Shown here piece by piece: positions 1 to 43,076 of a DNA stretch of 43,076 bases. The number at the start of each line of letters is the position of its first letter. Positions within the stretch are counted from its first letter, which is position 1. The notes beneath the pieces were generated by a model. It saw only the letters and a list, made by a program, of their open reading frames with translations. It made no database searches and was not told the DNA's origin. A program made the position numbers and the translations under genes. Source of the stretch: Bacteroidales bacterium (GTDB lineage Bacteria > Bacteroidota > Bacteroidia > Bacteroidales > Paludibacteraceae); NCBI GenBank assembly GCA_021371875.1, contig JAJFVH010000039.1, positions 1-43,076 of the forward strand. Direction: 5' to 3'.

Positions 1-59
1 ACAAAAGGCAGGTTACTTATTTTTCTCAAATTATTATCGCTCTGTTCGTGTGTAAATTA

Positions 60-139
60 AGAAACCGCCGTATACCGAACGGTACGTACGGTGGTGTGAG
101 AGGACAGTGAGCGAACTAATCGCTCACTTCCTACTCGAT
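60..139 (+). mobile_element. 3' end of a group II intron (domains V and VI)
   Basis: Bases 62-98 match the bacterial group II intron domain V pattern: an ACCGCCGTAT arm, a GAAC loop and the diagnostic ACGTACGGTGG return arm. Bases 101-132 form domain VI (AGGA/TCCT below AGTGAGCGA/TCGCTCACT). They are followed by an unpaired A at 133, a likely branch point, and a CTCGAT end near 139, which fits the usual AY intron terminus. The intron-encoded reverse transcriptase would lie left of base 1, and I cannot recognise its tail in bases 1-60. The orientation is plus, so the intron sits upstream of the PASTA gene. The subclass cannot be assigned from this fragment. Confidence 0.85.
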
Positions 140-165
140 TGTTTATAAACCTTATTGTAAACAAT
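138..165 (+). other. Inverted repeat at the intron 3' junction
   Basis: ATTGTTTA (138-145) is complementary to TAAACAAT (158-165) across a 12-base loop, followed by a moderately T-rich stretch. It starts on the last bases of the intron and runs into the 3' exon. It could be a weak terminator or part of the target site. Bases 166-254 show no further recognisable feature apart from the approach to the PASTA gene. Confidence 0.4.
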
Positions 166-254
166 AATTTCATTATTTTTGGCAAATGTTTGAGTAAACC
201 GAAAAAATAGCTAACCGTCTGCTCGAAATTTATCACTTAATTCTTTAGTTGTTT

Positions 255-1088
255 ATGGATTTTAAGAAATTCTGGAAGGAAAGTTTTGGTGGGTTCGTGT
301 TAAAACGAATATTGCTCGCCATCATTATTTTTGTAGCTTTGGTATGGCTTACACTTATTGGCGTGGATTTTTACACTCATCATGGAGAATCTGAAATTGT
401 ACCTGACCTTCGAGGTTTATATGTTGAGGAAGCTGATCTTCTGTTAACAAATCATGGGTTGTATCCACAGGTAATCGATTCGGTTTTCGTCAAGGATAAA
501 AAACTCGGAACAATTATCGAACAAATACCGGCGGTTAACTCTACTGTCAAGCGAAATCGTCCTATTTATCTTATTATCAATTCCCGTCAGGTACGTAAAG
601 TCCCAATGCCGGATGTCAATGATGTTTCGTACCGTCAGGCTGATGCTATGTTAAAAGCGATTGGTTTGAGTGTAAGCAGTGTTGAATATTCGCCTTCGGA
701 ATATAAAGACCTGGTCATAGCAGTAAAGTATCGCGGACAAAACATCCCAGCCGGTACACGTGTTCCTGAAGGTAGTTCTTTGGTATTGGTGGTTGGCAGC
801 GGTTTTGGAAGTGAATCTTCTTTGGTTCCGACGCTTAAAGGACTGGCGCTCGAAGAAGCCCGTGAAGAAGCGCTTGCCGGTTCCATGGTTATTGGTGCGA
901 TTGATTATGATGTAGAACCTAACGAAAACGAGAATGAATATATTATCTATCGTCAGCGCCCGGCAGCTGGTCGTTCGGTTCCGGCAGGAACACGGATTGA
1001 CGTGTGGCTTTCGAAAGATAAATCGATGTTAAACAAAATATTTGAAGATGAAGAGGAGCAGGTTGAAACTGATGAAGAATTTTTCTGA
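255..1088 (+). CDS. PASTA-domain membrane protein
   Basis: This is a bitopic envelope protein of 277 residues. It has a short basic cytoplasmic N-terminus, one membrane helix at about residues 17-39, and three consecutive PASTA-like repeats (about 45-110, 111-185 and 186-258), ending in a Glu/Asp-rich tail. PASTA repeats elsewhere bind peptidoglycan stem peptides or beta-lactams. No kinase domain is attached, so this is not a PknB-type Ser/Thr kinase. I chose the ATG at 255 over an in-frame TTG two codons upstream. It lies 26 bases before rluD and shares strand with rluD and ddl, which suggests a link to cell-wall synthesis. The exact role is unknown. Confidence 0.85.
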   Translation: MDFKKFWKESFGGFVLKRILLAIIIFVALVWLTLIGVDFYTHHGESEIVPDLRGLYVEEADLLLTNHGLYPQVIDSVFVKDKKLGTIIEQIPAVNSTVKRNRPIYLIINSRQVRKVPMPDVNDVSYRQADAMLKAIGLSVSSVEYSPSEYKDLVIAVKYRGQNIPAGTRVPEGSSLVLVVGSGFGSESSLVPTLKGLALEEAREEALAGSMVIGAIDYDVEPNENENEYIIYRQRPAAGRSVPAGTRIDVWLSKDKSMLNKIFEDEEEQVETDEEFF

Positions 1089-1114
1089 CAATTTGTTAAT
1101 AAATTTACCTGACT

Positions 1115-2185
1115 GTGGGCGAAGAATATATCGAAGAAATAGAAGAGGATGATATTGAAGAAATGAGCGTAGAACAAGAGCTTTACGAACATTTCCGGTT
1201 TGTTGTTGACAAAGGGCAGGCGCTCGTGCGAATCGATAAGTATTTGGTAAATTGTATGGCAAGTATTTCGCGTAACCGTATTCAGGAAGCCGCCGACGCA
1301 GGCAATATTTGTGTGAACGATAAACCTGTAAAGTCCAACTACCGCGTTAAACCATTCGATATTATTACTATTTTTCTGGCTTATCCTCCGTCTCAGTTCG
1401 AAATTATCCCACAGGATATTCCTATCAATATTGTTTACGAAGATGATGACATTATTCTGGTAAATAAACAACCGGGTCTGGTTGTGCATCCCGGGTTCGG
1501 TAATTTTGACGGGACGCTGTTGAACGCCATCGCATTTTACATGAAGGATCATCCCGAATTCGATCCTAACGATTCGCGAATAGGTTTGGTGCATCGTATT
1601 GATAAAGATACTTCAGGATTGTTGCTGATTGCCAAGACCGAAGAAGCCAAAACACATCTGGGAAAACAGTTTTTCGAGAAAACCACACAAAGGCGTTATC
1701 ATGCGTTAGTTTGGGGAAATGTAAAGGAAAATGAAGGGACAATCGTCGGTGATTTAGCCCGTGATCCGCGGAACCGGATGTTGTTTACCGTTTTTCCCGA
1801 AGGCGAGAATCCGTTTGCAAAACATGCGGTTACCCATTATAAAGTACTCGAACGTTTGGGCTATGTAACTTTGGTGGAATGCCGGCTGGAAACCGGACGC
1901 ACACATCAAATCCGTGTTCACATGAAACATATCGGACATACGCTTTTTAACGATGAGCGATATGGAGGCAATGTGATTTTGAAAGGAACGACCTCGGCTT
2001 ATTATAAACTTTTTGTTAAAAACTGCTTTTATGCCTGTCCGCGCCAGGCATTACATGCCAAAACACTTGGTTTTGTACATCCGCGCACCGGGGAATATAT
2101 GCATTTCGACAGCGAATTACCGGATGACATGCAGGAACTTATCAATATGTGGCGGGATTACGGTAAAGAATATCTTGACTTGTAA
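1115..2185 (+). CDS. rluD: RluD-family 23S rRNA pseudouridine synthase
   Basis: It isomerises specific uridines of 23S rRNA to pseudouridine; RluD modifies helix 69. An S4 RNA-binding domain covers about residues 30-90. The catalytic domain carries the family signature HRIDKDTSGLLL, with nucleophile Asp163, and a later GRTHQIRVH motif. The full frame opens at GTG 1115 with a very acidic 20-residue extension. ATG 1163 is an alternative start that keeps both domains. Acidic N-termini are, as far as I recall, common in Bacteroidota RluD, so the longer form is given. It is probably co-transcribed with the PASTA gene. Confidence 0.92.
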   Translation: MGEEYIEEIEEDDIEEMSVEQELYEHFRFVVDKGQALVRIDKYLVNCMASISRNRIQEAADAGNICVNDKPVKSNYRVKPFDIITIFLAYPPSQFEIIPQDIPINIVYEDDDIILVNKQPGLVVHPGFGNFDGTLLNAIAFYMKDHPEFDPNDSRIGLVHRIDKDTSGLLLIAKTEEAKTHLGKQFFEKTTQRRYHALVWGNVKENEGTIVGDLARDPRNRMLFTVFPEGENPFAKHAVTHYKVLERLGYVTLVECRLETGRTHQIRVHMKHIGHTLFNDERYGGNVILKGTTSAYYKLFVKNCFYACPRQALHAKTLGFVHPRTGEYMHFDSELPDDMQELINMWRDYGKEYLDL

Positions 2186-2235
2186 AAAATTATAATACAA
2201 AATATTTATTTCCCTTCAGGGGATAAGGTTTTTTT

Positions 2236-3213
2236 ATGAAAAAAAATATTGCAATTGTTGCCGGAGGTGATTCATCTGAAGTAGTTGTTTCGCTTAAAAG
2301 TGCGGCAGGACTTTATTCGTTTATGGACAAAGAACGTTATAATTTGTTCATTGTAACCATAGTTGGCCAGACCTGGCAAGTGGAATGGTCTGAAAATGAA
2401 AAAATAACCATTGATAAAAACGATTTCAGTTTTACACGCGATGGAGTGAAAACGAATTTTGATTTTGCCTATATAACTATCCACGGAACGCCCGGCGAAA
2501 ACGGAATTTTGCAGGGATATTTTGAACTGATAGGATTGCCTTATTCCTGTTGTGGTGTGTTGGCGGCAGCTATAACCTTTAATAAATTTACCTGCAATCA
2601 GTATCTGAAAGGATTTGGAATAAAAGTTTCCGAATCTTTGGTATTGCGTGCTGGTCAGTCGATTTTGGACGAAGAAGTGAGAGAAAAAATCGGTTTTCCT
2701 TGTTTTGTTAAGCCCAATGTGGGCGGAAGCAGCTTTGGTGTGACGAAAGTAAAATCGGCAGCACAACTTCAACCTGCTATTTTAAAGGCATTTTCCGAAG
2801 GCAATGAAGTGATGATAGAAACTTTTATGTCGGGAACGGAAATCACCTGCGGGATGTACAAAACCAAAGAAAAAACGGTGGTGTTGCCTGTAACAGAAGT
2901 AGTGCCGGAGAATGAATTCTTCGATTTTGATGCCAAGTATAAAGGTCAGGTTCAGGAAATTACTCCTGCTCGTATCGGCGAATCGCTGACTTCCAGGGTT
3001 CAGCAACTAACGGCGGCAATTTATGATATTCTGGGCTGCAAAGGCATAGTACGCATCGATTATATTATTTCCGAAGGAGACGTAATTAATCTGCTCGAAG
3101 TAAACACAACTCCCGGAATGACTGCTACCAGCTTTATTCCTCAACAGGTTCGTGCAGCAGGACTGAATATTAAAGAAGTAATGACGGATATCATTGAAAA
3201 CGAAGTCCATTAA
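2236..3213 (+). CDS. ddl: D-alanine--D-alanine ligase
   Basis: This ATP-grasp ligase joins two D-Ala molecules for the peptidoglycan stem peptide. Visible features are an N-terminal Rossmann-like segment (IAIVAGGDSSE), HGTPGENG, the glycine-rich ATP loop FVKPNVGGSSFGV, and the C-terminal metal and substrate motif LEVNTTPGMT. At 325 residues it has the family's normal length. It lies 50 bases after rluD, and the gap contains a short CCCTTCAGGGG palindrome. Start ATG 2236 is followed directly by an AAA-rich codon run typical of this genome. It is cytoplasmic and probably the only Ddl, though that cannot be shown from one window. Confidence 0.95.
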   Translation: MKKNIAIVAGGDSSEVVVSLKSAAGLYSFMDKERYNLFIVTIVGQTWQVEWSENEKITIDKNDFSFTRDGVKTNFDFAYITIHGTPGENGILQGYFELIGLPYSCCGVLAAAITFNKFTCNQYLKGFGIKVSESLVLRAGQSILDEEVREKIGFPCFVKPNVGGSSFGVTKVKSAAQLQPAILKAFSEGNEVMIETFMSGTEITCGMYKTKEKTVVLPVTEVVPENEFFDFDAKYKGQVQEITPARIGESLTSRVQQLTAAIYDILGCKGIVRIDYIISEGDVINLLEVNTTPGMTATSFIPQQVRAAGLNIKEVMTDIIENEVH

Positions 3214-3214
3214 A

Positions 3215-3303
3215 ACCCCTCTCGCCTCTCGCCTGAAGTCGAGACAGGTAAAGTCGAGACAGGTAAAGTCGAGACAAGTAAAGTCGAGACACAGGAGGGG
3301 GGG
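3215..3303 (+). repeat. Dispersed intergenic repeat, copy A (four 15-base units)
   Basis: The element opens with CCCCTCTCGCCTCTCGCCTG. It contains four tandem units of the form AAAGTCGAGACAGGT (3236-3295, last two degenerate) and closes with CAGGAGGGGGGG. The CCCCTC and GAGGGG ends are complementary, so the transcript could fold. It fills most of the ddl to prenyl-synthase gap. Related copies with two units lie at 24374-24432 (same strand) and 37348-37404 (opposite strand). Confidence 0.85.
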
Positions 3304-3360
3304 ACTTATAGAGAAAGTTCTTTAAATAGAATTGATGTTAAAAACGAATGATATACTTGG

Positions 3361-3396
3361 TCTTAAAGCCTCCGTCAGTTGATGGAGACTTTAAGA
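3361..3396 (+). promoter_or_regulatory. Stable hairpin before the prenyl-synthase start
   Basis: TCTTAAAG (3361-3368) pairs with CTTTAAGA (3389-3396). An inner CTCC/GGAG helix lies above a single C/A mismatch, with a 10-base loop. It ends 21 bases before the ATG at 3418 and has no T-run, so it is a leader or processing hairpin rather than a classic terminator. Confidence 0.5.
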
Positions 3397-3417
3397 GACT
3401 GTTAATAAATAATTTTC

Positions 3418-4392
3418 ATGAAAACTTTCAACGAAATAACACAGCTTGTAAGCTCGGAAATAGAAAATCTTGACTGGGAGAAAGAACCGCACGGACTTTA
3501 CGACCCGATTAGTTATGTGCTTTCGTTGGGAGGAAAACGCATTCGTCCGGCATTCACCTTGATGGCTTGTAATTTGTTTTCGGATAATTTGCAGCCTGCC
3601 ATCGCTCCTGCTTTGGGATTGGAGCTTTTTCACAATTTTACATTGCTGCATGATGACATCATGGATCGCGCCGATATTCGCCGTGGTTGTCCTACGGTTC
3701 ATGCAAAATGGAACGATAATACGGCTATTCTTTCGGGAGATGTTATGCAGATTGTCGCATACCAACTGATAGCTAAAACGCCTGAGAAATATCTGAAACA
3801 AGTGTTGGATTTGTTCTCGAAAACGGCTATCGAAATTTGTGAAGGTCAACAGTATGATGTTGATTTTGAAAGTAGAAACGAGGTAACCGATGATGAATAT
3901 TTAGAAATGATCCGGTTGAAGACAGCTGTTTTGTTAGGTTGTGCCCTTAAAACGGGAGCGCTCATTGGTGGTGCGGGCAAAGAAGATGCGGAACGACTTT
4001 ACGATTTCGGAATCAATATCGGCCTGGCTTTTCAATTGAAAGATGACTTGCTGGATGTATATGGAGACGAAGCTGCCTTTGGCAAAAAAATTGGCGGAGA
4101 TATTCTTTGCAATAAGAAAACTTATTTATTAATTCATGCTTTGAAACTCGCCAAAGATCAAGATGCTGTTGAATTAAACGCTTGGTTGACCCTAAGTGAT
4201 GTAAATCCGGATGACAAGATTCAAGCAGTAACAAATTTGTATAACCGTCTGGAAGTTAAAAAAATATGCGAAGATAAGATGTCGTTTTTTTATGAAAAGG
4301 CAGTCGCAAATCTCGAAAAAGTAACCGTTCTTTCAAATAAAAAGCAAGAATTGAGAAAATTAGCCGAAAATTTAATGTCAAGAAGTGATTAA
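3418..4392 (+). CDS. Polyprenyl (all-trans) diphosphate synthase
   Basis: This class I isoprenyl diphosphate synthase condenses isopentenyl diphosphate onto an allylic primer. Both aspartate-rich motifs are present: DDIMD at residues 79-83 and DDLLD at about 209-213. The substrate-binding GGKRIRP is near residue 39. Chain length cannot be read with certainty; the octaprenyl/nonaprenyl type used for menaquinone side chains is the commonest match for a 324-residue protein of this form in Bacteroidota. It follows repeat A and a leader hairpin, so it may have a separate transcript from ddl. Confidence 0.9.
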   Translation: MKTFNEITQLVSSEIENLDWEKEPHGLYDPISYVLSLGGKRIRPAFTLMACNLFSDNLQPAIAPALGLELFHNFTLLHDDIMDRADIRRGCPTVHAKWNDNTAILSGDVMQIVAYQLIAKTPEKYLKQVLDLFSKTAIEICEGQQYDVDFESRNEVTDDEYLEMIRLKTAVLLGCALKTGALIGGAGKEDAERLYDFGINIGLAFQLKDDLLDVYGDEAAFGKKIGGDILCNKKTYLLIHALKLAKDQDAVELNAWLTLSDVNPDDKIQAVTNLYNRLEVKKICEDKMSFFYEKAVANLEKVTVLSNKKQELRKLAENLMSRSD

Positions 4393-4398
4393 TTTTTC

Positions 4399-4406
4399 TA
4401 TCTTTG
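4399..4406 (+). promoter_or_regulatory. Probable -7 promoter element (TATCTTTG)
   Basis: This is an exact match to the Bacteroidota TAnnTTTG box, 7 bases after the prenyl-synthase stop and about 107 bases before the next gene. No clear TTTG at -33 is present. Confidence 0.5.
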
Positions 4407-4484
4407 CAGGCAATAAACGATTTTCAATTCATAAATTCAGGTTTTCAGTTTATGATTGTCGGGTGGTTTTTGCCCTCAGGTTGT

Positions 4485-4508
4485 AAATTGCAAATTGCAA
4501 ATTGCAAA
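4485..4508 (+). repeat. Heptamer tandem repeat at a translation start
   Basis: There are three perfect AAATTGC units (4485-4491, 4492-4498, 4499-4505) followed by a partial fourth. They end 5 bases before the ATG at 4514, so copy-number change would alter the ribosome-binding region. Confidence 0.8.
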
Positions 4509-4513
4509 TTTTT

Positions 4514-5254
4514 ATGCCTTATCGTCGACTTCCCAATACCGATCAAGCCCGTTTACGTGCATTACGAACGGCTATTCAGCAAGCAGAAAAGCAAGACTTT
4601 GCTGACCAGGTCGTTTCTTTCAAAACGGTTCACGATGCCAAAACTTACCTGGGCGTTTTTGAAAAACAATTAAGCCACTATCAACAAACGCTTGATAATC
4701 AAGTTTCAGCTAATAGACGATATCAACAGATAGTTCACAATGCCCGATTATATATTTCGCATTTTATTCAGGTTTTGAATCTTGCAGTAATTCGTGGCGA
4801 TATAAAGAAAGATCATAAACTTTTTTATCAACTCGACCCTACGATACACACTGTTCCTGATCTAACCACCGAAGCAGCATTGATTCAATGGGGTAAATTT
4901 ATAATCGATGGTGAAAATGAGCGGGTTCGTAACGGTGGTTTGCCTATTTACAACCCTGCCATAGCCAAAGTACAAGTTCATTATGAAGTTTTCAAGGAAT
5001 ATAAATCCACTCAGAAATTATATCAAAACACCACCGCCAGAAGTTGGGAAGAACTGGTAAATTCACGTGAAAAAGGCGATGCCATTATCCTTGACATTTG
5101 GAACCAGGTGGAAGCTAAATTCAAGGATGAAAAACCTTACACCCGGCTTCTGAAATGTAAACAATTCGGGCTAGTTTATTATTATCGCAGAGGAGAAAAA
5201 GAGCTTACCAAAGCCGATGACCGAACAGAAGGAATCTCAAAATCAATTTATTAG
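4514..5254 (+). CDS. Conserved-looking protein of unknown function
   Basis: I do not recognise this 246-residue protein. It has no signal peptide or membrane helix, so it is probably cytoplasmic. It is rich in Lys, Gln and Tyr and looks largely helical: a possible coiled coil at about residues 15-85 is followed by a mixed domain containing TARSWEELVNSREKGDAI. The C-terminus (YTRLLKCKQFGLVYYYRRGEK) is basic and aromatic. Start ATG 4514 is preferred to TTG 4502, which lies inside the heptamer repeats. It converges on the VIT1 gene and has its own probable -7 box upstream. Confidence 0.7.
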   Translation: MPYRRLPNTDQARLRALRTAIQQAEKQDFADQVVSFKTVHDAKTYLGVFEKQLSHYQQTLDNQVSANRRYQQIVHNARLYISHFIQVLNLAVIRGDIKKDHKLFYQLDPTIHTVPDLTTEAALIQWGKFIIDGENERVRNGGLPIYNPAIAKVQVHYEVFKEYKSTQKLYQNTTARSWEELVNSREKGDAIILDIWNQVEAKFKDEKPYTRLLKCKQFGLVYYYRRGEKELTKADDRTEGISKSIY

Positions 5255-5320
5255 ATAGACACACAAAACCGGTAAATTGAAATATTCAAGTGCCGTGCGC
5301 CTCTCCCGATAAAACTGTTT

Positions 5321-6184
5321 TTATACATCCACCCCAAGCAAATATTTCAGCGCGTAACCCACAAAGAACGAAAAGGCCGCCACACCCAGGCTTATAAAGG
5401 TCATTTCGAAAAAGCGGGCTTTAAAATTCAAGTCTTTAGCGGTGGAAATATAATAATTAAAGCAGAAAATAATCAAAACGGCCGTTGCCAAAGTTATGCC
5501 CAACGCTATGAATTTGCTCGATAACAACAGAAATGGCAAAATCAGTAAAATAACAGTAAATAAATAAGCTACACCCGTATAAACGGCTGACTTTTTAGCC
5601 TGCGCATCGCCATCGGCTTTCGACGATAAGTAATCGGAAGCGGCCATCGAAAGTGCGGCAGAAATACCGGTAACCAATCCTACCAGCGAAATGATTTTAT
5701 TGTCGCTCAGCGCCAGTGTGAAGCCGGCTAAAGCGCCTGTAAGCTCAACCAATGCATCGTTTAGACCTAAAACGATGGAACCTACAAACTGCAAACCTTC
5801 TTCGTCCAACATGGCCAGCAATTTCTTTTCGTGATCATGTTCTTCTTCCGAAAATTCTTTCGCTTCCGGGAAATATTCAGCTAATTGATTATAAGTTTTT
5901 GAACCCGTTCCTTCGCGTTTTTCCATCAGTTTCAGTACAAACGATAATCCGAGCAGACGAGCCAGCCAAACAGTACGGACAACACGCCACATATCAGGTT
6001 TCACATCTTCTCCCGATATGTTTTGCCAGAATTTAGCATGGCCTTTTTCCTGAAGTCCTATTTTTTGCAAAACATCAGCATTGTTTTTATCCTTACATTG
6101 TTCGGATAAACGCATGTAAATCAAATGTTCCGTTACTTCCGCCCGTTGAGCCGCAAGAACGGTTTTTTTTATTTTAATGTCCAT
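5321..6184 (-). CDS. Ferritin-like/VIT1 fusion, iron or manganese transporter
   Basis: This two-domain membrane protein has 287 residues. Residues 1-130 form a rubrerythrin/ferritin-like four-helix bundle with carboxylate-His iron ligands (EVTEH near the start, QEKGH at about 46-50, EEEHDHEKK at about 113-121). Residues about 135-287 form a CCC1/VIT1 transporter with five hydrophobic segments, including GLNDALVELTGALAG. Related erythrin-VIT1 proteins such as MbfA export iron and are induced by iron or peroxide; that role is inferred here. It is a single gene facing the unknown gene at 4514. A TACATTTG -7 box lies on its strand at 6276-6283. Confidence 0.88.
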   Translation of the reverse strand: MDIKIKKTVLAAQRAEVTEHLIYMRLSEQCKDKNNADVLQKIGLQEKGHAKFWQNISGEDVKPDMWRVVRTVWLARLLGLSFVLKLMEKREGTGSKTYNQLAEYFPEAKEFSEEEHDHEKKLLAMLDEEGLQFVGSIVLGLNDALVELTGALAGFTLALSDNKIISLVGLVTGISAALSMAASDYLSSKADGDAQAKKSAVYTGVAYLFTVILLILPFLLLSSKFIALGITLATAVLIIFCFNYYISTAKDLNFKARFFEMTFISLGVAAFSFFVGYALKYLLGVDV

Positions 6185-6275
6185 TTTTTATAAATAAGAT
6201 AAATTGGTTTTTGCTTGTGAATTATAAAGGAAAGGGTGATTTTTTTACGATACTCGCACATTATTTTATGAAGCG

Positions 6276-6283
6276 CAAATGTA
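6276..6283 (-). promoter_or_regulatory. Probable -7 box for the VIT1 gene
   Basis: TACATTTG on the minus strand, about 92 bases upstream of the ATG at 6184. The -33 element is not obvious. Confidence 0.45.
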
Positions 6284-6380
6284 TAAAAAAAGTTTTATGA
6301 AACCCCCATGACCGAGATTAAAAATCAGGACACACAAGGAGATGATTATAAAATAACAAAACTCAAAGTACCTGTATTAT

Positions 6381-6405
6381 TCCCCCTTTAGGGGGTTAGG
6401 GGGCA
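6381..6405 (+). repeat. CCCCCTTTAGGGGG palindromic repeat
   Basis: A CCCCCTTTAGGGGG palindrome is followed by TTAGGGGGCA, which repeats the right arm. A similar C/G-block element occurs at 37264-37322. It lies in the divergent gap 6185-6477, which otherwise holds only weak promoter-like sites. Confidence 0.6.
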
Positions 6406-6477
6406 GATATATAAATTATAAACACATGAAACATTTATAAAAAAACACTATCTTCGCATATTGAAAAAACACATGAT

Positions 6478-7686
6478 ATGAGAAAGTTAGTATTTCTCGT
6501 AATTTATTTATTTATTTCACTGGTTTGCATGGCTCTTCGTCCCAACAAACCCCTTGTATCCATTCCTTTTGAAATGGTCGGTAGCTACATTGTGGTCGAA
6601 GCCAGAATCAACGAATCGTCCAGGTTAAAATTTATTCTCGATTCGGGCGTTCGCAGCACCATCATTACCGAACTGCTTCCTGGCGACAGTATTTTGCTCA
6701 CATATAATAATATACGCGATTTGCAGGGTTTAGGCCGCGGTGTAACACTGAATGCATTGGTGAGTAATGGTAACACAATTTTTATAGGGAGAAAGTTTAA
6801 ATTATTCAACAAAACAATTTTTGTTCTTCAGGAAGATATTTTTAATCTTACCCGCCAAACGGGAACAAAAATTAATGGCTTACTTGGAGCTGATTTTTTT
6901 CAGGACTATATTGTGCAAATAGATTATACCGCTCGGAAGATTCGCTTTTACGATAAAGACCAAATAGCTGTTCCCAAGGGTTACGGGGTAATGCCAATGA
7001 CTGTTGAGAAACAAAAAATGTACATAAATCTTTCGGTGCTCGAAACCGATAGCGCCCGACGCAGCATCAAGATGTTGATCGACACCGGAGCTGAACTCAA
7101 TGCGTGGTTTCAGACTTTAACAAACAAAGCCATTACCATTCCCGAAAAATCGATTCACGGCCGGATAGGTCAGGGACTGAGTGGAGAAGTAACCGGAATT
7201 TTCGCTCGGGTGCCGCAAATATGCATTGCCAACTTTTGCGTGAAAGATCCGATTGTTGTTTTTCCCGATTCGGCTGTTATTTCGGGAATCATACAGAACT
7301 CGGACAGGGACGGAACGATCGGAAGCCAATTGTTGAGCCGTTTCAATCTGATTATCGATCCATTTAATAAACAATTCTATTTTAAACCCAACAACAACTT
7401 CAAAAAGCCCTTTGTTTATAATATCGCAGGGTTAGAAGTAGCCCAGACTTATGCGTTTTTTCCACAAATAGAAGTAATCAATGTGTGGAAAGGTTCGCCG
7501 GCAGAGCAAGCCGGAATAAAAGCAGGAGATATGATTAACGAGATAAATTTTCAGAAAATTTTCAGCATGACGCTTTCTCAGGTGCGGGGCTATTTTGAAC
7601 ATGCAAGTAAAAGACCGCTCAGGATGATTATTCAACGCGATGGAAAAATGCTGGATGTGGAGGTGGAAATGAAGGCGAAAATATAA
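6478..7686 (+). CDS. Retropepsin-like aspartyl protease with PDZ domain
   Basis: This 402-residue exported protein has an N-terminal signal or anchor (about residues 3-21). It has two retropepsin-like half domains, each with an Asp-Ser/Thr-Gly catalytic motif (ILDSG at about 59-63, LIDTG at about 200-204). A C-terminal PDZ domain (about 315-395) includes GSPAEQAGIKAGD. The single-chain double-domain form could assemble its active site without dimerising. It probably acts in the periplasm or on the outer surface; the substrate is unknown. A weak -7-like TATCTTCG lies at 6449-6456, 22 bases upstream. It stands alone before polA. Confidence 0.85.
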   Translation: MRKLVFLVIYLFISLVCMALRPNKPLVSIPFEMVGSYIVVEARINESSRLKFILDSGVRSTIITELLPGDSILLTYNNIRDLQGLGRGVTLNALVSNGNTIFIGRKFKLFNKTIFVLQEDIFNLTRQTGTKINGLLGADFFQDYIVQIDYTARKIRFYDKDQIAVPKGYGVMPMTVEKQKMYINLSVLETDSARRSIKMLIDTGAELNAWFQTLTNKAITIPEKSIHGRIGQGLSGEVTGIFARVPQICIANFCVKDPIVVFPDSAVISGIIQNSDRDGTIGSQLLSRFNLIIDPFNKQFYFKPNNNFKKPFVYNIAGLEVAQTYAFFPQIEVINVWKGSPAEQAGIKAGDMINEINFQKIFSMTLSQVRGYFEHASKRPLRMIIQRDGKMLDVEVEMKAKI

Positions 7687-7716
7687 GTGAGCCATGTAGT
7701 TTCGCCATAAAAAATG

Positions 7717-7724
7717 TATCTTTG
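7717..7724 (+). promoter_or_regulatory. Probable -7 box for polA
   Basis: TATCTTTG, 47 bases upstream of the polA ATG at 7772. No clear TTTG at the usual spacing. Confidence 0.5.
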
Positions 7725-7771
7725 TTTTTATATATTGTCAGCTATGCAGGTTGGCAGCAAGACAGAAATTT

Positions 7772-10633
7772 ATGAAAAAACTTTTTTTAATAGACGCTTA
7801 CGCCATTATTTACCGTGCCTATTACGCTTTTATCCGTGCACCTCGTGTAAATTCAAAAGGGCTTAACACTTCGGCTATTTACGGTTTTGTCAATACTCTT
7901 GAGGATGTGTTGAAGCGCGAAAAACCCACACACATTGCCGTGGCGTTCGACCCGAGCGGGAAAACCTTCCGCCACGAAGCTTATGAAAAATACAAAGCGC
8001 AGCGCGAATCGACTCCTGAAGATATTCGATTGGCTGTTCCGATTATCAAAAAAATTGTACAGGCTTACAATATTCCCATTCTCGAAGTTCCCGGTTACGA
8101 AGCCGATGATGTGATCGGAACCATGGCAAAACAGGCAGAAAGACAAGGATTCGAAGTGTTTATGCTTACGCCCGATAAAGATTACGGTCAGTTGGTTTCC
8201 GAACATATTTTCATGTACCGGCCCAAACATACGGGCGGTTTTGAAGTGATGGGACCCGAAGAAGTGAAAGCTAAATACAACCTCGACAGTCACGAACAAG
8301 TAATTGATTTATTAGGACTCATGGGCGACACATCGGATAATATCCCGGGTTGTCCAGGTGTGGGCGAAGTTACCGCCGTGAAATTGCTGAAAGAATTCGG
8401 CAGTATCGACACCTTGCTTTCAAGAACCGATGAACTGAAAGGAGCCCTGAAAACCAAAGTAGAGACAAACAAAGAACTGATAATTTTTTCGCGTTTTCTG
8501 GCAACTATAAAAACCGATGTACCGGTCGAGTTTAACGAGAAATCGTTGGAAATAGAACCAATTAACGAGGCTGATTTGCAAACTTTGTTTGAAGAATTGG
8601 AATTTCGTACCATGTCGCAATCGAAATTCAGGAAGCCTTTTACTTCGCTTCCTCCCGACGAACCGGCAACAACTATTCAGTTTGCCAAACCCAAATCGCC
8701 AAAAGGACAAATGTCGCTTTTCGATGCTTTTGACGAAGCCGACAAACCTGTGCATTCAAAAGTGCCCAAACAAATGGCCGATGATATTCCACAAGTTTTG
8801 GAAGAAGCTCCTGTAAACGGCATGTTGACCCTTCGAAATGTGGCGCACAGATATACGCTTGTCGACTCGAAAGCAAAACGTGCCGATCTGATTTCAAAGC
8901 TTTTTATGCAAAAATCGGTTTGCTTCGACACTGAGACTACCGGAGTGGATGTTTTCTCGGCCGAACTGGTAGGACTTTCGTTTTGTTACAAGGCAGGCGA
9001 AGCTTATTACGTTACCTTACCCGGTGATAAAAACGAAGCCTTAGAATTATTGTACGAATTCAAAGCATTTTTCCAAAGCGAACATATCGAAAAAATTGGT
9101 CAGAACATTAAATTTGACCTGCTTATGTTGTCGATGTATGGCATCGAACTGAAAGGAAAATTGTTCGACACCATGATTGCCCATTACCTATTACAACCTG
9201 AATTACGCCATGGCATGGATTACTTGGCCGAAATTTATCTTCATTACCGTACTATCCATTACGATGACTTGGTGGGTGGAAAAGGTAAAAATCAAATAGA
9301 TATCCGATTTGTCGATTTGGATCTTTTGTGCGATTATGCCGCTGAAGATGCCGATGTAACCTTCCGTCTGAAGCAAATCCTGGAAAAGGAAATAATTGAA
9401 AACTCGCTCGAAAAACTATTTTACGAAATAGAAATGCCGCTTATGAAAGTGCTGGCTACTATGGAACGCAACGGCGTGCGCATCGACAGCGAAGCATTGC
9501 GCCAGAGTTCCGAAATACTGACAGAAGAAATGCTTGCCATCGAAAAAGAAATTCACAAAATGGCGGGCTATGAGTTCAACGTGTCGTCGCCGGCGCAAGT
9601 GGGTGAAATTCTTTTCGACCGGCTTAAACTTGATGACAAAGCCAAGAAGACTAAAACAGGACAATATTCCACTTCGGAGGATGTGTTGGAGAAAATCCGC
9701 TCAAAACACCCAATTATCGGGAAAATTTTAGATTACAGGGGATTGAAGAAACTCCTGAGCACCTATATCGATTCCTTGCCTCAACTGATTAATCCAAAGA
9801 CCGGGAAAGTTCACACTTCCTTTAATCAAACAGTTACATCTACCGGCAGATTAAGTTCTACCAATCCGAATTTGCAAAACATACCGATTCGCGACGCAAA
9901 GGGTAAGGAAATCCGCAAGGCATTTATTCCGGACGACGACAGCGTTTTTCTGAGTGCCGACTATTCGCAAATTGAGCTTCGCATCATGGCGCACCTCAGC
10001 GGCGATGCCAATATGCTCGAAGCATTCAACAGCGGGCTCGACATCCATACGGCTACCGCCGCTAAAATTTATAAAATCCCTCTCAACGAAGTTACTTCGG
10101 AGATGCGCCGCAAAGCCAAAACTGCCAACTTTGGCATAATTTACGGCATTTCCACTTTCGGACTGGCAGAACGGCTCGCCATTCCGCGTGGCGAAGCCAA
10201 AGAACTGATCGACGGATATTTTGCTACTTATCCCGATGTGAAACGTTATATGGACGAAGCCATACAAGGTGCCAAGGAAGCCGGCTACGTAGAAACTATT
10301 TTCGGACGGAAACGCTTCCTTGCCGACATTAATTCACAAAACAGTATTGTGCGGGGTTATGCTGAGCGAAATGCCATCAACGCCCCGATTCAGGGTTCGG
10401 CAGCCGATATTATCAAAATAGCCATGGTTCGCATTCAAAACCGGTTGGGAAAAGAAAACCTGCAAACCAAAATGACCATGCAGGTACACGATGAATTGAA
10501 TTTTAGCGTTCCGAATGCCGAAGTCGAAACTGCGAAAAAGATAGTGGTGGAAGAAATGGAAAATGCCATCAAACTGCAAGTTCCGCTGATTGCCGATTGT
10601 GGTGTGGGAGCCAACTGGCTGGAAGCGCATTAA
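7772..10633 (+). CDS. polA: DNA polymerase I
   Basis: This repair and Okazaki-maturation polymerase has 953 residues. The N-terminal 5'-3' nuclease (about 1-290) has YEADDVIGTMA and GDTSDNIPG. The 3'-5' exonuclease (about 370-560) keeps its acidic residues in FDTETTG, NIKFD and YAAEDAD, so proofreading is expected. The polymerase domain (about 580-953) has DYSQIELRI (motif A), RRKAKTANFGIIYG (motif B) and VHDEL (motif C). The ATG at 7772 begins the canonical MKKLFLID; a TTG seven codons upstream is not needed. It appears monocistronic. Confidence 0.97.
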   Translation: MKKLFLIDAYAIIYRAYYAFIRAPRVNSKGLNTSAIYGFVNTLEDVLKREKPTHIAVAFDPSGKTFRHEAYEKYKAQRESTPEDIRLAVPIIKKIVQAYNIPILEVPGYEADDVIGTMAKQAERQGFEVFMLTPDKDYGQLVSEHIFMYRPKHTGGFEVMGPEEVKAKYNLDSHEQVIDLLGLMGDTSDNIPGCPGVGEVTAVKLLKEFGSIDTLLSRTDELKGALKTKVETNKELIIFSRFLATIKTDVPVEFNEKSLEIEPINEADLQTLFEELEFRTMSQSKFRKPFTSLPPDEPATTIQFAKPKSPKGQMSLFDAFDEADKPVHSKVPKQMADDIPQVLEEAPVNGMLTLRNVAHRYTLVDSKAKRADLISKLFMQKSVCFDTETTGVDVFSAELVGLSFCYKAGEAYYVTLPGDKNEALELLYEFKAFFQSEHIEKIGQNIKFDLLMLSMYGIELKGKLFDTMIAHYLLQPELRHGMDYLAEIYLHYRTIHYDDLVGGKGKNQIDIRFVDLDLLCDYAAEDADVTFRLKQILEKEIIENSLEKLFYEIEMPLMKVLATMERNGVRIDSEALRQSSEILTEEMLAIEKEIHKMAGYEFNVSSPAQVGEILFDRLKLDDKAKKTKTGQYSTSEDVLEKIRSKHPIIGKILDYRGLKKLLSTYIDSLPQLINPKTGKVHTSFNQTVTSTGRLSSTNPNLQNIPIRDAKGKEIRKAFIPDDDSVFLSADYSQIELRIMAHLSGDANMLEAFNSGLDIHTATAAKIYKIPLNEVTSEMRRKAKTANFGIIYGISTFGLAERLAIPRGEAKELIDGYFATYPDVKRYMDEAIQGAKEAGYVETIFGRKRFLADINSQNSIVRGYAERNAINAPIQGSAADIIKIAMVRIQNRLGKENLQTKMTMQVHDELNFSVPNAEVETAKKIVVEEMENAIKLQVPLIADCGVGANWLEAH

Positions 10634-10750
10634 GTTTTTCGGTGGCGTGTTATAAATAACAAAAATTACCGCCCTCAGGAATATAATTTTGCTTGGAATT
10701 TAAAAGTTTGGCGTTGGTTGGTGGAGTTTGTATTTACGAATGATGGTGAA

Positions 10751-10870
10751 GTTGCCATTTTCTTATTTAATGAAGAAAATTTCTGATAGGGCGCGAGGCA
10801 AACAAGCAGAATCAATTGAAATAGTTTTAAAACAAGCTAAACTTACGGGATACTTTTTTTAATAAAAAAA
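10751..10870 (+). repeat. Imperfect direct repeat flanking the Pmp3 gene, left copy
   Basis: This segment of about 120 bases is repeated at 11042-11162 with long identical blocks, such as AAGCTAAACTTACGG and the CTTATTT region. It ends 15 bases before the Pmp3-type start and so forms that gene's leader. It contains a 30-codon frame (ATG 10770 to TAA) that is not intact in the right copy. Confidence 0.85.
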
Positions 10871-10885
10871 TAAAAATCAATTCTT

Positions 10886-11035
10886 ATGTCACTCTGGCGC
10901 GTACTACTTTGTATTATTTTTCCGCCTTTAGCCATCCTGGATAAAGGTTGCGGATCGTTTATCATCGTGTTTTTGCTTACACTTTGTGGTTGGGTGCCGG
11001 GCGTTATCGCGGCGCTGATTATCAACAACAAATGA
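10886..11035 (+). CDS. Pmp3/YqaE-family small membrane protein
   Basis: This 49-residue protein begins MSLWRVLLCIIFPPLAIL, then GCGSFIIVFLLTLCGWVPGVI, and ends in ALIINNK. The two hydrophobic segments, the FPPLAI motif and GWVPGVI are signatures of the Pmp3/YqaE (UPF0057) family of small proteins. Members sit in the plasma membrane and are linked to salt and cold stress and membrane potential. Start ATG 10886 and stop TGA 11033-11035 are clear. The gene sits exactly between two copies of a direct repeat, which suggests it was once duplicated or inserted together with its leader. Confidence 0.9.
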   Translation: MSLWRVLLCIIFPPLAILDKGCGSFIIVFLLTLCGWVPGVIAALIINNK

Positions 11036-11041
11036 CGTTGT

Positions 11042-11162
11042 GTTACCATCTTCTTATTTGATGTGAAGAAAAAATCTGATGGGTCGCAAGGTAAACAAGC
11101 AAAAGCAATTGAAACAGTTTTTAAAATAAGCTAAACTTACGGAATACTCTTTTAATGAAAAA
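11042..11162 (+). repeat. Imperfect direct repeat flanking the Pmp3 gene, right copy
   Basis: This is the second copy of the repeat at 10751-10870, beginning 7 bases after the Pmp3 stop. Single-base and two-base indels relative to the left copy break any shared reading frame. No Pmp3-like gene follows this copy. Confidence 0.85.
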
Positions 11163-11214
11163 TTTCAGCACATGACAAAATACAACTTTTAGTATGAGTT
11201 GATTTTACTTCACG

Positions 11215-11248
11215 ACAAAAAAGCCCTTTCCCGATTGGGAAAGGGCTT
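11215..11248 (-). terminator. Terminator of the tRNA-Glu/rpsT transcript
   Basis: AAGCCCTTTCCC and GGGAAAGGGCTT form a perfect 12-bp stem with a four-base loop, followed on the minus strand by a T-run. It begins 22 bases after the rpsT stop. Confidence 0.9.
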
Positions 11249-11270
11249 CTGTCTTTTTCACAAGAAGCAG

Positions 11271-11525
11271 TTACGCCAGTTTATTTACAAAAACAGTCAG
11301 TTTCGATTTCAGGTTCGAAGCTTTGTTTTTGTGGATAATGTTGCGTTTAGCCAATTTATCAAGCATAGAGCTGATTTTAGGCAACATTTCGGTTGCAACT
11401 ACTTTGTCGGTTGTTGTGCGCAATTTACGAACGGCGTTACGGGCAGTTTTAGCGTAATAACGGTTGTGTAATTTGCGTTTTTCAGTTTGACGAATTCTTT
11501 TGATTGATGATTTGTGATTTGCCAT
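11271..11525 (-). CDS. rpsT: 30S ribosomal protein S20
   Basis: This small basic protein of 84 residues binds 16S rRNA early in 30S assembly. The start [17 protein letters not shown] is the standard S20 opening, and the remainder is helical and Lys/Arg-rich. The true ATG is at 11525. The frame stays open further upstream through the tRNA-Glu gene, but that extension is not protein. It lies 42 bases after tRNA-Glu and probably shares its transcript and promoter, ending at the strong terminator 11215-11248. Confidence 0.97.
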
Positions 11526-11567
11526 CTCAAATATGCTTTTTTTAAATATCTTTTGTTTACTTTTTTG

Positions 11568-11639
11568 TAGTCCATAGGGGAGTCGAACCCCTCTTTCCAG
11601 GATGAAAACCTGGCGTCCTAACCGATAGACGAATGGACC
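11568..11639 (-). tRNA. tRNA-Glu (anticodon TTC)
   Basis: The 72-base cloverleaf has acceptor GGTCCAT with its return arm ATGGACT, D arm with GGTTA, anticodon arm CCAGG-TTTTCAT-CCTGG giving TTC, and T arm GGGG-TTCGACT-CCCC. No 3' CCA is encoded, so CCA must be added enzymatically. It is the first gene of the transcript that continues into rpsT. Confidence 0.97.
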
Positions 11640-11693
11640 ATAATGTTTTAGAGTGTTTGCTTTTAAGTAGCTGCTTTTCCTCAATTGCGGCTG

Positions 11694-11724
11694 CAAATAT
11701 ACGGCAGTTTTTTGGATTGGCAAA
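11694..11724 (-). promoter_or_regulatory. Promoter of tRNA-Glu/rpsT
   Basis: On the minus strand, TTTG (11721-11724), a 19-base spacer and TATATTTG (11694-11701) match both Bacteroidota promoter elements. Transcription would begin about 7 bases downstream. Confidence 0.8.
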
Positions 11725-11838
11725 AACTTTCGGGTAAATATTTTCCAAATATTTGTAAAAGCTTATTTGTCAGCCAGGTTTGTCCAATTTAATAAGATGG
11801 ATGATACTCTTCGGCTCTGGAAATGAGAATTATTTTAC

Positions 11839-11846
11839 TACATTTG
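11839..11846 (+). promoter_or_regulatory. Probable -7 box for recO
   Basis: TACATTTG, 19 bases before the recO ATG at 11866, implying a very short leader. The -33 element is weak. Confidence 0.55.
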
Positions 11847-11865
11847 TACACTTATTATTCTTTGT

Positions 11866-12588
11866 ATGCTGATTAAAACCAACGGAATCGTACTTCATTC
11901 GCTTAAATATACCGATAGTTCGACCATAGTTACGATATATACAAATCAATTTGGACGAACTTCGTACATGGTGCATGGAGTTAACAAGAAGAAATCGAAA
12001 TTCAGGGCGGCATTTCTTCAACCTCTTTCGGTTGTAGAATTGGATGTATATCATACGCCGGGAAAAGACATACAAAATATAAAAGATATACGAGTATATT
12101 ATCCTCTTACGGGAATTCCTTTTCATCCCGTAAAGAACTCATTGGCTCTTTTTGTGTCCGAAGTCTTGTTTCGTGCTTTGAAACAAACCGAAGCCGACGG
12201 AAATTTATATCATTTTCTCGAAAATTCGGTTCAGGTATTGGATTGCTGCGAAGAAGGACTGGCCAATTTTCATTTGGTGTTTTTGATGAAACTCAGTCGT
12301 TATCTTGGCTTTGAGCCCAATGGAGAAAGGGCTGAAGATAAATATTTTGATTTAATGAACGGCATTTTTATTAAAGAAAAACCTTTGCATACACATTTTC
12401 TACTGCCCGAAGTAACTGCAAATTTTCTTCGGATAATGCAGTCGGATTATTTAAATATGCAAACTATCAAATTAACGCGGGATCAACGCTTGGAACTCGT
12501 TGAAATCCTGATTGAATATTATAAACTGCATATACCTGATTTTCATGGGCTAAATTCACTTCCAGTTCTTCATGCCTTGTTCGACTGA
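11866..12588 (+). CDS. recO: DNA repair protein RecO
   Basis: RecO, with RecR, helps load RecA on SSB-coated gaps and anneals strands. The 240-residue protein begins with the characteristic OB-fold strand pattern MLIKTNGIVLHSLKYTDSS and a GRTSYMVHGV turn. A helical C-terminal domain follows. I see no zinc-finger cysteine cluster like that in some RecO proteins. Its 3' end overlaps the convergent EamA gene by 19 bases (12570-12588), so the two transcripts can pair. Confidence 0.92.
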   Translation: MLIKTNGIVLHSLKYTDSSTIVTIYTNQFGRTSYMVHGVNKKKSKFRAAFLQPLSVVELDVYHTPGKDIQNIKDIRVYYPLTGIPFHPVKNSLALFVSEVLFRALKQTEADGNLYHFLENSVQVLDCCEEGLANFHLVFLMKLSRYLGFEPNGERAEDKYFDLMNGIFIKEKPLHTHFLLPEVTANFLRIMQSDYLNMQTIKLTRDQRLELVEILIEYYKLHIPDFHGLNSLPVLHALFD

Positions 12589-13508
12589 TTCCGCTTAGCT
12601 TGCATTTCAGCCTCCACTTGTGCTCTCGACTTACTTTGAGTCACAAAATAAACACCGGTAAAGACCAAAACCGCCGAAATAATTTTATCGAACCCAAAGG
12701 AATCCAAGCCCATAGCCACTGCCGCAAAGGAAGCTACAATAGGCTGAAGATAATTATACATGCTCAACGTAGTGGGGCGCAACACTTTTTGCCCGATAGC
12801 TAATAGTATATAAGAAATATAAGTGGCAGCCACCACCGCAAAGCCGATGCGCCAATACACCGATGCGCTGAAAGAACTAAAATCGGTGGACATTAATGCT
12901 TTATGACAAAACGGATAACATTGAATGGTTGCAAACAAAAACATCCATTTCATAACCGTAACCGGCGAGTATTTCGAAATCAGACTTTTAAATATGGTAA
13001 GATAGAGCGCAAAAGAAAGAACCGCCGAAAAAACGATGATGTTACCCCAGAAATTTCCTGAACCTGCGCCCGTGTTTTTGTTTTCCAGAATCAACAGCAA
13101 CGCACCCGAAGCCCCGACCAATACACCGAACGCTTTTTTAAATGTGATTGGTTCTTTGATAATTATCGCTGCAAAAATCATACTGAGGATGGGCAGTATT
13201 GTTACAACAATAGATGCATCAATTGGCGAGGTCATGGATAAACCTACAAGAAATGGGAGTTGATTAGTTGATAAAGCCAGGATAGCAGCCAAAAAGAGAA
13301 GAGCGATATCTTTTGCAGGAACTTTTTCGTGTTTGGTAAATAGTGACGACAGCCAAAATAACAACATTCCGCCGCCGAGACGAAAGAGTGTAAGTACGTA
13401 AGGATCTACAATATCAGGGATTATTGATCTTGAAATGGGATTATTCAGTCCGAAAAATATATTGGCAGCAAAGAGGGCAAAATGTCCGTTGAGTTTACTT
13501 TTTTCCAT
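12570..13508 (-). CDS. EamA/DMT-family membrane exporter
   Basis: This inner-membrane transporter of 312 residues has ten predicted helices in two EamA repeats (about 8-140 and 155-295). Family members export amino acids or other metabolites; the substrate here is unknown. The C-terminus is short and charged. The start is ATG 13508. A TTG four codons upstream is ruled out as a practical start because the -7 box at 13518-13525 covers it. It is convergent with recO and divergent from the alanine dehydrogenase gene. Confidence 0.88.
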   Translation of the reverse strand: MEKSKLNGHFALFAANIFFGLNNPISRSIIPDIVDPYVLTLFRLGGGMLLFWLSSLFTKHEKVPAKDIALLFLAAILALSTNQLPFLVGLSMTSPIDASIVVTILPILSMIFAAIIIKEPITFKKAFGVLVGASGALLLILENKNTGAGSGNFWGNIIVFSAVLSFALYLTIFKSLISKYSPVTVMKWMFLFATIQCYPFCHKALMSTDFSSFSASVYWRIGFAVVAATYISYILLAIGQKVLRPTTLSMYNYLQPIVASFAAVAMGLDSFGFDKIISAVLVFTGVYFVTQSKSRAQVEAEMQAKRNQSNKA

Positions 13509-13517
13509 AACGATTTG

Positions 13518-13525
13518 CAAAGATA
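13518..13525 (-). promoter_or_regulatory. -7 box that decides the EamA start
   Basis: TATCTTTG on the minus strand. The expected transcription start near 13511 leaves only a few bases before ATG 13508, so the mRNA would be nearly leaderless. Confidence 0.55.
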
Positions 13526-13628
13526 GAGTTTAGTTGTGAGCTAAAAAACATGAATCATTGGTTTTGTAGTAAAAATCAGATTGAATAAAACAGTTTTGAT
13601 ATGACAATGTTTACAAATTTCAAAAATA

Positions 13629-13660
13629 TTTGTCTATTTCGATAATAGTGTTTAGCTTTG
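13629..13660 (+). promoter_or_regulatory. Promoter of the alanine dehydrogenase operon
   Basis: TTTG (13629-13632), a 20-base spacer and TAGCTTTG (13653-13660) match the consensus in full. The ATG is 28 bases after the -7 box. Confidence 0.8.
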
Positions 13661-13688
13661 TAGTCTGTCAGAAAAATTACAAATATCT

Positions 13689-14891
13689 ATGAAATTCAAT
13701 TCCGAAACTCAACGTTCACTTTTTCCCGAAGAGTGTTTGCTTCGTGAGTTGGCACGACAACCACGTCTGTCTATTGGTTTGCCTAAGGAAAATGCACAGG
13801 TGGAAACCCGGCTTGCATTAACCCCCGAAGGCGTTGCTATTGTTACTGAAGAAGGTCATAGTGTTTATGTTCAGCGCGGAGCAGGAGAGCCGATGTCCTA
13901 TTCCGATTTGCAATACAGTGAGGCCGGAGCTTATTTGGTCGATTCGGCAGCGGAAGTTTATGGCGCCGACATTGTTTTAAAAATTGCTCCGCCTACGATC
14001 GGGGAACTTGAATTGATGAACGATCGGTCGTCTATTTTTTCCATGTTACAGCTCAGCAATCTTTCGGCGGAAAGTATTGCGCTGATGATGAATAAAAAGA
14101 TGAACGCCATTGCTTATGAGTTGATTAAAGATGAACAAAAAGCATTTCCTGTGGTCAGTTCCATTTCCGAAATTGAAGGAAGCACAGCCATTGCAGTTGC
14201 CGCAGAATTGATGAGTAACGAACGGGGCGGAAAGGGTTTGTTGCTTGGAGGAGTGGCAGGCATTTCGCCTACCGAAGTGCTGATACTCGGAGCCGGAATA
14301 ACAGGAACTGTAGCAGCCCGAACAGCGCTTGCATTAGGGGCTCAGGTCAAAATTTTTGACCACGATATAAATAAACTTCGAAAAATCCAGCATTATTTGG
14401 GACAGCAGGTCTTCACTTCAGTTATTCATCCGGCTGTTTTATTCAAAGCGCTTGCTTCGGCCGATGCCGTTATTGGAAATTTACGCTACATCAACGGTTC
14501 GGAACGATTTATGGTATCGGAAGAATTGGTTAAAACAATGAAATCGGGAGCCGTAGTCATCGATTTAAGTGTTGATCAGGGTGGTTGCTTCGAAACGTCA
14601 AAATGCCGTACGTTGAAGAATCCGGTGTTTGAAAAACATGGAGTTATCCATTATTGTGTTCCTAATATTTCGGCGCGCGTAGCCCGTACAACTTCTATGG
14701 CATTGAGCAATATTTTTGCTCCTATATTACTCAAGATAGGCCATTCGGGAAGCGTAAAAACGGCGATAGCCGAAAGTTCAGGCTTTCGCAACGGCGCTTA
14801 TGTTTATGGTGGTGTGCTCGTTAACCGATTGATTGGCAATTATTACAACATTACTTCAAACGATATTGGCTTGTTGCTGGCAGGGTATTAA
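13689..14891 (+). CDS. ald: Alanine dehydrogenase (AlaDH/PNT family)
   Basis: It is predicted to convert L-alanine to pyruvate and ammonia with NAD. The N-terminal AlaDH/PNT domain starts at IGLPKENAQVETRLALTPEG, with the Arg and Lys substrate residues in that segment. The NAD domain has VLILGAGITGTVAARTAL (about residues 198-215). The 400-residue length suits alanine dehydrogenase; the related transhydrogenase alpha subunit shares both domains but would need a partner gene, and none is nearby. The family is soluble and usually oligomeric. S1/P1 nuclease follows after 20 bases and is probably co-transcribed. Confidence 0.85.
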   Translation: MKFNSETQRSLFPEECLLRELARQPRLSIGLPKENAQVETRLALTPEGVAIVTEEGHSVYVQRGAGEPMSYSDLQYSEAGAYLVDSAAEVYGADIVLKIAPPTIGELELMNDRSSIFSMLQLSNLSAESIALMMNKKMNAIAYELIKDEQKAFPVVSSISEIEGSTAIAVAAELMSNERGGKGLLLGGVAGISPTEVLILGAGITGTVAARTALALGAQVKIFDHDINKLRKIQHYLGQQVFTSVIHPAVLFKALASADAVIGNLRYINGSERFMVSEELVKTMKSGAVVIDLSVDQGGCFETSKCRTLKNPVFEKHGVIHYCVPNISARVARTTSMALSNIFAPILLKIGHSGSVKTAIAESSGFRNGAYVYGGVLVNRLIGNYYNITSNDIGLLLAGY

Positions 14892-14911
14892 TTAAATTAC
14901 AAATATTTTTT

Positions 14912-15688
14912 ATGAAATTGAGAAAAAATATACTTACTTTAAGTTTACTTTGGATTACTCTTTTTGCTTCGGCTTATGATGCTGTCGGACATCGGATCAT
15001 TGCAGACATTGCCTATCAACATCTCACGAACAAAGCACGCAAGCAATGTGATAAAGTGCTCGGTAAGCATGGTATCATATATCAGGCCACCTGGGCTGAT
15101 GAGGTACGAAGCGATAAAAACTATGATTACAGCTACAAATGGCATTATCAGAATCTGAAGGACAGCATGACGACGGAGGACTTGAAACAGCTGCTCAAGA
15201 ATCCGACTGCCGAAGGCGAACATTTGTTTTATGCCATAAATTGGATGACCGATCGTTTAAAGAAAAACCCTTCGGATGCAGAAGCTTTGAAATTTTTGGT
15301 TCATTTTACAGGCGATTTACACCAACCGATGCATCTGGGGCGTGCCGAAGATTTGGGCGGGAATAAAGTGGAAACAAACTGGTTCGGTAAAAAAACCAAT
15401 GTACATGCGGTGTGGGATGGACAAATTACCGAGAGTAAAAACATGTCATACACAGAATTCAGTATCTATTTGCAGGATAAATTCAGGCCGCGAAAAGCGG
15501 AATTTCAAAAATTCACGGTGCTGCAATCGGTAGAAGCTGCGTATTCGGTTCGTAATGCCATTTACGCGTACGATAAATCGGACACCAACAGTTATCACTA
15601 TGTTTATCGTTTCGCCGGCGACCTTGACGAAATGCTTTATCGTGGCGGAATTCAACTGGCCAATTTACTCAACGAAATTTACAAATAA
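14912..15688 (+). CDS. Secreted S1/P1-type nuclease
   Basis: This zinc-dependent nuclease of single-stranded nucleic acid has 258 residues and a clear signal peptide ending ASA at residue 21. Zinc ligands typical of the family are visible: GHRIIADIA, WHYQNL, HFTGDLHQPMH and the later NKVETNWFG segment with HAVWD. In the family the first mature residue is Trp and binds zinc through its backbone; here the predicted first residue is Tyr22. It is likely periplasmic and a partner in nucleic-acid scavenging with the 5'-nucleotidase genes elsewhere in the window. Confidence 0.9.
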   Translation: MKLRKNILTLSLLWITLFASAYDAVGHRIIADIAYQHLTNKARKQCDKVLGKHGIIYQATWADEVRSDKNYDYSYKWHYQNLKDSMTTEDLKQLLKNPTAEGEHLFYAINWMTDRLKKNPSDAEALKFLVHFTGDLHQPMHLGRAEDLGGNKVETNWFGKKTNVHAVWDGQITESKNMSYTEFSIYLQDKFRPRKAEFQKFTVLQSVEAAYSVRNAIYAYDKSDTNSYHYVYRFAGDLDEMLYRGGIQLANLLNEIYK

Positions 15689-15689
15689 C

Positions 15690-15728
15690 AAAAAACGCTT
15701 TCCGGTAATGAATGGGAAAGCGTTTTTG
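15690..15728. terminator. Bidirectional terminator
   Basis: AAAACGCTTTCC and GGGAAAGCGTTTTT form a long stem flanked by an A-run and a T-run. It serves both the S1/P1 nuclease (plus) and the asparaginase (minus), whose stops lie within 30 bases on each side. Confidence 0.9.
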
Positions 15729-15752
15729 TTTACTGGTTATTTAAAAGCAGAT

Positions 15753-16793
15753 TTAGCTTATCGTCATTTCTCCGCACATGCTGATACTCAATTTGTGCTT
15801 TACTTCATCCAACGATTCGTATTCGCCAAGCAAATACATTAATTTGGCAACAATCGCCTCTGTGGTGCAATCGTAACCACTAATCAGTCCGGCATTCATC
15901 AGATTTAAACTGGTTTCGTATCGTCCCATTTCAACAGTACCTGTACTGCATTGGCTTTTATTTACAATCAGTATCCCACGTTCGGTAGCATTTTTCAATT
16001 CATTATAAAACCAGGCATGACGTGGCGCATTGCCTGCACCGAAACTTTCAAGTATAACGGCTTTGAGCCCGGGAATATTCAAAATAGTATGAACGGTCAG
16101 GTGGGTAATGCCCGGGAAAAGCTTTAAAATAACGATATTCTGATCTATTTTTGTTCGAACACGCAGTTTTGTTCCGAGCTCGGGGTAATGAATGTATGAA
16201 CGGAAAAACTTGATATGAACTCCTGCCTTAGCCAACGGAGGGTAGTTGTATGAATTGAAAGCGCTGAAGTGCTCCGCATTTTTCTTCGTGGTACGGTTGC
16301 CACGGAAAAGCGTATCTTCGAAAAAGATACAAACTTCAGGAACAATAGCATGGCCGTTTTCTTTGGCCGAAGCTATTTCTATCGAAGTCAATAAGTTTTC
16401 CTTAGCATCGGAACGCATCATGCCAATAGGTAACTGGGCACCTGTAAGTATTACCGGTTTGGAAAGATTTTCGAACATAAAACTCAATGCCGATGCGGTG
16501 TGAGCCATTGTATCGGTTCCATGTAACACCACAAAACCATCAAAATCGTCGTAGTTTTCCTGAATAGTTAGTGCTATTTTTTCCCAGGTATCGGGTTGTA
16601 TATCCGACGAATCGACAAGCGGTAAAAAAGGGATGCTTTTAACGCGTACTCCCGTTTGTTTGAGTTCGGGCAAATATTCTTGAAGCCGGTCAAAATCGAT
16701 GGGACGTAAAGCGCCTGTAGCCGGATCCTCGGACATACTGATAGTCCCTCCGGTAAATAGCAATAATACAGCACTTTCTTTTTCCACGTTCAA
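15753..16793 (-). CDS. ansA: Type I L-asparaginase
   Basis: It hydrolyses asparagine to aspartate and ammonia. Both catalytic threonine motifs are present, FTGGTIS (about residues 13-19) and VLHGTDTMAHTASAL (about 88-102), along with GAQLPIG. There is no signal peptide, so this is the cytoplasmic type I enzyme. The frame has no usable ATG: it opens at TTG 16793, with GTG 16787 as the alternative, because an in-frame TAG lies just upstream. A TATCTTTG -7 box at 16812-16819 puts the mRNA start about 12 bases before the TTG, supporting one of these starts. Confidence 0.92.
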   Translation of the reverse strand: MNVEKESAVLLLFTGGTISMSEDPATGALRPIDFDRLQEYLPELKQTGVRVKSIPFLPLVDSSDIQPDTWEKIALTIQENYDDFDGFVVLHGTDTMAHTASALSFMFENLSKPVILTGAQLPIGMMRSDAKENLLTSIEIASAKENGHAIVPEVCIFFEDTLFRGNRTTKKNAEHFSAFNSYNYPPLAKAGVHIKFFRSYIHYPELGTKLRVRTKIDQNIVILKLFPGITHLTVHTILNIPGLKAVILESFGAGNAPRHAWFYNELKNATERGILIVNKSQCSTGTVEMGRYETSLNLMNAGLISGYDCTTEAIVAKLMYLLGEYESLDEVKHKLSISMCGEMTIS

Positions 16794-16811
16794 AAGCTAA
16801 AAAATGAAGCA

Positions 16812-16819
16812 CAAAGATA
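16812..16819 (-). promoter_or_regulatory. -7 box for asparaginase
   Basis: TATCTTTG on the minus strand. It fits a short leader and a non-ATG start at 16793 or 16787. Confidence 0.55.
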
Positions 16820-16985
16820 GTGTAAAATTCTATAAATTGCTTGCAAAATGACATTTTGTTTGTTTAAAACTTAATTTTGCCAAATAAGCTTACTTTTTGG
16901 AAGAAAAACGAACTGTTACAGGTGTTTTTGGAAGAAAAAGATAAATTTCCGTGTGTTTTATTTTGACCAGATGTGTGGTTTTTCA

Positions 16986-19900
16986 TTATTCGACTTCAAC
17001 AACTTTCTCCAGACTCACGTAACAAACATATCCACTCACCTCGTAACCCATTCCGGTTATCAATTTCATGTATTGTTTTACCTGTTGAAGATAGGTTTTA
17101 TTTTCCTTGTCACCGAATTTATAATCAACCACTATGGCTTGTTTGCCACGAAACACGACACGGTCGGGGCGGTACAAATCGCCGGTTGGAGTGAGAATAG
17201 TGGCTTCGGTAAGTACGCGTACATCGTCGGCAAACCAGTCCGACGTTTCAGGCAAAGCCCAGAATTTTTCCATTTCCCGTATAACGGTTTTGCTTTCATT
17301 TTCGTTGATGCGTCCTTCGCAAATCATTTCGCGGATGGCTTTCGATTGGTCGGATTTGCGGGTAATATTACGTAAAATATCGTGCATTATAATACCATAA
17401 TTTAACCGGCTATCGGTCAGGTTCTGGTTTTCGAGCCAATAATCCAAGCTTTGATGGCGGATTTGCAGTCGATTCGTGCTGCTCGCAGTAGGATAATTTT
17501 CGAGTTTTTCATTCGTGTCATCCGTTTTTGGTTCGATATAAGTGTAAGTGGTTGGGTCGCCCAGCTTGTAAATTTGGTTTTCTTGATTGAAATTTTCTGT
17601 CAGGTTTATTTCTGCGTGATTTTCAATGCTATTTTGAAAACTATAAAGCAATAAGCCGGCAAGCGAATTGATTTTTTCAACACTTTCGGGTTCGCTTTTC
17701 GGAATGGGAGCAACACAAATCAACTCATGTTTCGCCCGTGTAAAAGCGACATAAGCCACGTTCAGATTGTCGATAAACTGATGCATCAATTCCTCTAAAT
17801 AGTTTTCGGCAAAAACAGATTGCCCCAATTTCGCACTGTATTCCACCGGCAATAAAGGCAGTTCGCTGAAAGGTTCGGTCTTTGGTTCGCACCAAAGTAC
17901 ATTTTTGAAATAGCCCGATTTTTTGTCGATTTCCCATTCACAGAAAGGAATAATCACGACCTTGAAATCCAGCCCTTTTGACTTATGAATGGTCATAATG
18001 CGAAAAGCATCGGGATTCTCCGGCGTAGAAATGCATTGTTTTACACCGCTTTTATCCCACCATTTCAGAAAACTGTATAAATCGGCGGTTTTCCCTGAAG
18101 TAAATTTGAAAACCACATCCTGAAATGCCTGTATAAAAACCGCTTCATTGCTCCACAAACCCACGTTGAACAAAGCTACGATTTGCTCCACCATATCGTA
18201 AAGCGAACTGTTTTTAATCACACCGAGTTTTTCGTTTTCTGCTTTGGTAAAAAGCGCCGAAAATTCATTACCGGTTTTCGACTCCGCGAAACAGGCGTTC
18301 AACGCTTCGTTTGCGGGCAAATTGAGGCAAGCGCGGGCATACTCGTAACCAACCACGGTTTGCTGAATGCTGTCGGCCGGATTGACCAGTAGCCGCAAAA
18401 TACCGAGCACAAAACGCACCGAAGCAGCCGAAGCAATCATCAATCCTTCGTTACCCATAACATCGTAACTGAAACCCGGTTTTGCTTCGGGCGAGGTTTT
18501 ATAGGTCAGCAGTTTACGAATCACATCCTGGGCATCTTCATTTCTTTTTACCAAAATAGCCACATCGTCCGGGCGATAACCGCGACTTTGCAAATTTTCG
18601 AGCAAAGCAGGCAACCGGTTCAGACTTTCGGCTTTCCAACCATCTTCATTTTCGCCGCGCGGGATAAACGACACATTTACATACCCGCTCCCGGCTCTTT
18701 GCGAAGTTTTCTGATGCAATTGTCCGTAAGCATGTTCGATACGATGTGTCAGGCTTTGCAGCGAAGGATAAACCGGCAAAACGGGCAGAAGACTCTCGTT
18801 CAGTTTTTGTTGAAGCAAAATGGCTGCACAACGGAAAAATTCGTTGTTAAATTCAATGATATTCCGGTCGCTGCGCCAGTTGGTGTCAAGGTTTTCTTCG
18901 TGTAATTGTTCGGGACGAAAATCGTGCATGATTTGTTCGTCGAGTAATTTCCAGTCGGAATTTCGCCACCGGTAGATGCTTTGTTTTACATCACCCACCA
19001 CGAGATTGAATTTGCCGGACGATAAACTATTGGAAACTAACGGATAAAAATTTTTCCACTGCAACGTGGAGGTATCCTGAAACTCATCAATCATAAAATG
19101 ATCGATATGAATGCCGGTTTTTTCGTACACAAAAGGCGTTTCGCTGTTGTCGATAATGCGACTGAGCAACATGTTGGCATCCGAAATAAGCATGGAGTTT
19201 TGCTCTTCGGTCAGTTTTTTGATTTGCAATGCCAGGTCGGACAAAATACCAAGCGTATTGATGTGCTTTTGTACAATTTCAGCCGAATTGTAAAGCACAA
19301 TTTCTTCCTGCAGCAAACGGATGATTTCAAGAATACAAGCCTGAAGTCCATTTGAGTATGCATTCTCAATAGCATTTTTTATATTTTGCGGTTTGGCTTT
19401 CGAATAACAATTGTTTACGTCGTCGGCATAACTTACGAAACGTTTTCCTATTTCGTATTCTCCTTTTATCAGTTTATCGAAAGTTTTGGTAGCTGAATAT
19501 GAAAAATCTTCGTGATTCAGTCCGTATTTCGCCATGATATTCAATCCATTCTGAGCTGCTGTTTTTACTTTTTCCTCAAAATCGTTTTCAATTTTCCGGA
19601 GTTTGGCACGATAATTCTGCAAAAATTCGCGGTCGTGAAGCTTTCGGTTCGTATCTTCGGCTTTGTGCTGATAACTTTCCTTGAAAATTTCCTGTCCTAA
19701 ATCCTCGATGCTCCGGCGCGGATTCCAGTTTTCGGATTGTTCGATGCGTTCCTCCGCAAACTGAGTCAACCAGTTAAGCAACTGTTTGTTTTCATCTTTC
19801 GACAAATCGAGAAACAAATTATCGACCGATTGTTGTAAGGTACTTTCGTTATCCAGTTCGAGGTTGTAACCGCCATGCACACCAATTTCGCGGGCAAAAG

Positions 19901-20249
19901 AGCGAATAACCTGCTGAAAAAAACGGTCGATGGTGCTGATGGAAAAGGATGAATAATCGTGCAGAATAGTGGTGAGAATATGCTTAGCTCTGCGATTAAC
20001 CGCTTCCTCGTCCATGCGAAATTTTGCCATTAAACCTGCGCGGTAATTCGATTCTTCGCCTTGCGACAACGCGTACAACTCTTTCAGTATGCGTGTTTTC
20101 ATCTCGTCGGTGGCTTTGTTGGTAAATGTTACCGCCAGGATACGACGATGCACCCGCTCACGCTGCGGGTCGAAAAGCAAGTAAATATAATCCTGCGTAA
20201 GCCGGAATGTCTTGCCCGAACCGGCAGAAGCACGATAGATGTTGAGCAT
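16986..20249 (-). CDS. addA: UvrD-family helicase/nuclease, AddA-like
   Basis: This 1087-residue double-strand-break end processor has a Walker A (ASAGSGKTFRLT, near residue 8), TFTNKATDEM, QSIYRWRNSDWK, TIHKSKGLDFKVV and VAFTRAKHEL, the superfamily 1A helicase motifs. A C-terminal PD-(D/E)XK nuclease (about 960-1080) has RPDRVV, VVDYKFG and QVKQY. This is the AddA/RecB architecture. Its usual partner AddB is not adjacent and not in the window. The start ATG 20249 lies only 3 bases after the upstream gene's stop, so translation is probably coupled to the CarboxypepD-like gene. Confidence 0.9.
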   Translation of the reverse strand: MLNIYRASAGSGKTFRLTQDYIYLLFDPQRERVHRRILAVTFTNKATDEMKTRILKELYALSQGEESNYRAGLMAKFRMDEEAVNRRAKHILTTILHDYSSFSISTIDRFFQQVIRSFAREIGVHGGYNLELDNESTLQQSVDNLFLDLSKDENKQLLNWLTQFAEERIEQSENWNPRRSIEDLGQEIFKESYQHKAEDTNRKLHDREFLQNYRAKLRKIENDFEEKVKTAAQNGLNIMAKYGLNHEDFSYSATKTFDKLIKGEYEIGKRFVSYADDVNNCYSKAKPQNIKNAIENAYSNGLQACILEIIRLLQEEIVLYNSAEIVQKHINTLGILSDLALQIKKLTEEQNSMLISDANMLLSRIIDNSETPFVYEKTGIHIDHFMIDEFQDTSTLQWKNFYPLVSNSLSSGKFNLVVGDVKQSIYRWRNSDWKLLDEQIMHDFRPEQLHEENLDTNWRSDRNIIEFNNEFFRCAAILLQQKLNESLLPVLPVYPSLQSLTHRIEHAYGQLHQKTSQRAGSGYVNVSFIPRGENEDGWKAESLNRLPALLENLQSRGYRPDDVAILVKRNEDAQDVIRKLLTYKTSPEAKPGFSYDVMGNEGLMIASAASVRFVLGILRLLVNPADSIQQTVVGYEYARACLNLPANEALNACFAESKTGNEFSALFTKAENEKLGVIKNSSLYDMVEQIVALFNVGLWSNEAVFIQAFQDVVFKFTSGKTADLYSFLKWWDKSGVKQCISTPENPDAFRIMTIHKSKGLDFKVVIIPFCEWEIDKKSGYFKNVLWCEPKTEPFSELPLLPVEYSAKLGQSVFAENYLEELMHQFIDNLNVAYVAFTRAKHELICVAPIPKSEPESVEKINSLAGLLLYSFQNSIENHAEINLTENFNQENQIYKLGDPTTYTYIEPKTDDTNEKLENYPTASSTNRLQIRHQSLDYWLENQNLTDSRLNYGIIMHDILRNITRKSDQSKAIREMICEGRINENESKTVIREMEKFWALPETSDWFADDVRVLTEATILTPTGDLYRPDRVVFRGKQAIVVDYKFGDKENKTYLQQVKQYMKLITGMGYEVSGYVCYVSLEKVVEVE

Positions 20250-20252
20250 TAA

Positions 20253-21539
20253 TTAATTTTTCTTCTCTAACTGTTTCTGAATCTTTTTAATTGCAGTTTC
20301 AATTGATTTTTCAGGTTCAATCACATTGAACTCGCCCCAGAAATCAGGATCGGAGAAACCGCTGGCTGCATCGCTTACGATGACTGAAGGGCGCAAACGA
20401 TCTTTTCTTTGAGGTTTTCCATCGTCGGCTTTTTCCCAATCGGTAACAGCCATTTCGATGGTAGAAAAATAAGTGGTATTAAATAGTTTTCTTTTCCAGT
20501 TAATGCGTAGCCCGAGTTCGATTCGGCCGTAACCGTAATACCATTTTCCATCTTTTTCCAGATAGTCAATCCGATAATTGGCTTCAACAGGATAAACCCT
20601 GGCATTCAGCGGTTTTTTTATAATAAACATCCGGCTCGAAGCTTCCTTATCTTCAATATTCAGTTTGAAAACAGCGCTTTTCAAAGCCAGTGTTTGTGCA
20701 TCGATATACAGTTTTCCATAATAGAGCGGTTCAATATAATTCTTATTCTGAATAAAATCAACCACATAAATCAACCGGTTATCCATACGCGTTGAATGAT
20801 CGAAACGGAACTCGTAGTTTTTCATCATATCGTCAGTAAAAATCATATCGGGATGTTTCATTAAGTCGAGATACAATGTGTTGAACGGACCTCCCATTAA
20901 TTTAAAAACCAGTGTATCCAGTTTGGAATAATCGGTTCTTTTGCGGGCTTTGTACATCTTCACCACATCTGACTTGTATGAAGTGTACGACTGTTTATAA
21001 ATATCAACAACAGCCTCCGACAGAGACGCATAAGATTTGTTCTTTTTTATGGTTTCGCGGTAAAAAGCCGTCATTTGCATTTCTTCAACAGAATAGTTTT
21101 GGGCTTTTTTCTCCATCATAGCCTGCACAAGCGACTCGGCATCTTTCGAGATAACACTTACTTCGGGCAATTCAACGGCGATAGGTTCTAATTCAATCCG
21201 GTTTTTTTCATGTTTTAAATCAGACAATAAAATCGTCCGGTTTTTATAACCCATAAAACGAACAGAGAGCTTTCCATTCGTAACGGTATCGGAAATCTTG
21301 ATAGAAAACTCACCCTCGCTATTGGAAACAGTGGAGATATTGGTTCCGATCAGCAAAATATTGGTGAAAGGCAAAGGCCTTCCTGTTAGTTTATCGGTAA
21401 CAAACCCTTTGTATTCGATGTAAGAATCAGGTTTGTCGGCAACAGATGCTTGGAGTTGCGCGTCTGAACCTATAAATGTGAACAACACGACAAGAAAATA
21501 AGTCGGAAACTTTAGTTTGAATGGGGCGGAAAGTTTCAT
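20253..21539 (-). CDS. Carboxypeptidase-regulatory-like surface protein (DUF5686-like)
   Basis: This exported protein has 428 residues and a hydrophobic signal (about 12-32). A CarboxypepD_reg-like beta domain follows (about 42-115: FVTDKLTGRPLPFTNI, SNSEGEFSIKI). A longer beta-rich region has KLYIDAQTLALKSAVFKL and YRIDYLEKDGKWYYGYGR. Such proteins are common in Bacteroidota and are thought to reside in the periplasm or outer membrane; no enzymatic role is known to me. There is no plug or TonB barrel. It is the first gene of a pair with addA, which is an odd coupling given their different cellular compartments. Confidence 0.8.
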   Translation of the reverse strand: MKLSAPFKLKFPTYFLVVLFTFIGSDAQLQASVADKPDSYIEYKGFVTDKLTGRPLPFTNILLIGTNISTVSNSEGEFSIKISDTVTNGKLSVRFMGYKNRTILLSDLKHEKNRIELEPIAVELPEVSVISKDAESLVQAMMEKKAQNYSVEEMQMTAFYRETIKKNKSYASLSEAVVDIYKQSYTSYKSDVVKMYKARKRTDYSKLDTLVFKLMGGPFNTLYLDLMKHPDMIFTDDMMKNYEFRFDHSTRMDNRLIYVVDFIQNKNYIEPLYYGKLYIDAQTLALKSAVFKLNIEDKEASSRMFIIKKPLNARVYPVEANYRIDYLEKDGKWYYGYGRIELGLRINWKRKLFNTTYFSTIEMAVTDWEKADDGKPQRKDRLRPSVIVSDAASGFSDPDFWGEFNVIEPEKSIETAIKKIQKQLEKKN

Positions 21540-21659
21540 AACATTAAATTTAAAGTTGTATAATACTAATTTTCAATGTATTTAAGTAACAAATATCTTA
21601 TGAAATAGTTTATTTAATTAACAAAACAATTGCTTTAAATGCTGATACAATTGTTTCTT

Positions 21660-22709
21660 TTAATTTACGACAAACTTGCCGGTTTTACGTTTTGTTCCCG
21701 AATAAATTTTCACGATATACATTCCTTTGTCCAGGGTTGATACCTCAATTCTTGAGTTGCTGTTGATTTGGTCAGCCGTTTTTAGCAGTACACCACTGAT
21801 GGAATAAATAAAATAGGTCGTGGTTTCGGGCTCGTTCACTTTTACAAAAAGGGTTTTATCCGCAGCATCATAACTCAAATAAAATGTGGCATCGGTTTCG
21901 GGCTGGGAATCATCTCCCGGCCACGGTTTGCCTATGTATTTACCCCAGATATACTCGGTCAGTGATGGAAAATCGATAAAAGGATTACGGTTCCCCTGAA
22001 GCTCGTAAACAGCATTATTCCGATTGATTTCCTTGTCGCTCACCGGGTCGTTGCGGCTCCATTCGAGCAACAAATTCACCGCATAAGGACGAAATACAGG
22101 ATAGGTTCCCCCATTGTAAAGCATGCTTGATGTTCCCAAGCTTCGCCAATTATTTGCATAATCCTCGTAACAGGTGACCACATACATATAATCACGGGCA
22201 AAATCGCCTTTATATTCATTTGCCGGTTCGAAAACTGTTCCCGAATATCCCTGATAGGAGTTTGATCCGACTTTGACAACGCCATTTGAAAATGTTGGCG
22301 TTCCACCCACGATGCCCAACGGATAATTTGATTTGGCAGTATTGGCTGTGGCATCCGATGGGTAAAGATTATGCAAATCGGTATAAGCTATTGTTGTTTC
22401 GGGATTAGTACTCCACCAGCTTTTGGGTAAATTATGTTCGCGATTCAAGCCCGACCAGCTTGTACGCTTATTGTTGGAATACATATCCCAAAAATATCCA
22501 TCGGGATGCCAATCGGTTTTTCGAAACGAAGTGCTTGAACTATAATATTCCAGCACTGTATGGTTTTTTATAATTGTATGCAAAGCCGTTTTCAGTTCAG
22601 CATCCTTTTTCCCCACTGCCGCGTTGTAATAACCGGACGGAGCTTGGGCAAAGAGCAGTGTATATAAGCCAAAGAAATAAATGCTGATTATTCTACGTGC
22701 TAAATTCAT
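21660..22709 (-). CDS. Secreted endonuclease I with T9SS sorting domain
   Basis: This 349-residue extracellular nuclease has a signal peptide (about 1-22). The EndA/NucM-type catalytic domain (about 30-265) carries the HNH-like core NREHNLPKSWW, DLHNLYPSDATANTAKSNYP and NPFIDFP. The last 75 residues are a type A T9SS sorting domain (YSISGVLLKT, LDKGMYIVKI, KTGKFVVN), so it should be exported by the type IX system and surface-attached or released. It probably degrades environmental DNA or RNA. A TAATTTTG -7-like box lies at 22743-22750 with a weak TTG 21 bases further upstream. Confidence 0.92.
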   Translation of the reverse strand: MNLARRIISIYFFGLYTLLFAQAPSGYYNAAVGKKDAELKTALHTIIKNHTVLEYYSSSTSFRKTDWHPDGYFWDMYSNNKRTSWSGLNREHNLPKSWWSTNPETTIAYTDLHNLYPSDATANTAKSNYPLGIVGGTPTFSNGVVKVGSNSYQGYSGTVFEPANEYKGDFARDYMYVVTCYEDYANNWRSLGTSSMLYNGGTYPVFRPYAVNLLLEWSRNDPVSDKEINRNNAVYELQGNRNPFIDFPSLTEYIWGKYIGKPWPGDDSQPETDATFYLSYDAADKTLFVKVNEPETTTYFIYSISGVLLKTADQINSNSRIEVSTLDKGMYIVKIYSGTKRKTGKFVVN

Positions 22710-22759
22710 AAGTATGTAAACGAGATTTATTTTTATCAGTTACAAAATTAGTTATTTTT

Positions 22760-23258
22760 TTGAGGTGTAATCAACCCAACGCCGTAAAAACAATCGAAAA
22801 TCTGAAAGCAGGGATTAAAGGCGAAACTGTCAGCGCCAAATATGCTGTTTTTGCAGAACATGCCCGTACTGAAGGATTGGATACAATTGTAAAATTATTT
22901 GATGCAGCATCGAAAGCAGAAAGAATTCAAGCCTAAATTCGAAGTTAAAACAACAGCCGAAAATCTTCAGGCTGCAATTGATGGTGAATCTTACGAAGTA
23001 GCAACAATGTATCCTCAATTTTTGACCGATGCAAAAGCTGAAAAAGTCGAAAAATCATTTACCTGGGCTTTTGATACGGGAAAGAAACACCTTGAATGTT
23101 ACAAAGCTGCCTTAGCTGCCTTACAAATGAATGCTGAAAACACTTTGCCATTTGAATACGCTGTTTGTCCGGTATGTGGAAACACATACGACAAGGCTAA
23201 AATGGATGAAAAATGTGCATTCTGTGGAACAGGGAAGGATAAGTTTATTCTAATTTAA
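22760..23258 (+). pseudogene. Broken rubrerythrin-family lipoprotein gene
   Basis: The first part (22766-22936) reads NAVKTIENLKAGIKGE and AEHARTEGLDTIVKLF, the ferritin-like N-terminus, then hits TAA at 22934. The second part (from about 22920, another frame) reads EFKPKFEVKTTAENLQAA and finishes with an intact rubredoxin-like domain (CPVCG, then CAFCG). The joint at AGAATTCAAGCC lacks the roughly 20 residues that usually separate these parts, including the region of an iron-binding ExxH, and shifts the frame. There is no ATG before the first part. A later ligand motif reads GKKH where ExxH is expected. The 119-codon frame 22899-23258 could still make a fragment. Confidence 0.85.
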
Positions 23259-23284
23259 TCAGCGAGTATTGATTAGTCCTGAAC

Positions 23285-23326
23285 AAAAAAAGTCGTGCTT
23301 CCTATTGGCAAGCGCGATTTTTTTTG
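23285..23326. terminator. Bidirectional terminator between rubrerythrin remnant and thiL
   Basis: AAGTCGTGCTT (23290-23300) pairs with AAGCGCGATTT (23310-23320), with two G-T pairs, flanked by an A-run on the left and a T-run on the right. Confidence 0.85.
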
Positions 23327-23334
23327 TAAATAAA

Positions 23335-24360
23335 TTAATTCAGTGAATTCCAGCCTTGGGCCTGAAGTTCAATTTCCTCCCCTTCGCGACCCACCAAATG
23401 CAGTCCGAGTTCGGGTTTAGTCGTATGCCCCACGATTCCCACTCCTTCCATTGTTACAATTTTATCGTAATCGTCCATCGAAACAGTGAAAAGAAGTTCG
23501 TAATCTTCACCACCGTTTAAAGCGGCAGTTACAATATTCATATTCAATTCCTCAGCCATTACCACTGCCTGATAATTAATCGGAATTTTGTCCTCGTAAA
23601 TCCGACAACCCACATTGCTTTGCGAGCAAATGTGCATCAATTCGGATGATAAGCCATCCGAAATATCCATCATGGAAGTTGGCATAATTCCTTTGTCAGC
23701 CAAAGTTTTGATTATGTCTTTGCGCGCTTCCGGTTTCAGTTGACGTTGCAGGATATAATCTTTTCCTTCAAAATCAGGTTGTGCTTCACTGTTGGCGGCA
23801 AAAACAATTTTTTCGCGCTCCAAAAGTTGTAAACCCATATAGGCGGAGCCTAAATCGCCGGAAACACAAATTAGATCGTTTGGTTTTGCTCCGTTGCGGT
23901 ATACGATTTTATCTTTTTCAGCTTCACCAATGCAGGTAATGCTGATTGTAAGTCCGGTTAATGAAGCGGAGGTGTCACCTCCAATTAAGTCGACTCCGTA
24001 AGTTTTACAGGCCATTTCAATGCCGGCATACAGTTCTTCAAGGTCTTCTACCGAAAAACGCTTGGAAACGCCCAAAGAAACAGTGATTTGCTTCGGTTGT
24101 CCGTTCATGGCGTAAATATCCGAAAAATTCACCACGGCAGCTTTGTAGCCGAGATGTTTCATGGGCACATACATCAAATCGAAATGAACGCCTTCGAGCA
24201 ATAAGTCGGTGGTTACGAGCACCTGTTTGTCTCTGTAATCAAGTACCGCTGCATCGTCGCCAACGCCTTTGAGTGTCGTCTCATTTGTGTTTTTAAATCG
24301 CTCGGTCAGATGTTTAATCAGCCCGAATTCTCCGTATTTCGATATTTCTGTTCTTGACAT
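23335..24360 (-). CDS. thiL: Thiamine-monophosphate kinase
   Basis: It phosphorylates thiamine monophosphate to the active cofactor. Family motifs are GDDAAVLDY (metal-binding aspartates), TTDLLLEGVHFD, VNFSDIYAM, GGDTSAS and MDISDGLSSEL. The start MSRTEISKYGEFGLI (ATG 24360) is the family's usual N-terminus. A second in-frame ATG at 24375 lies at the edge of repeat copy B and is judged not real. It is probably the last gene of a purD, sigma-54 activator, rpiB, thiL run, though repeat B separates it from rpiB. Confidence 0.95.
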   Translation of the reverse strand: MSRTEISKYGEFGLIKHLTERFKNTNETTLKGVGDDAAVLDYRDKQVLVTTDLLLEGVHFDLMYVPMKHLGYKAAVVNFSDIYAMNGQPKQITVSLGVSKRFSVEDLEELYAGIEMACKTYGVDLIGGDTSASLTGLTISITCIGEAEKDKIVYRNGAKPNDLICVSGDLGSAYMGLQLLEREKIVFAANSEAQPDFEGKDYILQRQLKPEARKDIIKTLADKGIMPTSMMDISDGLSSELMHICSQSNVGCRIYEDKIPINYQAVVMAEELNMNIVTAALNGGEDYELLFTVSMDDYDKIVTMEGVGIVGHTTKPELGLHLVGREGEEIELQAQGWNSLN

Positions 24361-24373
24361 GTTTAGCTTCTCC

Positions 24374-24432
24374 ATCCCCTCTCGCCTCCCGCCTGAAGTT
24401 GAGACAGGTAAAGTCGGGACGCAGCAAGGGGG
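24374..24432 (+). repeat. Dispersed intergenic repeat, copy B (two units)
   Basis: It opens CCCCTCTCGCCTCCCGCCTG, has two 15-base units (GAAGTTGAGACAGGT, AAAGTCGGGAC...) and closes GCAGCAAGGGGGAT. It shares ends and core with copies at 3215-3303 and 37348-37404. It fills the rpiB to thiL gap. Confidence 0.85.
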
Positions 24433-24456
24433 ATTTTAGTTAGTGAATTAATTTAA

Positions 24457-24909
24457 TCAGCAAAAAGGAATTTTGTCAATCCGACTTTGATGTCTTCCTC
24501 CTTCAAAATCCGTAGTAAAGAAAATATCTATCATTTTCAGGACTTCTTCTTCAGAAACAAACCGGGCAGGTAATGAAATTATATTGGCATTATTGTGTTG
24601 GCGGGCTAATGCCGTTATTTCAGCATTCCAGCAAAGCGCCGCACGTATCCCCTGATGTTTGTTTACGGTCATGCTGATGCCGTTTCCGCTGCCGCAAATC
24701 GAAATACCGTAGTCAAATTCATGACTTTCAACCGCCGAAGCCATTGGGTGAGCATAATCGGCGTAATCGCTGCTTTCGGCAGAATATGCGCCAAAATCTT
24801 TAATGGCAAGCACATTATTTCCTTTCAAATGTTTAATCACAATCTGTTTCAGGTCATAACCTGCATGGTCGCTGCAAATGGCAATTTTTTGTTCGTTTAT
24901 AGGTTTCAT
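24457..24909 (-). CDS. rpiB: Ribose-5-phosphate isomerase B
   Basis: It interconverts ribose-5-phosphate and ribulose-5-phosphate in the pentose phosphate pathway. The RpiB/LacA/LacB signature is complete at 150 residues: SDHAGYDLK (phosphate-binding His), SICGSGNGISM (catalytic Cys at about residue 72) and ARQHNNANIISLPAR. The related allose-6-phosphate isomerase activity cannot be excluded. It lies 23 bases after the sigma-54 activator, consistent with one operon. Confidence 0.94.
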   Translation of the reverse strand: MKPINEQKIAICSDHAGYDLKQIVIKHLKGNNVLAIKDFGAYSAESSDYADYAHPMASAVESHEFDYGISICGSGNGISMTVNKHQGIRAALCWNAEITALARQHNNANIISLPARFVSEEEVLKMIDIFFTTDFEGGRHQSRIDKIPFC

Positions 24910-24932
24910 AATCTAATGGGTATTTATATTTT

Positions 24933-26084
24933 TCAGGCAAACATTTCTACGTCTTCTTTTGAAATGGTTGAGCCTCCAAGAATTATCAAACGCTCAACTA
25001 CATTCCTAAGTTCACGTATATTTCCGGTCCATGAGCGCGACATTAATAATTCCAGCGCTGTTTTATCAAAAGTTTTGGGCTGTATGCCTTGTTCGTTGCA
25101 AATCAATTCGCAGAAGTGCTTTACCAGTAATGGAATATCTTCCTTGCGTTCGTCGAGCGAAGGTACATGAATCGGGATCACGTTTAGCCGGTGAAATAAA
25201 TCCTCCCTGAAATTTCCGGCTTCAATTTCTTTTTTCAGGTTTTTGTTGGTGGCGGCAAGCACACGGACATTTACTTTTACACTTTTATCGCTGCCCACGC
25301 GCGTCAATTCATTTTCCTGTAATACGCGCAACACTTTGGTTTGTGCCGACAGGCTCATATCACCGATTTCGTCCAGGAAAATGGTTCCTGTATCGGCTTG
25401 TTCAAATTTTCCGATACGTTGTTTGATGGCAGATGTAAAAGCTCCTTTTTCGTGTCCGAATAATTCACTTTCGATCAATTCCGACGGAATGGCAGCGCAG
25501 TTCACTTCCACGAATGGCGCATTTGCCCGGTTACTTTGCTCGTAAAGTAAGCGGGCAACCACTTCTTTCCCGGTTCCGTTAGCGCCGGTAATCAACACGC
25601 GTGCATCGGTTGGCGCCACACGTTCAATCATCATTCGCACCTTTTCAATAGCCGGCGATGCACCCACCATTTGATGACGTTTGGCTACTTTCTTTTTCAG
25701 ATTTTTAGTTTCTGTCACCAAGGTGTTTATATCAAGCGCATTGCGTACGGTAATCAGCAGGCGGTTTAAATCAATCGGTTTTTCGATAAAATCGAATGCT
25801 CCTTTTTTGATACATTCCACCGCGGTTTCGATATTGCCATGCCCCGAAATCATTACCACCGGAGCTTCGACTTCCTGCTCTTTCAGCGCTGAAAGCAATT
25901 CAATGCCATCCATTTCGGGCATTTTAATATCTGAAAAAATAACATCAAAAGCAGCGTTTTGAATTGCTTCAAGTCCGGTCTTGCCATTTTCGGCTAATAC
26001 CACCTGATGTTTTTCAAACTCCAAAATATCTTTCAGCGCATTACGGATGCTGCGTTCGTCGTCGATTACTAAAATTTTTGCCAT
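24933..26084 (-). CDS. Sigma-54-dependent response regulator without DNA-binding domain
   Basis: This NtrC/NtrX-like two-component activator has 383 residues. The receiver (about 1-118) has DDE and phospho-acceptor Asp in FSDIKMPEMDG, and a Lys in EKPID. The AAA+ domain (about 135-360) has a Walker A variant GANGTGKE and Walker B TIFLDEIGDM. The sigma-54-contact loop reads GAFTSA instead of the usual GAFTGA. The protein stops right after the AAA+ lid, with no Fis-type helix-turn-helix, so it may work in solution or on another protein. No histidine kinase is adjacent. rpoN is at 37412. Confidence 0.9.
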   Translation of the reverse strand: MAKILVIDDERSIRNALKDILEFEKHQVVLAENGKTGLEAIQNAAFDVIFSDIKMPEMDGIELLSALKEQEVEAPVVMISGHGNIETAVECIKKGAFDFIEKPIDLNRLLITVRNALDINTLVTETKNLKKKVAKRHQMVGASPAIEKVRMMIERVAPTDARVLITGANGTGKEVVARLLYEQSNRANAPFVEVNCAAIPSELIESELFGHEKGAFTSAIKQRIGKFEQADTGTIFLDEIGDMSLSAQTKVLRVLQENELTRVGSDKSVKVNVRVLAATNKNLKKEIEAGNFREDLFHRLNVIPIHVPSLDERKEDIPLLVKHFCELICNEQGIQPKTFDKTALELLMSRSWTGNIRELRNVVERLIILGGSTISKEDVEMFA

Positions 26085-26108
26085 ATATTGTTCTTGTAAT
26101 TCGTTCGG

Positions 26109-27377
26109 TTACAAATCAAAACCAATATCTCTTCTGAAATATTTTTTATCGAAATTAATCAATTGTGCATTTTCAAATGACTGAGCCAACGCTTCTTCTT
26201 TTGAATTTCCATAAGAGCTAACTGCTATTACACGTCCGCCATTGGTAACAATTTTTCCATCTTTCGATGTTGTTCCTGCATGAAAAACAATACTGTTTTC
26301 CACTTTATCGAGGCCGCTGATTTCCTTGCCTTTTTCGTAATTCTCAGGGTAACCGCCCGAGACCAACATAACCGTAACGGCGGTACGCTCGTCAAACTCA
26401 ACCGTTTTTTCGTTTAAATTTCCGTTGGCTACGCCTTCGAGTAAATCCACCAAATCCGATTTCAGGCGAAGCATCACCACTTCGGTTTCAGGGTCGCCCA
26501 TGCGTGCGTTGTATTCAATGGTATAAGGTTCGCCGGTTACCTTTATCAGTCCGAAAAAAATAAAACCTTTGTAAATGATTCCTTCGCTGTAAAGCCCTTC
26601 CACGGTAGGTCTGATGATGCGCTCTTCCACTTTTTGCATGAAATCTGCGTTGGCAAACGGGACAGGAGAAACAGCTCCCATGCCGCCGGTGTTCAGTCCT
26701 TTATCGCTTTCGCCAATACGTTTGTAATCTTTGGCTTCGGGAAGAATTTTGTAGTTTCTGCCATCGGTAATCACAAAAACCGAACATTCAATTCCCGAGA
26801 GGAATTCTTCAATCACCACGGTTTTACTCGCTGCTCCAAATTTTCCATCGAGCATCGATTTTAATTCAGTTATAGTTTCATTTAAATCGTTCAGAATTAA
26901 AACGCCTTTTCCTGCCGCCAAACCATCGGCTTTCAGCACGTAAGGAGCCTGAAGATTCTTCAAAAATTCGATGCCTTCTTCAATATTTCCGGAGGTGACA
27001 CTTAAATAACCTGCAGTCGGGATATGGTGACGGAACATAAATTGTTTCGAAAAGTCCTTACTGCCTTCGAGTTGTGCACCCATTTTATCAGGCCCGACTA
27101 CCGGAATATTCTTGATACGTTCATCCTCAGCAAAAAAATCGACAACGCCTTTGACCAAAGGATCTTCGGGCCCAACCAAAACTAAGTCAATTCCGTTTTC
27201 GAGAACAGCCTCTTTCAATGCCGGAAAATTATCGGCAGCAATAGGCAGGTTAGTTCCTAAAGTTGAGGTTCCCGGATTTCCGGGAGCGATAAAAAGCTGG
27301 TTGAGTTTCGGGCTTTGGGCTATTTTCCAAGCCAGTGCATGTTCGCGTCCGCCTGAGCCGAGGAGAAGTATATTCAT
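26109..27377 (-). CDS. purD: Phosphoribosylamine--glycine ligase
   Basis: This second enzyme of purine synthesis joins glycine to phosphoribosylamine with ATP. The 423-residue ATP-grasp protein has [16 protein letters not shown] at the N-terminus, the central [17 protein letters not shown] loop, [12 protein letters not shown] metal site and [16 protein letters not shown]-terminal motif. ATG 27377 begins the conserved glycine-rich strand; the ten-codon extension further upstream contains no conserved residues. A full consensus promoter lies at 27405-27435. It is the promoter-proximal gene of the run through thiL. Confidence 0.96.
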
Positions 27378-27404
27378 TGTACAACAAGGATTTGTTTTGT
27401 GATG

Positions 27405-27435
27405 CAAAAGTAGCTTTTTTTTAGCTTTTTACAAA
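27405..27435 (-). promoter_or_regulatory. Promoter of purD
   Basis: Minus strand TTTG (27432-27435), 19 bases, TACTTTTG (27405-27412). The -33 box starts just beyond the terminator of the candidate small RNA, so the two units are packed end to end. Confidence 0.8.
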
Positions 27436-27436
27436 A

Positions 27437-27470
27437 TAAAAAAGCCATCCGAATTCCTCCGGACAGCCTT
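27437..27470 (-). terminator. Terminator of the candidate small RNA
   Basis: On the minus strand AGGCTGTCCG and CGGATGGCTT pair (with wobble pairs) around a GAGGAATT loop, followed by six Ts. Confidence 0.8.
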
Positions 27471-27579
27471 GAACATATATTGAGTTGAAATTATAGACCT
27501 ACCCTTTATAAAACGCGAAAGGTAGTAACGCCTTACTACCAATCTTTGTTAACCTTAAATCTAATACTATGAAAAAATC
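27438..27579 (-). ncRNA. Candidate small RNA with alternative hairpins
   Basis: A full minus-strand promoter (27586-27616) precedes and an intrinsic terminator (27437-27470) ends a region of about 142 bases with no convincing gene. Within the RNA, GGTAGTAA/TTACTACC (27521-27540) makes an 8-bp hairpin. The same CTACC strand can instead pair with GGGTAG further along (27499-27525), so the two folds exclude each other. The opposite strand holds a 23-codon frame (27570-27641) that I regard as chance. I cannot match it to a named RNA family with confidence. Confidence 0.6.
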
Positions 27580-27585
27580 ACGAGG

Positions 27586-27616
27586 CAAAGATAAAGCGTT
27601 TTTTATACACTTGCAA
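27586..27616 (-). promoter_or_regulatory. Promoter of the candidate small RNA
   Basis: Minus strand TTG (27614-27616), 20 bases, TATCTTTG (27586-27593). It lies about 95 bases beyond the GH28 gene's stop. Confidence 0.7.
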
Positions 27617-27711
27617 GAGTTTTCGAAAATATTTGTGTGAAAAATGTGTTTTATAACATATTTTTATATTTTGACATTAGATTTATTGTGTTTATTAACT
27701 TTTTTGATTGT

Positions 27712-29091
27712 TTAATGACCATACGAAGGCATGGTTTTTATCACACCTCCAATATTGACATCACTCATAACGATATTTTCCGCATTGTTAAAACTTATAC
27801 CAACTGCCGCCGAATGTATCATAACATTGGAGAAGTAAATGTCGTGAACCTTTTTGGCAGGGAATCCCTGAATGACCAATCCTGCATTGGTTGCTTTGTT
27901 ACAATACAAACTGTCTACATACACGCGTTGAATATCGGTTTCGAAACCTTTGCCTTCGCCATGGTAAAACGAAGTTATATAAAAAACATCCTCCACCTCA
28001 TCAAAAGTAACGTTATTCACATAAATATCTGAAATAAAACCGCCCCGGTCAGGATTTGACTTCAAATATATTCCGCGTTTACAATATCCTCCGAAGGTGC
28101 AGTTCTCGACAAACACATTGCGCACTCCGGCCGACATTTCGCTACCGATAACCACCGCATGTAAGCCTTTAAACCTGCAATTGCGAATGATAATATTTTC
28201 AGTTGTGATGGCTGTTTTGCGTCCTTCGTGGTCGCGTCCGGCTTTGATAGCCACATTGTCGTCACCATTGTCGAAATCAACGTCTTCAATCAAAATATTT
28301 TTGGAATATTCAGGGTCAACGCCATCGTTATTGATGTTTTTTGCATTAAAACTGATGCCCCGCACAGTTGCATTTTCTGATTTTAATAAATGAATGCACC
28401 AAAAGGGGGAATTTGTGATATGAACGTCTTCGATCAATATGTTTTTGCATTCGAAGAATTGTATTAAATGTGGTCGCAGGTAACTTCCTTCTCCAAAAAT
28501 ACGTTTTTCAAACGGCACATTTTCATGATTCATTTCGCGACTTTTCATTTGTGCCGGTTCTTGCCATCCTTTCCACTTGCTGAATGTTTCGGCGGCGTTC
28601 CCATCAATCATTCCTTCGCCCGTGATTGACACATTTTCCAACCGGTAACCGTAAATCAGCGGACTGTAATTGTATAAAAATGTTCCTTCCCAGCTTGTGA
28701 ATACGAGCGGTAAATAGTCCTTGGGATTAGAACTAAACTTTAAACGTGCACCTTTTTGTAGTTCGATGCAAACATTACTTGCTAAATGTATGGGACCCTG
28801 AATAAAGTAAATACCCGGAGGAACAATTATTTTTAATCCTTTTTTGCTTTTACTAAGGCTCAGTGCTTTGTCAAAGGCAGATTTACAATTAGTTACCGAG
28901 TCACATGCCGCTCCAAATGCGGTAATAACCACTGAGTCAACTGGTGGAGCGGGCGGTACAATATTTTTTAATACGGCATCCCGTTTGGCGGTTCTCTCAT
29001 TTGGATTCGAAAAACCGGTACCCGAAATTACGCTTACAGCGAGAAGAAAGTACGCCGTGAGTTGGCGGAACTTATGAAATGTTGTTATCAT
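27712..29091 (-). CDS. Secreted GH28 polygalacturonase-like glycosidase
   Basis: This right-handed beta-helix enzyme acts on pectin-type galacturonans by inverting hydrolysis. The 459-residue protein has a signal peptide (about 1-28) and a Pro-rich linker. GH28 catalytic motifs follow in order: NNDGVDPEYSKN, NGDDNVAIKAG, HAVVIGSEMSAG, and RGIYLKSNPDRGG with the substrate-binding Lys. The exact substrate (polygalacturonate, rhamnogalacturonan or oligomers) is open. No SusC/SusD pair or other carbohydrate-active genes are nearby, so this is not part of a polysaccharide-utilisation locus visible here. Confidence 0.9.
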   Translation of the reverse strand: MITTFHKFRQLTAYFLLAVSVISGTGFSNPNERTAKRDAVLKNIVPPAPPVDSVVITAFGAACDSVTNCKSAFDKALSLSKSKKGLKIIVPPGIYFIQGPIHLASNVCIELQKGARLKFSSNPKDYLPLVFTSWEGTFLYNYSPLIYGYRLENVSITGEGMIDGNAAETFSKWKGWQEPAQMKSREMNHENVPFEKRIFGEGSYLRPHLIQFFECKNILIEDVHITNSPFWCIHLLKSENATVRGISFNAKNINNDGVDPEYSKNILIEDVDFDNGDDNVAIKAGRDHEGRKTAITTENIIIRNCRFKGLHAVVIGSEMSAGVRNVFVENCTFGGYCKRGIYLKSNPDRGGFISDIYVNNVTFDEVEDVFYITSFYHGEGKGFETDIQRVYVDSLYCNKATNAGLVIQGFPAKKVHDIYFSNVMIHSAAVGISFNNAENIVMSDVNIGGVIKTMPSYGH

Positions 29092-29220
29092 GTTAATAAA
29101 TTTTTAGTACCCGATGTGAAAGTACGAAAATGATTGAACAACAAGGGTAGAATTTCTGACGTTTTATTGTCTGCTAAATGATTTTAAACCCTGCTTTTGG
29201 GGAAGAAATGCAGCGTTTTT

Positions 29221-31581
29221 TTAAATTTCGGGATAATCAATTTCTTTTTGCAACGATTCTTTTCGGTTCGGAGAGTGGAAACGACTGGTTTTCTTGTTGA
29301 TAATCAAAGTAGAAGGAATATTGGATAGCTCGCGGTTTTCAGAACCTGAAAGTATGTTCCAGGTTGGGTAGGTAACCAACAGAAAACTGAATTTCGAGAT
29401 AATGCCGGCATTGTTCTTGGAACTTTTCAGTATTTTCACCGAGTTAGGGAAGGCGCTTACAAGTTCGTCAATTGCATTGCGCATCGCGTCACTGGTTTGA
29501 GTAATTTTATTTACATCCATTATAAAAATACTTACTTCACTATTGTTGCGAAGCAATCTGCGGGCATAGCGCAAAAGAAAAACATCGCTTTCGCTGTAAA
29601 GAAGAATCAAGGTGGTGGAAATACTGCTAAAACCACGATTGACAAACACACCTACGCTGCAATGGCTGTTTTCAATAAAATACCGGGTTTTATCTTTAAT
29701 CAACGTTCCGGGATAGAAAATAGCTTGTGTTTTGGTCACTTTATTCAGAAAGTCGTTAAGCCATTTTATGTGACTAAAATATGAATTTTCTTTGAAAAAC
29801 GGAATGCCGGAAAGTGAAATGCCTGCTCCAACCAACAAAAAGTCATAATTATTGTAATTCACGGTTCTCACAATGTCTTGCTCAATATTGTCGGTAATTT
29901 TATATTCGGTTTCAATAGGAATTTCGAGTCGTGTAGCCTCATCTTTAATCAATTTGAAACTTTCGACCGAATATTGTTCGCCGTGTAAAGGATTGATATC
30001 GGTTCCGGGCGTAATGTGTAAAACCGTTACGGCCAGGCTGTTTTTTGTACCATCGAGTACTGTTTTGGCAATGTTGAGCAATGTTTTGCCGTTTTCGGGA
30101 TTACCGAGTGCAATTAAAGCTTTAAAAATACCCAGTGCCTGCTGGCGTTGATATTCTTCTTCTATGTCTTTTTCGGGGAAGATTTTGTTTATCAATGAAA
30201 GTAAGGGAGTCGTCATAAAAGTAGTTACCAATGCCATGATAACGAGCATTACAAAAATGGTCGGGGGCAAAATACCCATTTCGTACCCTATATTCAGTAC
30301 AATAAGCTCCATTAATCCACGCGTATTCATCAATACGCCGATTGAAAGACTATCGCGCCACGATTCACCCAATATTTTAGCCGAAAATGCACCGCCAACA
30401 AATTTTCCCACAATTGCCACCAAGATAAAAAGGCCACAAATTGTCCATAAATGAGGGGTATTCAGCAATCCTATCTCAGTGCGTAAACCGGTGTAAACAA
30501 AAAATAGCGGAAGCAATAAGGTGAGCGAAACGTCCTCGATTTTATCGACAATCAGTTTGCGGAAAGTTGGTAGCGGCGGCATGATAACGCCGGCCAGAAA
30601 GGCTCCGAACAAGGCATGAATTCCTATAACCTGAGTTGTATAGGCAGACAATATTAATATCAACAGGAAGAATGCAAACACGCTTTTGTTGACGACTTCG
30701 CTGTTTTTGTAAATTTCGCCTACCCGCTTTAAAAAAGGACGTATGACTAATAACATGACTATTACATATACAATTGCCAGCGCAATGGTAAATAGAGAAC
30801 TCACAAAACTTCCTGTTTTTGCAATTGCAATTACAGCGGCTAAAATACACCATGCAGTAACATCATCATTGGCAGCGCTTGCAATAGCAATGGTTCCCAA
30901 ATGTGTTTTTGTCAGTCCCTTTTCCTGAACAATACGCGCCAAAACGGGGAATGCGGTGATACTCATAGAAATGCCTATAAATAATGCAAAAGGAAGAAAT
31001 TCGGTTTGCGCAGCTGCAAATTCTTCGTACACGAAATAGGCAAGCAACATTCCTAAAAAATAAGGAATTAAAATACTTGCATGGCTGATTACATAAGTTT
31101 CACTTAATTTTTCTTTTAATGTTCCAAAATCTAATTCTATGCCAATGGTAAACATAAACAAAATCAGTCCTACCTGACTCAAAATGTAGAGATTACCAAG
31201 CGAGTCGGGAGCAAAAAGGAACTGGAATGCGCCGGGAAAGAAATAGCCAAGCAGCGAAGGGCCCAACACGATACCGGCCAATATCTCACCAATAACGGTA
31301 GGTTGACCCATTTTTGCAAAAACATAACCGAAGAGCCGCGAAACAATAAGGATAGATAAAATTTGCAGCAATAACATAGCTGAAGGTTCAACAATGTTAT
31401 GCAGGATGGATGTTTTAAAAAGATGGAAACTGATTTGATCCGAATGTACCTGGGTATTGACTTGATTCGCAGTGTTCACCTCAAACTTTCCGGCATTTTG
31501 GAACAGCACATACGTGAAGATGCCGAAAAGTATCAACATTGTTCCGTAAAAGATCCATGTTTTGAGATGTTTTTTTTGCAT
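29221..31581 (-). CDS. CPA2-type cation/proton antiporter with stress-protein tail
   Basis: This 786-residue membrane protein has a first helix at about 9-28. The antiporter core (about 70-450) has GQPTVIGEILAGIVLGPSLLG, LFMFTIGIELDFG and the ion-site motif ASAANDDVTAW. A cytoplasmic region (about 465-786) resembles one or two universal-stress-protein-like domains (LVGAGISLSG). It is predicted to exchange Na+ or K+ for H+; the ion is not decidable by eye. The leader contains a perfect 12-bp hairpin. The gene is alone on its transcript, between GH28 and terC. Confidence 0.88.
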   Translation of the reverse strand: MQKKHLKTWIFYGTMLILFGIFTYVLFQNAGKFEVNTANQVNTQVHSDQISFHLFKTSILHNIVEPSAMLLLQILSILIVSRLFGYVFAKMGQPTVIGEILAGIVLGPSLLGYFFPGAFQFLFAPDSLGNLYILSQVGLILFMFTIGIELDFGTLKEKLSETYVISHASILIPYFLGMLLAYFVYEEFAAAQTEFLPFALFIGISMSITAFPVLARIVQEKGLTKTHLGTIAIASAANDDVTAWCILAAVIAIAKTGSFVSSLFTIALAIVYVIVMLLVIRPFLKRVGEIYKNSEVVNKSVFAFFLLILILSAYTTQVIGIHALFGAFLAGVIMPPLPTFRKLIVDKIEDVSLTLLLPLFFVYTGLRTEIGLLNTPHLWTICGLFILVAIVGKFVGGAFSAKILGESWRDSLSIGVLMNTRGLMELIVLNIGYEMGILPPTIFVMLVIMALVTTFMTTPLLSLINKIFPEKDIEEEYQRQQALGIFKALIALGNPENGKTLLNIAKTVLDGTKNSLAVTVLHITPGTDINPLHGEQYSVESFKLIKDEATRLEIPIETEYKITDNIEQDIVRTVNYNNYDFLLVGAGISLSGIPFFKENSYFSHIKWLNDFLNKVTKTQAIFYPGTLIKDKTRYFIENSHCSVGVFVNRGFSSISTTLILLYSESDVFLLRYARRLLRNNSEVSIFIMDVNKITQTSDAMRNAIDELVSAFPNSVKILKSSKNNAGIISKFSFLLVTYPTWNILSGSENRELSNIPSTLIINKKTSRFHSPNRKESLQKEIDYPEI

Positions 31582-31610
31582 AGTCGTTTGTATGTCTATT
31601 GTAGTATTAT

Positions 31611-31646
31611 AAAACTGACAATGCGCTTTTACGAATTGTCAGTTTT
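31611..31646 (-). promoter_or_regulatory. Perfect 12-bp hairpin in the antiporter leader
   Basis: AAAACTGACAAT pairs with ATTGTCAGTTTT around a 12-base loop, 30 bases before the antiporter ATG. With the -7 box at 31733-31740 (TACCTTTG, minus strand) the leader would be about 145 bases. Two ACACTGTTTTT copies also lie in it. This gap (31582-31891) also holds the terC promoter and no gene. Confidence 0.6.
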
Positions 31647-31732
31647 AACAGACAGTTTTTTATCATCAAGCAAACAAAAAAAAACAGTGTTTATTTCATG
31701 AAAAACAGTGTCTTTAAAAACGATTATTTCCG

Positions 31733-31740
31733 CAAAGGTA
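31733..31740 (-). promoter_or_regulatory. -7 box for the antiporter gene
   Basis: TACCTTTG on the minus strand, about 152 bases before the ATG. Only a T-run stands at the -33 position. Confidence 0.45.
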
Positions 31741-31808
31741 ATGATTTTAAAAAAAAAACTGTTTAAAAAGCGAATAAAAATTATTACGGCAAACAAACTT
31801 TCCAAACA

Positions 31809-31840
31809 TTTGTACACATACGATTTTATATTTAACTTTG
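31809..31840 (+). promoter_or_regulatory. Promoter of terC
   Basis: TTTG (31809-31812), 20 bases, TAACTTTG (31833-31840). The expected leader is about 45 bases, too short for a yybP-ykoY manganese riboswitch. Confidence 0.75.
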
Positions 31841-31891
31841 TGTGTTTTTTTCAATGGATTTTTTTAATTATTCAACTATATTTTTTGTCCG

Positions 31892-32875
31892 ATGGAAGTA
31901 GGTGTTAATTTTTGGATTGGGTTTATCGTTTTTGTTGTTATTATGTTAACGCTCGATCTTTATGTATTCCACAAGAAAGATGAGGTTATTAAAGTGAAAT
32001 CGGCGCTTTTGTGGAGTTTGTTCTGGATTGGACTTGCCGTGGTTTTTAACATAGGAATCTACTTTGTAGTGGGAAATATGGCGGGTTTTGAGCTGGGCAG
32101 GCAAAAAGCCCTGGAGTTTCTGACCGGTTACCTGATTGAAGAATCGTTAAGCGTTGATAATCTTTTTGTGTTTATCATGATTTTTGGCTTCTTTAAAATA
32201 GAGCCTAAATATCAACACAAGATTCTGTTTTGGGGAATTATCGGGGCAATTGTTATGCGTGCCGTGTTTATTTTTGCCGGTGTTGCCCTGATCGGAAAAT
32301 TTGCCTGGATCATGTATGTTTTCGGAGCATTTCTTATTTACACAGGGATTCACATGGCATTCAAGAAAGAAGATGAAAATGAATTTGACCCTAATAAAAA
32401 TATTGTCATAAAAATATTTCGCAAATTCATGCCTGTAAGCCATGATATGTCGGTGCCTCATTTCTTTGTAAAGAAGAATAAAATGATTTATGCAACGCCC
32501 TTTTTTATTGCATTACTTATGATTGAAACTTCAGACCTGATATTTGCCGTCGATTCGATACCGGCGGTTCTGTCTGTTTCAAAAGATGTTTTCATTGTAT
32601 ACACATCGAATATCTTCGCCATATTGGGTCTTCGTTCGCTCTACTTTGCCTTGAGCGGTATTATGGATTATTTTTATTATCTGAAGTATGCGCTGTCAGG
32701 GATTCTGTCGTTTATTGGCGTAAAAATGTGTGTTAACGAGCTGGCTTCAGAGTTGGGTTATTCGTTCCACATTTCAAATTTTGTTTCGTTGGGAGTGATT
32801 GTAACTTTGCTCACCGCATCGATTCTTTTATCCGTTGTGGTGAAGAAAAAAAAAGAACAAAAACAAATCGGATAA
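31892..32875 (+). CDS. TerC/Alx-family membrane protein
   Basis: This integral membrane protein has 327 residues and about nine helices. It carries the acidic family motifs EESLSVDNLFVF and FAVDSIPAVLSVSKD, plus YTSNIFAILGLRSLYF. TerC/Alx relatives are linked to manganese export, metal loading of secreted proteins and alkaline or tellurite tolerance; which applies here is unknown. The C-terminus is a short Lys-rich tail. It is a single-gene transcript with its own promoter and converges on the LuxR-type gene. Confidence 0.92.
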   Translation: MEVGVNFWIGFIVFVVIMLTLDLYVFHKKDEVIKVKSALLWSLFWIGLAVVFNIGIYFVVGNMAGFELGRQKALEFLTGYLIEESLSVDNLFVFIMIFGFFKIEPKYQHKILFWGIIGAIVMRAVFIFAGVALIGKFAWIMYVFGAFLIYTGIHMAFKKEDENEFDPNKNIVIKIFRKFMPVSHDMSVPHFFVKKNKMIYATPFFIALLMIETSDLIFAVDSIPAVLSVSKDVFIVYTSNIFAILGLRSLYFALSGIMDYFYYLKYALSGILSFIGVKMCVNELASELGYSFHISNFVSLGVIVTLLTASILLSVVVKKKKEQKQIG

Positions 32876-32900
32876 AAATACTGTACGGAAAATGCTAAGC

Positions 32901-32950
32901 AAAAAACAACGAGAGGCTGCCATTTATTTTTTGGCAGCCTCTCGCGTTGT
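32901..32950 (-). terminator. Strong terminator of the RIC-like/LuxR operon
   Basis: CAACGAGAGGCTGCCA pairs with TGGCAGCCTCTCGCGTTG nearly perfectly. The T-run follows on the minus strand; the plus side, after terC, lacks one but the hairpin may still slow polymerase. Confidence 0.85.
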
Positions 32951-32961
32951 GATGAATGATT

Positions 32962-33570
32962 TTACATGTCTTTTTTTATCTCATCCAATTCCACTAACTT
33001 ATTCACAATGGCATAAATGGTTAAGCCTGCCGTACTGTGAATCTCAAGTTTGCGCGCTATGTTACGGCGATGTGTGATAACCGTATGTGTTGAAAGGAAA
33101 AGTGTTTGTGCAATTTCCTTGTTGGTTTGTCCTTTTACCACGCAGGTCAGGATTTCTTTTTCGCGCAGGCTGAGCGATTCGGTTTCGTCCGGGGCTGTAC
33201 CATTGGTAGCGTCGAAAAGTTTTTCGAGTTTTTCTTTCAGATGATCGACCGAGTCGTAAATGCTTATTTTATCGTCGTAAAGCTTAACTATCGCTTCATC
33301 TGTCAAACACGAAAGCAATGCAAAACATTTCAGTTCTTTGTGTCCGCTGTCGTCTTTCAGTTTATGAAGGTCGATAATGCCCCAAAAAGCAGGATTAAGG
33401 ATCAAAACATCAGGTTTATGCAGTCGGATGTAATTCGAAAGCAAATCGTAGCTCGATATTTCGAAAGTTTGGATATGAATTCCCTGTATGCGTTTAAGCG
33501 CGACGGCCAGTCCGCTGCGTATAATAACCGAAGGTTCGGCAATGGCTATTTTCAACGATACATCGTTCAT
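32962..33570 (-). CDS. LuxR-type regulator with degenerate receiver domain
   Basis: This 202-residue transcription factor has an N-terminal segment (1-120) with receiver-like spacing, but the acidic pocket reads AEP in place of DD and position 59, the usual phospho-Asp, is Asn (LILNPAF). Phosphorylation is therefore unlikely. A complete LuxR/FixJ helix-turn-helix (about 130-195: LSLREKEILTCVVKGQTNKEIAQ) binds DNA. Its ATG overlaps the TGA of the RIC-like gene in an ATGA, so it should be translationally coupled to that gene. It probably reads a signal delivered by the di-iron protein or a ligand; this is inference. Confidence 0.88.
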   Translation of the reverse strand: MNDVSLKIAIAEPSVIIRSGLAVALKRIQGIHIQTFEISSYDLLSNYIRLHKPDVLILNPAFWGIIDLHKLKDDSGHKELKCFALLSCLTDEAIVKLYDDKISIYDSVDHLKEKLEKLFDATNGTAPDETESLSLREKEILTCVVKGQTNKEIAQTLFLSTHTVITHRRNIARKLEIHSTAGLTIYAIVNKLVELDEIKKDM

Positions 33571-34271
33571 AAGTTGGCGTCTGTCTTTTGTTCAATAGCT
33601 TCAATTACCGGAACAAAGAAATAATCTTCCACCTGGTTGTGGGTTGCCAGGTCTTTCTCGCACCACAACAGATCGAAGAGTACATCGTTAAGCATATAAT
33701 TGGTTCCCTTGGCAGGATAGTATTTTACAAGGATGTTTTTCAGTTCGGCCAGTTTGGAGTCAACATCCGTATGATGTTCTTCGAAAACGGCAATGCTGTA
33801 TTTTGCGTTTTTTTTTCCGTCCAGCAATTGTATCACGTAAGGAAAAACAGTTTTATCTTCATAATCCATGTGTTTGCGGACTTCGTCGAAATACTCGTCG
33901 AAAAATTTTATAAAAACGACTCTGTAAGGTATGCTCTGGTCCGACGAATCGACGGCATCGATCAGTTTGGCACGAATGGAAGGCAATTTATAATCCAGGA
34001 AATACGAATGCGCATTTTTCAGGTAATTAATCACCGACTCGATGGAAATATTGTTGTAGGTTTCGTTTATCTCCACATTGCCTTCGGACAGGAAGTTGAC
34101 CACCGCCAGAAAAGTATTGCAATCGATAGCGTTGGCTTCGCAGGCTTCTTTCACTGTTTTGTCGCCAAAACCGAGAGAAATGCCAAAACGGCTGATGGAC
34201 GAAAGCAGCGACGCATCTTCGTTGATAAGTTCGCTCATGCGTGTGCGGGCTGTGAATTTATGTTGTTGCAT
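33567..34271 (-). CDS. Hemerythrin-domain protein, RIC/ScdA-like
   Basis: This di-iron protein has 234 residues. The C-terminal hemerythrin bundle carries His88, His134 with Glu138, His166/167, and His211 with Glu215, spaced as in RIC (YtfE/ScdA) iron-sulfur repair proteins. The N-terminal 60 residues resemble the DUF542 domain (MSELINEDA ... KTVKEAC), but the usual Cys-Cys pair after GI is replaced by SLGFG. RIC proteins respond to nitric oxide and oxidative damage. The gene is followed by an overlapping LuxR regulator. No clear promoter is seen upstream. Confidence 0.85.
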   Translation of the reverse strand: MQQHKFTARTRMSELINEDASLLSSISRFGISLGFGDKTVKEACEANAIDCNTFLAVVNFLSEGNVEINETYNNISIESVINYLKNAHSYFLDYKLPSIRAKLIDAVDSSDQSIPYRVVFIKFFDEYFDEVRKHMDYEDKTVFPYVIQLLDGKKNAKYSIAVFEEHHTDVDSKLAELKNILVKYYPAKGTNYMLNDVLFDLLWCEKDLATHNQVEDYFFVPVIEAIEQKTDANL

Positions 34272-34624
34272 AGAAATGTCGGGGGTTTTAGGAGGATAGC
34301 GTATGTAAGTTAATCGGACGACTGTCGGATTTAAAAACGTATGAGTTGGATAAATGTTTAACAGCTAAAGTATCAACAACAAAAAATCGTTCCTATCGTC
34401 CGGATACTTATGGCAGGTATCCGGACAAAAGGATGATACTAACTAAATACAAACAAAGGTCTATTGGAAAATTTCCGTTACAAAGATCGGTGAATATTTG
34501 ATTGCCGGCAATACCTGATTGTAGGTATTTTAGGCAAATAATTATGTGAATTGACAAAACGGGTTGTACTGCCAAACACAGGTGTTTTTACAAACTACGC
34601 TCAACCGGATAACAAATGAAAAAT
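34272..34624. other. Gene-free gap with two hairpins
   Basis: A perfect 10-bp hairpin GTCCGGATAC/GTATCCGGAC (34398-34426) and a 7-bp hairpin AATACCT/AGGTATT (34510-34529) are the only structures seen. The first may end the minus-strand transcript of the small genes at 34625-35271, since AT-rich sequence with a T-run follows it about 9 bases on. No gene or full promoter consensus was found. Confidence 0.5.
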
Positions 34625-35065
34625 TTATTCTTTTACTTTTTCGCCTTTTTCAATATTTTCTTCTAAAGTTTTGATTGCTTTTTCAGCTTTTTCAACTTTT
34701 TCTTTGCGAATTTTGTACTCTTGTTCGGTTATTTTTTTGTTCTTCCAATCACTTTCCAGTTTTTCTTTGGAGTTCTTTATTTTTTCTTTTCCTTCGATAA
34801 CTTTATTTTTCCCGTTTTGGATAGATTCATCTAATTTCTTTTGTTTTTCTTTTGCACTTTCTGACTGAACTTTTCCAAACTCTTTACTTTCCAATTCGTC
34901 TTTGTTTTTACCATAAGCATTACCTTCTTTTACAGCTTCTGCTTTTTCTCCAACCTTGTGTGTTTTTTCTTTCACATTCCCATTTTGGGCAATTATATTA
35001 GCGCTTGAAAAAAGGAGAATTAATATCAAAGCGAAAAATGCAATTTTGTTCATTTTTTTTGTCAT
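34625..35065 (-). CDS. Exported Lys/Glu-rich coiled-coil protein
   Basis: I do not recognise a family. The protein has 146 residues with a signal peptide (about 5-27, ending NIIAQ), followed by an almost entirely charged helical region in which Lys and Glu alternate (EKAEKAIKTLEENIEKGEK). It should be a periplasmic or envelope-associated single helix or coiled coil. An internal ATG four codons in (MNKIAFF) is an equally good start. It lies 11 bases after a small lipoprotein gene and is probably co-transcribed with it. Confidence 0.7.
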   Translation of the reverse strand: MTKKMNKIAFFALILILLFSSANIIAQNGNVKEKTHKVGEKAEAVKEGNAYGKNKDELESKEFGKVQSESAKEKQKKLDESIQNGKNKVIEGKEKIKNSKEKLESDWKNKKITEQEYKIRKEKVEKAEKAIKTLEENIEKGEKVKE

Positions 35066-35076
35066 AATCGTTTGAA

Positions 35077-35271
35077 TTAAATATCGGTTAATAATTTGTC
35101 TAATTCTTCAGTAGTCCGGACAATCTCGTTAGAAATACTATCCAGCATTGTTACCAGATCGGGTTCCTCAATTTGAGGCTGTACATTTGCTTCGTTTTTG
35201 GTCGTTGTGCCTCCACTGCAAGCCATCATTATGAAAGTTGCAGCCGTTAAAATAAGTGCATTTTTTTTCAT
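35077..35271 (-). CDS. Small lipoprotein of unknown function
   Basis: This 64-residue protein has a signal peptide and lipobox IMMAC, so Cys would be lipidated near residue 18. The mature part is short and acidic (EEPDLVTMLDSISNEI, EELDKLLTDI), possibly a small coiled coil. The frame is open 33 codons further upstream, but that segment lacks a signal sequence, so ATG 35271 is used. A TATATTTG -7 box lies at 35305-35312 on the same strand. It pairs with the charged exported protein downstream; a joint envelope role is possible. Confidence 0.7.
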   Translation of the reverse strand: MKKNALILTAATFIMMACSGGTTTKNEANVQPQIEEPDLVTMLDSISNEIVRTTEELDKLLTDI

Positions 35272-35304
35272 TTTGTAATTTGAATTAATGATGAAACAAC
35301 GGGA

Positions 35305-35312
35305 CAAATATA
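35305..35312 (-). promoter_or_regulatory. -7 box for the small lipoprotein pair
   Basis: TATATTTG on the minus strand, 34 bases upstream of ATG 35271. Confidence 0.45.
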
Positions 35313-35433
35313 AAAATAAGTAGTGAGAAATAGTAAATAATGTCGTACAATTATCAGAAGATATATACATTGAAATTTAGCAATTCCTGCACTAATAACA
35401 AAGAATGTTGTGGCTCAAACTTAATAATAGAAT

Positions 35434-36541
35434 TCAGTCCGAAAACTCCATCAAATATGCTTTGATAAAGGCGTCGATATCGCCATCCATTACTGCATTC
35501 ACGTTCGAAGTTTGGTAGTTGGTACGGTGATCTTTTACGCGGCGGTCGTCGAAAACGTAACTGCGGATTTGCGATCCCCATTCAATTTTCTTTTTACCCG
35601 CTTCCACTTTGGCGGTTTCGGCACGGCGCTTTTCGAGTTCCAGCTCGTAAAGCTGCGATTTGAGTAAACGTATCGCATTGTCCTTGTTGCCAAACTGCGA
35701 ACGGCTTTCGGTATTTTCAATCACAATTTCGTCCTGTGCGTTTGTTACAGGATTCAGAAATTTGTAATGCAGACGGACACCGGTTTCCACCTTATTTACA
35801 TTCTGACCGCCGGCGCCCGACGAACGGAAAGTATCCCAGGTCAGGTTGGCCGGGTTGATTTCAATCTCAATAGTGTCGTCAATCAAAGGCACCACATAAA
35901 CCGAGGTAAATGAAGTCATTCGTTTACCCTGCGCGTTAAAAGGCGAAACACGTACCAAACGGTGGACGCCGTTTTCGCTTTTCAGATAACCATAAGCCAT
36001 TTCGCCTTCAATTTGCATGGTAACGGTTTTGATACCCGCTTCGTCGCCATCCTGGATATTGGTGATTTCAACTTTATAATTCTGGCGTTCAGCCCAACGC
36101 TGATACATGCGGAAAAGCATATCGGCCCAGTCCTGCGCTTCGGTACCGCCGGCGCCTGCCACAATCTTAATCACTGCTCCGAACTGGTCTTCCTCTTTCG
36201 AGAGCATGTTTTTCATTTCGAGTGTTTCTACCTGTTCCAAGGCATGACGATATGCTTCGTCCACTTCTGATTCGGTAGCCACTTCTTCGCGATAAAAATC
36301 GTAAGCCAACTGCAATTCTTCCACAGCGGTTTTTACACCGCTATAACCGGTAACCCAGTTTTTTAATTCTTTAATTTTACGCATCTGGGCCTCAGCAGCC
36401 TTGGCATCGTCCCAAAAACCGGGAACCTGCGTACGTAATTCTTCTTCTTCTATTTGGATGCTTTTCGAGTCGATGTCAAAGATACCTCCTCAACGCGATC
36501 TCGCGCTCCAACACATCTTTGAGTTGGTCTGTAGTAATCAT
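35434..36541 (-). CDS. prfB: Peptide chain release factor 2 with programmed +1 frameshift
   Basis: It terminates translation at UGA and UAA. The gene starts at ATG 36541 (MITTDQLKDVLEREIALRRY), reads 21 codons to CTT, then meets in-frame TGA at 36478-36476. Skipping one T gives CTT-GAC and continues to the stop at 35434, 368 residues in all; the joined segments are 36541-36479 and 36477-35434. An internal AGGAGG lies just before the slip site, the classic RF2 autoregulatory frameshift. The specificity tripeptide SPF (VSPFNAQGK) and catalytic GGQ (GAGGQNVNK) are present. The 316-codon frame from 36384 is only the downstream part. Confidence 0.96.
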
Positions 36542-36647
36542 TTAGTAGGATTTTAGTCTTCAACCCCAGGGAATTAAAAGACTGATTATTAATTATAATT
36601 TAAAACTTTGCGGTTCTATTTTTTCCTTTTAAAAAAACAGAAAGAAC

Positions 36648-37253
36648 TTAAATCAGCACACACGGCAAAAATACCGATGTAAATCCAACTATGAAACCGG
36701 CTAAAGTTTGCCCGGGCGTGTGTGCTTTGAGTTCGATGCGCGAAACAGCCACCAACGCTGAAATGAAAAGAATAATGGCAAATAACCACACAGGATTATA
36801 AGCCATGCGGTAACAAATTCCGAAAACACCACCGACTAAACCGCCTATTCCAGATAAGTGAGATGAGATTTTCCATTTCAGATTGATAAATGTATTAAGC
36901 AGGACAGACAAAGCAGTTCCCATACCCATACCCACAATAAAAAGCGGAAGTTGCAAAACTCTCCACATAAATAAAGTCCAGAATACGTAAGCGAGGAAAG
37001 AAAACAAATAGGGTATGGTTCGTTCCTCTCGACGGGAAATAAACAAATCGTGCACTTCGCCTTTTTTCATTAGCAGCAAAATGGGAGTTGCCGGAAGTAT
37101 TCCCGTAAAAAGTAATGTTCCCAGTATAGCTATCAATTGCCACGCAGCGGGCAAAACATCGAAAACATTAAGATTCATAAGCATGATCATGCCATAAGTA
37201 GGCATCAACAGCGGCTGAAACACAAAAGAGATTATATTATAAAATTTTTTCAT
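36648..37253 (-). CDS. PAP2-like integral membrane protein
   Basis: This 201-residue membrane protein has about six helices. The motifs are a divergent PAP2 set: RREERTIPY in the position of the K/R-RP motif, KISSHLSGIGG with the central His, and SRIELKAHTPGQTLAG with the final His. The last motif has Gln where PAP2 phosphatases usually have Asp, as in other Bacteroidota relatives. It may dephosphorylate isoprenyl or lipid diphosphates, but activity is uncertain. Start ATG 37253 is used in place of a TTG three codons upstream. It may be in the rpoN transcript, but two repeats intervene. Confidence 0.75.
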   Translation of the reverse strand: MKKFYNIISFVFQPLLMPTYGMIMLMNLNVFDVLPAAWQLIAILGTLLFTGILPATPILLLMKKGEVHDLFISRREERTIPYLFSFLAYVFWTLFMWRVLQLPLFIVGMGMGTALSVLLNTFINLKWKISSHLSGIGGLVGGVFGICYRMAYNPVWLFAIILFISALVAVSRIELKAHTPGQTLAGFIVGFTSVFLPCVLI

Positions 37254-37263
37254 AAAAATCAAC

Positions 37264-37322
37264 TTCCCCCATCCCCTCCAAAAGGAGGGGAGCTTTTCCC
37301 CTTCGGAGGAATTGAAGGGAGC
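37264..37322. repeat. C/G-block intergenic repeat
   Basis: CCCCATCCCCTCCAAAAGGAGGGGAGC is followed by CCCCTTCGGAGG and GAAGGGAGC. The CCCCTCC/GGAGGGG arms are complementary around AAAA. It resembles the palindrome at 6381-6405 and is next to repeat copy C. Confidence 0.6.
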
Positions 37323-37347
37323 TAATTATAAAATGTATTTTTCTGAA

Positions 37348-37404
37348 ATCCCCCTTTGCTGTGTTTCGACTTTACCTGTTTCGACTTTAGGCGAGAGGGG
37401 ATTT
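37348..37404 (-). repeat. Dispersed intergenic repeat, copy C (two units)
   Basis: On the minus strand it reads ATCCCCTCTCGCCT, then two AAAGTCGAAACAGGT-type units, then ACACAGCAAAGGGGGAT. The tandem unit differs from copies A and B by GAAAC for GAGAC, while the flanks match copy B closely. It lies between rpoN and the PAP2-like gene. Confidence 0.85.
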
Positions 37405-37411
37405 TATGAAC

Positions 37412-38866
37412 TTAAATTTCTTTTCTCAACCGGGCGACAGGAATACTCAACTGTTCGCGATATTTGGCAACAGTACGGCGTGCAATAATATATCCTTTTT
37501 CTTTCAGTACATCAGCCAGTGCATCGTCGTTCAACGGTTTGCGTTTGTCTTCGTTATCGACACAATCCTGAAGAATTTTCTTGATTTCGCGGGTCGAAAC
37601 TTCTTCGCCCGAGTCGTTGGTCATCGATTCGGAAAAGAAGTATTTGACGGGAAATATCCCAAATTCGGTTTGTATATATTTGCTGTTACTTACTCTCGAA
37701 ATGGTTGATATGTCGAATCCCGTACGATCGGCTATATCTTTTAATATCATGGGTTTCAGATAAGTATCATCGCCTTCGATAAAAAACTCTTTCTGAAATT
37801 CGACAATGGCCATCATGGTGGTGAGCAAGGTTTGCTGCCGTTGTTTGATTGCATCGATAAACCAGCGTGCCGCATCGATTTTTTGCTTTACAAACATCAC
37901 GGCATCTTTCATTTCGCGAGTCTGGTTCTTTTTATTCGATGCATAATCCTGAAACATTTCGTTGTAGGTATTGTTCACTCGCAGCTCGGGAATATTGCTG
38001 TTGTTCAAATGAACCGAAAGTTGATTTTCATCATTTTCCAAAATGAAATCGGGCACTATGGTTGCCATTGATTTTTCAAGGGCATTGCCGCCCCAAGCGT
38101 TGCCGGGTTTAGGATTTAGCCTCACAATCTCATTGATAATTTTTTTTAATTGCTCATCATCAATGTTTAATGCTTTTGTAATTTTATCGTAATGTTTTTT
38201 CGAGAACTCTTCGAAATAATCGGTAATAACTTTTTGAGCAAGTTTCACGTCTTTTGTTTGATTCTTCCGTTCGAGCTGCAAAAGCAAACACTCCCTGAGT
38301 GAAGTGGCTCCTACTCCAGCCGGATCAAATTGGCGGATAAGGTTGACTATCCGGTTCATTTCTTCGTCGGTAGTCTGGATGCCTGCGTGAAATACGATAT
38401 CATCCACCATCGATTCGGGTAAACGGCGCAGATAGCCTTCTTCATCAATATTGCCGATAGCATATTCTGCAAGCATCCTCTCGTGTTCGGAAAGCTGAAG
38501 CAACCCAAGTTGGTCAATCAGATTTTCGTGAAAAGTCATGCCTACCGAAAATGGAATATCTTCGTGTTTATCGTCTTTCGAGGTGTTATTGGTTTTTAAT
38601 TTATAGTCGGGGATGTCATCATCCGCCATATACTCTTCGGGGTCGAAATCATTATTGTTTCCGCCATCCTCGTTGTTGAATTCATCGTCAAGATCATCCG
38701 ACTCATTTTCATTATCCGAACCTTCTTCCAAAGCAGGATTTTCCTCTATTTCCTGGCGGATGCGCTCCTCCAGCTCCAAAGTAGGAACTTCGAGCATTTT
38801 AATCACCTGGATCTGTGCGGGCGAAAGTTTTTGTTGTAGTTTTTGTTGTAATTGTTGCTTTAACAT
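37412..38866 (-). CDS. rpoN: RNA polymerase sigma-54 factor
   Basis: This alternative sigma factor directs polymerase to -24/-12 promoters and needs AAA+ activators. The protein has 484 residues. The Gln-rich activator-interaction region (1-46, LKQQLQQKLQQKL and EIEENPALEE) is followed by an acidic Asp/Asn-rich linker (about 47-100), the core-binding domain and a C-terminal DNA-binding part with the RpoN box ARRTVAKYREQL. Full family domain order is present. A TATCTTTG -7 box lies at 38905-38912, about 38 bases upstream. A GAFTSA-type activator is at 24933. Confidence 0.96.
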   Translation of the reverse strand: MLKQQLQQKLQQKLSPAQIQVIKMLEVPTLELEERIRQEIEENPALEEGSDNENESDDLDDEFNNEDGGNNNDFDPEEYMADDDIPDYKLKTNNTSKDDKHEDIPFSVGMTFHENLIDQLGLLQLSEHERMLAEYAIGNIDEEGYLRRLPESMVDDIVFHAGIQTTDEEMNRIVNLIRQFDPAGVGATSLRECLLLQLERKNQTKDVKLAQKVITDYFEEFSKKHYDKITKALNIDDEQLKKIINEIVRLNPKPGNAWGGNALEKSMATIVPDFILENDENQLSVHLNNSNIPELRVNNTYNEMFQDYASNKKNQTREMKDAVMFVKQKIDAARWFIDAIKQRQQTLLTTMMAIVEFQKEFFIEGDDTYLKPMILKDIADRTGFDISTISRVSNSKYIQTEFGIFPVKYFFSESMTNDSGEEVSTREIKKILQDCVDNEDKRKPLNDDALADVLKEKGYIIARRTVAKYREQLSIPVARLRKEI

Positions 38867-38904
38867 AAACGAAAAAATCCTGTACTATCTGATTTCAACG
38901 GATA

Positions 38905-38912
38905 CAAAGATA
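38905..38912 (-). promoter_or_regulatory. -7 box for rpoN
   Basis: TATCTTTG on the minus strand; no consensus TTTG at the expected distance. Confidence 0.5.
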
Positions 38913-38975
38913 CAAGTTTTTTTGTATAAAATCGCAGATTTTGATTTGCAGTAGGGGTTAAGTTTTACCTATGTT

Positions 38976-39866
38976 CTATTTTTTCTTTTCCAATTCCAAA
39001 TCAATTCTGCCCAGATACAAGCCACTTTTACCCATTTGAGCAATAACAACGGGTTTACCTGCTGCGTTGTTGGTTTTTGTGTTTTCAAGTAAAGTGTGCG
39101 AATGCCCGCCAATGATTATATCAATGTATTTTGTTTCGTGGGCAATGTCAAAGTCATTTACAGCCACCGAAGTGGAATCGGAACCGAGATGCGATAAACA
39201 AATAACGAAGTTGCATTTTTTATTGTTTTTCAAAAAAGCTGACATTTCTTTTGCTTTTTCAACCGGATTATTGTAAATCAATCCTCTGTAATTACTTTCA
39301 ATGATTAAACTTTTGGGTTCGATATTCAAAGCCATGATGCCGATTTTCAATCCGGCTTTTTTCAATATTAAATAGGGTCGAATAAATTTTTCGATCGGTG
39401 TTTTGCTGACATCGTAGTTTGAACTTATAAAAGGGAACTTAGCTTTTGCAAGTATTACTGACAAAGTGTCGATGCCGTTGTCAAACTCATGGTTTCCAAG
39501 TGTTCCGGCATCGTATTTCATGCGGTTGATGGCATCGATTTCAATCCTGCCATTGTAGAAATTAAAGTAAGGCGTTCCCTGCGAAAAATCTCCGGCATCG
39601 AGTAGAAGTACGTTTTTTTCTTCCGAACGTATTTTCTGTATCACTCCCATGCGACGGGCATATCCACCCATGTCAGCGGTTTTAAGTGTCGATTTTTCGG
39701 TTGGCTCCACCTGGCTGTGTGTATCGTTAGTGTGCAAAATCACTAATCTCACTTTTTCGCCGGCAAGTACCGAAATGGCCGAAAATGCCAAAAGGAGAAA
39801 AAGAACTCTTAGCTTTTGAAGGTGAAGTAAGTTCCTTTTGGTTGGTAGTTTATCTGTTTTAAACAT
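38976..39866 (-). CDS. Periplasmic metallophosphatase, catalytic half of 5'-nucleotidase
   Basis: This 296-residue calcineurin-like enzyme has a signal peptide (about 18-36). Its motifs are complete: LHTNDTHSQ, LLDAGDFSQGTPY, GTLGNHEFDNG, CLSHLGSD and IIGGHSHT (two-metal ligands). The usual single-chain 5'-nucleotidase carries a C-terminal substrate domain of about 250 residues; here that domain is encoded by the next gene upstream. It is predicted to release phosphate from nucleotides in the periplasm. It follows the lipoprotein gene by 46 bases and is probably co-transcribed with it. Confidence 0.9.
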   Translation of the reverse strand: MFKTDKLPTKRNLLHLQKLRVLFLLLAFSAISVLAGEKVRLVILHTNDTHSQVEPTEKSTLKTADMGGYARRMGVIQKIRSEEKNVLLLDAGDFSQGTPYFNFYNGRIEIDAINRMKYDAGTLGNHEFDNGIDTLSVILAKAKFPFISSNYDVSKTPIEKFIRPYLILKKAGLKIGIMALNIEPKSLIIESNYRGLIYNNPVEKAKEMSAFLKNNKKCNFVICLSHLGSDSTSVAVNDFDIAHETKYIDIIIGGHSHTLLENTKTNNAAGKPVVIAQMGKSGLYLGRIDLELEKKK

Positions 39867-39912
39867 AATCTTATTGAATAAATGGGTTGAAAATTAAAGC
39901 GTTAATTCCCCT

Positions 39913-40668
39913 TCACGGAATAAGGGTTATTCTCCCGTCCAACTTCGACTGAATGACTTTTCCTTTTTTAGTTTCACTCTTGATATAGTCAAGCAATATA
40001 TTGCGAATTTTTATGCCGGTGTTCACCCGTTTTTCGTACATTGCCAGTTGCACCATCTTATCATTTCCGCCTGCCAGATAATCGTTGGTGGCTATGCTGT
40101 ACCATTTGTCCATATCCAGGGTTTGCCCGTTTATTGTAATATCAACAGCTTTGTTGTTTGCAATTGTCATGCGTATGCCGGAAACGCCTTCGCCGCCCAC
40201 CTTGGCAAAAAACTGAAGCAATTCGTCGAGTTTATCTCCTTTGAGCCAGAGTATAACCAGTTCGTTTTCGAAAGGCATTAGTTCAAATACTTTACGAATA
40301 GTAATGTTTCCGGCAGGAATTTCTGTGCGCAATCCGCCTAAATTAACAATGCCAATATCAACGGGTTGTTTCAAATATTCCGTAGCGCTTAGTTTATATA
40401 CGTCGGCACTGAAATTCGACAACAAACTTTCGGGTGCATGAGCCTTCATGGTTTCGGCAGCCTGACCGATTACAATATTCATTTCTGCATCGATTTTTTG
40501 CTTTACCGGTTGCAAATAGGTTTCATAATTTTTGTCGGCAAGCGTTTCTGTAGATGCATCAATGGCAATTTTGGCGGAAGTGGCATGGGTAACAGTATAT
40601 TGTTTGGAACTACAAGCCACAATTGTGATTGCCAACGCCAACAAGATCAATATATTTTGTTTTTTCAT
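39913..40668 (-). CDS. Lipoprotein with 5'-nucleotidase C-terminal domain
   Basis: This 251-residue lipoprotein (lipobox IVACSS, Cys near residue 19) is made almost wholly of the 5_nucleotid_C domain. It has NFSADVYKL, VNLGGLRTEIPAG, FELMPFENELV and YSIATNDYLAGGND, the substrate-binding part of periplasmic 5'-nucleotidases. It lacks the metallophosphatase half, which is the next gene (38976-39866). The two products presumably associate as a split enzyme. Being lipidated, this half may anchor the complex to a membrane. Confidence 0.9.
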   Translation of the reverse strand: MKKQNILILLALAITIVACSSKQYTVTHATSAKIAIDASTETLADKNYETYLQPVKQKIDAEMNIVIGQAAETMKAHAPESLLSNFSADVYKLSATEYLKQPVDIGIVNLGGLRTEIPAGNITIRKVFELMPFENELVILWLKGDKLDELLQFFAKVGGEGVSGIRMTIANNKAVDITINGQTLDMDKWYSIATNDYLAGGNDKMVQLAMYEKRVNTGIKIRNILLDYIKSETKKGKVIQSKLDGRITLIP

Positions 40669-40769
40669 AACTTAATTCTGACTTCGTTTTGATGACGAAA
40701 ATAGTAAAATTTAATCAATCAGCCAAAAGATATTCGTTCATGACTATATAACAAAAAATTAAAAAGTTG

Positions 40770-40777
40770 TATCTTTG
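40770..40777 (+). promoter_or_regulatory. -7 box for tyrS
   Basis: TATCTTTG, 47 bases before ATG 40825. The -33 element is not evident. Confidence 0.5.
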
Positions 40778-40824
40778 CACCTTCAAAAAAACAAGAAGAT
40801 AACACGGAAATATAAATTGTAGAA

Positions 40825-42117
40825 ATGAATTTTATCGAAGAACTTCAATGGCGAGGTATGATACACACCATGATGCCCGGAACCGAAGAACAACTGGCTA
40901 AAGAAATGACTGTGGCTTACGTAGGTATAGACCCGACAGCCGATTCGTTACATATCGGACATTTGGTGAGCGTGATGATGTTGCGTCATTTTCAACGTGC
41001 CGGACATAAACCCATTGCGTTGGTAGGAGGAGCTACGGGTATGATTGGCGACCCTTCGGGAAAGTCAGCTGAACGTAATTTACTCGACGAAGCTGCATTG
41101 CGTCATAATCAGGAAAGTATAAAAGCACAATTGGCTAAATTTCTCGATTTTGAGAGTGATGCGCCTAATGCTGCCGAGTTAGTGAACAATTACGATTGGA
41201 TGAAGGATTATTCCTTTCTCGATTTTATCCGCGACATTGGCAAGCACATCACTGTGAATTATATGATGGCCAAGGATTCGGTAAAAAAACGTTTGAGCAG
41301 CGAGTCGAGCGTAGGTATGTCGTTCACCGAATTTTCCTACCAGTTAATGCAAGGCTATGACTTTTTGTGGTTAAATCAGAATAAAAACTGTAAACTGCAA
41401 ATGGGCGGTTCCGACCAATGGGGAAATATCACAACCGGAACGGAGCTTATACGCCGTAAAACCGAAAGCGATGCTTACGCATTGGTTTGTCCATTGATTA
41501 CCAAGGCGGATGGTGGTAAATTCGGAAAAACGGAAAATGGAAACGTGTGGCTCGACCGTCGTTACACTTCGCCGTATAAATTTTTCCAGTTTTGGCTTAA
41601 TGTAAGCGATGCCGATGCCGAAAAATACATCAAAATTTTCACTTCTCTTGAAAAGACCGAAATCGATAGTCTGATAGCCGAACATACAACTGCCCCACAT
41701 TTACGTATTTTACAAAAAAAGCTGGCTAAGGAAGTTACCATAATGGTACATTCCGAAGAAGATTACAAGGCAGCTATCGAAGCTTCGAATATTTTGTTCG
41801 GCAATGCAACTTCCGAAGCCCTGAAGCGCTTGGATGAAGATACTTTGCTGGCAGTTTTCGATGGTGTTCCTCAGTTTAAAATTGACAAATCGGTTTTTAG
41901 TACGGGAATAAAGGCTATTGATTTACTAACTGATGCAGCGGCGGTTTTTCCTTCAAAAGGAGAGATGCGCAAGCTGGTACAATCGGGCGGTGTAAGTCTG
42001 AATAAAGAAAGACTCGAAAATCAGGATCAAATAATTACAGAATCTGACCTTTTAAATAACAAATATTTACTTACACAAAAAGGCAGAAAAAACTATTTTC
42101 TGTTGTTTGCAGAATAA
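40825..42117 (+). CDS. tyrS: Tyrosyl-tRNA synthetase
   Basis: It charges tRNA-Tyr. This class I synthetase of 430 residues has [15 protein letters not shown] (HIGH motif), [22 protein letters not shown] (substrate pocket), and [11 protein letters not shown] in place of KMSKS. A C-terminal S4 RNA-binding domain contains [17 protein letters not shown]. The TyrS1-type length and start MNFIEEL are normal. It is followed by two tRNA-Gln genes with their own promoters, so it is probably monocistronic. Confidence 0.97.
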
Positions 42118-42154
42118 TGAAATCAGAAAATTAAACATAATTTTCGAAAATCGT

Positions 42155-42185
42155 TTTGGCAAAAAGAAAAACAATTGTATCTTTG
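42155..42185 (+). promoter_or_regulatory. Promoter of tRNA-Gln(TTG)
   Basis: TTTG (42155-42158), 19 bases, TATCTTTG (42178-42185), followed by a leader of about 23 bases to the tRNA. Confidence 0.85.
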
Positions 42186-42214
42186 CACCGCTTTAGAAAT
42201 AAAGCACTAATGAT

Positions 42215-42285
42215 TGTCTCATGGTGTAATGGTAGCACTGCAGTTTTTGGTTCTGCCTGTCGAAGTTCGAATCTTCGTGAGACAA
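42215..42285 (+). tRNA. tRNA-Gln (anticodon TTG)
   Basis: The 71-base cloverleaf has acceptor TGTCTCA/TGAGACA with discriminator A, D arm GTAATGGTAGC, anticodon loop TTTTGGT giving TTG, and T arm CGAAG-TTCGAAT-CTTCG. No CCA is encoded. Confidence 0.96.
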
Positions 42286-42296
42286 CAACAAAACAA

Positions 42297-42337
42297 CAAC
42301 GGTTGAATTTAGTAATGAAATTCAACCGTTTATTTTG
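42297..42337 (+). terminator. Terminator of tRNA-Gln(TTG)
   Basis: ACGGTTGAATTT pairs with AAATTCAACCGT around AGTAATG, followed by a T-rich run. Its stem shares ACGGTTGAA with the next terminator. Confidence 0.9.
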
Positions 42338-42345
42338 ATCAAAAA

Positions 42346-42376
42346 TTTGTCCGAAGGAATATTTTTTATACCTTTG
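42346..42376 (+). promoter_or_regulatory. Promoter of tRNA-Gln(CTG)
   Basis: TTTG (42346-42349), 19 bases, TACCTTTG (42369-42376), ending 20 bases before the tRNA. Confidence 0.85.
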
Positions 42377-42395
42377 GCATCCCATAATAAATTAC

Positions 42396-42466
42396 TGTCT
42401 TATGGTGTAATGGTAGCACTGCAGTTTCTGGATCTGCCTGTCTAGGTTCGAATCCTAGTAAGACAA
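42396..42466 (+). tRNA. tRNA-Gln (anticodon CTG)
   Basis: The 71-base cloverleaf has acceptor TGTCTTA/TAAGACA with discriminator A, anticodon loop TTCTGGA giving CTG, and T arm CTAGG-TTCGAAT-CCTAG. It is closely similar to the upstream tRNA-Gln, and no CCA is encoded. Confidence 0.96.
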
Positions 42467-42469
42467 CAA

Positions 42470-42508
42470 AACGGTTGAAATCTATTTTTGATTTTCAACC
42501 GTTTTATT
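42470..42508 (+). terminator. Terminator of tRNA-Gln(CTG)
   Basis: ACGGTTGAAATC pairs with GATTTTCAACCGT around a T-rich loop, followed by TTTTATTATT. The stem sequence resembles that of the first tRNA-Gln terminator. Confidence 0.9.
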
Positions 42509-42537
42509 ATTCCCTCTGGTTTGACAATTGTTTCTTT

Positions 42538-42570
42538 CGGCTCGCAGTATTTATATAGGATTGCGAGTCG
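42538..42570. other. Nine-base-pair hairpin in the gap after tRNA-Gln
   Basis: CGGCTCGCA pairs with TGCGAGTCG (one G-T) around 15 bases. No T-run follows. Otherwise 42571-42790 shows no gene or clear regulatory site. Confidence 0.5.
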
Positions 42571-42798
42571 GAACCCGCAAAATTCGATGCAAAACAACAA
42601 TTAATGTTCCGTTAGAAACGATACTATAAAAGTCGAGATGACTTCAATTTGTAATCATTATACCGATTTTTCTGCTCTTATACAATAGAAATAAGCATTC
42701 GAGAATAAATTCATTCAATTTTTACGTTGCTTTGAAGAACACAAAATCAGCAACATAAATAAAAATATGTTTTTTAGCATAAAAAAGAATCCAAAACA

Positions 42799-42830
42799 TT
42801 TGGAATATAAAGCAGAAAGGCTTACTTTTG
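42799..42830 (+). promoter_or_regulatory. Promoter of the candidate RNA at 42837
   Basis: TTTG (42799-42802), 20 bases, TACTTTTG (42823-42830): full consensus. Confidence 0.8.
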
Positions 42831-42836
42831 CACCCG

Positions 42837-42944
42837 CTTTGAGAGAGAAGCTTTACGGGTTGTTTAGTGCATCAGGATTGCCCCACAAGTAAAGAATCCC
42901 TGTAAGGAGTGATAAGGAGCGATATTAGTTACGGGATTTTTTTT
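42837..42944 (+). ncRNA. Candidate small structured RNA
   Basis: Transcription from the promoter at 42799-42830 would start near 42837. The region of about 108 bases has a 5' hairpin (CCCG/CGGG with an inner GCTT/AAGC helix, 42833-42860) and no credible gene. It ends in an intrinsic terminator (42895-42944). It could be a free small RNA or a terminated leader. I cannot match it to a known family by eye. Confidence 0.6.
42895..42944 (+). terminator. Terminator of the candidate RNA
   Basis: AATCCC-T-GTAA (42895-42905) pairs with TTACGGGATT (42929-42938), with one bulged T, followed by a run of Ts. Confidence 0.8.
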
Positions 42945-42950
42945 AAAAGT

Positions 42951-42982
42951 TTTGGTGGAGTTAGAAATTTGGCATATCTTTG
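42951..42982 (+). promoter_or_regulatory. Promoter at the right edge
   Basis: TTTG (42951-42954), 20 bases, TATCTTTG (42975-42982). It drives whatever begins near 42989 and continues out of the window. Confidence 0.8.
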
Positions 42983-42988
42983 CAGTCC

Positions 42989-43076
42989 GTTTCGCGTAAA
43001 ATTTTTAAGTCGAACGTTCCACATTTCCGAAAGGGTTCTAAGCAAGAAGGGCACAACAAAGAATAAAACGGAACAA
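42989..43076 (+). ncRNA. Possible structured RNA cut by the window end
   Basis: CCGTTT just after the expected start (42988-42993) is complementary to AAACGG at about 43066-43071. In between, TTTCC-GAAA-GGG forms a tetraloop hairpin and an AAGCA-containing strand follows. A closed hairpin of about 85 bases with paired ends is reminiscent of small bacterial SRP RNA, but the conserved core is not clear, so this is only a suggestion. No start codon with a long frame is visible. Confidence 0.35.

Follow-up and report, generated by a model that had tools for sequence, protein, structure and literature searches.

The window analysed here, a 43,076-nt stretch of DNA from a member of the Paludibacteraceae, carries on its minus strand a gene for a GH28-family glycoside hydrolase (27712–29091; Pfam Glyco_hydro_28) upstream of purD, which encodes phosphoribosylamine-glycine ligase (26109–27377; Pfam GARS_N, GARS_A and GARS_C) and whose ATG at 27377 lies 30 nt inside a mechanically delimited ORF beginning at 27407. 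Between the two genes, no ORF of at least 60 aa overlaps positions 27437–27616 on either strand. An earlier note had placed a free-standing small RNA (sRNA) gene there, with its own promoter and terminator on one strand, and both elements were recovered on the minus strand, at 27586–27616 and 27438–27470, respectively. Judged by its sequence, the locus is a real sRNA gene.

The putative sRNA promoter, read by eye, consists of a TTG (27614–27616), a 20-nt gap and TATCTTTG (27586–27593); TTG and TAnnTTTG do not vary when the window is aligned with three orthologs linked to purD. We take these boxes to be of a Bacteroidota promoter type, which is reported for FopS genes (PMC11697453); a scan of 27200–27800 for E. 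coli-type sigma-70 promoters returned one site (shuffle mean 1.9), located away from them. At the other end of the sRNA gene, a strong intrinsic terminator of 13 bp followed by a T-run (27438–27470, or +112 to +144 of the sRNA) emerged from the terminator scan, the fold and the subtype comparison. Scanning 27200–27800 yielded two terminator sites (shuffle mean 0.4), namely this one and the plus-strand reading of hairpin 1; hairpin 1 with its interrupted U-run was absent from the minus-strand sites. As the earlier note had observed, a separate candidate purD promoter (27405–27436; TTTTG at 27432–27436 and TACTTTTG at 27405–27412, likewise read by eye) starts directly after the terminator, and the same boxes recur in two orthologous loci (L021 and L035).

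The likely 5′ end is G27581, position 1 of the Rfam model RF04319, two bases earlier than the 27579 of the earlier note. The long form of the sRNA would thus span 27438–27581 (~144 nt), and a short form would stop near 27507. Its first 33 nt (27549–27581) form an R1/R1′-type seed region, which is near-invariant in 29 sequences, has its core exactly preserved in the window copy and is, by the duplex test described below, antisense to SusC-type start regions. Hairpin 1 (27521–27540; GGTAGTAA-GGCG-TTACTACC), the equivalent of the FopS terminator hairpin, is followed by the interrupted U-run UUUCGCGUUUUAUA (27507–27520), again read by eye. The 145-nt sequence folds better than its shuffled versions (z −2.57; 3 of 200 shuffles equally good). 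In this full-length fold, part of the seed (about nt 19–26) pairs with nt 81–88; in a fold of nt 1–85, nt 14–37 are unpaired.

Scanning the window against the 4227 families of Rfam 15 assigned positions 27507–27581 (minus strand) to RF04319 (BTncRNA_FopS) at 60 bits, with a gathering score of 56, confirming that the sRNA before purD belongs to the already described FopS family, which the earlier note had overlooked. Of the families named there, 6S RNA and Bacteroidales-1, neither reached its gathering score anywhere in the window, and a search of 27300–27760 at E ≤ 1 returned neither. Below their cut-offs, GibS (RF04182) aligned over its positions 1–142 at 44.8 bits (gathering score 115), BTnc231 (RF04180) reached 27.7 bits (gathering score 80.4) and Ref1C 25.5 bits (gathering score 90); on its score, membership of the GibS family was rejected. 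The genome of origin (2.97 Mb, 88% complete) contains 15 RF04319 matches at E ≤ 10, three of which are over the cut-off and represent paralogs; the two copies other than that in the window adjoin genes other than purD. Elsewhere in the window, Rfam identified three tRNA genes (11568–11639, 42215–42285 and 42396–42466) and, at the left end (63–139), a group II intron match (RF00029; 47 bits, gathering score 40).

The earlier note suspected conservation among Bacteroidales, and this suspicion is borne out. An order-wide search of 295 genomes, including the own one, returned RF04319 matches at E ≤ 1e-4 in 62, with 56 over the cut-off; its stricter filters lost some weak matches. For 40 genomes searched as relatives, again with the own one, the corresponding figures are 34 at E ≤ 0.1 and 26 over the cut-off; all 23 genomes of the same genus have at least one copy over the cut-off. 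Bacteroides ihuae is the sole match among 14 control genomes, both at E ≤ 0.1 and at E ≤ 1e-4; loosening the threshold to E ≤ 10 raises the number to eight, one of them over the cut-off. FopS was described from human gut Bacteroides and is reported as highly conserved within the Bacteroidaceae (PMC11697453). By sequence, the window copy lies in the Paludibacteraceae, outside the family for which FopS was reported; a partial literature search, covering few subscription journals, found no treatment of FopS in Paludibacter.

Mobile elements carry related sequences as well. Phage and plasmid collections returned 3 and 19 records, respectively, with partial matches, none spanning 80% of the 204-nt query. 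The exact 19-nt core occurs in 42 IMG/VR stretches, some without the full sRNA layout. Five IMG/VR contigs (L219, L224, L227, L228 and L244) and the Bacteroides xylanisolvens phage BX-TP2 (L261) carry FopS-like copies that combine a promoter box with seed, hairpin and U-run, in agreement with a phage copy already remarked on in the FopS study (PMC11697453).

To what extent the sRNA accompanies purD can be read from 32 purD loci with at least 76% identity (L016–L045, L051 and L092), 19 of them labelled Paludibacter or Paludibacteraceae and 13 bearing broader names, including one Porphyromonas and one Prevotellaceae. An exact core lies on the same strand no more than 500 nt ahead of the purD match in nine (L016, L018, L021, L025, L026, L031, L032, L033 and L035). 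For 21 of the remaining 23, the upstream sequence suffices to see that there is no near core; L039 offers only 193 nt of it. L029 and L036, with a core about 2.2 kb upstream, were counted as lacking a near copy; L051 has a core on the opposite strand at a distance of 4.2 kb, and L035 has a second copy. In 48 other purD loci, the exact core was absent from the stretches examined. The window, L021, L025 and L035 align across promoter, seed, hairpin 1, spacer and second terminator, with poor conservation of the spacer between hairpin 1 and that terminator.

Gathering copies by the 19-nt core with up to three mismatches in the collected loci gave 83 distinct sequences, which fall into class A (n = 20; CATGG leader), class B (n = 61; CATAG or AATAG leader) and two others. 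By its hairpin loop, class B divides into B1 (n = 29; GCG loop followed by UUUCGCG), which includes the window copy, and B2 (n = 32), a mixed group with CCGTGA or GTCGTGA loops in which four sequences are class A-like or of another family. Class A was present in 19 of the 23 same-genus genomes; the own genome, which is incomplete, yielded none. Class A promoters (L096–L115) bear the palindrome ATGTTGTACAACAT ahead of the –7 box, without deviation in 16 of the 20 copies, which suggests a dedicated transcription factor. By eye, several class A copies stand just before a gene whose product starts MN..KRLYTSS..ALPKAGKTIWWLLKI. Two or three class B copies occur in tandem in L132, L133, L134 and L138, spaced 285–408 bp apart. 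The subtype comparison offers a way to test how an sRNA family with many copies lengthens and perhaps acquires further targets.

The own genome also encodes a second FopS-like multicopy family, class C (C52:15406–15488 and C52:15013–15094, L172; minus strand). Its conserved 5′ part ends in UUUUUCAUAGUUAAGGUUUAGGUUAA and, by eye, is followed by a variable hairpin with compensating arms and a U-run, with promoter boxes in addition. Class C scores 28.7–31 bits against RF04319 (gathering score 56); 14 aligned copies from the genus have a mean column identity of 99%. Matches at E ≤ 0.001 occur in 35 of 61 Paludibacteraceae genomes, up to nine per genome, some only 20–45 nt long. Searching the own genome for its complement with up to three mismatches returned none but itself, and its pairing is weaker than that of the window seed at 20 of 21 SusC starts. 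This family may be of more interest than the purD-linked copy.

Read on the opposite strand, the seed resembles a start region (TTAACCTTAAATCTAATACTATGAAAAAATCA). In Bacteroides thetaiotaomicron, FopS RNAs block the translation of a SusC homolog at the start codon, counteracted by the RRM protein RbpB, a mechanism supported by EMSA, in-line probing, in-vitro translation and mutants (PMC11697453); in gut Bacteroides, the family holds down sugar-importer genes. The own genome contains 21 SusC genes over the TIGR04056 cut-off and a single RRM gene of 81 aa. Duplexes were computed between start regions (–40 to +21, with the first in-frame ATG taken, unverified, as the start) and the first 42 nt of the sRNA. 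The 21 SusC starts averaged −17.29 kcal/mol, whereas the mean of 91 other ORF starts from loci of the same genome was −12.42 kcal/mol (Mann–Whitney p = 8.5e-6); of 300 dinucleotide-shuffled seeds, not one reached the SusC mean. However, a subset of 60 of these 91 controls, examined in the same manner, likewise paired better with the real seed than with shuffled ones (−12.81 vs. −10.35, reached by 0 of 200), so some of the complementarity is a general property of start regions of this kind. The best 20 of the 112 starts comprise nine SusC and 11 non-SusC genes; of the ORFs tested in the window, 20253–21539 (minus strand) is the strongest predicted target, with −22.3 kcal/mol between start region and seed. 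In the own genome, the only 26-nt complements with up to three mismatches lie within the three sRNA genes, so that any pairing with mRNAs has to be imperfect. By analogy with B. thetaiotaomicron (PMC11697453), the window sRNA would most likely block the translation of SusC-like transporters.

Two rival readings fared poorly. The first is a riboswitch-like element or a conformational switch, the latter suspected in the earlier note from two hairpins competing for the same CTACC strand. Both hairpins can be drawn in the window, where two GGTAG segments are able to pair with CTACC, yet only hairpin 1 is conserved. In an alignment of the B1 copies (29 rows, 28 distinct), its pairs are formed in 99.6% of cells (25–68% in slid registers), two of them change on both sides (A-U to U-A and G-C; C-G to A-U), and its covariation score of 0.180, against 0.043 in shuffles, was reached by 0 of 500, with two measures less affected by kinship unexceptional (matched by 87 of 500 shuffles for double-change pairs and by 75 of 500 for pair types). 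The rival CTACC:GGTAG pairing is formed in 63.1% of cells, with a covariation (0.044 vs. 0.040) that 208 of 500 shuffles reach. Disregarding register, rival stems average 3.97 bp compared to 3.75 bp in shuffled downstream sequence; they can reach at least 5 bp in seven of 29 copies, and the compensatory change at pair 45–58 of hairpin 1 (L025, L116 and L129) has no matching change downstream. As hairpin 1 is conserved with compensatory changes and its rival is not, the switch is unsupported; we rejected it on the counts for the named pairs and the register-free test and, given additionally that a separate purD promoter follows the terminator, regard it as very improbable. Control in cis of purD or the GH28 gene, by an attenuator, a leader or a 3′ UTR-derived RNA, would fit the recurrence of copies close to purD described above, yet common descent of the locus explains this recurrence. 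Moreover, the sRNA has its own promoter and terminator, with the purD promoter downstream, its two other copies in the genome adjoin other genes, and seed pairing is weak at the starts of purD (−12.3 kcal/mol) and the GH28 gene (−10.1 kcal/mol), for which both were rejected as base-pairing targets. We therefore consider regulation of the neighbours improbable, though less remote than the switch.

A further point is the length of the RNA. In the FopS family, the hairpin directly after the seed acts, together with its U-run, as the terminator. About seven T follow the stem directly in copies from B. finegoldii (L258), Prevotella (L259) and a phage (L261); in a P. distasonis copy (L260) they do not. 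Within the genus, the run is interrupted: it reads TTTCTTG or CTTCTTG in 18 of the 20 class A sequences, TTTCGTC in 17 of the 32 B2 sequences and TTTCGCG in all 29 B1 copies. A second terminator, defined as −8 kcal/mol or better with a T-run at +92 to +182, was present in 17 of 29 B1, five of 32 B2 and none of 20 class A copies (Fisher p: B1 vs. B2, 6e-4; B1 vs. A, 9e-6; B2 vs. A, 0.14; a guide only, as the copies are related and some, e.g. L148, are cut by contig ends). In 13 of the 17 B1 cases the stem ends at +129 to +149, and terminator sequences differ from locus to locus. In the window and the three orthologs, all 52 cells of the second terminator are paired, but 254 of 500 shuffles reach its covariation score, so this counts as conservation only. 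The long form of ~144 nt is plausible for B1, and the sRNA before purD may thus have a longer tail than usual for FopS. One tentative scenario, to which we assign somewhat less than even chances, is that a CGCG break in the U-run of a Paludibacter FopS lineage turned the terminator hairpin into an internal one, with read-through to a second, locus-specific terminator; the resulting two-hairpin RNAs, mostly about 130–150 nt long, would share a seed, have private 3′ parts and represent a form between FopS and GibS. That the long form is functional in the manner of GibS, the part after hairpin 1 giving it targets unlike those of the short FopS RNAs, would suit the full-length alignment to the GibS model, the frequency and placement of the second terminator in B1 and its retention in the window and the three orthologs. 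Against this, the GibS score is far below the gathering score and may owe much to the common 5′ end alone, the spacer is poorly conserved, terminator sequences vary between loci, and 12 of the 29 B1 copies show no such terminator; we regard a GibS-like function as less likely than not.

Taken as a whole, the locus is best explained, with high probability in our judgement, as a FopS-family gene of a Paludibacter-type bacterium, encoding a trans-acting sRNA that blocks the translation of mRNAs for SusC-like and related outer-membrane proteins. We infer that the sRNA is transcribed from its own vegetative promoter, and that its mostly unstructured 5′ part would pair with the start regions of these mRNAs to block translation, while hairpin 1 would cap the seed module and an RbpB-type RRM protein would probably modulate the sRNA. 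Some transcripts would end at hairpin 1, with a length of about 75 nt; the second terminator would halt the remainder completely, at about 144 nt, and might also keep sRNA transcription out of purD.

Among known systems, BTnc231 is matched weakly over its full length. GibS (PMC7366714) has in common with the window copy an R1-type 5′ end, a length near 142 nt and a hairpin plus distal terminator; its promoter is reported as motif PM2, whereas the window copy has the common promoter boxes, and the window sequence scores well under the GibS threshold. Compared to FopS of B. thetaiotaomicron (RF04319; PMC11697453), the window copy carries the leader GUGAUUUUUU, has its U-run after hairpin 1 broken by CGCG, is located before purD and possesses a second terminator allowing an RNA of ~144 nt; the genome holds three copies over the cut-off vs. 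14 in B. thetaiotaomicron. The GGCG hairpin loop recurs in the B. finegoldii copy. Common to the window copy and FopS of B. thetaiotaomicron are the 5′ seed UUUUUCAUAGUAUUAGAUUUAAGGUUAA, several copies per genome, the promoter type, a hairpin directly after the seed and SusC start regions as favoured targets, which here are predicted. The FopS circuit known from gut Bacteroides would thereby extend to the Paludibacteraceae, with seed and SusC complementarity intact.
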